Positions 1 to 40,279 of a stretch of 40,279 nucleotides of DNA are shown one piece after another. Source of the stretch: a virus; the IMG/VR virus record IMGVR_UViG_3300026118_000026, positions 1 through 40,279 of that record. One strand, 5' to 3'. Each line of letters starts with the position of its first letter. Position 1 is the first letter of the stretch. The translations under genes and the position numbers were made by a program. The notes beneath the pieces are model-generated. The model saw nothing but the letters and a program-made list of their open reading frames with translations. It did no database searches and was not told the DNA's origin.

Positions 1-16
1 CTGGTTCATTAAGCTG

Positions 17-45
17 TTGTGGAACGCCACCGCTTTCGGCTATCA
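17..45 (+). promoter_or_regulatory. Likely original host promoter of the tRNA-Gly gene
   Basis: TTGTGG (17-22) and CTATCA (40-45) are separated by 17 bp, and the tRNA 5' half begins at 60, a normal distance for a tRNA leader. This is chromosomal DNA outside the prophage. After integration it can transcribe only the tRNA 5' half and then phage DNA toward hicAB. The boxes are imperfect, so the call is moderate. Confidence 0.5.
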
Positions 46-59
46 GGCCGACCTCCGGC

Positions 60-99
60 GCGGGCGTAGCATAGTGGTAATGCTCTAGCCTTCCAAGCT
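60..99 (+). repeat. attL: 40-bp duplicated 5' half of tRNA-Gly
   Basis: These bases are identical to 40181-40220. Identity starts exactly at tRNA nucleotide 1 (the preceding base differs, c against t) and ends in the 3' strand of the anticodon stem. It covers acceptor 5' strand, D arm and anticodon loop. The 3' half is absent here, so this copy cannot make a tRNA. Confidence 0.93.
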
Positions 100-130
100 C
101 CCACGAATGGCGGATTTCTGCGGGCTTTCG

Positions 131-138
131 TGTAAAAC
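131..138 (+). other. Candidate integrase arm-type site (left arm)
   Basis: TGTAAAAC occurs here, 32 bp inside attL, and twice on the right arm at 40127-40134 and 40139-40146 in the same orientation. Small direct repeats flanking the core are typical integrase arm sites. The assignment is inference from position and repetition. Confidence 0.4.
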
Positions 139-230
139 AGCGCAAAATTCGGCCATTGCCTTCCAAAGGCTTAGCGGCTGCGAGTAAAATCGCGCATCGC
201 AAGAATGTGTATTTATTTACGCATTTCTGC

Positions 231-259
231 TTGACCTGCATTCGAGCCGTGTGTATATA
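231..259 (+). promoter_or_regulatory. hicAB promoter
   Basis: TTGACC (231-236), a 17-bp spacer and TATATA (254-259) form a near-consensus promoter. The expected start of transcription, about 7 nt downstream, falls at or next to the hicA ATG at 267, so the message may be leaderless. TGTG (250-253) and CACA (264-267) flank the -10 box and could be part of a weak HicB operator. Confidence 0.65.
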
Positions 260-266
260 TTTGCAC

Positions 267-449
267 ATGGAACGGGACAGCAAAAAGATCATCAAGCGCC
301 TCCTCTCGGAAGGCTGGGAACAGGTTTCGGTGCGGGGCTCGCACCACAAGTTCCGCCGGGGAGAGGTCTCCTTGGTTGTCCCCCACCCGAAGCGGGATTT
401 GCCAATCGGCACGGCCCGCAGCATCGCAAAGGCAGCGGGGTGGCTCTAA
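267..449 (+). CDS. hicA: HicA toxin, mRNA interferase
   Basis: The 60-residue product matches HicA in size and pattern: a short double-stranded-RNA-binding-like fold with the conserved GSHHKF segment carrying the catalytic histidine, and a C-terminal GTARSIAKAAGW stretch. HicA toxins cleave mRNA in the cytoplasm and are neutralised by HicB. I chose the ATG at 267 rather than 156 because family members begin here and a strong promoter ends just upstream. The hicB gene follows after 22 nt. Its place inside the prophage end, opposite to the late genes, fits a lysogeny-expressed stabilisation or defence cargo. Confidence 0.9.
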   Translation: MERDSKKIIKRLLSEGWEQVSVRGSHHKFRRGEVSLVVPHPKRDLPIGTARSIAKAAGWL

Positions 450-471
450 GCCGCCCCAATGGAGGTTCGAG

Positions 472-864
472 ATGAAGTATTTTTACGCGGTCGTGCACAA
501 GGATGCTGACAGCGCCTATGGCGTCCATTTTCCCGATCTTCCCGGCTGCTTCTCGGCGGCCGACGATCTGGACGATGTCCTGCCCAACGCGATCGAGGCG
601 ATGGAACTCTGGCTCGAAGATCAGCCCGAGCCCGACGCGAGCCGCGTCGCGGATATCCGCGAACGGGCGGCGGCCGATTTGGCCGAGGGTGCCTTTCTGA
701 TGGCCGTGCCCCGCATGACGGTCAGCGGCAAGGTGGCGCGGGTGAACGTCTCGCTCGACATGGGCACGCTCGCGGCGATCGACGCGGCCGCCGGCGCCCG
801 CAAGCTCACCCGCAGCGCCTTCCTCGCCGAGGCCGCGCGCAACGAGATCCAGGGCAGGCATTGA
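472..864 (+). CDS. hicB: HicB antitoxin
   Basis: The 130-residue protein has the HicB N-terminal partial RNase H-like fold (YFYAVVHKD, then FPDLPGCFSAADD) and a C-terminal ribbon-helix-helix-like segment (RVNVSLDMGTLAAIDAAA followed by the LTRSAFLAEAAR helix). It should bind and block HicA and repress the operon. A GGAGG at 461-465 fixes the ATG at 472. The order toxin then antitoxin is usual for hicAB. No rightward gene follows; the next gene is convergent. Confidence 0.9.
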   Translation: MKYFYAVVHKDADSAYGVHFPDLPGCFSAADDLDDVLPNAIEAMELWLEDQPEPDASRVADIRERAAADLAEGAFLMAVPRMTVSGKVARVNVSLDMGTLAAIDAAAGARKLTRSAFLAEAARNEIQGRH

Positions 865-909
865 GCCATGATCACCGCAGGCTGACCCGATATCCCGACG
901 CGGCGGCTC

Positions 910-1284
910 TCAAAATCTAGTCGGCACCACTGGGAACCCGCTAAAGGCTTCCGGCTGACATGTTCCGTTAGTTGTGGTGCCGATCAATTCAAAAGATGGG
1001 AACCATGAATACTCGTACCATCGTCCTGTTTCTCTATCTACATAGAGATAATGGGTCTCGTCACCTCGCAATTTCGGCTGCCGGTCTACGAAAACAATTC
1101 TAGTCTGTGAGACTGATACCAGAGGTATAACATCCTTACACTCCTCTCTGCACCATACCCCTCTGGCTAAATCTACCCTGAAATGCTGGGTCTGCTTTTT
1201 CGCCGTACATATTAGATCAAATTGATCCGCCGCCATCACCGGCGTCGCCGCAGCCAACAGCATCAGCCCCGTAATTATCCTCAT
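910..1284 (-). CDS. Small secreted protein, lysogenic-conversion type cargo
   Basis: The 124-residue product has a clear Sec signal peptide (MRIITGLMLLAAATPVMA, cleavage before ADQF). The mature part has cysteines in FDLIC, GVWCREEC and NGTC and ends in FSGFPVVPTRF. From memory this resembles small exported proteins common in sphingomonads; function is unknown to me. I chose the ATG at 1284, not the one upstream at 1344, for the signal peptide and the GGGAG ribosome site. By hand count 1021-1140 is about 44% GC against 68% at 1381-1440, so it looks separately acquired. It is the last leftward gene before the convergent hicAB. Confidence 0.75.
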   Translation of the reverse strand: MRIITGLMLLAAATPVMAADQFDLICTAKKQTQHFRVDLARGVWCREECKDVIPLVSVSQTRIVFVDRQPKLRGDETHYLYVDRETGRWYEYSWFPSFELIGTTTNGTCQPEAFSGFPVVPTRF

Positions 1285-1365
1285 CTCGACTCTCCCTTGA
1301 TTCGCACCCTGCATCTCTAGCGTAACGAACCGGGGAGGAAACAATGTCGAAACTGATCACCTTGC

Positions 1366-2478
1366 TCAACACGCCTTCCACGCCGCGAAGCTGACCGCGC
1401 TGGCGTCCTCGCGATAGGCGTTGCTGCCGAGGAAGCTGTTGTTCCAGCTCGCGCAGATCGTGCCCAGGCTGACCGGGCCGCTCCCCGGATAGCTCGGATA
1501 GTTCTTCGACCAGACATTATCCTTGACATAGACGTTCGAGATCCCGGCTCCCGTGCCGTCCGTGTTCTGCGTGCTCAGCGTGATCGGCCGGTTGTTGCTG
1601 CCTTCCAGATAATTTTCCTCGATCTGGCCCTCGTCGGTCGCTTGGCCGGTGTCGTTCTTGATGATGATCACGCTCGTCGTCGAATTGCCGGTCGGCATGA
1701 GGAGCATGTTGCGGAACAGGTAGAAATTGCCCCTGATGCCCTGGAAAGCGTCTTGGTGGGGGTAACGATAATTATTCGGCCCGCTATAATATGTGCCATA
1801 GCTCGCGTTGACCCATGGGGTCATGTCGTGGACATAATTATATTCGTAATGACCGCCGATCGACAGCTTGAACGCGTCGTCACCAAACGCAGTTATCTCG
1901 TTGTGATGCGCGTAGAATCCGGTGGCATAGCTCAGCCCGCCGAACCCTGCATACATTCGCTCGTTACTGCCGTCGAGAAGGCTGTAGCGAACGGTGACAT
2001 TGTTGCCGCTCACATAAATCAACTGCCCGCCAAGCGCCGCCCCGGCATCGCGCTTGGCCGTCGCTGTGGCATCCAATGGGTTGCCGCTCCCATCGATCGC
2101 ATAATCATAGACATCGGGATCGCGCGGAACTCCGACGACGGTCACGTCCTCAAGAATGATTCCATTCGTCGGGATCGATACCCGCCCGTCGACCCGCCCG
2201 CATTTGAGCGCGTCGGCGATCGCCTGCGACGAGACGACATAGGCCGATGGGCTCCCGCTGACGGTCGGACCGCCGGTGCAGCGCGGCCCGGTATTGGCCG
2301 CGTACCATGCCTGGAGCGCGCCCAGGTTGTTCCCCCTCGCGCCGTTCCACGCCGCCAGCCAGGTGACCGGCGGCCGCCGCACTATGCGGAAGCGCGCAGC
2401 CTCCGCCGGCGCCCCCGCATCGACGAACAGCGAGGCGAGCGCGAGCAGCCCGCCAAGCGCCGCGAACAGCCGCTTCAT
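1366..2478 (-). CDS. Exported right-handed beta-helix protein, possible polysaccharide-active appendage
   Basis: The 370-residue protein starts with a signal-like segment (KRLFAALGGLLALASL, then PAEAARF). Much of the rest reads as short beta strands with Asn, His and Tyr turns, such as YAHHNEITAFGDDAFKLSIG, which is typical of parallel beta-helix lyases and tail spikes. A lyase or hydrolase on surface sugars is plausible, but I see no defined catalytic set. The ATG overlaps the upstream stop (TGATG), so translation is coupled to the 499-residue protein. A GTG one codon earlier is also possible. Confidence 0.6.
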   Translation of the reverse strand: MKRLFAALGGLLALASLFVDAGAPAEAARFRIVRRPPVTWLAAWNGARGNNLGALQAWYAANTGPRCTGGPTVSGSPSAYVVSSQAIADALKCGRVDGRVSIPTNGIILEDVTVVGVPRDPDVYDYAIDGSGNPLDATATAKRDAGAALGGQLIYVSGNNVTVRYSLLDGSNERMYAGFGGLSYATGFYAHHNEITAFGDDAFKLSIGGHYEYNYVHDMTPWVNASYGTYYSGPNNYRYPHQDAFQGIRGNFYLFRNMLLMPTGNSTTSVIIIKNDTGQATDEGQIEENYLEGSNNRPITLSTQNTDGTGAGISNVYVKDNVWSKNYPSYPGSGPVSLGTICASWNNSFLGSNAYREDASAVSFAAWKAC

Positions 2479-3977
2479 CACTTATAATCCACCGAGATGA
2501 ACGCGGTCGACGACGCCGTCTTGCTGAAACAGCCCGTCGTGCTGAACACCGCCGTCAGCCCGGTCGAGAACAGCGTCGGCGCGGCGCGATAGCTGATCTC
2601 CTGGCCTTCATTCGCGGCGAGCGGGATGCACTTTTTCGGGGTGACCGCGCCGTCCGCCGGGGCGCTGGTCGCGTCGAACAGCATCAGGAACCCCGCCGAG
2701 GCCCCCGCCACGACATTGACGCCGTAGAGGACGGCCGCGCTGGTCTTGGCGACCACGTTGCTGCCCGCCGCGCTGGTAGCGCCGGTCGACGCGCCATAGG
2801 TGCCGCTCGGGCTGGTCGGAAGCGCGAGCATCGTGTTGCCGATCGTCGAGGATCCGCTGACGATGCCGACATTGTGCGGCGCCATGGCGGCGGCGGTGCG
2901 AAGGAAGGCCGCGCCGTTGATCGTGCCCGACGTGTAGGTGGTGACGTTCGCGCGGATCCATTTCGTGGTGACGAGTGTGTTGACCACCGTGTTGAACGTC
3001 ACGCCCGCATTCGGCGTCGCGCCAGAAGCCGGATAAGTATAGCCGAGCGACACCCAATTGCCGTCGGTGCCATTGGTGCTATCGTTGCTGCCCTGAATGG
3101 TGACGGTGCCCGACCAAGTGCCAGTCAACTGCGTCGCCAGCACGTTATAGCCGGTCGTGTCCGCCGCGAAAAGCACCGCCGAACTCGAAGCCGGCGTGAA
3201 GGTCAGTGCCAGCGCATCCTGCGGCTTAATTGTCGCCGTGCCACTGACCGCAACATTAGGCGTGCCGGTCACCCCGACATTCCATGTGCCCGATTGCGTC
3301 ACCGGGCTCGGGGTCGAGGTGTCGCTGATCGCGGTCGCGATCGTCGACAGCTGCGCCGCGCTATACTTCCCGATCGCGATCAGGCTGCCCGATCCGCTGC
3401 CGCTCCAGGCCGCGTCTGCCGTCGCTCCCAGGTTCGTGTTCAGCGTCGACTGATTGGCCGAGGTCGAGGCGCCGGTCGGCAGTGAGACCGTCCCCGAGAT
3501 GTTGGTGATGTTCCACGTCCCGCTTTGGGTCGCGCCGAACGCCGTGTTGCCGATCGAGCCGCCGGCCTGGAAGGGCGATCCCAGCGCGGTCACCAGGCCG
3601 TCGTCATTGACGCGGAGCCGTCCCCGGCTGTCGCAATTGGCGGCAATCCAGTCGAGATCGGCGCTGACTTCGGTCGTCGACAGCGTGTCCCTGCGCCGGC
3701 AGATCAGCGTCGGCCCGGTCGGGTTCGCCGGCGCCGCCGTATCCTCGACATATTCGGTGCCCGAGGAGCCACCGCCGCCGCCGCCGGTCACCGGCAGCGG
3801 ATTGGCGACACTGACGGTGACGGCCTTGCCCGTGCCATCGTCATAGGTGACAGCCGACGGCATCACCATATTGGCGGGCGCATCGATCGTCTTGCCGTTG
3901 GGATCGGACGCCGCCAGCGGCGCGCACAGCGAGAGCGCGAGCAGCGCGATCGCTGCCCGCTTGATGGTGATGGTCAT
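2478..3977 (-). CDS. Exported repeat-rich phage appendage protein
   Basis: The 499-residue product begins with a Sec-type signal (KRAAIALLALSLCAPLAAS). A glycine run at residues 65-70 acts as a hinge. QSGTWN motifs at about 151 and 228 are short beta repeats often seen in phage structural proteins. The composition is Ser/Thr/Gly/Ala-rich with few charges, as in fibre or surface proteins. I do not recognise a catalytic domain. It sits between the SGNH esterase and the beta-helix protein and is translationally coupled to the latter, so the three probably form one surface-acting set. Confidence 0.6.
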   Translation of the reverse strand: MTITIKRAAIALLALSLCAPLAASDPNGKTIDAPANMVMPSAVTYDDGTGKAVTVSVANPLPVTGGGGGGSSGTEYVEDTAAPANPTGPTLICRRRDTLSTTEVSADLDWIAANCDSRGRLRVNDDGLVTALGSPFQAGGSIGNTAFGATQSGTWNITNISGTVSLPTGASTSANQSTLNTNLGATADAAWSGSGSGSLIAIGKYSAAQLSTIATAISDTSTPSPVTQSGTWNVGVTGTPNVAVSGTATIKPQDALALTFTPASSSAVLFAADTTGYNVLATQLTGTWSGTVTIQGSNDSTNGTDGNWVSLGYTYPASGATPNAGVTFNTVVNTLVTTKWIRANVTTYTSGTINGAAFLRTAAAMAPHNVGIVSGSSTIGNTMLALPTSPSGTYGASTGATSAAGSNVVAKTSAAVLYGVNVVAGASAGFLMLFDATSAPADGAVTPKKCIPLAANEGQEISYRAAPTLFSTGLTAVFSTTGCFSKTASSTAFISVDYK

Positions 3978-4004
3978 GATGTCCCCCCTATGAGGTGGTT
4001 GCGA

Positions 4005-5375
4005 TCAGCGCGTCGCGCCGAGCTGGGCCAGCGCCGCCACGGCGTCGGCTTTCATGCGTCCGGCGATGAACTGGGCGCCGCCGGCCGTGTAATGCTTGCC
4101 GTCGCCGCCGGGATTGATGTCGGTGAGATAGTTGGCATCGCCGCCCGTCGTCGTGATCATGGTCGGGCTCGCGAAGGTGTCGATCAGGATCACGCGGGGA
4201 TCGCCGTTCGCCGCCGCCAGCACGCCCGCCTTGATCGCGTCGTTCCGGCCGGTCGTCATCGTCGTCGAGCTCGACTGGAAGGTCGAGAAGAAGAGGATGA
4301 TCGCGCGCGGCTGTCGCGCCATGATTGCAGATACGCCCGTGGTCACCGCCGCTTGCAGCGCCGATGTCGAAGCCTGGTAATCGTTGATCGAACCGTGAAG
4401 GACGATCAGATGCTGGTCGCCGATCCGAGACACGTCGAGATCGCCATTATTGATCCGGTCGAGCTTGGTGTGGCCTTGCGGATCGGCCTGCACCCAGCCA
4501 GATCCGCCCATCCCCTGAATCATCAGGTGCGGCAGGCCCATGGCGATGCCGAACTGCGGGGACAGCGGCGCGGTAGGGTCGTCGCTCGCTCCGGTCGCGG
4601 TCAGGTTCGCGCCCGCGATCCAGCTGTCACCGAAGATTGTCGCCTTGATGCTGTCGTCGCCGAGCGCACGGATACGGTCGGTCGATCCGATATTGTAGCC
4701 GTAGATCTGGTGCGTCGAGGTGAAGAAGAACTCGATCTTGCGCCATGCGCGCGTCGCGAAGGTGAGCTTGATATAATGAGGCCCGTCCTGCGGCGTGCTG
4801 TAGCCCGAGGCCGCCACCTCCTGCCCGTCGACGCGGATACGGAGCTTGGCGTTGCCGCTCTGGGCATTCAGGCCGAGGTCGACCGTCGTGCCGTAGAACC
4901 AGAAGCCTTGGCCCCAGCCGCTGCCGCCCGGTCCGCGCGAGCTGCCCGTGTAGAGCGTGCTCGCCGAGCCATAGACCCCGCCGCCGGTATCGACGAGCGC
5001 GGTTCCGAAGGTCGTTACCCGGCTGTCGGTCGCAAGGATGGTCGGATGGCTATAGTCGGCCGAGGTCTGGACGGTCGAATTATTGTAAGCGGTCCCTGCC
5101 GATATCGTCGGGGGCGACGCCATCGTCGCGGGAGCGCTGGCCCGGTTCGCGAGATCGACGATGCGCCGCGCCGTCAGCTGGATATTCTCGCCGAGCTGGC
5201 CTGCCGTCGCCGCCTTGCGGGCGCCGCCCTGATAGACCGGCACCAACTCGCTGCCGGTCAGGGTCGTCGTCGCGGGCAGCCCGATCACGGTGGGATCGAT
5301 CTGCGCGAATACGGGTGAGCTCGCGCACAGCAGCGTCGCCAGCAGCCACACGGCCGCCCGCTGGAAAATGGACAT
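4005..5375 (-). CDS. Exported SGNH/GDSL-family esterase in the phage appendage cluster
   Basis: The 456-residue protein has a signal peptide (VWLLATLLCASSPVFAQ). Residues 30-80 resemble the N-terminal segment of tail-fibre proteins (LPATTTLTGSELVPVYQGG). From about 240 there is an SGNH hydrolase with all blocks visible: GDS with Ser251, the glycine block near 290, GSIND with Asn331, and the DGKH block with Asp425 and His428. Such enzymes often remove O-acetyl groups from capsule, O-antigen or peptidoglycan. I chose the ATG at 5375 because it has the signal peptide and a GGAG site; the open frame extends upstream to 5873 over other genes. Confidence 0.78.
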   Translation of the reverse strand: MSIFQRAAVWLLATLLCASSPVFAQIDPTVIGLPATTTLTGSELVPVYQGGARKAATAGQLGENIQLTARRIVDLANRASAPATMASPPTISAGTAYNNSTVQTSADYSHPTILATDSRVTTFGTALVDTGGGVYGSASTLYTGSSRGPGGSGWGQGFWFYGTTVDLGLNAQSGNAKLRIRVDGQEVAASGYSTPQDGPHYIKLTFATRAWRKIEFFFTSTHQIYGYNIGSTDRIRALGDDSIKATIFGDSWIAGANLTATGASDDPTAPLSPQFGIAMGLPHLMIQGMGGSGWVQADPQGHTKLDRINNGDLDVSRIGDQHLIVLHGSINDYQASTSALQAAVTTGVSAIMARQPRAIILFFSTFQSSSTTMTTGRNDAIKAGVLAAANGDPRVILIDTFASPTMITTTGGDANYLTDINPGGDGKHYTAGGAQFIAGRMKADAVAALAQLGATR

Positions 5376-5407
5376 GGTGCTTCTCCGGGAATTGGAGGCC
5401 GGCGGCC

Positions 5408-5617
5408 TCAGTCTTCGAACTTCGCGGCCGCGGCATCGAGCCGCGCATCGAGATCGACGCCCTGGGCGCGCAGCGCCGCCCATTCGTCGGGTGTCGGGTC
5501 GCGGCCTTCGGCAAGCATCGGGCCGACGACCGCCTGCAGCGCCTGCGCGCGCTCCATCGTGAGCGCGCCCACGACGGCAAGGTCGAGCAGCCTGAGTATC
5601 AGCTTCGCGATATCCAT
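5408..5617 (-). CDS. Small protein of the lysis region
   Basis: The 69-residue product has an N-terminal hydrophobic helix (AKLILRLLDLAVVGALTM) followed by a charged helix and ends in AAAAKFED. An AGGAGG site precedes the ATG, which overlaps the stop of the upstream gene (TGATG). The helix could be a single membrane anchor, so a small lysis accessory or antiholin is possible. I do not recognise the family. Confidence 0.6.
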   Translation of the reverse strand: MDIAKLILRLLDLAVVGALTMERAQALQAVVGPMLAEGRDPTPDEWAALRAQGVDLDARLDAAAAKFED

Positions 5618-6321
5618 CACTTGCCTCCTGTCTTGGCGAGGATCTGGGTTGCGGCCGTGCGCAGCGCGATCGCCGCGCCGCTGATGCTCGCCGCCGAGAA
5701 ATTGAAGGTCCGGCAGTCGACCGGGTCGACCACGCCCCTGATCCGCGCCGTCGCCTGCCCCTCGGCCCGGCACGCGACATAGGCGTCGACATAATCGACG
5801 CTGGGCTGGGCAAGGTCGCGGATATGCGCGATCTCGCGCACGACGCGGCGATCGGCGGTCGGGCTCTCGGCATAGTCGACCGCCGCCGCCTTCACGACGT
5901 TGTAATAGCCGCGCGCCTCGAACAGCTTCTGCGCCGGGCTCGCCCCCGATCCGATCGTCGCGCAGGATGTAAGGCCCAGCGCCGCTATGATGGCGATGAT
6001 CAGCTTTGCCGGGCCATGCGCCTGCACGCGGGCGAGATCGTCCGATACCTCGTCGGCAAGCGTGCGCTTGATCCATTCATTATGCGCGGTCTTCCACAGC
6101 GAACCGAGCGACGCCGACACGAACACCAGCGCCGCCGCCATCGGCGCGAGCTGATCGCCCTGCATCAGCGCGATGAAGCCCGCGAGATCGCGCTTGCCGA
6201 TCATCGCCGCGATCAGCGCGCAGCCCCCGGCGATGATGCCGAGCTGGCGGAAGATGTTCATGATCAGCGGCACGCCGGAACTCGGCTGCACCTTGATCTC
6301 TGTTCCTGTCGTGTCGCTCAT
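5617..6321 (-). CDS. Membrane protein with internal lipobox: holin-like part joined to a lipoprotein-like part
   Basis: The 234-residue protein has hydrophobic segments at about 28-42 and 61-72, then a third (KLIIAIIAALGL, about 107-118) ending in a lipobox LTSC with Cys120. The first part looks like a holin or spanin-type membrane protein and the rest like a small outer-membrane lipoprotein. Start at 6321 has an AAGGGG site. No well-placed ribosome site was found for a separate lipoprotein; an in-frame GTG near residue 99 is the only candidate. It follows the endolysin, so it probably acts in the last step of lysis. Confidence 0.6.
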   Translation of the reverse strand: MSDTTGTEIKVQPSSGVPLIMNIFRQLGIIAGGCALIAAMIGKRDLAGFIALMQGDQLAPMAAALVFVSASLGSLWKTAHNEWIKRTLADEVSDDLARVQAHGPAKLIIAIIAALGLTSCATIGSGASPAQKLFEARGYYNVVKAAAVDYAESPTADRRVVREIAHIRDLAQPSVDYVDAYVACRAEGQATARIRGVVDPVDCRTFNFSAASISGAAIALRTAATQILAKTGGK

Positions 6322-6332
6322 CTTGGCCCCTT

Positions 6333-7067
6333 TCAGTCCAATATGGAGAGGATGCGGGCGCGCAGCTCGGCGACATGGCCGAGCCCGATCGCGCCCCCGT
6401 TGGTAATCTTCCGCGCCTTGGCGAAGTCGCCGGCATCGACCGCGGCGTTGACCTTGCCCTTCAGCCAGAACGCGCAGGCGATCAGCAGGCTGTCGGCCGG
6501 ATCGGCGGCAAGCTCGGGGTGCTCTTCGAGCGGCAAGCCGGTCAGACGGCCGAACGCCCGGTAATTGGCGCGCCCGGTCAGTTGGAGCATGCCCCGGCCG
6601 CGATATTGCCAGCCATCCTCCTGATCGTCGTCGTCGAGCGCGCGGGGCAGATTGCCCATGCGCTCGCCATAGGTCCGCGCCGCCAGCGCCATATCCTCGC
6701 GATCGGCATCGCGCGGGTTCCACGCATAGGGCGCCGCCGCCGCCTCGGTCGGGAAGCGCGCCGGCCAGCAGGCCCGGATCGCCTTCGCGCTATATTTGAG
6801 ATTCTCTTCGAACAGCCGGTAGCCGCCCGTCTCGTTGCAGGTCTGCGCGACGAACTCACCCAGCCTCGGCGGGGTGCGGTCGATCCCGTAGACGGGCAGA
6901 TGCTTCGCCGCCGACGCCCCGATCGCCGCCAGCACCGGGTCGGCCTGGCGGTTTGCCGCAAAAGCGAACAGCGCCGTATAGGTGCGGGGGCCGGGCCGGC
7001 CGTCGATCGCGCCGGGCACGAACCCGCGATCGCCCAGCCTGCGCTGGACGTTGGTCCAATCGATCAT
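6333..7067 (-). CDS. Endolysin, glycoside hydrolase family 19 (chitinase-like lysozyme)
   Basis: The 244-residue enzyme has a short N-terminal peptidoglycan-binding-like repeat (GFVPGAIDGRPGPRTYTALF, residues 15-35). A GH19 fold follows: NETGGY with the catalytic Glu79, NLKYSAKAIR, and YRGRGMLQLTGRANY, the signature stretch of phage GH19 lysins. It should cut the glycan strands of peptidoglycan at the end of infection. No signal peptide is visible, so release depends on the holin upstream. The ATG at 7067 follows a CAGGA site. Confidence 0.88.
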   Translation of the reverse strand: MIDWTNVQRRLGDRGFVPGAIDGRPGPRTYTALFAFAANRQADPVLAAIGASAAKHLPVYGIDRTPPRLGEFVAQTCNETGGYRLFEENLKYSAKAIRACWPARFPTEAAAAPYAWNPRDADREDMALAARTYGERMGNLPRALDDDDQEDGWQYRGRGMLQLTGRANYRAFGRLTGLPLEEHPELAADPADSLLIACAFWLKGKVNAAVDAGDFAKARKITNGGAIGLGHVAELRARILSILD

Positions 7068-7079
7068 GCTGGATTCCTG

Positions 7080-7553
7080 TTAAGGCTGCGGCGGGTTCGG
7101 CGGCAGCTGGCGGACCATCTTGGTGGCGGCGGTGGGCGCGTTCAGCCCTTCATCGCGGACGTTGACGACCGATTGCTCGATCTGCGCAACCTGGCGCTTT
7201 TCGCCCTTCTGCCGCTCGATGACGCTGATCTCCTCGGCCACCCGCTGCACGAAGCGCTCGCGCATCATCCGGATCAGACGGTCGGACGATATCGCGATAA
7301 AGGCCGAGACCGTCGTCATCGTCATCGGATCGGCGCCCAGCTTCGCGCCCACGAACGCCGCGAGCAGGCACATGAACGGCACCAGGAGAAGATCCGATAT
7401 CACCTCGCCCCGCGTCACCTTGCGGCCCTCGCCCATGCTGAGGCCATATTTCGCCGCGGTGCCGATCGAGACCCCCAGCAGCACCGCCCCATATTTCGCC
7501 AGCGCAGTCTCAATCCACGGGCTCACCGGCCTTCCCCCTGTCGCTGAATACAT
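7080..7553 (-). CDS. Holin
   Basis: The 157-residue protein has three hydrophobic segments (about 22-37, 52-71 and 77-90) and a charged, helical C-terminal tail with a proline-rich end. It lies directly upstream of the endolysin, as phage holins do, and would open the inner membrane to release the lysin. A GGAGGG about 7 nt upstream supports the ATG at 7553; the open frame extends 6 codons further. A hairpin terminator lies 20 nt upstream of the start. Confidence 0.75.
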   Translation of the reverse strand: MYSATGGRPVSPWIETALAKYGAVLLGVSIGTAAKYGLSMGEGRKVTRGEVISDLLLVPFMCLLAAFVGAKLGADPMTMTTVSAFIAISSDRLIRMMRERFVQRVAEEISVIERQKGEKRQVAQIEQSVVNVRDEGLNAPTAATKMVRQLPPNPPQP

Positions 7554-7572
7554 CCGGTTCCCTCCGGGCATG

Positions 7573-7594
7573 AAAAAGCCCGCGCGAAGCGGGC
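7573..7594 (-). terminator. Intrinsic terminator before the holin gene
   Basis: On the minus strand a GCCCGC/GCGGGC stem with a 5-nt loop is followed by five T residues. It stands between the DUF4376 gene and the holin, so it would reduce read-through from tail genes into lysis genes. Its stem and flanking bases closely resemble the terminator at 20140-20160. Confidence 0.8.
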
Positions 7595-7619
7595 GAGGCA
7601 GTCGAGATGGTGAAGCGGC

Positions 7620-8228
7620 TTAGGCCGGGTAGCCGGCCTCGATATCGATCGCGAAAACCTCGACCGCACTGTCGGCCGCGTTGATCGCGTCGCGATGCAC
7701 ATTCGCTGCTGCGAAACAGGCGCTGACATGGTTGAGCACCGCCAGCCCCATCGCGATCGTCTGTGCCCCGTTGAGCATGACCCGGCTATTGTTTTCCAGC
7801 GTCCATTCGACCGCGAACGGCTGCCCCGCGCCGGCCGCCACCATCGCGCCGGTGACCGCGCCGTTGATCGCTCGCTGGCTGTCCGGGTCGCTGTCGACCC
7901 GCCCGACAGGGGTTATGCATCCGCCGGCAACATGCGCGTCACGCACCGTCTTGGCACGCTCCCAGATGATCTCGCGAGCTTCGCCAACTGTGTAATCGAC
8001 CGTTGTCCATACCCGTTCGGGCACCTCGTCGCCCGCCAATGCTTGGCCCAGTACCTGAACATCGTCCGGCGCGGGACCGGCCTCAACGATCTCAGCGATC
8101 TCCTGCTCGGCGAGCTGCTCGGGCGTGGCTGTCAGCCACCAGCCATAAGGGTGATAGATGCCATCGGCGGTGAAGCCGTCGAACAGCTCGTGCCAATCCC
8201 CGTCGATCTTGCGCGCATGCGCCATCAT
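7620..8228 (-). CDS. DUF4376-family tail protein
   Basis: The 202-residue product has a C-terminal DUF4376 domain (about 100-200), recognised by the pattern DSQRAINGAVTGAMVAA, then FAVEWTLENNSRVMLN and a repeated helical end. Such domains occur in tail-fibre or fibre-assembly proteins of many phages. The ATG at 8228 overlaps the upstream stop (TGATG); the next ATG at 8225 is better spaced from GGAGG and may be the real start. It is the last tail-tip gene before the lysis block. Confidence 0.7.
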   Translation of the reverse strand: MMAHARKIDGDWHELFDGFTADGIYHPYGWWLTATPEQLAEQEIAEIVEAGPAPDDVQVLGQALAGDEVPERVWTTVDYTVGEAREIIWERAKTVRDAHVAGGCITPVGRVDSDPDSQRAINGAVTGAMVAAGAGQPFAVEWTLENNSRVMLNGAQTIAMGLAVLNHVSACFAAANVHRDAINAADSAVEVFAIDIEAGYPA

Positions 8229-8857
8229 CAACCTCCAATCATTTCATAAACGCGGAAATCGGTCGGCCAGCTTGCCTTGTCGCCGGCATCGAACCCGAGA
8301 TTGTTCGGATAGGTCGAATATGGCGGGTAAAAGAATGTGTGCAGGTTGATCCGCTCGTCGTCGTCGGGTGCAGGGCGAATATAATTCGCGATCGATGGGA
8401 TGCGCTGCGCCCCGACATCGACATGCGGCGTCGTCGATCCAGAAGCCGGATCGATGCTGGTCATCATGATAAGGCCGACATGGTTTTCGGTTTTGGCGAA
8501 ACCCGAGAAGGCTGTGCTCAGATAGGCCGTGCCGTTGATCCGCCGCACGATATCGCGCACATTGCGGATGATCGCCCATCGGAACGGCTGTGTCATGTCG
8601 GGGCGAGAAAACTCAACCGCCAGCGCTGCAGCTGTCAGCTTCTGCCACCTTAGAAGGCCGTCGCCCTGCCATGTGCTGCCCGCCCCGAACGTGGGAAATA
8701 GCGGCACCTCGCAGACATTTATGAAGATGTCACCGGTCAGCGCGCCGGCATCCTCCGCCGGTCGGAAGGTCGGCTTGGACGCCCTGACGATCGCCGGCCC
8801 GGTCTGCACCAGCTTGGCCGCCGGAATCTCGCCCGACGCCCCCATGATTCCGCGCAT
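8228..8857 (-). CDS. Tail-tip protein of unknown function
   Basis: The 209-residue protein has no signal peptide or membrane segment. Aromatic and proline-rich stretches such as HTFFYPPYSTYPNNLGF suggest a beta-rich structural protein. It overlaps the genes on both sides (TGATG at each), so it is made with the 284-residue protein and the DUF4376 protein. I do not recognise the family; position indicates a tail-tip or receptor-contact role. Confidence 0.6.
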   Translation of the reverse strand: MRGIMGASGEIPAAKLVQTGPAIVRASKPTFRPAEDAGALTGDIFINVCEVPLFPTFGAGSTWQGDGLLRWQKLTAAALAVEFSRPDMTQPFRWAIIRNVRDIVRRINGTAYLSTAFSGFAKTENHVGLIMMTSIDPASGSTTPHVDVGAQRIPSIANYIRPAPDDDERINLHTFFYPPYSTYPNNLGFDAGDKASWPTDFRVYEMIGG

Positions 8858-9711
8858 CAGATCCCAAATCCCTTAGACACGCGGGTCTCACCCTTGGTCG
8901 CGCTACGCACATAGACCGCCAGGATGTCGGCCTTGGTCGGATCGGTGCTGAAGCTCGGCGTCAGCGCCCCGAAATCCCACCACGTACTGAAACTCGGCAC
9001 GAAGCCACCGGGAGGCAGTTTGAACTGGAACCACTTGCCCACCATCGCCGCGACGTTTGACGGGGTCGCGATATTCCGGTTCGCCGCCATCGCCGTGGCG
9101 AGGTGGAAGCTTTCGCCGGCGGCCAGATCGAGCGTGATCGTCGCAGCATCCGCAACGGCCTGGCTCACGCCCGCCGCCACGAGCCCTGCCGGCGTCACAG
9201 CAACATCGTTCGACGCGGCCGCCCAAATCTCCGCCGCCGTTGCGGCCACGAAATCGATCGGCGGGCTGAGGGAGATCGTCCAGGCCGACGCGCTCGCGTT
9301 GAGCGAGCGCACCTTGTTCACCGAAACCACCAACGCGCCCGTGCCGGAGTTATAGCTGTCGATCGGTCCGTGCATGAAATTGCCCGGAGCCGCCGTCTCC
9401 GCGACCGTCACATGCATGCCGGACACCAGAACCTTGCCCGTCTGGATTCCGAAGGCCTTGCTGCCGACCCCGAAGGTAACGTCGGTCGTGCTAGTCGCCC
9501 AGGTCCCCGGCGCGTTGACCGCCGTCAGCGCGGCCGCTTCTGCGATCAGCGCGTTGTTGTAGACGCCGTCCTGCAGGTCATCCATCTCCGGGATCAGGTC
9601 ATCGGACTGCCACGCCAAATAGGCGGTGACCCGCGGATCGAAGTTGTCTGGATCTTCCCGAGACGGCGCGTCCGGCTGCGGCGTGAGCGGGATAGGTGGC
9701 GTGATCGGCAT
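8857..9711 (-). CDS. Tail-tip or fibre protein
   Basis: The 284-residue product has a proline-rich N-terminus (PITPPIPLTPQP), a fibre-like middle of short Ser/Thr/Ala repeats, and a C-terminal beta domain (KWFQFKLPPGGFVPSFSTWW). A GGGAG site lies before the ATG at 9711. The composition matches baseplate-attached fibres. Function is inferred from position after the tape measure and the Dit-like protein. Confidence 0.6.
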   Translation of the reverse strand: MPITPPIPLTPQPDAPSREDPDNFDPRVTAYLAWQSDDLIPEMDDLQDGVYNNALIAEAAALTAVNAPGTWATSTTDVTFGVGSKAFGIQTGKVLVSGMHVTVAETAAPGNFMHGPIDSYNSGTGALVVSVNKVRSLNASASAWTISLSPPIDFVAATAAEIWAAASNDVAVTPAGLVAAGVSQAVADAATITLDLAAGESFHLATAMAANRNIATPSNVAAMVGKWFQFKLPPGGFVPSFSTWWDFGALTPSFSTDPTKADILAVYVRSATKGETRVSKGFGI

Positions 9712-9721
9712 AATCGCTCCC

Positions 9722-10648
9722 TCAAATACTGGTGCTGAGGCCCTCGGCAGTCAGGTTCAAATAGCTGGCGCTACCCTCTGTCTGGACGAGGTCTGTCGCG
9801 AATTCGGGGCAGTATCCGTAGATGAAGAGGCTATCGAAATCGTCCTCGCCGATATACACAACCGCCGTATCGCGAAGCTTGGTGAGCAAGGTGGCAATTG
9901 CGTCCGCCTGATCGGCAGGGATCACCGATCGCGCCACCATTTGCTTGGAGAAGCCTCTCGAAGTAACCCGCACGACGCCGAACTCATCCTTCTCCTTCTT
10001 ACTGAAGGAGATGATATTGAACTTCACACCTGTCTCTGTCTTGCCGAGACCCCGCAGCCGCCCGACGACGATCGTCCCGGCCTGCACATAGGCTCCCGAG
10101 TCTCGCCCCGTGATAGTCAGCGTGATCCGCGCGTCCGCGTAGAGCGGAAGACCCTCGAAATCGATGTTCATCCGCGCCCCGATCCGATCGAAAAACCAGC
10201 TGTACCAGCTGTCGATCGCCCGCCCGCCCGCATTGAACGACTTGGTGGCGCTCCAGATTTCGACACCGCCTCGGCTCACGCTCAACGTCGCGGTCTCGCC
10301 GTCGCAATCAAGAATCGCCAGCGCATCGATCCCGCCCGGCTCGATCACATATTGCATGCTGCCGAGGCGGCGCGAGATTGAGCCAACCCCTTCGTCGAGC
10401 GCTGCCCAGCGGTTGGTCGGCCCCTGATCCGACCAATAGGCCGGGTCCGTCACGGCGTGGCCAGTGTTCGGCGTGACAATGCTCTTGTAGACTCGGCCCC
10501 CGCTCGTCACGCGCACCCCGACCCCGTAGTTCGTCCCGGCATTGTACGCGCCCAGCGCGATGCCCGGCTCCTTCCACCACTCATTGTCAGCGACGTTCGA
10601 CGAAATCAGCATCCCGGCCGTGACCGCGGTCGGCTCGATCAGCTTCAT
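9722..10648 (-). CDS. Distal-tail-like protein with carbohydrate-binding-like N-terminus
   Basis: The 308-residue protein starts with a segment like a chitin/carbohydrate-binding module (GGRVYKSIVTPNTGHAVTDP, then AYWSDQG, residues about 50-78). The C-terminal half is beta-rich and ends with a strand pattern common in distal-tail proteins. Its ATG overlaps the tape-measure stop (ATGA), the usual place for the first tail-tip gene. It probably caps the tail tube and contacts host sugars; that role is inference. Confidence 0.6.
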   Translation of the reverse strand: MKLIEPTAVTAGMLISSNVADNEWWKEPGIALGAYNAGTNYGVGVRVTSGGRVYKSIVTPNTGHAVTDPAYWSDQGPTNRWAALDEGVGSISRRLGSMQYVIEPGGIDALAILDCDGETATLSVSRGGVEIWSATKSFNAGGRAIDSWYSWFFDRIGARMNIDFEGLPLYADARITLTITGRDSGAYVQAGTIVVGRLRGLGKTETGVKFNIISFSKKEKDEFGVVRVTSRGFSKQMVARSVIPADQADAIATLLTKLRDTAVVYIGEDDFDSLFIYGYCPEFATDLVQTEGSASYLNLTAEGLSTSI

Positions 10649-13600
10649 GCCGCCACCTCGGTAGTCGCGAGCGCACCGGGCGTTCCCTCAGCATTCGCGA
10701 GCCGCGCGGCGCGATCGAGCACATTGGCCGTTTTCTCGTCAGCGGTGACGATCTTATCGAGCCGAGCAGTGAGCCTCTCCTTGGTGTCGGCAAGCTCCGC
10801 CCGCACGCTCCGCAACTCAGCCACAAGATCATCGTTGGCGCTCGCGCCGGCGCTGGGCACTTGGCTGGATGAGAATTTCTGCCACCAGCTTTGTGATTGT
10901 CCGGCCGTGGTTGCAGGGCTGCTCACCGCCCCGCCACCGATCACAGCGTAAGTCGTGGCGAGCGCGGCAGCGGCCTGATTCTGCATATCGATCAGGTCGA
11001 GGCTGCTCGTCGCCATGCCGGCCGCCATATCGAGCAGGGCCTTGGACAGGCCGGGCAGAGCCTTCGCAGCATCGATATCGCCCTTCCGCGCTGCGAAATT
11101 GGCCGCGTCGAACTGGCCGAGCAGCTGGGCATAGCTCTGCCCCTGGGACTGGGACAGCCCCCGGATGCGGTTGATCTCCTCGAGGATCGAATCCCCGGCC
11201 GATTTCCAGGCATCGGCGAGCTGCTTGGCGGCCTGCGCGGCTTCCTGCGCACGCTGGGCTGCCGCCGCCCTCCGTTGCTCGGCCGCCGCCTCCGCCGCCT
11301 GCTGATCCTTGAGCGCATAGATCCGCTCAAGCAGCGCGCGGTTCGACGGGTCGAGCGCGTCGATCTCGGCCTTGCGGATCGCGGCGGTATTGCCCTCCAG
11401 CTCCCAGATCTGCTTCTGTAGGTCCTGCCGCTCGCGCAGGATCGCCGCCGCACTCGCCGCGCTGCGCCCGGCATTCGCCACCTCGGCGAAGGCCGGGGCG
11501 ATCTGGAGCAGCTGGGCATAGAGCTGCTGCCCGGCCGCGGTGCCCAGATCCTGCGCCTCGACCAGCGCCCGGAAGCCGGCGATGCTGTCGGGCATCGCGA
11601 CGCCGAGGCTCGCGAACACCTTTCCCAGCGCCGCGGTCTTCGCCGCGGTCTGCTCGGCCTCCGAATAATAGGTCTCGAAATAGGCGCCCGCAGCGCTCTG
11701 ATAATCGGACACGCTGTCGAAGAAGCCCGAGATCGCCATGCTCGCGTCGAGGCCGATCGACTGCGCCGACAGCCCGAGCAGCTGCAGCGAGCTCGTCACC
11801 ACCTCGACCGTCGAGGCGACCCGCACCAGCGTCTCGAAATAGCCCTCGCCGACCTTCTGGAACTTCTCCAGCCCGGCAATCGCGAACTGCGCCATCTTGT
11901 CGGCCTGCGCGCCGAACACGGCTTCGAGCTTCTCCTGGATCTCGTCGCCCGACAGTCCCTTCAGGTCAATCTTGCCGATATCGACGACGAAACTGTCGAG
12001 CTTGGCCGTGATCGCGTCGAGATCGAGCCCGAGCGGCCCGGCGGCGAGCTTGATCGCGTCGCCGAAGCTGGTCAGCAGCAGCCCGAACTGCTGCTCGATA
12101 CTGTCATCGAGATCGCCGAACTTGGTCTTGTATTTGCTGCCGGTGCTGACCCCAAGGAACTTCTTCGTCCTCTTGATGTCGACGAAGCTCTGCCCCGCGA
12201 AGCCCAGATCCTCGATGTCGCCAAAACTCTGCGGGCCGCCGAAGATACCGCTGCCGACCACCTTCGTCTTGGTGCCGAACAGCGAGCCGAAGATCTTGCC
12301 GATCCCGCCGAGGATGTCGCCGAGGACGGGGATCTTGTAGATCACCTTGCTGAACAGCGCCCCCACCGCATGGCCGAGGACCGCGCCGAGCGGTCCGGCC
12401 ATCAGCGATCCGAGCACGCTGCCCACCAGCGCGCCGGGCGCGGCGCCGAGCGCCTTCCCGATTGCGTCGGGCTTGAACCCGGTCTGGACACCGAGCTTGC
12501 CTTCGACATTGTCGAGGCCGTTGCGCAGCACGAGGTTGGTCACCCCGCCGATCTGCGATTCGATATTCTTGAGGCTCGCCGCCATCTGCCGCGACACCGC
12601 GAGCATGTCGGTATCGATATCGCCGAGCAGGTCGAGCGACCGCTTGATACTGTCGCTCTTCGCGTCGCTGTCGCCGAACACGGTGCCCTTGCCGTCATTA
12701 TACTTGGGCGCGGCCCCGCCACCGCCACCGCCGGCGAAGCCCAGAGAGGCCATCACGCCGAGCATCGCCGCGACCAGCGGGAACCCGCCCGGCCCCGCCG
12801 CCGCGAACATGTTCGCCGCGCCCTCGGCAACCGCCACCGCCGTGCGCGCGATCTGCACGATCGTCAGCGCCTTTTCGGCCGCCTCCATCGCCTTGTAGCC
12901 CGCGCTATGCTCCTTGAAGAGCCCCTTCGCCGCCCCGGTGAGGTCGAGCAGCGAGGTGAGCTGCAGGTCGGCCGACTTCTTGATCCCCTGATCGCGGGTA
13001 TAGTTTCCGGCATTGACCTGCTTGTCGATCTCGGCCTGGCGGTCGCCATAGGTCCCCAGGATCTTGACCATGTCGCCCAGCGCCGCACCGCCCTTGCCGA
13101 AGGCCTTGGCCAGGCTGTCGCCGAGAGAGTCTGCCAGTTCCGCCGTCAGCCGCAGGTCGCCGTTGAACTGCGCCTGCGAGGTCGAGAGCTTCTGCATCGC
13201 ATCGGCAAGCGCCACCTGGGTGCGGACATATTCAAGCTGCTGATCGATGTCCCAGCCCTGTGCCTGGGCTTCCTGCCATGCTTTCAGGGTCGCCAGGGCA
13301 TGCACCCGCGCGGCCTCATTCTCGCCGATCAGGCGGGTTTCGAGCGAGATCATGTCGAGACGGTCCTGCGCCGATGACTGCGCGGCATTGAAGCTCGCAT
13401 CGGCCTCGGCCGCCCTCAGTCGCTCACGCGCCGTCCGCTGATCGTCGAGCGCCTGCGTCGCTGCAGCCGCCTCCTTCGCCAGGCCCTGCTGCTGGGCGGC
13501 TTGCAGGGCTACGAGCAGCGGCAGATCGGCGATCCGGTCGCGCACCTGCTCGGCCGCGCGCGCCGCCGGCACCAGTCCGGCCGCGACCAGCCTGTTGACT

Positions 13601-15033
13601 TCTTCCTGCGCGGCGGCCTGCCCGCGCGCCGCGGCCATCGCCTTCTCGCCATCGGCCACCCGCTGCGCGATCGCGAGCCGCACCAGCCGGTCGACCGCGG
13701 CGGCGATATTCGCCTGTTTCTTGATCGCCTCGCTCTCGGCCTTCACGCGGGCCTCGGCGATCAGCGCCGCTGCATCGGATGCCCGATAGGCTTTGGCCAG
13801 ATCGTAGAGATTGCGGATCTGCGCCTCGGTCGCCTTCGCCTCACGCTCGAGCTGCTCTGCATGGTGATCCGTTTTCGGGGTGCGGTCGGCCTTGATCGCC
13901 GCGGCCTGCTTCTGCAGCTCGGCCAGCTTGTTCGAACGGACTTGCTTGGTCACGGCCGCCCCGAAACGGACCATCGCCGCATCTGCCTCCTTGAAGGCGG
14001 CGGTGTAGCCATGCCCGACATCGGCGAGGATGTCGCCGATCGCCTTGCCGGCGAACACGTCGCGCACGATGATTCCGATCGCCCGGAACGTGCCCACGAA
14101 CTGCGAATAGAGGGAGGCGAGCGCCTGACGACCGACCGTCGTCATATAGTCGAGCGACTGGCCGAACCATTGCGTCATCCCGGACAGGTTGATGCCGACA
14201 TTCTTGGCGAGCACCTGGAAGCTCGCACTAATCACGTCGCCGGCATCGACCGAGACATCCTTCAGCCGCTTGATTTCCTTGTGGGTGAGGCCGAGGCTGT
14301 TCACCAGAGCGTTGGTGTCGACACCCTTAGATATTGCCCGCTCGAACAGCGCGAAACCGCCGGCAGCAACCGCCAGCCCCGCCGCGAGCGGCGCGAAAGG
14401 CAGGATCGCCGCGAAGGCGGCGCGTGACAGCCCGACAAGCCCACCCTCGGTCATCTGGGCAATCTGGAAGATCTGCGCACCCTGCTGGATGAACACTGTC
14501 ATCGGCTTCTGGCCCGAGGCCAGCCCGACGAACACATCGTTCATCTGGAACGACAGCTGCGCCAGATTCTGCGCGCTCGCCCGCGAGGTTCCGCCGATTT
14601 TGCCCGTGGCGTTTGCCAAGGCTTGATGCTGCGTAGTCAGTCGACCAGCCAGCTCGGTCAAGCCCTTCTCCTCGGCCGCAAGCGCGGCGGCGGCGGCGTC
14701 CATCGCGAGGATCTCGTTCCGCGTTTTGCCCATCGTCGCATTCTGGCGCTCGAGCTGTCGGACGAGGCGCTCGCCGGCTGTCTCGATCTTCGCCAGTTCG
14801 CGCGCCGCGTTGCGCGCCTCGCGCGTGGTGGCGTCACCAAACGACTTTACCGAAACCACCGAGCCGTCGAGGTTGAGCAGCCCGGTCGAGGCCCGTTCGA
14901 GCTTGGCGAACTCGGCGAGCACCCGTGCAGTGCCGTTGTCGATGATGCCTTCGAGCCGCGCCATCTCTACGAAGCTGTTGGCGAAATCGATCGCAAAGCC
15001 GACCTCGAGTGTCGGAGCACCGCCATCGTCCAT
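10645..15033 (-). CDS. Tail tape measure protein
   Basis: The 1462-residue protein is by far the longest in the window. It has long Ala/Gln/Lys/Glu helices, a hydrophobic segment near 210-250 (AAFAAILPFAPLAAGLAVAA) and a second Gly-rich hydrophobic region. It follows the tail chaperone genes, as tape measures do. It sets tail length, is threaded into the tube and is ejected before DNA. At the usual 0.15 nm per residue the tail would be about 220 nm. The ATG at 15033 follows a GGGAG site. Confidence 0.93.
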   Translation of the reverse strand: MDDGGAPTLEVGFAIDFANSFVEMARLEGIIDNGTARVLAEFAKLERASTGLLNLDGSVVSVKSFGDATTREARNAARELAKIETAGERLVRQLERQNATMGKTRNEILAMDAAAAALAAEEKGLTELAGRLTTQHQALANATGKIGGTSRASAQNLAQLSFQMNDVFVGLASGQKPMTVFIQQGAQIFQIAQMTEGGLVGLSRAAFAAILPFAPLAAGLAVAAGGFALFERAISKGVDTNALVNSLGLTHKEIKRLKDVSVDAGDVISASFQVLAKNVGINLSGMTQWFGQSLDYMTTVGRQALASLYSQFVGTFRAIGIIVRDVFAGKAIGDILADVGHGYTAAFKEADAAMVRFGAAVTKQVRSNKLAELQKQAAAIKADRTPKTDHHAEQLEREAKATEAQIRNLYDLAKAYRASDAAALIAEARVKAESEAIKKQANIAAAVDRLVRLAIAQRVADGEKAMAAARGQAAAQEEVNRLVAAGLVPAARAAEQVRDRIADLPLLVALQAAQQQGLAKEAAAATQALDDQRTARERLRAAEADASFNAAQSSAQDRLDMISLETRLIGENEAARVHALATLKAWQEAQAQGWDIDQQLEYVRTQVALADAMQKLSTSQAQFNGDLRLTAELADSLGDSLAKAFGKGGAALGDMVKILGTYGDRQAEIDKQVNAGNYTRDQGIKKSADLQLTSLLDLTGAAKGLFKEHSAGYKAMEAAEKALTIVQIARTAVAVAEGAANMFAAAGPGGFPLVAAMLGVMASLGFAGGGGGGAAPKYNDGKGTVFGDSDAKSDSIKRSLDLLGDIDTDMLAVSRQMAASLKNIESQIGGVTNLVLRNGLDNVEGKLGVQTGFKPDAIGKALGAAPGALVGSVLGSLMAGPLGAVLGHAVGALFSKVIYKIPVLGDILGGIGKIFGSLFGTKTKVVGSGIFGGPQSFGDIEDLGFAGQSFVDIKRTKKFLGVSTGSKYKTKFGDLDDSIEQQFGLLLTSFGDAIKLAAGPLGLDLDAITAKLDSFVVDIGKIDLKGLSGDEIQEKLEAVFGAQADKMAQFAIAGLEKFQKVGEGYFETLVRVASTVEVVTSSLQLLGLSAQSIGLDASMAISGFFDSVSDYQSAAGAYFETYYSEAEQTAAKTAALGKVFASLGVAMPDSIAGFRALVEAQDLGTAAGQQLYAQLLQIAPAFAEVANAGRSAASAAAILRERQDLQKQIWELEGNTAAIRKAEIDALDPSNRALLERIYALKDQQAAEAAAEQRRAAAAQRAQEAAQAAKQLADAWKSAGDSILEEINRIRGLSQSQGQSYAQLLGQFDAANFAARKGDIDAAKALPGLSKALLDMAAGMATSSLDLIDMQNQAAAALATTYAVIGGGAVSSPATTAGQSQSWWQKFSSSQVPSAGASANDDLVAELRSVRAELADTKERLTARLDKIVTADEKTANVLDRAARLANAEGTPGALATTEVAA

Positions 15034-15075
15034 CCGGCAACTCCCTTCGCTGAAAAAATAGGGTGATCCGACGGA

Positions 15076-15938
15076 TCACCCCAACACCATCCGCAACCGC
15101 GCCTCTTCGGTATCAACCTCGCGCTGCGTCGTCGGCGCCCGCCATGGTGGCGGGCAATTCTCGCTTTCGGCGCGCCGGCTCTCGGCCAGATATTCGGTCG
15201 AGAGCCGCCGGATCAGACGTGCCTCTACGGGGCTGAGCGGAGACCGGGTCAGGCGCTGCCAGGCCTCGATCTCCTGCCAACTCAGCGGTGCCGCACCCAT
15301 GGCTGTCGCCTGCACCAGCCCGATATCGAGTAGCGCGTTGACGATATGCGGAGCCGGATTGGGCGGCATCGCCGGGATGGCGCCGCCCCGCAACATCCGC
15401 GCGATCCGGCTCGCTTGCGGCCGATCGTCATTGCCCTGGGCACGCTTCGTGCGCGGATCAGGTTTCGGCGTGGCTTGCAGCCACGCCAGATAGCGGATGT
15501 GGAGGATCAGCCGTTCTTCGCGGTCCCGGCGGCGCCGGGCCGCCAGTTTCCCGCGTCGTTAATCGCCTTGAGCACCTGGCGGTGATAATGAACCATTTTC
15601 TTGTCGGCATAGAAGGCCATGAACAGATCGCGACCGCTCTTGCCGGGGGCAGGATAGTCGAAATTCTCGAAGCTGTCCGTGAGGTCGGCCAGATCCTCGG
15701 CCTGTTCGCGCGTACGCTCCTCAGGCGGCGGCAAAGTCACCTTGTTGTCATTGTCCTGCATGCGCTTGACCGCGCGCTGCGCCTGCCGCGCCTCGACCAT
15801 CGCGAACTGCTCGCTGCCGGGGCCATAGAGGTTGATGCGAACCGGAAGGTTCGGCCCGGCATAGGCATAGTCGCCGGCGCTGTTCTTGAGGTGGATCGGC
15901 GCGATATCGATCAGCGCGTCGGCGGAGATGTCGAACAT
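15076..15938 (-). CDS. Tail assembly chaperone, long form made by -1 frameshift (GT-like)
   Basis: Residues 1-131 are those of the short form. At the slippery G GGA AAC (15546-15552) a -1 shift continues into an open frame to 15076, adding 156 residues for a total of 287. The extension begins LAARRRRDREERLILHIRYL and includes the segment 15397-15545 that has no start codon of its own. The long form should contact the tape measure while the short form coats it, as G and GT do in lambda. An internal ATG at 15396 could instead start a 106-residue protein, but frameshifting explains the open region upstream. Confidence 0.82.
15507..15938 (-). CDS. Tail assembly chaperone, short form (G-like)
   Basis: The 143-residue protein starts MFDISADALIDIAPI and is largely helical and charged. 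It lies between the tail-tube gene and the tape measure, the standard place for the tail chaperone. The in-frame stop comes 12 codons after the slippery site, so most ribosomes should make this form. An AAAGGA lies 10 nt before the ATG. Confidence 0.82.
   Translation of the reverse strand: MFDISADALIDIAPIHLKNSAGDYAYAGPNLPVRINLYGPGSEQFAMVEARQAQRAVKRMQDNDNKVTLPPPEERTREQAEDLADLTDSFENFDYPAPGKSGRDLFMAFYADKKMVHYHRQVLKAINDAGNWRPGAAGTAKNG
15525..15552 (-). promoter_or_regulatory. Programmed -1 ribosomal frameshift signal
   Basis: On the minus strand GGGAAAC (15552-15546) is in the correct frame: the codons are GGA for residue 130 and AAC for residue 131. Six nucleotides later comes a GC-only hairpin, CCCGGC-GCC-GCCGGG (15539-15525), at the spacing that stimulates frameshifting. 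Lambda uses the close relative GGGAAAG at the same gene junction. Confidence 0.85.
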
Positions 15939-15974
15939 GGTACTTCAATCCTTTCGCAGGAAGGCAGGGTGCAC

Positions 15975-16012
15975 CGGCCCGCCGCGACACCTGCGATGAG
16001 CTGGGCGGGCCG
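15975..16012 (-). other. Stem-loop in the tail-tube to chaperone gap
   Basis: CGGCCCGCC (15975-15983) pairs perfectly with GGCGGGCCG (16004-16012) around a 20-nt loop, with no T run after it. It lies in the 151-nt gap between tail-tube stop and chaperone start, so it may protect or process the mRNA 3' end of the tail-tube message. I see no gene in this gap. Confidence 0.45.
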
Positions 16013-16089
16013 ATGCGGTTCATCGAGCTGGATGGCTCGAACTGGTGATGAGATCAGAGGTGTGGCGCTGTCGCAGGCGCGCCGGGATC

Positions 16090-16539
16090 TTACGGAGCCG
16101 CGACCTTGACGACCTTTTTGCTCAACTCGATCGTCGGCGTCGCCATCAGCACATTGTCGGCGCCTTCGATCGATTCCGGAAAGCCGAACACGCGACCCTG
16201 CGAATAGCGGATCGCGCCATCGGGGAAGGTCACTTTGAACGAATAGAGGCTGTTGTTTGTCGGATCGGCTGCCGTCCGCACCAGCGTCTGCCCGGCATCG
16301 GCGTCGTCATAGGCCATGCTGGGTTGCAGCGAACCATAATCGGTCGAGCCCTTGTGCTTTTCCTTGGGTCCGTTGAGCGGCTGAAACTCGACCTTGTTGG
16401 TACTCGCACCGATCGCGCCGATCTTTTCGACGCCGTTGATCTGGGTGAAGGTCAGGGCGGTGTAGCCGGCGGCGTCCTCGGTCGCGGGCAGCGCGGCCGA
16501 GATGGCGAGCTTCGAGCCCGCCGAAGTCTGCGATGACAT
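16090..16539 (-). CDS. Major tail tube protein
   Basis: The 149-residue product has the size and beta-rich pattern of siphovirus tail-tube proteins (ALTFTQINGVEKIGAIG near the start, YSFKVTFPDGAIRYSQGRV toward the end). It lies between the tail terminator and the tail chaperone, the conserved slot. It polymerises into the tube. A strong AAGGAG site precedes the ATG at 16539, and two hairpins lie just upstream. Confidence 0.82.
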   Translation of the reverse strand: MSSQTSAGSKLAISAALPATEDAAGYTALTFTQINGVEKIGAIGASTNKVEFQPLNGPKEKHKGSTDYGSLQPSMAYDDADAGQTLVRTAADPTNNSLYSFKVTFPDGAIRYSQGRVFGFPESIEGADNVLMATPTIELSKKVVKVAAP

Positions 16540-16560
16540 CTTGGTTACTCCTTTTGGCGA

Positions 16561-16598
16561 GCCGGATCAGCCCGGCATGGTTTCCCGTGAGCGGGAAA
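16561..16598 (-). other. Two tandem hairpins upstream of the tail-tube gene
   Basis: GCCGG/CCGGC with a 6-nt loop (16561-16576) and TTTCCCG/CGGGAAA with a 4-nt loop (16581-16598) fill the short gap before the tail-tube ribosome site. Neither is followed by a T run. They may stabilise or process the message of this high-copy protein. Confidence 0.45.
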
Positions 16599-16601
16599 GG
16601 A

Positions 16602-16790
16602 TCAGGCCGCCGACTTTGGCGCGACCTTGTCTTCGTTCGTCGGCGCGCGGACCAGGCCGGCCGCCTCGTAATTCAGAAAGGCGCCTGCCTCGATCTGCAC
16701 GATCTCACCCTTGGTGAACCGCAGCTCTTCGCCGGCATCGTTGAAGTCCCTGATGATGTAGGCCTCTTTCGTCTTCGACTTTTCCGCCAT
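16602..16790 (-). CDS. Small hypothetical protein between tail terminator and tail tube
   Basis: The 62-residue product starts MAEKSKTKEAYIIRDF and has the pattern FTKGEIVQIEAGAFLNYEAA followed by GLV. It has a good GAGGAG site. The pattern, a small beta element then an acidic helix ending in a Gly-containing turn, resembles the 61-residue protein at 18629, so both may belong to one small head-tail accessory family. No function recognised. Confidence 0.65.
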   Translation of the reverse strand: MAEKSKTKEAYIIRDFNDAGEELRFTKGEIVQIEAGAFLNYEAAGLVRAPTNEDKVAPKSAA

Positions 16791-16810
16791 TGCTCGTCTC
16801 CTCTTGAAAG

Positions 16811-17212
16811 TCAGGCGTCCGCGTCGAAACTGACCCGGAAATCCTGCGTCTGCTCGAAGCTGTTGCCCGGCCCGATCACGTCGGGGCCGGTGCCGGCGGA
16901 CAGGATCGACACCCGCTCCCCACCGCCGATATTGCCGACCCGGCCCGCACAGGCCGAACGGACGATCCGAATGATCTCAACCTGATCGCGGTAGCTCTCC
17001 GCCCGCACCGCCACCCCGACCCGATCCGTCGTGCGCACCTTGGCCCCGCGCACGAGCGTTGGGCGCTCGACACTGCTCACCATGCGGATCAGCACCGCCG
17101 GCAAGGCCGCCCCTTCGGGCAACCGGCCAAGCTTGATCTGCGCGGGCGGCACCTTCGCCAGCAATGGCGCGTGCGCGCGCAGCAGTGCGCCGACGATATC
17201 CGCCCCAGTCAC
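16811..17212 (-). CDS. Tail terminator / tail completion protein (DUF3168-like)
   Basis: The 133-residue protein has the DUF3168 layout: an N-terminal helix (ADIVGALLRAHAPLLAKV), a central strand with LPAVLIRMVSS and a C-terminal strand QTQDFRVSFDADA. It caps the tail tube and joins it to the head. It starts at GTG 17212, whose bases overlap the upstream stop (GTGA), so translation is coupled to the HK97 gp10-like gene. Confidence 0.72.
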   Translation of the reverse strand: MTGADIVGALLRAHAPLLAKVPPAQIKLGRLPEGAALPAVLIRMVSSVERPTLVRGAKVRTTDRVGVAVRAESYRDQVEIIRIVRSACAGRVGNIGGGERVSILSAGTGPDVIGPGNSFEQTQDFRVSFDADA

Positions 17213-17733
17213 TCGCCATCCCCCGTCGCACCGGGATCGCGGATCCCCGAGCGGGTGATATGTGCGTCGATATAGGCCTGGGCCGCGGCGACAGCCTCGC
17301 CCTCCTTGAGGTCGAGCGCGGGCCGCAGGAAAGGATACGGTCGCGCGCCCGGATGATGTACCGTGTCGCCCACGAACCGCCCCGCGATCACCAGCGTACC
17401 CGCCTTGTGCAACTCGTTGATCCGCCGCACCGATCGCCCGCCGCGCTGGCTCTCATCAACACTGATGAAGTGCGGATCGGTGCCATATTCGAGCCATGGC
17501 GCGATGAACGCGCCGCGCCCCTTGGTCTGGACTTTGGCGACGATCTGCCCTTCCACCGTGCGCACCGTGATCGCGATCGAGCCGCTCACCTCGGACGATA
17601 CCGACAGCCGCTTCGCTTCCTCCGCGATCACGCCCGCGCCCTCGCGGCCCGCGGCCCGCAACACCCGCTTGAGCCGGTCTGGGGTCTGCCGCAGGAACTG
17701 CTTGACCTCGCTCCGCCCCTTCACGCTGACCAT
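17209..17733 (-). CDS. HK97 gp10-like head-tail joining protein
   Basis: The 174-residue protein shows the gp10 family pattern: an N-terminal helix pair (VKQFLRQTPDRLKRVLRAAG), a central AFIAPWLEYGTDPHF and a downstream ARPYPFLRPALD, where the last motif is the family hallmark. It links connector and tail. It overlaps both neighbours (TGATG upstream, GTGA downstream). Confidence 0.8.
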   Translation of the reverse strand: MVSVKGRSEVKQFLRQTPDRLKRVLRAAGREGAGVIAEEAKRLSVSSEVSGSIAITVRTVEGQIVAKVQTKGRGAFIAPWLEYGTDPHFISVDESQRGGRSVRRINELHKAGTLVIAGRFVGDTVHHPGARPYPFLRPALDLKEGEAVAAAQAYIDAHITRSGIRDPGATGDGE

Positions 17734-18086
17734 CAGGCCGGATTCCCGGCCGGCCGATAATCCTCGACCATGAATTCGAGCCCTTCGCGCCGGCCCAGTT
17801 CGGCAGGACCGGAGATGATCTGCATGATCCGATTTCCCATCACGAACCGCATGTCGGGGTTAATGTCGTCGAGGAACCACATGCGGACACGAGCGCGACG
17901 GGTTTGCGAGGGCATCCCGGCAGTGGCGTCCTCGCTCCGGCTCGGCAGAATATCGCGTACCTGGGCAGCTACCGTCGTGACCAGAAGCCAGCTACCGGAG
18001 CCCGCACCATCAAGCGCATCATCGGCGACGGGACGCTCGATTCGGACTTCCCGATCAAGATCGGTCGAGGTGAACGGCACGCTCAT
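17733..18086 (-). CDS. Head closure protein (head-tail adaptor)
   Basis: The 117-residue product fits the SPP1 gp16 / HK97 gp7 family: a beta-barrel with DREVRIERPVADDALDGAGS near the start, WFLDDINPDMRF and a final strand LEFMVEDYRP. It seals the portal and connector after packaging. Its ATG overlaps the upstream stop (ATGA). Confidence 0.78.
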   Translation of the reverse strand: MSVPFTSTDLDREVRIERPVADDALDGAGSGSWLLVTTVAAQVRDILPSRSEDATAGMPSQTRRARVRMWFLDDINPDMRFVMGNRIMQIISGPAELGRREGLEFMVEDYRPAGNPA

Positions 18087-18625
18087 CCGTAAACCCGCTG
18101 ATTGACCAGCATAGCCGCGATATCGAACGAGCGGCCATTGAACGCCGCCTGCGCATGCAGCAGCACCGCCGCCCTGAGGCTGGGCGGCAGGTCGTCGATC
18201 GCCTCGTATCCTACGATGAGCTGTAGCCGCACCGCGTCGGCCACGCCGAGCGGCGAGGGCCAGCTATAGTCAGGCGCGGGCCGGATCGCCCAATCCAGTT
18301 CGCCGCCGATCAGGCTATAGCTCTCGGCCGCGATCAGCTGCGGGTCGCCGAGCGGATCGAGATAGGAAAGCGACGACACCGCGGCCACCGGCCCGATCGG
18401 CAGATGCGCGAGATCGGCGAAATCGCTGCACGCGATCGACACCGTCTGCGCCGAAATCCGCTGCCCCGTCATCCCCTCAACCTCATCGATCGCCGCCGCC
18501 AGCAGGATCGCCAGATGCGCATCGAACGATGTCGCGCCGGCCCCAAGCCGGCACGCATCCTTCGCCTCCGCCAGCGTGACCAGCTGCTCGGCAGGCGGCT
18601 CGACGATGACGGGCGATTGCCACAT
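18083..18625 (-). CDS. Head-tail connector (gp6-like)
   Basis: The 180-residue helical protein has the gp6-like opening VTLAEAKDACRLGAGATSFD with a long following helix (LAILLAAAIDEVEGMTGQRI) and a C-terminal RAAVLLHAQAAFNGR. These are family marks of the first connector ring below the portal. It is followed directly by the closure protein with a 4-bp overlap. Confidence 0.8.
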   Translation of the reverse strand: MWQSPVIVEPPAEQLVTLAEAKDACRLGAGATSFDAHLAILLAAAIDEVEGMTGQRISAQTVSIACSDFADLAHLPIGPVAAVSSLSYLDPLGDPQLIAAESYSLIGGELDWAIRPAPDYSWPSPLGVADAVRLQLIVGYEAIDDLPPSLRAAVLLHAQAAFNGRSFDIAAMLVNQRVYG

Positions 18626-18628
18626 CGC

Positions 18629-18814
18629 TCAGCTGCCCTTGCCCGCCCGCGATGCGCGGGGCTTGGGCGCAGGCGCGGGCTGCTCGTCCGGAAGCGCCTC
18701 GGCAAAACCGGCCTCGATCAGGCGCGCGGCCTCGTCGTCGTCGCACTCGTGCGTGTCGCCGGGGGCGAGTGCGATATGCGGCCCCGAAAGGCTGGTCAGC
18801 ATGCGGATCTTCAT
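18629..18814 (-). CDS. Small head-region protein
   Basis: The 61-residue product begins MKIRMLTSLSGPHIALAPGD and ends in a Pro/Ala/Lys-rich tail. Similar tiny proteins lie between capsid and connector genes in many alphaproteobacterial phages; no function is known to me. GGAGG lies 8 nt before the ATG at 18814, which excludes the earlier ATG at 18847. Confidence 0.7.
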   Translation of the reverse strand: MKIRMLTSLSGPHIALAPGDTHECDDDEAARLIEAGFAEALPDEQPAPAPKPRASRAGKGS

Positions 18815-18864
18815 GGAACGTCCTCCAATTCCGGTGGCGGGGATCACCCGCCACCGGGCGCCGA

Positions 18865-20121
18865 TCAGGCGAGCTTGAGGTGCTTGATGGCGGCGCTGTC
18901 GACCAGCTCGCCATCATAGCGGATGAGTCCGGCGAGGCCGATCTTCGGCCAGAAACGCTCGCGGACGTTGCCGATCAGCGGCGAGCCGACCTTGCGCACC
19001 CAGTAGCGGCTGAAATCTCCGAAGATCACCGCACGGTTTCCGGTCGCAATCGCCGGTACGTCGTCGTTAATCGAATAGGGATGGTCGAGCAGCATGGGCG
19101 GCGCGCCGACGCGGATATCGCCCATCTGCCAGAGATAATTGCCCTGGCCATCCTTCAGCTTACGAAGTGCAAGCAGCGTAGCGTCCGCAAACATCCATCG
19201 CGCCTTCGGGCTCCGGCGATATGCCGCGTTGACCGAATGCTGAAGGTCCATCATCTCGTCGGCCGTGATCGCCGCGACAGCGGCGGCCGTCTTGCCGAGT
19301 GACGAGGCGGTGACAACGCCATTCGCCTGCCCGGCGCCGGTGCCGACCGTCAACTTGCCGTTGGTGCGCCGGCCGAGCCGTTCGCCAAGCGCGTCGCCCA
19401 AGAACTCTTCGATATCGAACGCCGAATCCTGCAACAGCTCAAAGCTGATCTTCACCCACGGGGTCGCGTCGACATAGGCGTCGAGCCGCTTGGTACCGAA
19501 AACCAGATCGCCGCTGTTGTCGTCGGTCAGGTCCGCGCCTTCAGCCAGCGCCGCCGCCGAATTGGCGGTGTCGTCGTTGGTCGGAATGTCGAACTCGTTG
19601 CCGGAACCGGTAGTGATTTCGCGCACGATGTCGCCATCGTACATCGGCCCCCAGTCCTTCATCGTCTTGACGATCTCGGCGGCCAGTTCGATCGGCACCG
19701 TATAGCCGCCTGCGGCAGCGGTGCCGGCAACCTGCACGCGAAGCTCCTGATGGCCGCGCCGAAGCATGTCGCGCTCTTCCGCAGTGACCGCGGAAATATC
19801 GCAGCCCGTGCGCATCCAGTTCGTGAAGGCCGAGCGATAAGTCAGCTGATCGCCTTCATCCTGGCCGCGGCTCTCGCCGTCACTGCCGATCGGGCGCCGT
19901 GCGGCACGGCGCTCTTCCTCCTCGCGCTCCAGCTTCGCCATACGCTGTTCGCGGGCAATCTCGCGGTCGAGCTGGTCGACCTCCCCGATGATCGTGTCGT
20001 GGCGCTGTTCCAGTTCCGCCGTGCGGGCCTCGTCGGTGTTGGTGCGGATTTCCTCCAGCGCGGAGCGGGCCTGAGTGACCAGCGTTCCCCGCTTTTGGTG
20101 CAGTTCAGTAAGAGTGGGCAT
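18865..20121 (-). CDS. Major capsid protein, HK97 fold
   Basis: The 418-residue protein has an N-terminal coiled-coil delta domain (about 1-90, rich in Glu, Arg and Gln) that serves as scaffold and is normally cut off by the protease. The capsid fold follows: GTAAAGGYTVPIELAAEIV, the E-loop region near 140-210, and WVRKVGSPLIGNVRERFWP near the end. A GGAGG site precedes the ATG. A terminator 19 nt upstream separates it from the protease gene. Confidence 0.94.
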   Translation of the reverse strand: MPTLTELHQKRGTLVTQARSALEEIRTNTDEARTAELEQRHDTIIGEVDQLDREIAREQRMAKLEREEEERRAARRPIGSDGESRGQDEGDQLTYRSAFTNWMRTGCDISAVTAEERDMLRRGHQELRVQVAGTAAAGGYTVPIELAAEIVKTMKDWGPMYDGDIVREITTGSGNEFDIPTNDDTANSAAALAEGADLTDDNSGDLVFGTKRLDAYVDATPWVKISFELLQDSAFDIEEFLGDALGERLGRRTNGKLTVGTGAGQANGVVTASSLGKTAAAVAAITADEMMDLQHSVNAAYRRSPKARWMFADATLLALRKLKDGQGNYLWQMGDIRVGAPPMLLDHPYSINDDVPAIATGNRAVIFGDFSRYWVRKVGSPLIGNVRERFWPKIGLAGLIRYDGELVDSAAIKHLKLA

Positions 20122-20139
20122 CTAAGCCTCCTTCACATG

Positions 20140-20160
20140 AAAAAGCCCGCCGAAGCGGGC
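20140..20160 (-). terminator. Intrinsic terminator before the capsid gene
   Basis: On the minus strand a GCCCGC/GCGGGC stem with loop TTCG is followed by TTTTT. It lies in the 90-nt gap between protease stop and capsid start. No strong promoter is visible after it, so it may be partial or act in RNA processing. Its stem matches the hairpin before the holin. Confidence 0.78.
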
Positions 20161-20211
20161 GACGAGGGCGAAGCGGGAACGCTTGCGCCACCTCCGGCTT
20201 GCGCCGGGTAA

Positions 20212-20811
20212 TCAGTTGATGCCGCGCTCCAGCTGGGCTTGGCGGGCGCGGCGGGCCGCTATGCGATGGCTCGCCGCACGGCTGTTGTGCTGGCGCCGCT
20301 CGTTCCGGATGCCTTCGAGCGAACGAAGCCCCACTTCGGTGTCGGGATAGGCCGGGCAGGCGGTATAGGTGATCTCGTACAGATCGGCTTCGAAGATGGT
20401 CCGCAGCGGCGGATCGACGGTTTCGTTCCATTCCTCGCGGCGCGAGATAAATGCGAACGACATGCCGGCGATATCGCCTCGGTCGATCTGGACGCGTAGG
20501 TCTCGGCCGTCCGTCGTGTCGGGCAGGCTGTTCTCGAAATAGAGCCCGCGATCGTCCTCGCGAAGCGACAGTGTGCCCGCCCCGGTGCGGCCGACGACCC
20601 GGCCGGTGTCGTGCGAATGCACAGCGACGATATCGCGCTCGCGCAATGTCTTGGTGAAGGCGCCCGGCGCGATCCGTTCCCGCCAATAGCCCCCGATATC
20701 GACCTCGCTGTTGAACACGGCGGCATAGCCGGTCGCGGTTCGCTCGCCGTCATTCTCGGCCGAGCGGATTTCGACCGCGCCGAGATTCGCCCGCCTTTCA
20801 CGCGTCGTCAT
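20212..20811 (-). CDS. Prohead maturation protease (HK97 gp4-like)
   Basis: The 199-residue serine protease has the family pattern GYAAVFNSEVDIGGYWRERI, then VHSHDTGRVVG with the catalytic His and GDIAGMSFAF with the catalytic Ser. It trims the capsid delta domain during maturation. The ATG at 20811 has GGAGG 8 nt upstream; an ATG at 20826 overlaps that site and is less likely. The start overlaps the portal gene end by 14 bp. Confidence 0.9.
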   Translation of the reverse strand: MTTRERRANLGAVEIRSAENDGERTATGYAAVFNSEVDIGGYWRERIAPGAFTKTLRERDIVAVHSHDTGRVVGRTGAGTLSLREDDRGLYFENSLPDTTDGRDLRVQIDRGDIAGMSFAFISRREEWNETVDPPLRTIFEADLYEITYTACPAYPDTEVGLRSLEGIRNERRQHNSRAASHRIAARRARQAQLERGIN

Positions 20812-22072
20812 TCGCCCTGCCTCCATTGTCGTCGTCGAGCGCCGGCCCGCCATTATGGCCGATCGGGGCCGCCATCGTGCCGAGCGGCACCGTCGCCCCC
20901 TGCATGTAGAGCTTGTCGCCATTTTCGAGCGGTGCGCGGTTTTCGAGCGCGCGGGCTTCGTTCGGCGTGAGCTGGCCGGTCTGGATCGCGCGGCCGATGC
21001 CCTCGATCCGGGTCTTGAAGTCGCCGCGCTGCTTTCCGTCGAGATTGTGCTTCACCGAACGGGAACGGCGCCGCTGCCCGAACAGCTTCAGGTTCAGCTC
21101 GTCTTCGAACGCCTTCGCCCAATCCGCAATCACGTGCTTCACCAGCTGCAGATCCTGCTGCTCGGTGTTGGTGAACGTACCTTTGCTGAGATCCTGCAGG
21201 AATACCGGCGGCAGCTGATAGAGCCGTGCGATTTCCTGAAGTTGGAACAACCGGGCCTCGGTCATCTGCCCCTTGTCGGGATCGATGCCAATGGCTTTTA
21301 AAGAGTGCGCCGGCGGCATGCCGAAGAACGGAGCTCCGGACTTCCGCGCATTTTCGATCGCGCGCTGGATCTGATCCATTGCCCGCTTGAAGCCGTCCGG
21401 TCCCTCGGGTTGCGGCCCTTCCATCACAAGCGGCGGAATGCCGCCGCTGCCGAAGAATGACGCCGCGAAATCGTTCATCGCCAGCGCGAGGCCGATCGCC
21501 TTGCGCCCTTTCATGATCGGCCCATAAGCGTCGAGCTGATTGGCCTTCAGCATGAACGGCACGTCGATCACCTCGGCGGCCGGATATTCCTTATTCTCGA
21601 AGCGATAGATCTTTCGACCGTTCTGCCGACGCACCGTCGTCTTGGTCGGGTCCATCGGCCATAGCGCGACGACCTTCGACCCGCTGCGTTCGATCCATGT
21701 GACGCCACGGCCACCGGTGAATACTTGCTGCCAGGAGTAGCGTCGCCATTCGAAGCTGGTCCACTCCGGGTTCGGCGCTTCATTCAGGAGCATTTCCAGC
21801 TCACCGCCGACATGCTGCTCCTCGCCGTCGACCGTTTTGTTTGTATGCAGCGGCAAACTCGCCAGCGTTCGCGACAAAAACGATACCGCCGCCAATACCG
21901 CCGGGACTTCGAGCGCCGTCTCGATCGTGACCGGCGGCAGCTTCACCTTCGGATCTATCTGGCCGAAGAAGGCCATGAAATCGTCGTAGCTGGCGCTGAT
22001 CGGGATCGACGGATTTTCGAGCGGATTGCCCGAACGCTCCTCCCGGCCCAGCAAGCGGGCAATCATCCCCAT
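20798..22072 (-). CDS. Portal protein, HK97 family
   Basis: The roughly 424-residue protein shows portal marks: AVLAAVSFLSRTLASLPLH near residue 60, PMDPTKTTVRRQNG, and VFLQDLSKGTFTNTEQQDL near 300. It forms the dodecameric channel for DNA. The C-terminal tail is Gly/Asn/Asp-rich. ATG 22072 overlaps the terminase stop (TGATG); a TTG one codon earlier is the only other near start. Confidence 0.93.
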   Translation of the reverse strand: MGMIARLLGREERSGNPLENPSIPISASYDDFMAFFGQIDPKVKLPPVTIETALEVPAVLAAVSFLSRTLASLPLHTNKTVDGEEQHVGGELEMLLNEAPNPEWTSFEWRRYSWQQVFTGGRGVTWIERSGSKVVALWPMDPTKTTVRRQNGRKIYRFENKEYPAAEVIDVPFMLKANQLDAYGPIMKGRKAIGLALAMNDFAASFFGSGGIPPLVMEGPQPEGPDGFKRAMDQIQRAIENARKSGAPFFGMPPAHSLKAIGIDPDKGQMTEARLFQLQEIARLYQLPPVFLQDLSKGTFTNTEQQDLQLVKHVIADWAKAFEDELNLKLFGQRRRSRSVKHNLDGKQRGDFKTRIEGIGRAIQTGQLTPNEARALENRAPLENGDKLYMQGATVPLGTMAAPIGHNGGPALDDDNGGRANDDA

Positions 22073-23793
22073 CAAGCCGCTCCCGCCAGGGTGAAGGTCG
22101 GATCATCCCACGGCGAAGTCGCCGGGATGTTGCCTATCGGATTCCGGCTCATGAGGTGAAAGGCGTTGAACATGGCGATCAGCGGGTCGATCTTCGACTT
22201 TCCCGCTGTCGCCTTCTCGATCACCACCGCGCTTCCCCTCTGTTCCGCTTTCGCGTTGCCGACGCACCAGGCCAGCAGATCCTGCCCGCAATGCACCAGC
22301 ATTCCGTTGCTTAACCGGCGCTCGGCGCCCCAGATATTTGGTGACAGCCGATAGCCCTGCGGCACCGGCACCATCAGCTTGTCGAGGCCGGCCAATTCCG
22401 GCCGCCCCATCACTTCGTCAATCAGCGCCGTGATCCCAGCTGGGTCGACCCCGACGCCATATTCCGCCGGCAACAGCCCCTGGCCGTAGAGCATGACAAT
22501 CAGGTCCGCGACCTCGCGCAGATCCTGATCGGGCTCCTCTATCAACACGAGATCGCCCTGTTTGACAAAATCCTTCAGGCGAGGCGCGATCTCCTTGCGC
22601 AGATCGAGCACCGAAGGATGCGCCCAGGCCTTGACCCACACCATCCACCGCTTGGTCTCACGGCACCGGCCGATGATGCAGAAACCGAACAGATCGTCGA
22701 GCCCGCCGCCGTCGATCCCGACCGTCGCCACCTCGGCCCGCGCCAGCAGCTCCGCGAGCCCGACCAGCTCGACCGCGTGCGCCGCCTCCCAATGATCCGC
22801 CCCGCGCCAGCGATGTCGGCCAAGTCGCAACCCGATCTCGACGTTCAGATGCTTGGCGAGAAAGACCTGCTTGCCTTCCCCGTCGCCACGCATCGCCTCG
22901 GCCAGCTTCTCCTTCAACCACTCCGCGTCGACCGATCGGCCAAGGTTCGGATTGGTCACATAGAAGTTGGCCGGATCGAGATACGCATCGGCCTCCAGCA
23001 TCGCCTCGGGCCATTCGTACAACATGCCGATCTTGCGCGGATCGACCAGCTCGCCGTCCCGGATCGACCGGAACAGGTCGAGCTTTTCCTTGAAAACCCC
23101 GGCCGGGCTTTCGTCGCTATGCGTCGTCAGATAGACGACGAACCCTTCCGGCCGCGAGACCAGGCCGCCCGTCGCCTCCATCAGCATCGACGATGCATTG
23201 GCCCGCTTGCCGAACAGCCAAAGCTCCTCGACCAGCACGAACGCCGCCTTCTTGCCCGACACGATTTCGGTGTCGGCCGCGACCACCTTCAGCTCGGCCT
23301 GCGTGAGGAAGTGCTTGATGATCCGCATATGCTCGACCGGCTTGAGCAGCCGGGTCAGATCGGGATCGAGCTTCACCATCCACATCGCCGGGGTGAAGAC
23401 GTTGTTCGCAACTTCCTTGGTCGGAGCCAGCACCAGCAGCTCGGCGCCGTGCCGCCAGTTCCGCACCAGGGCGGTGATCATGATGCCGGCCGCAATCGTC
23501 GACTTCGCGTTCTTCTTGCTGATCAGCAACAGGAACTCGTTGATCAGGCGACGGGCGTTGTCCACATCATAGGCACCGAAGATCGCGGCCACGAAGTCGA
23601 ACACGAACGGCTCGCAGGCTTCGCCGAACGTCGGCTGACCCGGCACGTCGAAAATCCGAAGCGACTTGAACACGGCGAGCGCCGCTTCCGCCTCATCGGG
23701 AAACAGCGGGTCGAGCGGGATCAGCGACCGGCGGTCGACGATCCTCTCTTCCCAATCCAGGCACGCCGTCGACCATGACGGCTGAACCTTCAT
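22072..23793 (-). CDS. Terminase large subunit
   Basis: The 573-residue motor has a deviant Walker A (ISKKNAKST, 91-99), a Walker B ending in acidic pair (AFVLVEE, 184-190), a coupling motif region near 222-228 (LTTHSDE) and the nuclease domain beginning with GIDGGGLDD (Asp361). This is the HK97-type TerL. It pumps and cuts phage DNA. Its start is 1 nt after the TerS stop. Confidence 0.93.
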
Positions 23794-23794
23794 G

Positions 23795-24355
23795 TCAGTT
23801 CACCAGACGCGGTTGCGGCGGCGGCGCGAAGATGCCGCCCACCCGGCCCGCGTCGGCCTTCGCCTTTTCCTTTTTCCCCATGGGCACAGGCTGGGACGCA
23901 GCCGGCGCCTGCCCCTGCCGCGTCGTCATCGCCTTCGACAGTTTGGCATGGTCGTGTTTGTCGAGCAGCCGGTTCAGCTCTTTCAACGCACCGACATTGC
24001 CGCCGGCGGCCTCGCGGGCGAGCGTCGCGATGATCTCACCGTCGAGCCTGAGACGCGCATCATCGCGCACCTTGAGAAGACGAAAATAATGCTTCCGCAA
24101 GGTCGGCGCGGTGATCCCGATCGCCGCCGCAATCTGATCCTCAGTTTTTTCGAGAGCCAGTAACAGCATGACTTTCAAGCGTTTTTCATCTGTCACGACA
24201 TGCGGGGGCCGACCGCGACCGGTATGCTCGGGCGGGATCTCGTCCCCGAGCAAGTCGAAAAACCGGTCGGCCAAGAAAAAAATCTCCAAATGGGATCGGG
24301 TGCGGTCTAGGGGGTCGGGCGGCCCGAAGGATCGACCCACCCCCCCCTCTCGCAT
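23795..24355 (-). CDS. Terminase small subunit
   Basis: The 186-residue product has a helix-turn-helix ([20 protein letters not shown], then LRKHYF) preceded by GRGRPPHVV, a pattern I have seen in TerS proteins of this phage type. It should bind the packaging site and feed DNA to TerL. The open frame extends to 24607, but that part lies over the HNH gene, so I use ATG 24355, 8 nt after the HNH stop. No clear ribosome site is seen, so the start is uncertain. Confidence 0.75.
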
Positions 24356-24885
24356 CGGCGCGGTCACCCGCGCCCGCCGCTCTCCTCCGCCTGCTTCCAG
24401 CTGTCGTGACACGGCTTGCAGAGCGTCCACAGGTTCGCGATGTCCCAGAACAGCTCGGCCGTGCCGCGATGCCGCTTCCGATGATCGGCCACCAGCTTCG
24501 AGCTGTCGGCCTCGACCCGCTTGCACTTCTGGCAGGTGAACAGGTCGCGCCCCAACACCGCCCAGCGCAGCTTCTGCCACCGCGCCGTTTTGTACCACTT
24601 CCGCCACTCCTGCGCGTCGCGATAGCGGTCGCGCTCTTGGCGGGTGACCGGCGCGGACGCCAGCAACGGCGGCATCGACGCCAAGCGCGACGGCATGCGT
24701 GTCAGCTTGCCCACGACATCACCCACAACGCACCGCGCCCGCCTCGATCGGATCGAAGGCGGGCGCGGCGAGGTTCAACTAGGAGAGGATGCCCGATGAA
24801 GCCCTCGCCAGAGGGGTTCCCCGAACGTAGCGACTAATACGCTCAAAACCCCCTAGAAACGGACATGAAAAATTCGCATCGGCGC
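24306..24885. repeat. Repeats around the HNH/TerS junction, candidate packaging (cos) recognition sites
   Basis: TCGCATCGGCGC occurs twice in direct orientation (24350-24361 and 24874-24885). TCTAGGGGGT (24306-24315) recurs inverted as ACCCCCTAGA (24848-24857). Each copy of one lies near a copy of the other. The gap 24727-24907 holds no gene. Cos sites of HNH-carrying phages lie close to the HNH and terminase genes, so these may be terminase binding sites; the cut site cannot be placed from sequence alone. Confidence 0.4.
24364..24726 (-). CDS. HNH endonuclease associated with packaging
   Basis: The protein (up to 120 residues) has the phage HNH pattern: WYKTARWQKLRWAVLGRDLF, then CQKC, VADHRKRH with the catalytic His, NLWTLC and CKPCH with zinc-binding cysteines. 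HK97 gp74-type nucleases of this sort nick DNA with the terminase at cos. The start is unclear: GTG 24726 gives the longest form and ATG 24696 is the next choice; neither has a good ribosome site. Confidence 0.85.
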   Translation of the reverse strand: MGDVVGKLTRMPSRLASMPPLLASAPVTRQERDRYRDAQEWRKWYKTARWQKLRWAVLGRDLFTCQKCKRVEADSSKLVADHRKRHRGTAELFWDIANLWTLCKPCHDSWKQAEESGGRG

Positions 24886-24907
24886 ATATTCTAGGGCTTG
24901 ACGGCCT

Positions 24908-25402
24908 CTAGGCCGCAGAACGCCTAGCGTTCAGCGCGTTGCAGATCACCGTCAAAGCCCTGCCATAGCGCTTGCGCAGCCCTTCCGTAGTCCAGCCCGA
25001 GGGCGCCCCGCCCATCCGCATCCACACGTCGGACCAGTCGACGCGCGCATCGTCATCGAGCACATGCGCGATCAGCACCCGCGCCACCACCTTGCGGGTC
25101 GTACCCGCCGGCACCCACTTGGCCACCCAGCCGAGCGCCTCGGTCGCGCGGTCCTGCTGCTGGCGGGTGAAGGCGCAGGTCACGATCGGCCGATCGTCGG
25201 GCGCCGCCTCGCTCAGATCGTCCTGCACCATCCGCCAGATCGACGAACCGCGGCTCCCGATCCACCCGCCCTCGCGATCGGGAGACCGCAACAGCACCTC
25301 CATGGCCTCGATTAGCCGCGCCTCCACGTCGGCAATGCGCATGAACCCCGCCGGAACCATCGCGGAAGCATCGTGGAATGATCGGTCATCGCAGCCACCC
25401 AT
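24908..25402 (-). CDS. DUF6362-like phage protein, possible DNA-binding regulator
   Basis: The 164-residue protein has a middle resembling DUF6362 (TEALGWVAKWVPAGTTRKVV and later VDWSDVW, LRKRYGRAL), ending in a helix-turn-helix-like segment. Such genes often lie between replication and packaging blocks, where late-gene activators are found; that role is inference. The ATG at 25402 has AAGGGG 6 nt upstream, better than the ATG at 25426. An inverted repeat CGGCCT-CT-AGGCCG (24902-24915) overlaps its stop codon. Confidence 0.6.
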   Translation of the reverse strand: MGGCDDRSFHDASAMVPAGFMRIADVEARLIEAMEVLLRSPDREGGWIGSRGSSIWRMVQDDLSEAAPDDRPIVTCAFTRQQQDRATEALGWVAKWVPAGTTRKVVARVLIAHVLDDDARVDWSDVWMRMGGAPSGWTTEGLRKRYGRALTVICNALNARRSAA

Positions 25403-25440
25403 AACAAACCCCTTTATCTCAAACACTTACTTACATTCTC

Positions 25441-25620
25441 GGAAGGGTTGGAAGGATTGGAAGGATATATAGGGGTTTGTGCAAGCGCGCCTGCGCGCGC
25501 ACCCGCCCGCACATATGTGCGAAGCCACGCCTTCAAACCCTTCCGATCCTTCCAAAGGCGCAGAAATCCGCCATTCAAACCTTCCGTTCACCCTTCCGTG
25601 ATCCTTCCGGCCGGAAGGAT
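25441..25620. repeat. GGAAGG iteron cluster with palindromes, candidate replication origin
   Basis: Nine copies of GGAAGG/CCTTCC lie within 180 bp. Three form a tandem 9-bp array (25441-25467). Others are at 25539, 25548, 25580, 25592 and 25603 as CCTTCC. The last pair makes a perfect 20-bp palindrome, ATCCTTCCGGCCGGAAGGAT (25601-25620), which meets the primase stop codon. A separate 14-bp palindrome CGCACATATGTGCG is at 25508-25521. No gene fits the gap 25403-25619. Position beside the primase-helicase supports an origin; initiator binding is inference. Confidence 0.65.
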
Positions 25621-28559
25621 CAGAGCGGTTCGTCATCGTCATCGGAGGTGCGGAACCCGTCATCGGGATCGCCCCAAACCGCCGCATCGCGGGGCTTGGG
25701 AGGCGGCGTCGGAGGCGGCGCGACGCCCTCATCGTCGGGCAGGCTGAACTCGATCGGCTTGCCCGTAAGCTCGTCGACGAACTCGCGCGGCTCGCGCACC
25801 ATGCGGAGGCCGAGCCAGTGCATCCCGTCGCTCTGTTTCTTCTTGTAGCCCTTGGCGAGCATCGCCCGGCTGAAGCCCTTCTGCTTCCACTCGGTTTCGT
25901 CGGCCACCTTGCACCATGCCTGGAACAGCTCGTAGAGCTTGGACGAACGCACTGTCGCATCCGGATCGGGCACCGTGCACAGCCGCATGAAGCGCGCCAA
26001 CGGATCATTCTCCGTCCGGTACTGCATCGTATCGGTCGTCACGTCGGCCGCCTCGACAAGCCCGTTTTCGAGCCAGTCCATCAGCCCGCAGACGAGCCGG
26101 TTGAAGATCCCGCTCAATTCCTTGAGCAGCTTCTGCGGCAGGTCCGCATCCTTGTCGCGCGTCCCGTTGGGGTTCATTTCGTCGCGCACCTGCTCGCCCC
26201 AATAGACCAGCTTCACGCGCCGCCATATGCCGTCGTCGGTCTGGCGGATGTCGGGCTTGTGGTTGCCCGAAACGGTGAGCTTGAACATCACCTTCATATT
26301 GAAGAAGCCGCGGTTCAGATGCCGCACCGGCACCGGCTCGCCGCCCGTCACCAGCTTGATCAGGCCCGTGGCCAGCTTGCCCCCTTCGTCGGGTTCCGAG
26401 GTGCGCAGCAGGCGGCATCCCGCAAGCTTGGCGAGATCGGGCGAGGCCTGATCGCCGCGCTTCTTGATCCCCTGGTCGAGGAAGCTTTCGATCGGGATCG
26501 TATCGCTATAGTCGCCATAGGCGGCGCACCACGCGTCGATCACGGTCGATTTGCCGTTGCCGCCCATGCCGTACCAGAATTGCAGCTTCTGTTCGCCGAC
26601 ATGGGCGGACATCGAATAGCCGCCCCACGCATGGATGTAGCGGCGCATATCGGCCTTGGGCTGCGCCCATTCCATCAGATCGTCATAGAGCGGGCAGAGC
26701 GCGTCCGGATCATAATCAACCGGCGCCAGCTTGGTGATCAGATCCTCGCGCCGGTGCGCCGTGCGCTCCATCGAAGCCTTCCATCGGCCGTCCACCCAGG
26801 TCCGGCTGAACCGGAGCGTCCCATTGTTGACGTTGATCGCGAACGGATCGGCATCGAGTGCGGCGACGCGCACCGCCAGCTTCGGCCGTGCGAGCTTGGC
26901 GATCGCTGATATCTTGCCCGCCGCCTCGGTCGTCCGCCCCCATTTGCGGATCACTTCGGACCAGAGCGGATAGCCGCGCGTGTCGAGCACGTAATCGAGC
27001 GCGTCGGGCTGTTCGCCGGTTTCGAGGTAAAGCTCCCATTGGCGCTTGTCGCGCGGCGTGACGCGGTCGTCGTCAAGCTCGAAGGCGGGCTGCTTAACCC
27101 CCGACATCGCCACATATTCTGCCTCATCCTGGATGGCGCGCACCGTCAGGTAGATCGCCATCATCACCTCGGCCGGCACGCTGTTCTTGTCGGCCGCATC
27201 ATCTTCGAGCATCGCCCAGCGCCGTCCGTCCCATCCCAGCCAGCCCAGCGATGGCGACCATCGGAAATCGCGGCCGTAGCGCTCTAGAAATCGCTCGGCA
27301 TTGCCCAGGTCGGTATGCGGCCGGAACACACACCGCCGCATGATCTCATCTTCATCATCCTCATCATCGCCCCCCCGGCCCCCATCGGCATCATCGGGCG
27401 CCTTCCCTTCCGACCGGAAGCTTTGCGAGGCTTCCCCCTGGGCGGGGGCGGGGGAGCGAAGGCGAGAGCCCGAGGCGGATCGCGGGCGGCTCGAACGCCC
27501 CCTCGCGGTCTCCTCGATCTCGCGCAGGTCGCGCGGATTGGCCGCCCCGTCGCGCAGGCCGCGATCGAGCGTCGCGCGCGCGCCATCGGGATCGTCATTC
27601 GCCGGCATCCGGTCGATCACGTCCTGGATCGACGCGCGCGCCACGCCCTCGCTGATCGCGCCGGCCGCCACCAGCGAGCCCATTTTCAGCCCCGCATGGT
27701 AGATCCCCTGGTTGCGGCCATTATAGCGCCCGCCGCCCTTCGGCGTCGCCGCCAGCTCGCGGCATTCGGCTTCCAGCGCCGTCAGCGCATATTTGCGGAT
27801 CGCGTCGGAAACGTCCGGAAGGGTCGCGCCTGTTCCCCCCGAGGGTGGAAGGGAGGAGCGCGAGGAAGGGGATGGAGGCGATGAGGCCGCCGGCGTCCCG
27901 CCGGCGACGTTCTTGGTCGGCGTGCGCGTCCCGCGCTCGCGCAGGGCTGCGATCAACGCTTCCGGCGCTTCCACCGGATCATCCTGCCGGCCCGCCAGCC
28001 AGCGATAGCGCCCCTCGCTGCCGTCCGCGCGGTACAATATGCTCGGCGGGGCGATGATATAGCCGCCCCTGCCGCGCACATCGACATGCCGTGGCAGATT
28101 GCCGCGATTGATGATCTGCTCGCCGGACGGCTGACGATAGATCAGATGGACGCCGTCCGATTGCGTGACCGACGTCATCGACACCGGCAGCGCGCATCCG
28201 ATCTGCTCTTCGGTCGCCGCCTTCAGGTCCCCCAGCTCGAATATCTCGCCGGTCGTCTCGTCGATTCGCGGATCGAAATCGAGCGCGAACCAGCCATTGT
28301 CGCCCATGACCAGGCCGATCATCGCCTGCGGATGCTGCCGCCACCACGCCCGGATGCGCACTTCGTCGGTCGTCGCGTCCTTGCAGCCTTTTCCGGTATA
28401 GGGCGACTTCGCCTTATACAGCTTCGGCTTCGGCCCGTCGGCCGTCCGCACCTCGACCGTCTCATCGCGCTCGCGGCAGGGAAACACCTTCCACCCCCGG
28501 CGCGCGTAACGCAGCGCCGCCGTGCACATCGGCGACGGTAGAGACTCGTTGACACCCAT
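25620..28559 (-). CDS. Bifunctional primase-polymerase and SF3 (D5/P4-type) helicase
   Basis: The 979-residue protein has an N-terminal Prim-Pol domain: RGWKVFPC, LDFDP with the metal-binding Asp pair (94-96) and LPRHVDVRGRGGYIIAPPS. After a long low-complexity linker (about 220-400, Ser/Arg/Asp-rich) comes a D5-type domain and SF3 helicase: GMGGNGKST Walker A (664-672), LLRTSEPD, and SGNHKPD sensor (764-770). It should open the origin and prime synthesis. I use ATG 28559 as the start nearest the conserved domain; the frame reaches 28613. Confidence 0.92.
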   Translation of the reverse strand: MGVNESLPSPMCTAALRYARRGWKVFPCRERDETVEVRTADGPKPKLYKAKSPYTGKGCKDATTDEVRIRAWWRQHPQAMIGLVMGDNGWFALDFDPRIDETTGEIFELGDLKAATEEQIGCALPVSMTSVTQSDGVHLIYRQPSGEQIINRGNLPRHVDVRGRGGYIIAPPSILYRADGSEGRYRWLAGRQDDPVEAPEALIAALRERGTRTPTKNVAGGTPAASSPPSPSSRSSLPPSGGTGATLPDVSDAIRKYALTALEAECRELAATPKGGGRYNGRNQGIYHAGLKMGSLVAAGAISEGVARASIQDVIDRMPANDDPDGARATLDRGLRDGAANPRDLREIEETARGRSSRPRSASGSRLRSPAPAQGEASQSFRSEGKAPDDADGGRGGDDEDDEDEIMRRCVFRPHTDLGNAERFLERYGRDFRWSPSLGWLGWDGRRWAMLEDDAADKNSVPAEVMMAIYLTVRAIQDEAEYVAMSGVKQPAFELDDDRVTPRDKRQWELYLETGEQPDALDYVLDTRGYPLWSEVIRKWGRTTEAAGKISAIAKLARPKLAVRVAALDADPFAINVNNGTLRFSRTWVDGRWKASMERTAHRREDLITKLAPVDYDPDALCPLYDDLMEWAQPKADMRRYIHAWGGYSMSAHVGEQKLQFWYGMGGNGKSTVIDAWCAAYGDYSDTIPIESFLDQGIKKRGDQASPDLAKLAGCRLLRTSEPDEGGKLATGLIKLVTGGEPVPVRHLNRGFFNMKVMFKLTVSGNHKPDIRQTDDGIWRRVKLVYWGEQVRDEMNPNGTRDKDADLPQKLLKELSGIFNRLVCGLMDWLENGLVEAADVTTDTMQYRTENDPLARFMRLCTVPDPDATVRSSKLYELFQAWCKVADETEWKQKGFSRAMLAKGYKKKQSDGMHWLGLRMVREPREFVDELTGKPIEFSLPDDEGVAPPPTPPPKPRDAAVWGDPDDGFRTSDDDDEPL

Positions 28560-28634
28560 GAAACGCGAACCCCCGCCCAAAATCAGGCCGTCTCTCCGGC
28601 TGTCACGCCCCACGCGGGCGTCGGCGGTCGAGGG

Positions 28635-29123
28635 TCAGAACGGAACGTCGTCGTCGAGATCGCCGGGGTCGAAGGGATCGCTGCGGGAGCCGCCGGACGT
28701 GCCGCCGCCATCGCCCCAGATGCCCGCCGAACCGGAATCCGATCCGCCGCCCTGGGCGCCACCCCCGCGCCGATCGGCGCCATCGAGCAGCACGAGCTGC
28801 GCGTGGAAACCCTGCAGCACGATCTCGGTGCTGTACCGGTCGTTGCCCTGTTGATCCTGCCATTTGCGCGTTTGCAGCCGGCCTTCGATATAGACCTTGC
28901 TGCCCTTGCGCAGATAGCGTTCGGCGATGCCCGCGAGCCCCTCGTTGAGGATCGAAACAGCATGCCACTCGGTGCGCTCGCGCCGCTCGCCGCTGCCCTT
29001 GTCCTTCCACTGCTCGGACGTGGCGACCCGGAGGCTCACCATCTTGCCGCCATTCTGGAAGGATCGGCTCTCCGGATCGCGGCCGAGGTGGCCGATGATC
29101 ATCACCTTGTTGACGCTGGCCAT
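28635..29123 (-). CDS. ssb: Single-stranded DNA-binding protein
   Basis: The 162-residue protein starts [20 protein letters not shown], has the full OB-fold pattern ([29 protein letters not shown]) and a Gly-rich linker ending in the acidic DDDVPF tip that recruits partner proteins. It covers single-stranded phage DNA during replication. Its ATG overlaps the upstream stop (TAATG). The primase gene follows. Confidence 0.96.
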
Positions 29124-31777
29124 TATGCCGCTTCCTCCATTGCGAGCAGATCAAACAGGCTCCCCGTCGCGCGCCCCGCATCCGCTTCGCGCAGATGCCG
29201 CACGCCGTCGGCGAAATATCCGGGGTTCAGCTCGGCCGCCGCACCTCTCCGGCCAAACTTCACTGCGCGAAGCGGCACCGTCATCAACCCTCCAAATGGG
29301 TCGTAGACGATGTCGCCAGGTGCGCTCCGCTGTCGGATCAGCCGGTCCACGATGTCGAACTGGAGAGGGCACAGATGCATCTCGCGGCCCTTGGCAGCCT
29401 GCACCCCGTTCAGCGTCCGCATCCGGGCAACGTCGGTCCAAACGTCCGAATGCCAACTCGTCGCCGGCATCAGCGCAAAATCGGTCGGCAGCGCGTGGCG
29501 AGCCTCCATCTGCTCGCTCAACAGGACATGCGCCTCATAATCATAGGTCGTCGCCCAGTTGTGCCCGCGGAACATCCGATAAATCGCGTCATGCGGTATG
29601 CCGGTCAGGTCCTCGATCGACAGCAGCCGGTCGCCCGACGATCGCCAGAACGCGGACGCATCGATCTGCCACCGTGCCCGCGAATAGCCGCTTCCCGTGA
29701 CCAGCGAGAGATCATCGTCCCATTCGACGTGCTCGCCGTCTTCGGTCCAGCACAGCGGCTTCGGCTTTACCACCGGATCATCGGCATAGCCCCGCGAACG
29801 ATCGGTTTGCGGCTTGCGAAAAAGCAACACATATTCGGGCATGCCACAGCCCTGTCGGGTCCCGTCCTTGCACTGCTCCGACCAGCCCAGGCGATAGGTC
29901 TGGTTATTCTCCCGCACCACATCGGTGACGATCGTGTGCATACCCAGATAGGCGAAGCCATGCGCACGATAGTGGTCGATGCACTGGCTGTGGAACGGAT
30001 CGACCGTCTGGAAGCCGAGGCCATCCATCCCGCCGGGCCTGATCCGGTCCTTTACATGGATCGCCGCCACCCGGCCGGGCTTCAGCACGCGCAGCAGCTC
30101 GGGCGTCAGATAGTCCATCTGCGCGAAGAAATGCGCATTGTCGTCGGTATGGCCGAAGTCGTTATAGCTCGGCGTGTACTCATATTGCGTCGAGAACGGA
30201 ATCGACGTGACGATCAGCCCCACACTGTCGCTCGCCATGCTCCGCGTCTCGAGGACAGTGTCCCGGTTGGCGACCCTCCACGCCGGCTGACTGTTGTCAA
30301 AACCCGGGCCGAGCGTGCCGCCAGACTCTATCACGCTGGCCGATCCGTCATCTATCGATCGCTCGAGCACGTCCGCCGCCCCGACCAACCCAAGCCCATA
30401 TTCGCGGATGATCTCGCTCATCCGCTCCGCCTGCTCATCATGCCGCCGCCACTTATCTTCCAGGATCTGGCGAACCGCGCGCTCGGCCTCCGAATGGATC
30501 AGGTCGATCCTTACCTCTCGCGTCTGCCCGTAGCGCTGGATGCGATGGATAGCCTGGATGAAGTCGTTGAACTTGAAGCCGACGCCCATGAATATCGCCC
30601 AGGCGCAATGATGCTGGAAGTTGCAGCCAGACCCCGCGAGCACCGGCTTGGCCGCCAGCTCCTGCACCCGTCCTTCGGAAAACGCGATCACCCGATTTTC
30701 GCGCGCGTCGGGATCCTGCGCGCCATAGATGCTGGTGACGTTCGGGATCGCGGCCTCGATCGCCGCCCGCTCGGCTTCGAGATCGTGCCACAGCAGCCTG
30801 TGTGCGCCCGGATCCTCGGCGCGCAGCTCCATCATTTTAGCGATCCGCGCGTTCAGGCTGTCACGCTTTTCCCGGGCCGCATCGATCACGCCGATCGCGT
30901 CGGCCTTCAGCAGCCGCCCCTGCCCGCTCTTGTCCTCGCCGGCCAGCTTGTGATCGCTCGGGACCTCGTGCCACCGCACCTTGATCGGCGGAAGGTCATA
31001 ACCGTCATCGGCAAAGCCGAGGTCGCTCGGCTTCTGCACGAACGCCGCCCAGCTGTTCACCCAATGCCAGAACTCACCTTCCTTGTGCGGATGGAGGGTC
31101 AGCTGATCGGCCTTCTCGCTGTTGCGCTTGAAGAACCGGGTCTTCGCCTGGCCGACATCCATCACTTCCAGGAACGCCGCATAGGCTAGCAATTCGATAT
31201 ATTCGTTCGGGCTCGGCGTCGCGGTCGCCACGAACTTGTAGGCGATGCCGTCGAACAGCCGCATGAAGGCGCGGAACGTCTTCGATCCCCCGAACCCGCG
31301 CAAGCATGACGCCTCGTCGAGCGATGCCACCCCGAACAGCGCCGGGTCGATCTTCCCGTCGCGAACAGATTCGTAATTGGTCAGCCAGATACCGTCGAAG
31401 TCCGGATCGGCGAGGACCTCGGCCGAGGTCCTGGCGAACTTCGTCGTCAGGCCCAGCATCGCTGCATCACGGGCGAACTCCTGCCGCACGCCGAGCGGAC
31501 ACACGATCAGCGATCGGCCGGTTCCCCGGACATGGCCGAGGATGCGGCAGATCTCGAGCTGCATCACGCTCTTGCCGAGTCCGAAACGCGCGAAGATCGC
31601 CCGCCGTCCGCCGGTGACCGCCCAGCGCACGATCGCCGACTGGTGCGGCTTCAGGATCGGATGAGTATCGACGCTGCCGCCAAGCTCGATGCCGCACTCC
31701 GGCGCCACCGCGATCTTGGCTTTCAGGAAGTCGAGATACTCGGGCCGCACGCTCGCAACGCCGCTACAATCACCCAT
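29123..31777 (-). CDS. SNF2-type helicase fused to beta-class DNA methyltransferase
   Basis: The 884-residue protein joins two enzymes. The N-terminal half is an SF2/SNF2-like ATPase: FGLGKS (65-70), LDEAS (153-157), TATP (185-188) and IHRIQRYGQ (410-418). The C-terminal half is an amino-methyltransferase: motif IV as TSIPF (524-528), motif X-like [14 protein letters not shown] (801-814) and motif I-like DPFGG (826-830), an order typical of the beta class. No restriction enzyme gene lies nearby, so it is orphan; it may protect phage DNA or mark it. ATG 31777 overlaps the upstream gene by 8 bp. Confidence 0.85.
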
Positions 31778-31991
31778 GCCCCACCCCCAGCGCTTCGAGC
31801 CCATGATCGGTGATGCTCCATTCGCGATAGCGCGACGGCTTGCCCGAAGGCCGCATCAGCGGCCGTCCGACGACGAACCCCACGCGCTGCAGATTCCTCA
31901 GCACCGCGTTGGTCGCGGGCCGCTCCTCGGGCCGGCGCCGCAGCCGGATCAGCTGCTCGCGCGCCGGGCTGGAGAGACCGGACTCATCCAT
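31770..31991 (-). CDS. Small winged-helix-like protein
   Basis: The 73-residue product (start MDESGLSSPAREQLIRL) has a helix-rich N-terminus and a beta-wing-like end (PSRYREWSITDHGLEALG) as in small winged-helix DNA-binding proteins. It overlaps the upstream and downstream genes by 8 bp each. A role in early regulation is inference. Confidence 0.6.
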   Translation of the reverse strand: MDESGLSSPAREQLIRLRRRPEERPATNAVLRNLQRVGFVVGRPLMRPSGKPSRYREWSITDHGLEALGVGHG

Positions 31992-32232
31992 GCGCCATCC
32001 CCGTCTCGGCGTCGGCCGGAGCAGGCACGTCGGGCAGGTGCATCTCCGCATTGAGTTCGGTCGCGAAGGCGGTGAAATAGCGCCGGAGCTGCCGCGCGCA
32101 CATCGCGTCGATCGTCTCGTTGCCCCCCGCGTCGGACAGCCGGTCGAACCGCGCCGCCCAGATCTCCGCCAGATCGCACGCCGCCTTCCGCTCGGCGAGC
32201 ACCGCCGCGCGCACATCGTCACTCATGCCCAT
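31984..32232 (-). CDS. Small early protein, unknown
   Basis: The 82-residue product (start MGMSDDVRAAVLAERKAACD) is mostly helical with a region RQLRRYFTAFATELNAEMHL. GGGGAG lies before the ATG at 32232. It overlaps the winged-helix gene by 8 bp. I do not recognise it. The 79-nt gap to the next gene upstream holds no other frame. Confidence 0.55.
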   Translation of the reverse strand: MGMSDDVRAAVLAERKAACDLAEIWAARFDRLSDAGGNETIDAMCARQLRRYFTAFATELNAEMHLPDVPAPADAETGMAHG

Positions 32233-32311
32233 GGTCTCCCCGTTGCCCCCCCCCAATCGGCACAGGTCCGATGGTCGAGAAATGGATAGCGCGCCCGCGC
32301 GGACGGCCCGA

Positions 32312-32656
32312 TCACAGCCCGGCCCTTTCCAGGGCCGCCTGCCATGCCGCCGCCCAGCGCCGCCCGATACCGATCGGCACGCCCAGGCTGTGCGCGATGT
32401 CCGCCGCCAGCCCCGGCCCCAGATGATCGAGCCTCGCCTCGAACGCCGCACGGCGCTCCCCGAACGGATCGACCGCCCCGGCCGCGCAAGGCGCGCAGCG
32501 ATGCACATCCTCGCCCGCGGTGCGGTCGAACCGCCATCCGCGCGGCAGATAGGCGGCCGTCAGCGTCCCCGTGCGCGGATTGCGCGCCTCATAGGCCTCG
32601 CCCTCCGTACCACACCCGTCGCACACCGCGATCGTCGGATTGCCGGGGACGATCAC
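32312..32656 (-). CDS. Small protein with two CxxC motifs
   Basis: The 114-residue product starts at GTG 32656, overlapping the DUF1643 stop (GTGA). It carries CDGC near residue 12 and CAPC near 54, a likely zinc-binding pair, with a helical C-terminus. The longer frame starting at 32809 lies over DUF1643 and is rejected. Function unknown. Confidence 0.6.
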   Translation of the reverse strand: MIVPGNPTIAVCDGCGTEGEAYEARNPRTGTLTAAYLPRGWRFDRTAGEDVHRCAPCAAGAVDPFGERRAAFEARLDHLGPGLAADIAHSLGVPIGIGRRWAAAWQAALERAGL

Positions 32657-33240
32657 GCCGCGAACTCCATCAATGGCCGCGCATAGGGCAGCATGCAGGG
32701 ATGCTCGGGCCTGCCCGTTTTCGTCAGCCCGAAATGGATCAGCCGCACCCGATCGTCGATCACGCGCCCCTGCGCCCAGGCCGCAATCGTCGGCCCGTGA
32801 TTGCCCCATGCGAGCAACAGATCACGGCGTTCCTCGCCGGGCATCATCTCGTTCAGAACGCGCCGTTCGAGCTGCTTGGCATAGCCCGTCGTCGGCCACC
32901 CGGCCGCCTTCGCCGCGCCCGGATCGGTCGCGCGATAGTCGCTATGATTGATGACGACGACGCCGCCATAGCCGTTGAGCCGCGCGAAGCCGAAAAGCTT
33001 CTTCATCGTCTGATCGTCGGCAAAGGCGCGCGCGGTCGACGGGTTGAGCATCCGCGCGAACAGGATCGGCCGTGCCGCATCCCATGCCCACGCGAGCACA
33101 TGCCGAAAACGCTCGTCTTGGGAAAGCACGGCGAGCCCCTCGCGCCCGTCACGCGCCGCCCGCTCAACGATCGGCGCGGCGCCCAGGCAGGGCTGGCGGA
33201 AGGTCTGCATGATCCAGTCGAAGATCGCGAGCCCGCTCAC
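32653..33240 (-). CDS. DUF1643 family protein
   Basis: The 195-residue protein has the DUF1643 signature: MLNPSTARAFADDQTMKKLF, then GYGGVVVINHSDYRATDP and LLLAWGNHG. The family is common in phages and mobile elements; its activity is not known to me. It starts at GTG 33240 overlapping the upstream stop (GTGA) with GGGGGAG upstream. An ORF start at 33303 is not supported. Confidence 0.85.
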   Translation of the reverse strand: MSGLAIFDWIMQTFRQPCLGAAPIVERAARDGREGLAVLSQDERFRHVLAWAWDAARPILFARMLNPSTARAFADDQTMKKLFGFARLNGYGGVVVINHSDYRATDPGAAKAAGWPTTGYAKQLERRVLNEMMPGEERRDLLLAWGNHGPTIAAWAQGRVIDDRVRLIHFGLTKTGRPEHPCMLPYARPLMEFAA

Positions 33241-33326
33241 CGAGTCTCTCCCCCAAGGAACCGCCCCACAGCGCAGCCGAGCAGCACATAGGCCGCGAGG
33301 CATGCGATCACCGCCAGCCAGCTCAC
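33237..33326 (-). CDS. Tiny single-pass membrane peptide
   Basis: A 29-residue product (GTG start 33326, fMet-SWLAVIACLAAYVLLGCA then VGRFLGGETR) is one hydrophobic helix with a basic end. Both its start and stop overlap neighbouring genes as GTGA, which supports real translation. Role unknown; small phage membrane peptides sometimes alter superinfection or lysis. Confidence 0.5.
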   Translation of the reverse strand: MSWLAVIACLAAYVLLGCAVGRFLGGETR

Positions 33327-33910
33327 CGTTTCACCCCCTCGATCACGCCCGTGGCATCGCGCGAGGGCAGGATCGTGATGATCCGCCCCGGCTTCCATGG
33401 GCTCGGTTCGTTCATGATCCGCCGATCGGCGACCAGACACTTGATCAGATAGCTCGCGCGGTTCCCGTCACTCAGGCCGGCGCGCACCGCGAGCACCCGG
33501 TTGCACGGGCAGGGCTCGCCCTTGCGCGCCGCCGCCTTCAGCACCATCAGCAGCCGCGCCTGATCGTCGTCGCGCGGCGGTATCTCGCGCGCGATCCGGA
33601 TCGCGGGCGCCGGTTCGCTCCACGCCTTGTCGAGCCGCCGGATCACATATTGGGGAGGGCTCACCGTCCGGTCGCACCGCGCGAACACCATGTCGCGGTT
33701 CGCGAGCTCGCGCACCACGGGGAGCACCTTCGACCATTTGGGAAGGCTTCCCGTCGCCCACAGCAGCTCATCGCCCGGCCGCGCGGCCATCGCCCAGGCC
33801 AGCACCGCCGGCGCCGTCATCGCCGCCCCCGTTGCGCCGATCCGCACCGGCAGCATATCGCCCGCCATCCGGCGGTCGTTCGCGGGGATGGGGGACGGCA
33901 GCGCCGCCAT
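33323..33910 (-). CDS. Early protein with winged-helix-like C-terminus
   Basis: The 195-residue product starts at ATG 33910 (TGATG overlap with the upstream gene). Residues about 115-190 (ARLLMVLKAAARKGEPCPCN, then RASYLIKCLVADRRI and PSRDATGVIEGV) resemble a winged helix. No known family is recognised. It lies in the tightly coupled early block. Confidence 0.6.
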   Translation of the reverse strand: MAALPSPIPANDRRMAGDMLPVRIGATGAAMTAPAVLAWAMAARPGDELLWATGSLPKWSKVLPVVRELANRDMVFARCDRTVSPPQYVIRRLDKAWSEPAPAIRIAREIPPRDDDQARLLMVLKAAARKGEPCPCNRVLAVRAGLSDGNRASYLIKCLVADRRIMNEPSPWKPGRIITILPSRDATGVIEGVKR

Positions 33911-34458
33911 CACGCCGCGACCTGCGCCAGATCGATGCCCAGCGCTTCCGCCAGACATCGCACGATATCCGCAGCCGATCCACGATCGAGCGCCAGCGAC
34001 ACGCCCTGCCCCGTCAGAATATAGCGATTTTCGCCGCCGCCCCGGATGCACCGGAACAGCCGCCCGGAAACCTTCGCGCCCAGCGTCCCCTGGACGATCG
34101 CCAGAGCCTCCCTGTCGGGTTCGAGCCTGTCGGGAACCGCGGAGTCAGCGAAGGGCCGCGCCCAATCCCCGATCGCGATCGCCCCGCCGCTCAGCCGATT
34201 GATCGAAAGCACCTGCCCCGGCAACAGCACCGCCGTGTCCGCCAGCACCGCGCCGATATTGATCCCGCGTGCTGCCATCAGGCCCGGCAACCCGGCCGGA
34301 TCGCTCATCAGCCAGTCCGCGAACTTCACCGTCCCGACGAAGAACCGCGCATCCGCGCGCACCCCCCACAGGCTTCGCACATGCCGGATCAGCTCGATCC
34401 CCGTCGCCTCGCGCTCGATCAGCGCCGCCGGTATCTCGAAAACAGCCCCCGCCGCCAT
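33910..34458 (-). CDS. Early protein of unknown function
   Basis: The 182-residue product begins MAAGAVFEIPAALIEREATG and ends LAEALGIDLAQVAA. It has a middle segment FVGTVKFADWLMSDPAGLPG and no signal peptide or clear catalytic motif. It is coupled to the next gene by TGATG and starts 4 nt after the stop of the CII-like gene. Confidence 0.6.
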   Translation of the reverse strand: MAAGAVFEIPAALIEREATGIELIRHVRSLWGVRADARFFVGTVKFADWLMSDPAGLPGLMAARGINIGAVLADTAVLLPGQVLSINRLSGGAIAIGDWARPFADSAVPDRLEPDREALAIVQGTLGAKVSGRLFRCIRGGGENRYILTGQGVSLALDRGSAADIVRCLAEALGIDLAQVAA

Positions 34459-34462
34459 AGGA

Positions 34463-34975
34463 TCAGCCTTCCCCGGTCAATACGCGCTCAAGCATTGCGC
34501 GCAGGTTCACACCCACGCCGATCAGCGCGTTGGTTTCCTCGATCATCTTCGCGGATCGCACTTCGGCGGCGGTCACCCGGCCATCGCCCAGCGCTTCGAT
34601 CAGCCGCGTGGCGACATCATGGCTCTCGCTGATCAGCGCGGAGACCGCGCCGTGAAAATCCTTCGCGGTGATCTCCGCCGCCGGCAGCGCGACGAACGCG
34701 CCCCCCGCCCGCTCGCACAGATAGCGCGTGACATGCGGATGCCCCGGCATCCCGTGCGTCACCGCCTCCAGGTCGATCACCACGTCGATCGGCATGAACT
34801 TGTCGCCATGCTCGATCGAAGCGAACTCGCTATAGGCCTGATGCCGCGTGTAGCGCGCGAAGCCGGGGCAAGCTTCCTGCCCGCCCACCGCACGCACCAG
34901 CGCCCGGCTCGCCACCTTGGCGCCCTGCTTTTCAGGCGTCAGACCCTCGGCGCCGTCGATGCCGCGATTAGCCAT
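34463..34975 (-). CDS. CII/YmfL-like phage regulatory protein
   Basis: The 170-residue protein has the pattern YTRHQAYSEFASIEHGDKFM, then PIDVVIDLEAV and HVTRYLCERAGG, which resembles the CII (YmfL/CP76) type of phage regulators. The C-terminal half is helical. It is early in the leftward operon after cro, as expected for a regulator. The ATG at 34975 overlaps the upstream gene by 8 bp. Confidence 0.6.
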   Translation of the reverse strand: MANRGIDGAEGLTPEKQGAKVASRALVRAVGGQEACPGFARYTRHQAYSEFASIEHGDKFMPIDVVIDLEAVTHGMPGHPHVTRYLCERAGGAFVALPAAEITAKDFHGAVSALISESHDVATRLIEALGDGRVTAAEVRSAKMIEETNALIGVGVNLRAMLERVLTGEG

Positions 34976-35249
34976 GCTGCGCCGCCCCGGCACTTTCACC
35001 GCCGTTGCCGCTGGTCAGCGCGATCGTTTCGCTGTCATTCCGCTGCACATGCGAAACGGCCTGATCATCATCGGCAGCGTCATCGTCGGGTCGAACCGTC
35101 GCCCGCCCGTCGCCGCGAACGCCGAACATCGTTTCGATCTCGCGGGTAGCGGCATCGCCCAGCGCGATCAGCGCGGCGGTCACCGCGGCCGAGATCACGA
35201 TCCCGAGTGCGAAGCCCCCTGCGATTGCGAAGCCCCCCGCATCGATCAT
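34968..35249 (-). CDS. Small membrane protein
   Basis: The 93-residue product has one hydrophobic helix (GGFALGIVISAAVTAALIAL, about 11-30) and a long acidic, Gly/Asp-rich tail. GGGGGG lies upstream of ATG 35249. It is the second gene of the leftward early operon. Such early membrane proteins may act in superinfection exclusion; no direct evidence here. Confidence 0.55.
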   Translation of the reverse strand: MIDAGGFAIAGGFALGIVISAAVTAALIALGDAATREIETMFGVRGDGRATVRPDDDAADDDQAVSHVQRNDSETIALTSGNGGESAGAAQHG

Positions 35250-35302
35250 GGCAGCGGCACCCCCCTGCCAAACCGTTTCGTGCCGTTGCTTTGCGTACCC
35301 AT

Positions 35303-35530
35303 CTACGCCGCCTCCCCCGCGCATTCCGCGCAGTTGGCGTGGCCGATCCCGAAGAAGTCATTCGGCGTAACCAGCTCGTCGGTCGCGTCGAAGATCTTGC
35401 ACATCTGCTCCCGGCTCGGGATCACTTTGCCGCTTGCGGCGCGAGAAATGGTCGAGACCGAGCAGCCGACTTGCTCAGCGAGCGCGGTGGCGGTCTTGCC
35501 TGGCTGTTTCAGATAGTCCGAGAGCTTCAT
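35303..35530 (-). CDS. Cro-like helix-turn-helix repressor
   Basis: The 75-residue protein starts MKLSDYLKQPGKTATALAEQ and has a full XRE helix-turn-helix (EQVGCSVSTISRAASGKVIP). It lies first in the leftward operon, divergent from the CI-like gene, the position of cro. The C-terminus carries two cysteines (NCAEC), unusual for Cro. It should bind the shared operators to limit repressor synthesis. ATG 35530 is only about 5 nt from the predicted transcript start. Confidence 0.85.
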   Translation of the reverse strand: MKLSDYLKQPGKTATALAEQVGCSVSTISRAASGKVIPSREQMCKIFDATDELVTPNDFFGIGHANCAECAGEAA

Positions 35531-35538
35531 GTCGCCTG

Positions 35539-35616
35539 ATTTGCATATCTCGCAAATTGCTTGCAAGCAAAATTTTGCAAATCATGCTCTGGGGCGATCT
35601 TCCACGATATGCAAAC
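35539..35616. promoter_or_regulatory. Divergent cro/CI operator region
   Basis: ATTTGC-N7-GCAAAT is at 35539-35557. A weaker half-conserved copy with right arm GCAAAC is at 35598-35616. Between them are palindromes TTGCTTGCAAGCAA (35557-35570) and GCAAAATTTTGC (35567-35578). The leftward cro promoter is probably TTGCTT-N17-TATGCA (35570 down to 35542), whose -10 lies inside the first operator. The rightward CI promoter is not clear. Confidence 0.75.
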
Positions 35617-35624
35617 TGCCTCCG

Positions 35625-36080
35625 ATGCGGATCAATCTTGAGGCTATACGCGGTCGCCAAGACCCGAAACTGACCCTGGAAACGATGGCCGAGCGACTAG
35701 GCGTTGCGACGAGCACGATCCAGCGTTGGGAAAAAGGCACGTCGACCATACCCAACCAGCGGCTAGACGAGGTCGCCGCGGCTTATCAGTGTCGCATCCG
35801 CGATATCTACGATGACGAGCTGGAAGAGCGTTCCAATGTGGTGCCCCTTCCGCCGCCTCTCCCTAGTGAAGCCGCGCTCGCCGTTGTGCTGGACGTGATT
35901 CTTGAGGGGACGGCCGGGTTAACACTTCCGTCCGCAGCGCGGCGACCTGCCGCCGCAGCACTGCGGCTTTGCCTTCAGCTGCTTCGAGAGAATCCCGCCA
36001 TTGACGCCAATGACGATGCGATAAAGGCGGTTGCTCGCGCCTTAGTCGTTCGATTTCCCGATCCCAGACCTGAAGCGTAA
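35625..36080 (+). CDS. CI-like repressor without peptidase domain
   Basis: The 151-residue protein has an XRE helix-turn-helix (TLETMAERLGVATSTIQRWE) at about 17-36. After residue 70 comes a Pro-rich linker and a helical Ala/Leu-rich domain (LPSAARRPAAAALRLCLQLL), probably for dimer formation. There is no S24 self-cleavage domain, so RecA-driven self-cleavage is not expected. It should hold lysogeny by binding the ATTTGC-N7-GCAAAT operators. I start at ATG 35625 where the domain begins. Confidence 0.82.
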   Translation: MRINLEAIRGRQDPKLTLETMAERLGVATSTIQRWEKGTSTIPNQRLDEVAAAYQCRIRDIYDDELEERSNVVPLPPPLPSEAALAVVLDVILEGTAGLTLPSAARRPAAAALRLCLQLLRENPAIDANDDAIKAVARALVVRFPDPRPEA

Positions 36081-36180
36081 GCCGCGACGCGGCACAGCCC
36101 AAATAACAGCGGGGACAGCCCGCGCTGCACGCGGCTTCCCCCAGCTCAACGCTCAACATCCGCGAATCATCCCCCCGCGT

Positions 36181-36195
36181 GTTCCACATTCGTTC
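36181..36195. promoter_or_regulatory. Candidate LexA (SOS) box
   Basis: GTTC-CACATTC-GTTC fits the alphaproteobacterial LexA consensus GTTC-N7-GTTC exactly. It lies in the 289-bp gap 36081-36369 between the repressor and the next regulator. An exact match is expected by chance about once per window of this size, so position is the main support. Confidence 0.45.
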
Positions 36196-36296
36196 TGATC
36201 GCGGAAGTCCAACACGTCTAGGAAAAATCCTGCGCTGCCCGCTGCCTGTCGATCGCGAATGCGCCGATCGATATGCAATCAAGTAACTCGCAACGC

Positions 36297-36335
36297 TTAA
36301 TAAATCGACTCGATTATTTGATATATTTATCAAAT
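36297..36335 (+). promoter_or_regulatory. AT-rich promoter/operator before the second HTH gene
   Basis: TTAATA (36297-36302) and GATATA (36320-36325) with a 17-bp spacer form a likely promoter. ATTTGATA and TATCAAAT, separated by 4 bp (36316-36335), form a perfect inverted repeat over the -10 region, a likely operator different from the CI type. The rest of the gap 36081-36296 has no clear gene on the plus strand. Confidence 0.55.
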
Positions 36336-36362
36336 TGGTAAAGCCCGGCGCTTAGGGCAAAT

Positions 36363-36376
36363 CCTGCAAATGCAGG
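36363..36376 (+). promoter_or_regulatory. Inverted repeat over the start codon of the second HTH gene
   Basis: CCTGCA-AA-TGCAGG is a perfect 6-2-6 inverted repeat that contains the ATG at 36370-36372. It could be an operator for the product itself or affect initiation. The TGCA centre is shared with the other operators. Confidence 0.4.
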
Positions 36377-36639
36377 GAAATTCGCCCCAGAGGAACGCAG
36401 AGCTGTTGCGATGCCTCGAAGCGATTCGCCCCGAAAATCTCTCGACGAACGAATGGTTGCGGCGGGCGCAGATCAGCAGCTCCTTCATGACCGGGCTCAA
36501 AAATGGCCGGGAACCCGGCGTTTACAAGGTCGAGCGGCTGATCGCCGTTGCCGGCATATCCTTGTCGCGCTTCTGGCGGATGGTCGAGCGCGAGCGAAAA
36601 AAGAATGAACGTGACGGCGCCGAAAAGCACGAGACCTAG
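36370..36639 (+). CDS. Second small helix-turn-helix regulator
   Basis: The 89-residue protein has a helix-turn-helix (NEWLRRAQISSSFMTGLKNG) and a charged C-terminus rich in Lys, Arg and Glu. It lies between the CI gene and the rightward operon, with its own promoter and two inverted repeats. It may be an accessory repressor or an antirepressor; no family is certain. The closest AGGG is 12 nt upstream, so translation may be weak. Confidence 0.7.
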   Translation: MQGNSPQRNAELLRCLEAIRPENLSTNEWLRRAQISSSFMTGLKNGREPGVYKVERLIAVAGISLSRFWRMVERERKKNERDGAEKHET

Positions 36640-36653
36640 TGCGGCTTTCGGCG

Positions 36654-36708
36654 TAATTTGCATCTAACGCAAATTATGCCTTGATCGGATATTGCAGAAT
36701 ATGCAAAT
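36654..36708 (+). promoter_or_regulatory. Rightward operator pair matching the CI operator
   Basis: TAATTTGC-N7-GCAAATTA (36654-36676) contains the same ATTTGC-N7-GCAAAT core as the cro operator, with 8-bp arms. A second copy, TATTGC-N7-GCAAAT, is at 36690-36708. They precede the gene at 36739, so CI or Cro should control the rightward genes too. The rightward promoter is not clear; TTGATC (36681) is a -35 candidate. Confidence 0.75.
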
Positions 36709-36738
36709 ACCTGCCCCGTCATCACGACGGAGGCACCG

Positions 36739-37056
36739 ATGCACAGTTCACCGCGCGACCCGCTCAACACCTTCCGGCCCTGGTCGAAGGCCGAAACCTA
36801 TCAGGCGACCCGCCAGGGCGATTGGACCCCTGAAGACAATCTCTATGTCGATTATCAGGCCCACGCCGAGGCCGCCGGCATCGCCCCCAGCGATCGGCTG
36901 AGCCGCGACGCCTTCCGCGAGGAGCTGCGCTGCCTCTGCGGCCGCCTCCCCGAAAAACGCAAGGTCCGCGCCCTCGGCAGCAATCAGCCCCGCTACGCCG
37001 ACTGCTGGCCCCGCGCCCTGCGCGCACCGGCCCGCCTGTTCGCGGCCGTCGCCTGA
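36739..37056 (+). CDS. First gene of the rightward operon, unknown
   Basis: The 105-residue protein carries YVDYQAHAEAAGIAPSDRLS followed by RDAFREELRCL, which resembles the winged helix at the end of D5-type primases. GGAGG 6 nt upstream supports the start. It is directly under the second operator pair. It may be an early DNA-binding factor; not a known family to me. Confidence 0.65.
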   Translation: MHSSPRDPLNTFRPWSKAETYQATRQGDWTPEDNLYVDYQAHAEAAGIAPSDRLSRDAFREELRCLCGRLPEKRKVRALGSNQPRYADCWPRALRAPARLFAAVA

Positions 37057-37130
37057 CCCCATCCCACGCGGTCGGGCGCGATCTCGGCCGCGACAGATGG
37101 GGCCTAGCCCATCGCATCGAGGATAATCCC

Positions 37131-37526
37131 ATGCGCCTCTATCGCACACCATCGGGCCGCTGGTTCGGCACTCAGGCCGACGCGCGCTCAGCTTGTCTGG
37201 ACGAAGCTGTCCCGGTCAACGCGTGGAAACAAGTCGACATTCCCGACGACAAGGCCGGCTTGCTCGAATGGCTGCACCTGAATTGCGGCCCGGCGACCGT
37301 CGAAGCATTTCGCGCCGAGCGCGAATTGGATGAACTGCGCGAGCGCGACGCCGTCAAAGCAACTCATCCTGCGCACCGGGAAAGCGCCAGGAACATCGTG
37401 ACGGCCGCTTTCACGCTCACCAATGCCGAGGCGTTCATTCAATCGGCCGATCATCGGGAGCTGTGCAGCCTCACCGAAAACGTGATCCTGCGCATGCGCG
37501 AACTGGCCAAGGAGGCGGGGCTTTGA
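37131..37526 (+). CDS. Rightward operon protein, unknown
   Basis: The 131-residue product begins MRLYRTPSGRWFGTQADARS and has helical stretches with a charged middle. A GAGGA site precedes ATG 37131. A hairpin GATGGG-CCCATC (37096-37113) lies in the 74-nt gap upstream. No family recognised. It is coupled to the next gene (TTGA). Confidence 0.6.
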   Translation: MRLYRTPSGRWFGTQADARSACLDEAVPVNAWKQVDIPDDKAGLLEWLHLNCGPATVEAFRAERELDELRERDAVKATHPAHRESARNIVTAAFTLTNAEAFIQSADHRELCSLTENVILRMRELAKEAGL

Positions 37527-37987
37527 CGGCGCCTCCCTACACGCACGACGGCTTCCACCCCGCATTCGCAGCCCTCGCCGAACGCATCGTCGCCGATCGC
37601 GCGGCGGCATGGCCGGCGATGATCGCCGCGGGCACGCTCGATAACGTCGGCGCCGATCGCCGCCTGTTCATCATGCGCGCCATCGCCGAAATCTGGCGCT
37701 GCGCGACCGACCCCAGCCTGACGCCGCAGAAGCGCTACATGGCCGTATCGCGGACGGAGTGCCTCGAAGAGCTGGCCCGCGCGGTCGAAGCCGCTGAACG
37801 CCGCTTGCAGCGCAAGCCCGACGATCGCGGCCGCCAGCTCCAGCGCGATCAGCTGATCGCCATGCGCTGGTGGCACGGCCGCTACGCGACCAAGGCCTAC
37901 GCCCTCAACATGCTCCTGATGCTCCGCTTCGATGCGCTGCAGCTGCAGCTCGGCGACGGCGCATCCAATGAAAGGACCGCCGCATGA
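37523..37987 (+). CDS. Rightward operon protein, unknown helical
   Basis: The 154-residue product starts at TTG 37523, which overlaps the previous stop (TTGA) and has AAGGAGG well placed upstream. It is mostly helical with a block RDQLIAMRWWHGRYATKAYA. No family recognised. The longer frame from 37463 lies over the previous gene. Confidence 0.6.
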   Translation: MTAPPYTHDGFHPAFAALAERIVADRAAAWPAMIAAGTLDNVGADRRLFIMRAIAEIWRCATDPSLTPQKRYMAVSRTECLEELARAVEAAERRLQRKPDDRGRQLQRDQLIAMRWWHGRYATKAYALNMLLMLRFDALQLQLGDGASNERTAA

Positions 37988-38148
37988 TCGAGATATTCCC
38001 CGACGCGCCCAGCGCCGCGCGCCTCCGCCAGCTCGCCCGCGAACTCGGCATGTCGATCAACGATCTCGCCGAATGCTTCGTCGCGGTCGCCGCGCGCGAC
38101 GCCTTCATCGGTCGCGCCGACGATCCCGCCAGCGAGGTCCAGCCATGA
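37984..38148 (+). CDS. Small 54-residue protein, helix-rich
   Basis: The product reads MIEIFPDAPSAARLRQLARE then LGMSINDLAECFVAVAARDA and ends SEVQP. The pattern suggests a small helix-turn-helix or ribbon-helix-helix-like protein. It overlaps the genes before and after by ATGA at both ends, strong support for a real gene despite its size. Confidence 0.65.
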   Translation: MIEIFPDAPSAARLRQLARELGMSINDLAECFVAVAARDAFIGRADDPASEVQP

Positions 38149-38384
38149 GGCGCGGCAAGATATGCGCCCGGCAGATCGATGCCGGGCCGGGCAGCTGCAG
38201 CTACTGGTGGGAAAGCTGCCCCAAGGATGTCCGCCGCTGCTTCAACCGCTACATCCGAGAGCATGGCGGCACGATCGACCGCGCCCAGGCCGAGGCCTGG
38301 GACAAGGCTCGCGCGACCGAGACCGATCCGGAGCCGCCCAGCCGAGGCGCTCGCCAACGATATCAGCTATTGGATGTCGACTAA
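38145..38384 (+). CDS. Small Cys/Arg-rich protein
   Basis: The 79-residue product has CSYWWESCPKDVRRCFNRYI near residues 19-38, three cysteines and many aromatic and basic residues. It is coupled to the previous gene by ATGA. Metal or nucleic-acid binding is possible, not shown. It lies in the operon leading to the integrase. Confidence 0.6.
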   Translation: MRRGKICARQIDAGPGSCSYWWESCPKDVRRCFNRYIREHGGTIDRAQAEAWDKARATETDPEPPSRGARQRYQLLDVD

Positions 38385-38389
38385 AGGCC

Positions 38390-38755
38390 ATGGACCACGC
38401 CCGCGCTCATTTCCACGCTACAGCCGAAACCCACGCTTCCGGGCGCAACCGGGCCTGCGCGGAATGCTTAGCGCCCTATCGCAGCCCGCAGCCCGGCCAG
38501 CTCTTTTGCTGCCCGGCGCACCGCACCGCCTTTCAGGATCGCCTGCGCATTCGCGGCCGCCAGCTTGCCCCGCTTGAAATGGCCGATCGCGCCACACGCG
38601 GCGGATCGCGTGGTGACGTCGCCACCGGCATCGCCGCGCGCCGGGCCGCCCAGCGCCTCAAGGACCGCTGGAACGCCGAGGACAAGGCCGCCGGCCGGAT
38701 GCCCATGGTCGAATATGTCCGCCGTCTCGCCCGCCATTTCGAGCTGCCGCTATGA
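38390..38755 (+). CDS. Zinc-motif protein of the integration operon
   Basis: The 121-residue product has CAECLAPYRSPQPGQLFCCP followed by AH, a CxxC...CCxxH arrangement like a small zinc ribbon, then a basic helical part. It starts 5 nt after the previous stop with AAAGG upstream. It overlaps the next gene by ATGA. It is probably a DNA-binding accessory; unrecognised. Confidence 0.6.
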   Translation: MDHARAHFHATAETHASGRNRACAECLAPYRSPQPGQLFCCPAHRTAFQDRLRIRGRQLAPLEMADRATRGGSRGDVATGIAARRAAQRLKDRWNAEDKAAGRMPMVEYVRRLARHFELPL

Positions 38756-38964
38756 ACGCGCCCACATCCTCCGCCAACGGCGTCCGCGCCTATCCCGGCA
38801 AGGTCGCGATCCGCCATGTCGTCGAAGCCGCGCGCAGCCTCGGGCTTGACGTGGGCGGGATCGAGGTTTCCCCTGACGGCACGATTCGCGTGATCGACGC
38901 CCGCACCCTGCCGGCGAAGCCGCAATCGCTGTTCGACCAGCTGGAAGCCGAGGGCAAGATTTGA
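38752..38964 (+). CDS. Small protein before integrase, possible excisionase
   Basis: The 70-residue product has a helical start and a beta hairpin (GGIEVSPDGTIRVIDARTL), ending SLFDQLEAEGKI. It is overlapped by the integrase start (TTGA), which couples them. Small genes in this place are often recombination directionality factors; no direct proof here. Confidence 0.55.
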   Translation: MNAPTSSANGVRAYPGKVAIRHVVEAARSLGLDVGGIEVSPDGTIRVIDARTLPAKPQSLFDQLEAEGKI

Positions 38965-40082
38965 TCGAAGGCGTTCACTACGTCCGCATTGCAAAGCCGG
39001 GCAAGCCGATCCGCTGGTATGTCTATGCATGGCGCGGCGGCCCCTGCATCCTGAAGCTGGACAGCCCGACAAAGCCCAAGCTGGGCAGGGCGGAGATCGC
39101 CGCCATCGCGGCCGCGCATGAGGCGCAGAAAGCGGTCAAGGCCGACACGCTGGGCGGCATGGGTCGCGAGTGGCGCGGCAACCCCTCGGACCTGTCGACC
39201 GCCAGCCCCGAATGGCGCGGCTTGGCGAAGTCGACTCGCGCGCTGTGGAGCGGCTATCTCGACGCGATCGAAGCCAAATGGGGCTCAACCCCGCTGGCGC
39301 TGTGGAACGATCCCCGCATGGTCGCCAAGGTCGTTGCATGGCGCGACGAACGCGCCGCGACGCCCCGCGCCGCCGATATCGGCGTGCAGGTGCTCGCCGA
39401 GCTGCTGAGCTGGGGGAAGCTGCGCGCCAAGGTGCTGCTCAACGTCGCGGCCGACGTGCCCGGTATTTACCGCGCCGCCGATCGCGCCGAAATCATCTGG
39501 ACCGAGGATGATCTGGAACGCGCCAAGGCCTCCGCGATCGCGCTGCACCGCGAAAGCGTCATGGACGCGATCAGGCTCGCCTGTCTCACCGGATTCCGGC
39601 GCGGCGATCTCGCGGCCCTGACCTTCGACGAAGTCTTCGATCACGCCATCATCCGCACGGCCGTCAAGAAGAGCAGAGGGCGGCGGCGCCGCGCCGTCGT
39701 GCCCGTGATCCCAGCGCTGTCCGAGCTGATCGCCGAGCTGCGCACGCGGCCGCGCAAGGCCGGCGTCAATACCTTGCTCGTCACAAGCCGGGGGACGCCC
39801 TGGGCGCCGGCCAGCCTTACCGAGGCGGTGATCGCGATCACCCGCCACGCGCATATCGTTCAGCCGGCGGTGCCCGAACTCGACATCCCCGAGAAGCGCA
39901 AGCACCTCCACGATTGCCGGGGCACCTTCGTGACGCACCTGTGCCGCACCGATCTGACTAACGACGACATAGCCCGCGTCGTCGCATGGTCCCCCGAAAG
40001 CGTCGACCGCATCCGCCGGACCTATGTCGACGACGCGGCGATCGTCGTATCGCTCGCGAAGCGCATCGCGAACAAAGTTTGA
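38961..40082 (+). CDS. int: Tyrosine site-specific integrase
   Basis: The 373-residue recombinase has the catalytic set: Arg in LTGFRRGDLAAL (about 213-214), basic KKSRGRRRR with a Lys near 236, HxxR as His317-Asp-Cys-Arg320, Trp343 in VVAWS in place of the usual second His, and Tyr355 in IRRTYVDD. It recombines attP with the tRNA-Gly gene. It starts at TTG 38961, overlapping the upstream stop. Its own stop overlaps the -35 box of a promoter facing the tRNA. Confidence 0.95.
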   Translation: MIEGVHYVRIAKPGKPIRWYVYAWRGGPCILKLDSPTKPKLGRAEIAAIAAAHEAQKAVKADTLGGMGREWRGNPSDLSTASPEWRGLAKSTRALWSGYLDAIEAKWGSTPLALWNDPRMVAKVVAWRDERAATPRAADIGVQVLAELLSWGKLRAKVLLNVAADVPGIYRAADRAEIIWTEDDLERAKASAIALHRESVMDAIRLACLTGFRRGDLAALTFDEVFDHAIIRTAVKKSRGRRRRAVVPVIPALSELIAELRTRPRKAGVNTLLVTSRGTPWAPASLTEAVIAITRHAHIVQPAVPELDIPEKRKHLHDCRGTFVTHLCRTDLTNDDIARVVAWSPESVDRIRRTYVDDAAIVVSLAKRIANKV

Positions 40083-40107
40083 CGGCCAGCGGGGAGCGGG
40101 CTAATAG
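40079..40107 (+). promoter_or_regulatory. Phage-borne promoter reading into the tRNA-Gly gene
   Basis: TTGACG (40079-40084) and TAATAG (40102-40107) with exactly 17 bp between form a near-consensus promoter. It points at the tRNA at 40181. The -35 box includes the integrase stop. Since the host promoter is now at the other end of the prophage, this one probably transcribes the restored tRNA. Confidence 0.65.
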
Positions 40108-40115
40108 CCTCCTCC

Positions 40116-40147
40116 ACAGGGCGCTCTGTAAAACGCCCTGTAAAACG
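40116..40147. repeat. Right attachment arm: hairpin and two arm-type repeats
   Basis: CTGTAAAACG is repeated at 40126-40135 and 40138-40147 with 12-bp period. ACAGGGCG (40116-40123) pairs with CGCCCTGT (40134-40141). There is no T run, so this is not a standard terminator. The repeats are likely integrase or excisionase contacts and match TGTAAAAC at 131-138. Confidence 0.5.
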
Positions 40148-40180
40148 AGGTAGCCGAAAGGCCGCTAAGTGATTGGAAAT

Positions 40181-40220
40181 GCGGGCGTAGCATAGTGGTA
40201 ATGCTCTAGCCTTCCAAGCT
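40181..40220 (+). repeat. attR: 40-bp core inside the intact tRNA-Gly
   Basis: The sequence is identical to 60-99. Strand exchange must lie within this core, probably around the anticodon stem-loop, whose two strands form the usual inverted core sites. The 5' half of the tRNA here is phage-derived and the 3' half is host. Confidence 0.93.
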
Positions 40221-40254
40221 AGCTAGGAGGGTTCGATTCCCTTCGCCCGCTCCA
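40181..40254 (+). tRNA. tRNA-Gly (anticodon UCC)
   Basis: The 74-nt gene folds as a full cloverleaf: acceptor GCGGGCG/CGCCCGC, D stem GCAT/ATGC, anticodon stem CTAGC/GCTAG around CTTCCAA (anticodon TCC at 40213-40215), T arm with TTCGATT loop, and encoded CCA (40252-40254). It reads GGA and GGG codons. The 5' half comes from the phage, yet it is complete, so integration does not destroy it. Confidence 0.97.
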
Positions 40255-40279
40255 CGTCACCTGCCGGGAAAAACGAAGT

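Follow-up and report, generated by a model that had tools for sequence, protein, structure and literature searches.

From which promoter can a tRNA gene be expressed after an integrated phage has replaced its 5' half and all of the DNA upstream of it? This question is raised by the window, i.e., the whole stretch of 40,279 nt that was analyzed here, a virus record in which host DNA flanks a prophage, with 59 bases to its left and, beyond the tRNA, 25 bases to its right. A scheme for the sublocations of integration within tDNA, which the Islander paper cites, was reportedly introduced by Williams in 2002. Integration that restores the 5' half of the tRNA gene is a known but rare kind; in the Islander database, a 5' tDNA fragment is given for 159 of 3919 islands (PMC4383910).

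The element is the prophage of a temperate phage that infects a Sphingomonas-like host, and genes for terminase, portal, capsid, and primase/helicase characterize it as a tailed phage. It could not be assigned to a named phage, as INPHARED yielded only distant integrases, with about 32% identity or less among the matches listed. ARAGORN predicted a single tRNA gene in the 40 kb, encoding tRNA-Gly(UCC) with the anticodon TCC, and no second one. A direct repeat of exactly 40 bp (E 9e-16, both copies on the plus strand) comprises nucleotides 1 to 40 of this tRNA. The claim of the preliminary description that the duplication begins at tRNA nucleotide 1 was thus confirmed, and the fragment lies upstream of the intact gene in the same orientation. 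The integrase gene is an uninterrupted frame that points towards the tRNA and ends before attR, 98 bp upstream of the tRNA. Its PF00589 score exceeds the family cut-off, and R213/R214, H317-R320, and Y355 are invariant in the alignment of the integrase family. The motif GTAAAAC has three copies in the 40 kb, one of which follows the left core after 33 bp and two of which lie beside the right core, and pairs similar to the latter are found in most relatives. All three motifs are likely to be integrase arm sites, two of which fall inside the presumed leader of the tRNA. The att structure is established by these features, which are compiled in Table 1. Just inside attL, the window also contains a HicAB-like toxin-antitoxin pair (269–864). 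The antitoxin is HicB-like (PF15919, E 6e-26), while the small frame upstream of it resembles HicA by eye and has no Pfam match. Such a pair is also found at the attL site of Sphingomonas sp. YR710, and it is absent from most other members.

Table 1. Features at the two ends of the prophage (coordinates refer to the window)
Feature	Position	Strand	Evidence
Host DNA adjoining tRNA-Gly(UCC) on its 5' side in an uninfected chromosome	1–59	+	Contiguous with the intact tRNA in uninfected G036, G038, and G035
Displaced native tRNA promoter, TTGTGG-N16-GCTATCAGG	17–47	+	8.9 bits, host tRNA-promoter model
attL core, inactive 5' remnant of the tRNA (40 nt)	60–99	+	100% identical to 40181–40220; the 40-nt fragment recurs at 11 further attL sites
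GTAAAAC, likely integrase arm-type site, left arm	132–138	+	Most other attL sites have a comparable motif some 33 nt beyond the core; putative role
Tyrosine integrase gene	38961–40082	+	PF00589 E 3.5e-7; PHROG 1 E 1.2e-21
Phage promoter-like site TTGACG-N15-GCTAATAGC facing the tRNA, -35 overlapping the integrase stop	40079–40108	+	16.7 bits
Presumed 5' leader, phage promoter to tRNA	40109–40180	+	By position; presumed processing
Two GTAAAAC, 12 bp apart (40128–40134, 40140–40146), likely integrase arm-type sites	40128–40146	+	Putative role
attR core, tRNA nucleotides 1–40 joined to phage DNA upstream	40181–40220	+	Repeat identity
Restored tRNA-Gly(UCC), upstream side phage, downstream side host	40181–40254	+	ARAGORN

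The side from which the 5' half is supplied was determined by comparison with uninfected relatives. Sphingomonas sp. YR710 is a related lysogen, and its genus group was searched with an empty site that was built by joining the two host flanks. The left flank together with the whole tRNA was found uninterrupted in three genomes, G036 (94% identity, query 16–133), G038 (91%), and G035 (89%, 1–133), in none of which the 25-nt right flank aligned; G029 and G032 matched the left flank and the tRNA more weakly. Local alignments of positions 1–59 to the DNA upstream of the tRNA in these three genomes scored 50–59, which was reached by none of 200 shuffled sequences, whereas positions 40083–40180 scored only 14–20, and hence none of these relatives resembled the phage side rather than the left flank. 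Because the uninfected relatives carry DNA like that of 1–59 directly upstream of their intact tRNA, it is the phage that supplies tRNA nucleotides 1–40 and everything upstream, as had been claimed. An element at the same place as window positions 17–47 scores 11.4–14.6 bits in the uninfected relatives with the host promoter model described below, and by this comparison the native promoter has been stranded 40 kb from the restored tRNA. An ordinary prophage that restores the 3' half and leaves the native promoter in place would be by far the commoner case, accounting for 3760 of the 3919 Islander islands. However, a fragment of nucleotides 1–40 upstream of the full gene, together with the relatives that match 1–59, refutes this reading, and the chance that the locus has been misread in this way is negligible.

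What replaces the lost promoter? A two-block promoter model was trained on the upstream regions of 53 native non-glycine tRNA genes from Altererythrobacter xiamenensis and Sphingobium faniae, and it converged on TTGaCn-N15-gcTAtnggc as the sphingomonad tRNA promoter. With this model, the site at 40079 had the top score of the whole window on both strands, and only one other site reached at least 14 bits. The site therefore exceeds chance expectation. The preliminary description had proposed a near-consensus promoter, TTGACG-N17-TAATAG. The hexamers, their spacing, and the overlap of TTGACG (40079–40084) with the integrase stop codon TGA (40080–40082) are present, and the designation holds for the consensus of the host group. 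It does not hold for the E. coli consensus, of which TAATAG (40102–40107) matches only three of six positions and lacks the T at position 6. A generic sigma-70 scan, the consensus of which is that of E. coli and not of the host group, found a promoter at neither end of the window. Taken together, the host-specific consensus and the comparison of loci support well that positions 40079–40108 represent a promoter of the host tRNA type. Short matches of 28–32 nt were observed to L083 and L071, which may hint at a capture of the promoter from a host tRNA-Gly locus.

The same pattern also occurs outside of prophages. A search of 18 genomes for TTGAC-N15-GTGGCANT gave 22 matches, versus 8 for the reversed pattern. 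All 22 were located upstream of an intact tRNA-Gly or its attL fragment, and in L096 and L105 the element lies 12–13 nt before tRNA-Gly with no integrase tail in sight. On these grounds, the element resembles the native tRNA-Gly promoter of sphingomonads.

Relatives of the integrase were found 9 times in IMG/VR and 42 times in the genome collection, the latter nearly all in Sphingomonadales. In about 30 loci, a restored tRNA-Gly (UCC or CCC) follows shortly after the integrase gene and is read in the same direction. Twelve attL sites, that of the window among them, were examined, and each has a displaced fragment of 40 nt; the ends of the elements are 42–59 kb apart in Sphingomonas YR710 and SRS2, Novosphingobium mangrovi, and Sphingobium faniae. 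The promoter-like site is conserved as well: among 32 loci, there are 31 in which the top-scoring model site of the 160 nt preceding the tRNA begins with TTGAC or TTGCGC and is positioned 95–124 nt upstream. In the roughly 30 loci with a restored 5' half, TTGAC is mostly found at this distance and is followed by GTGGCA or a variant of it. In L102, L109, and L110, integrase-tail remnants or phage-type right-arm sequences are present upstream of the attL fragments, and elements thus appear to stack in tandem, each newcomer displacing the previous promoter. One locus (L029) is on a metagenome-assembled contig labelled Salinicola (Halomonadaceae), yet its integrase and tRNA are nearly identical to those of Altererythrobacter, and the label is probably a binning error.

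In most relatives, the promoter would be written into the 3' end of the integrase gene itself. When the integrase stop codon is at most 58 nt away from the tRNA, the site falls on conserved C-terminal codons (Y-V-D-...-V-A-L/I-G-E-R). All 24 integrases of this kind with a restored 5' half, a set that includes L009, the contig of which ends before the tRNA, spell TTGAC together with a GCA-type -10 element, although on average GTT accounts for 22% of the Val codons and GCA for 19% of the Ala codons in these genes. In contrast, this combination was found in none of 11 integrases for which the tRNA is 3'-restored, antisense, unrestored, or absent (Fisher p 2e-9, which overstates independence because the loci share descent). 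As the C-terminal peptide is similar in the 5'-restoring and the other groups, much of the codon difference is at synonymous positions. The embedded sites have modest scores of 6.5–14.7 bits in the host model, and many are individually non-significant. In eight integrases with a stop codon at least 98 nt away from the tRNA (the window, L003, L007, L021, L028, L043, L045, and L046), the full element was never found in the gene, and the site is located outside of it. The integrase tree revealed several separate losses of the promoter codons. The clearest case is L032 (10001–11225), which restores the 3' half, with a fragment of nucleotides 29–74 downstream, and lacks the promoter codons, whereas its neighbor in the tree, L037, restores the 5' half (support 94/84); the orientation of integration has flipped within the integrase family. 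In Sphingomonas sp. Y57 (L022, about 11110–11260), the tRNA beside the integrase lacks its 5' half and the integrase gene lacks the promoter codons, which may reflect the decay of a spare copy. The possibility that this strain is a lysogen without an intact UCC tRNA was set aside, since its other copy, at the end of L083, is cut by the contig end and may be intact.

Based on these comparisons, we propose that the tyrosine integrase inserts the phage into tRNA-Gly(UCC) around the anticodon stem-loop, and that the right end of the phage brings along a host-type tRNA promoter about 100 nt upstream, which would keep the tRNA expressed. The leader with its two likely arm sites would presumably be removed by RNase P. 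In most relatives, the promoter would overlap the last integrase codons and be maintained by constraint on synonymous sites, whereas in the window phage and several others it would lie outside of the gene. We regard this explanation as a whole, 5'-half-restoring integration combined with a phage-supplied promoter of the host type, as highly probable.

The main rival is read-through, in which the tRNA would be transcribed from int or other rightward phage genes and TTGACG would be incidental. Int is codirectional with the nearby tRNA in the window, and no terminator-like site was found between the two genes there. However, int is usually silent in lysogens, no other site of the window scores as high in the host model as that at 40079, and the codons are locked only when they face the tRNA. 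Moreover, L003 and L007 retain TTGACG at -104 and -115, respectively, although leftward genes occupy 2–2.5 kb between int and the tRNA there. These two loci argue against read-through as a general answer, and we consider it unlikely. Even less probable is a role of the TTGAC element as a recombination site of the att region (arm, Xis, or IHF). Its roughly fixed distance from the core and its position beside the likely arm sites would fit such a role, but L054–L056, which are 3'-restoring and lie beside tRNA-Pro in the opposite orientation, have kept arm-type motifs and lack the element, which argues for a promoter. In addition, the element conforms to the promoter consensus of native, unrelated tRNA genes, and it precedes tRNA-Gly without any integrase in L096 and L105.

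Alternatively, the promoter could serve the phage: in the excised circle it faces the left end and would read across attP into genes such as hicAB, and the effect on the tRNA would be a by-product. The HicAB-like pairs of the window and of YR710 do have the right direction. However, there is no conservation of the genes at the left end, and the first sizeable ORF of L077, L086, L088, L092, and L110 is in the opposite direction (judged from ORF calls only), leaving this explanation with little probability. For the same lack of conservation, a service of the displaced native promoter or of an attP promoter to a conserved left-end gene (hicAB) was rejected.

If the phage-supplied promoter is used, the supply of tRNA-Gly(UCC) after integration would rely on the prophage end. 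In the drafts of the closest lysogens, Sphingomonas YR710 and SRS2, similarity searches revealed one intact UCC gene each, namely the restored one. The gene thus is apparently single-copy in these relatives, to which the count applies, and dependence of the lysogen on the prophage end is likely. The preliminary description had further suggested that such a dependence favors keeping this end of the prophage. This is in agreement with one relic, G023 (C11; L183, about 4250–4434), in which an intact tRNA-Gly(CCC) follows a short integrase-tail relic with TTGAC-N15-GTGGCACT and no other integrase sequence remains upstream in L183. Here, the prophage seems to be gone and its promoter-bearing end to have been left behind; that selection retains the site would be the corresponding explanation. 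Another junction was observed in G030 (L070, about 1390–1574), where a native tRNA-Gly promoter is joined to phage right-arm sequence with two GTAAACC motifs directly before an intact tRNA, without an integrase, and it is likely the deletion scar of a former prophage. For the family as a whole, we lean towards the view that a dual-coding 3' end has arisen in a whole family of integrases, which belongs to Sphingomonadales and also has a member in Asticcacaulis. This end would encode the conserved tail of the enzyme and, at the same time, a promoter replacing that of an essential tRNA-Gly gene, and prophage relics would persist as the lasting promoter of this gene.

Several known systems share parts of this arrangement. 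The Islander islands with a 5' fragment likewise have the displaced fragment upstream, the intact tRNA at the far end, a tyrosine integrase, and a site in the anticodon region. However, in the available part of that paper they are counted and no replacement promoter is described, whereas conservation of a promoter-like site is a feature of the present family. In archaea, integration of pTN3 separates the rebuilt tRNA from its original promoter (PMC5495485), and for pTN3-like integrases, the attP of which also holds the tRNA 5' half, a review has the rebuilt tRNA expressed from the integrase promoter (PMC5495485, PMC8371274). There, integration splits the integrase gene and places the tRNA behind its promoter, whereas in the present family int remains whole and the promoter is at or in its 3' end. 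In the tRNA-dependent lysogeny of actinobacteriophages, an essential tRNA of the lysogen also depends on phage DNA, but the core is short, its integration destroys the tRNA, and a complete tRNA comes from a phage gene (PMC10865867), unlike the 40-bp core that rebuilds the tRNA here, with the phage supplying the promoter. ICEKp1 exemplifies state-dependent promoter switching (PMC13023037); as in the present case, integration rewires promoters between the tRNA gene and the element, but there the host tRNA promoter drives int, whereas here DNA of the element would drive the host tRNA. The new aspect, as judged from the sequences, is the conserved and often dual-coded putative replacement promoter. 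A literature search, which covered subscription papers thinly and is thus weak evidence, yielded no replacement promoter in bacteria and no report of a conserved one in the 3' end of an integrase gene.

Elements with a tRNA 5' half are a minority that usually has only been counted, and these findings show how they may avoid silencing an essential gene, namely by bringing along a promoter of the host type. The family would also offer a natural case of a promoter within a protein-coding sequence, with relatives in the opposite orientation as built-in controls. If the proposed mechanism is true, the viability of the host would depend on one end of a prophage, and remnants of that end are predicted to persist.
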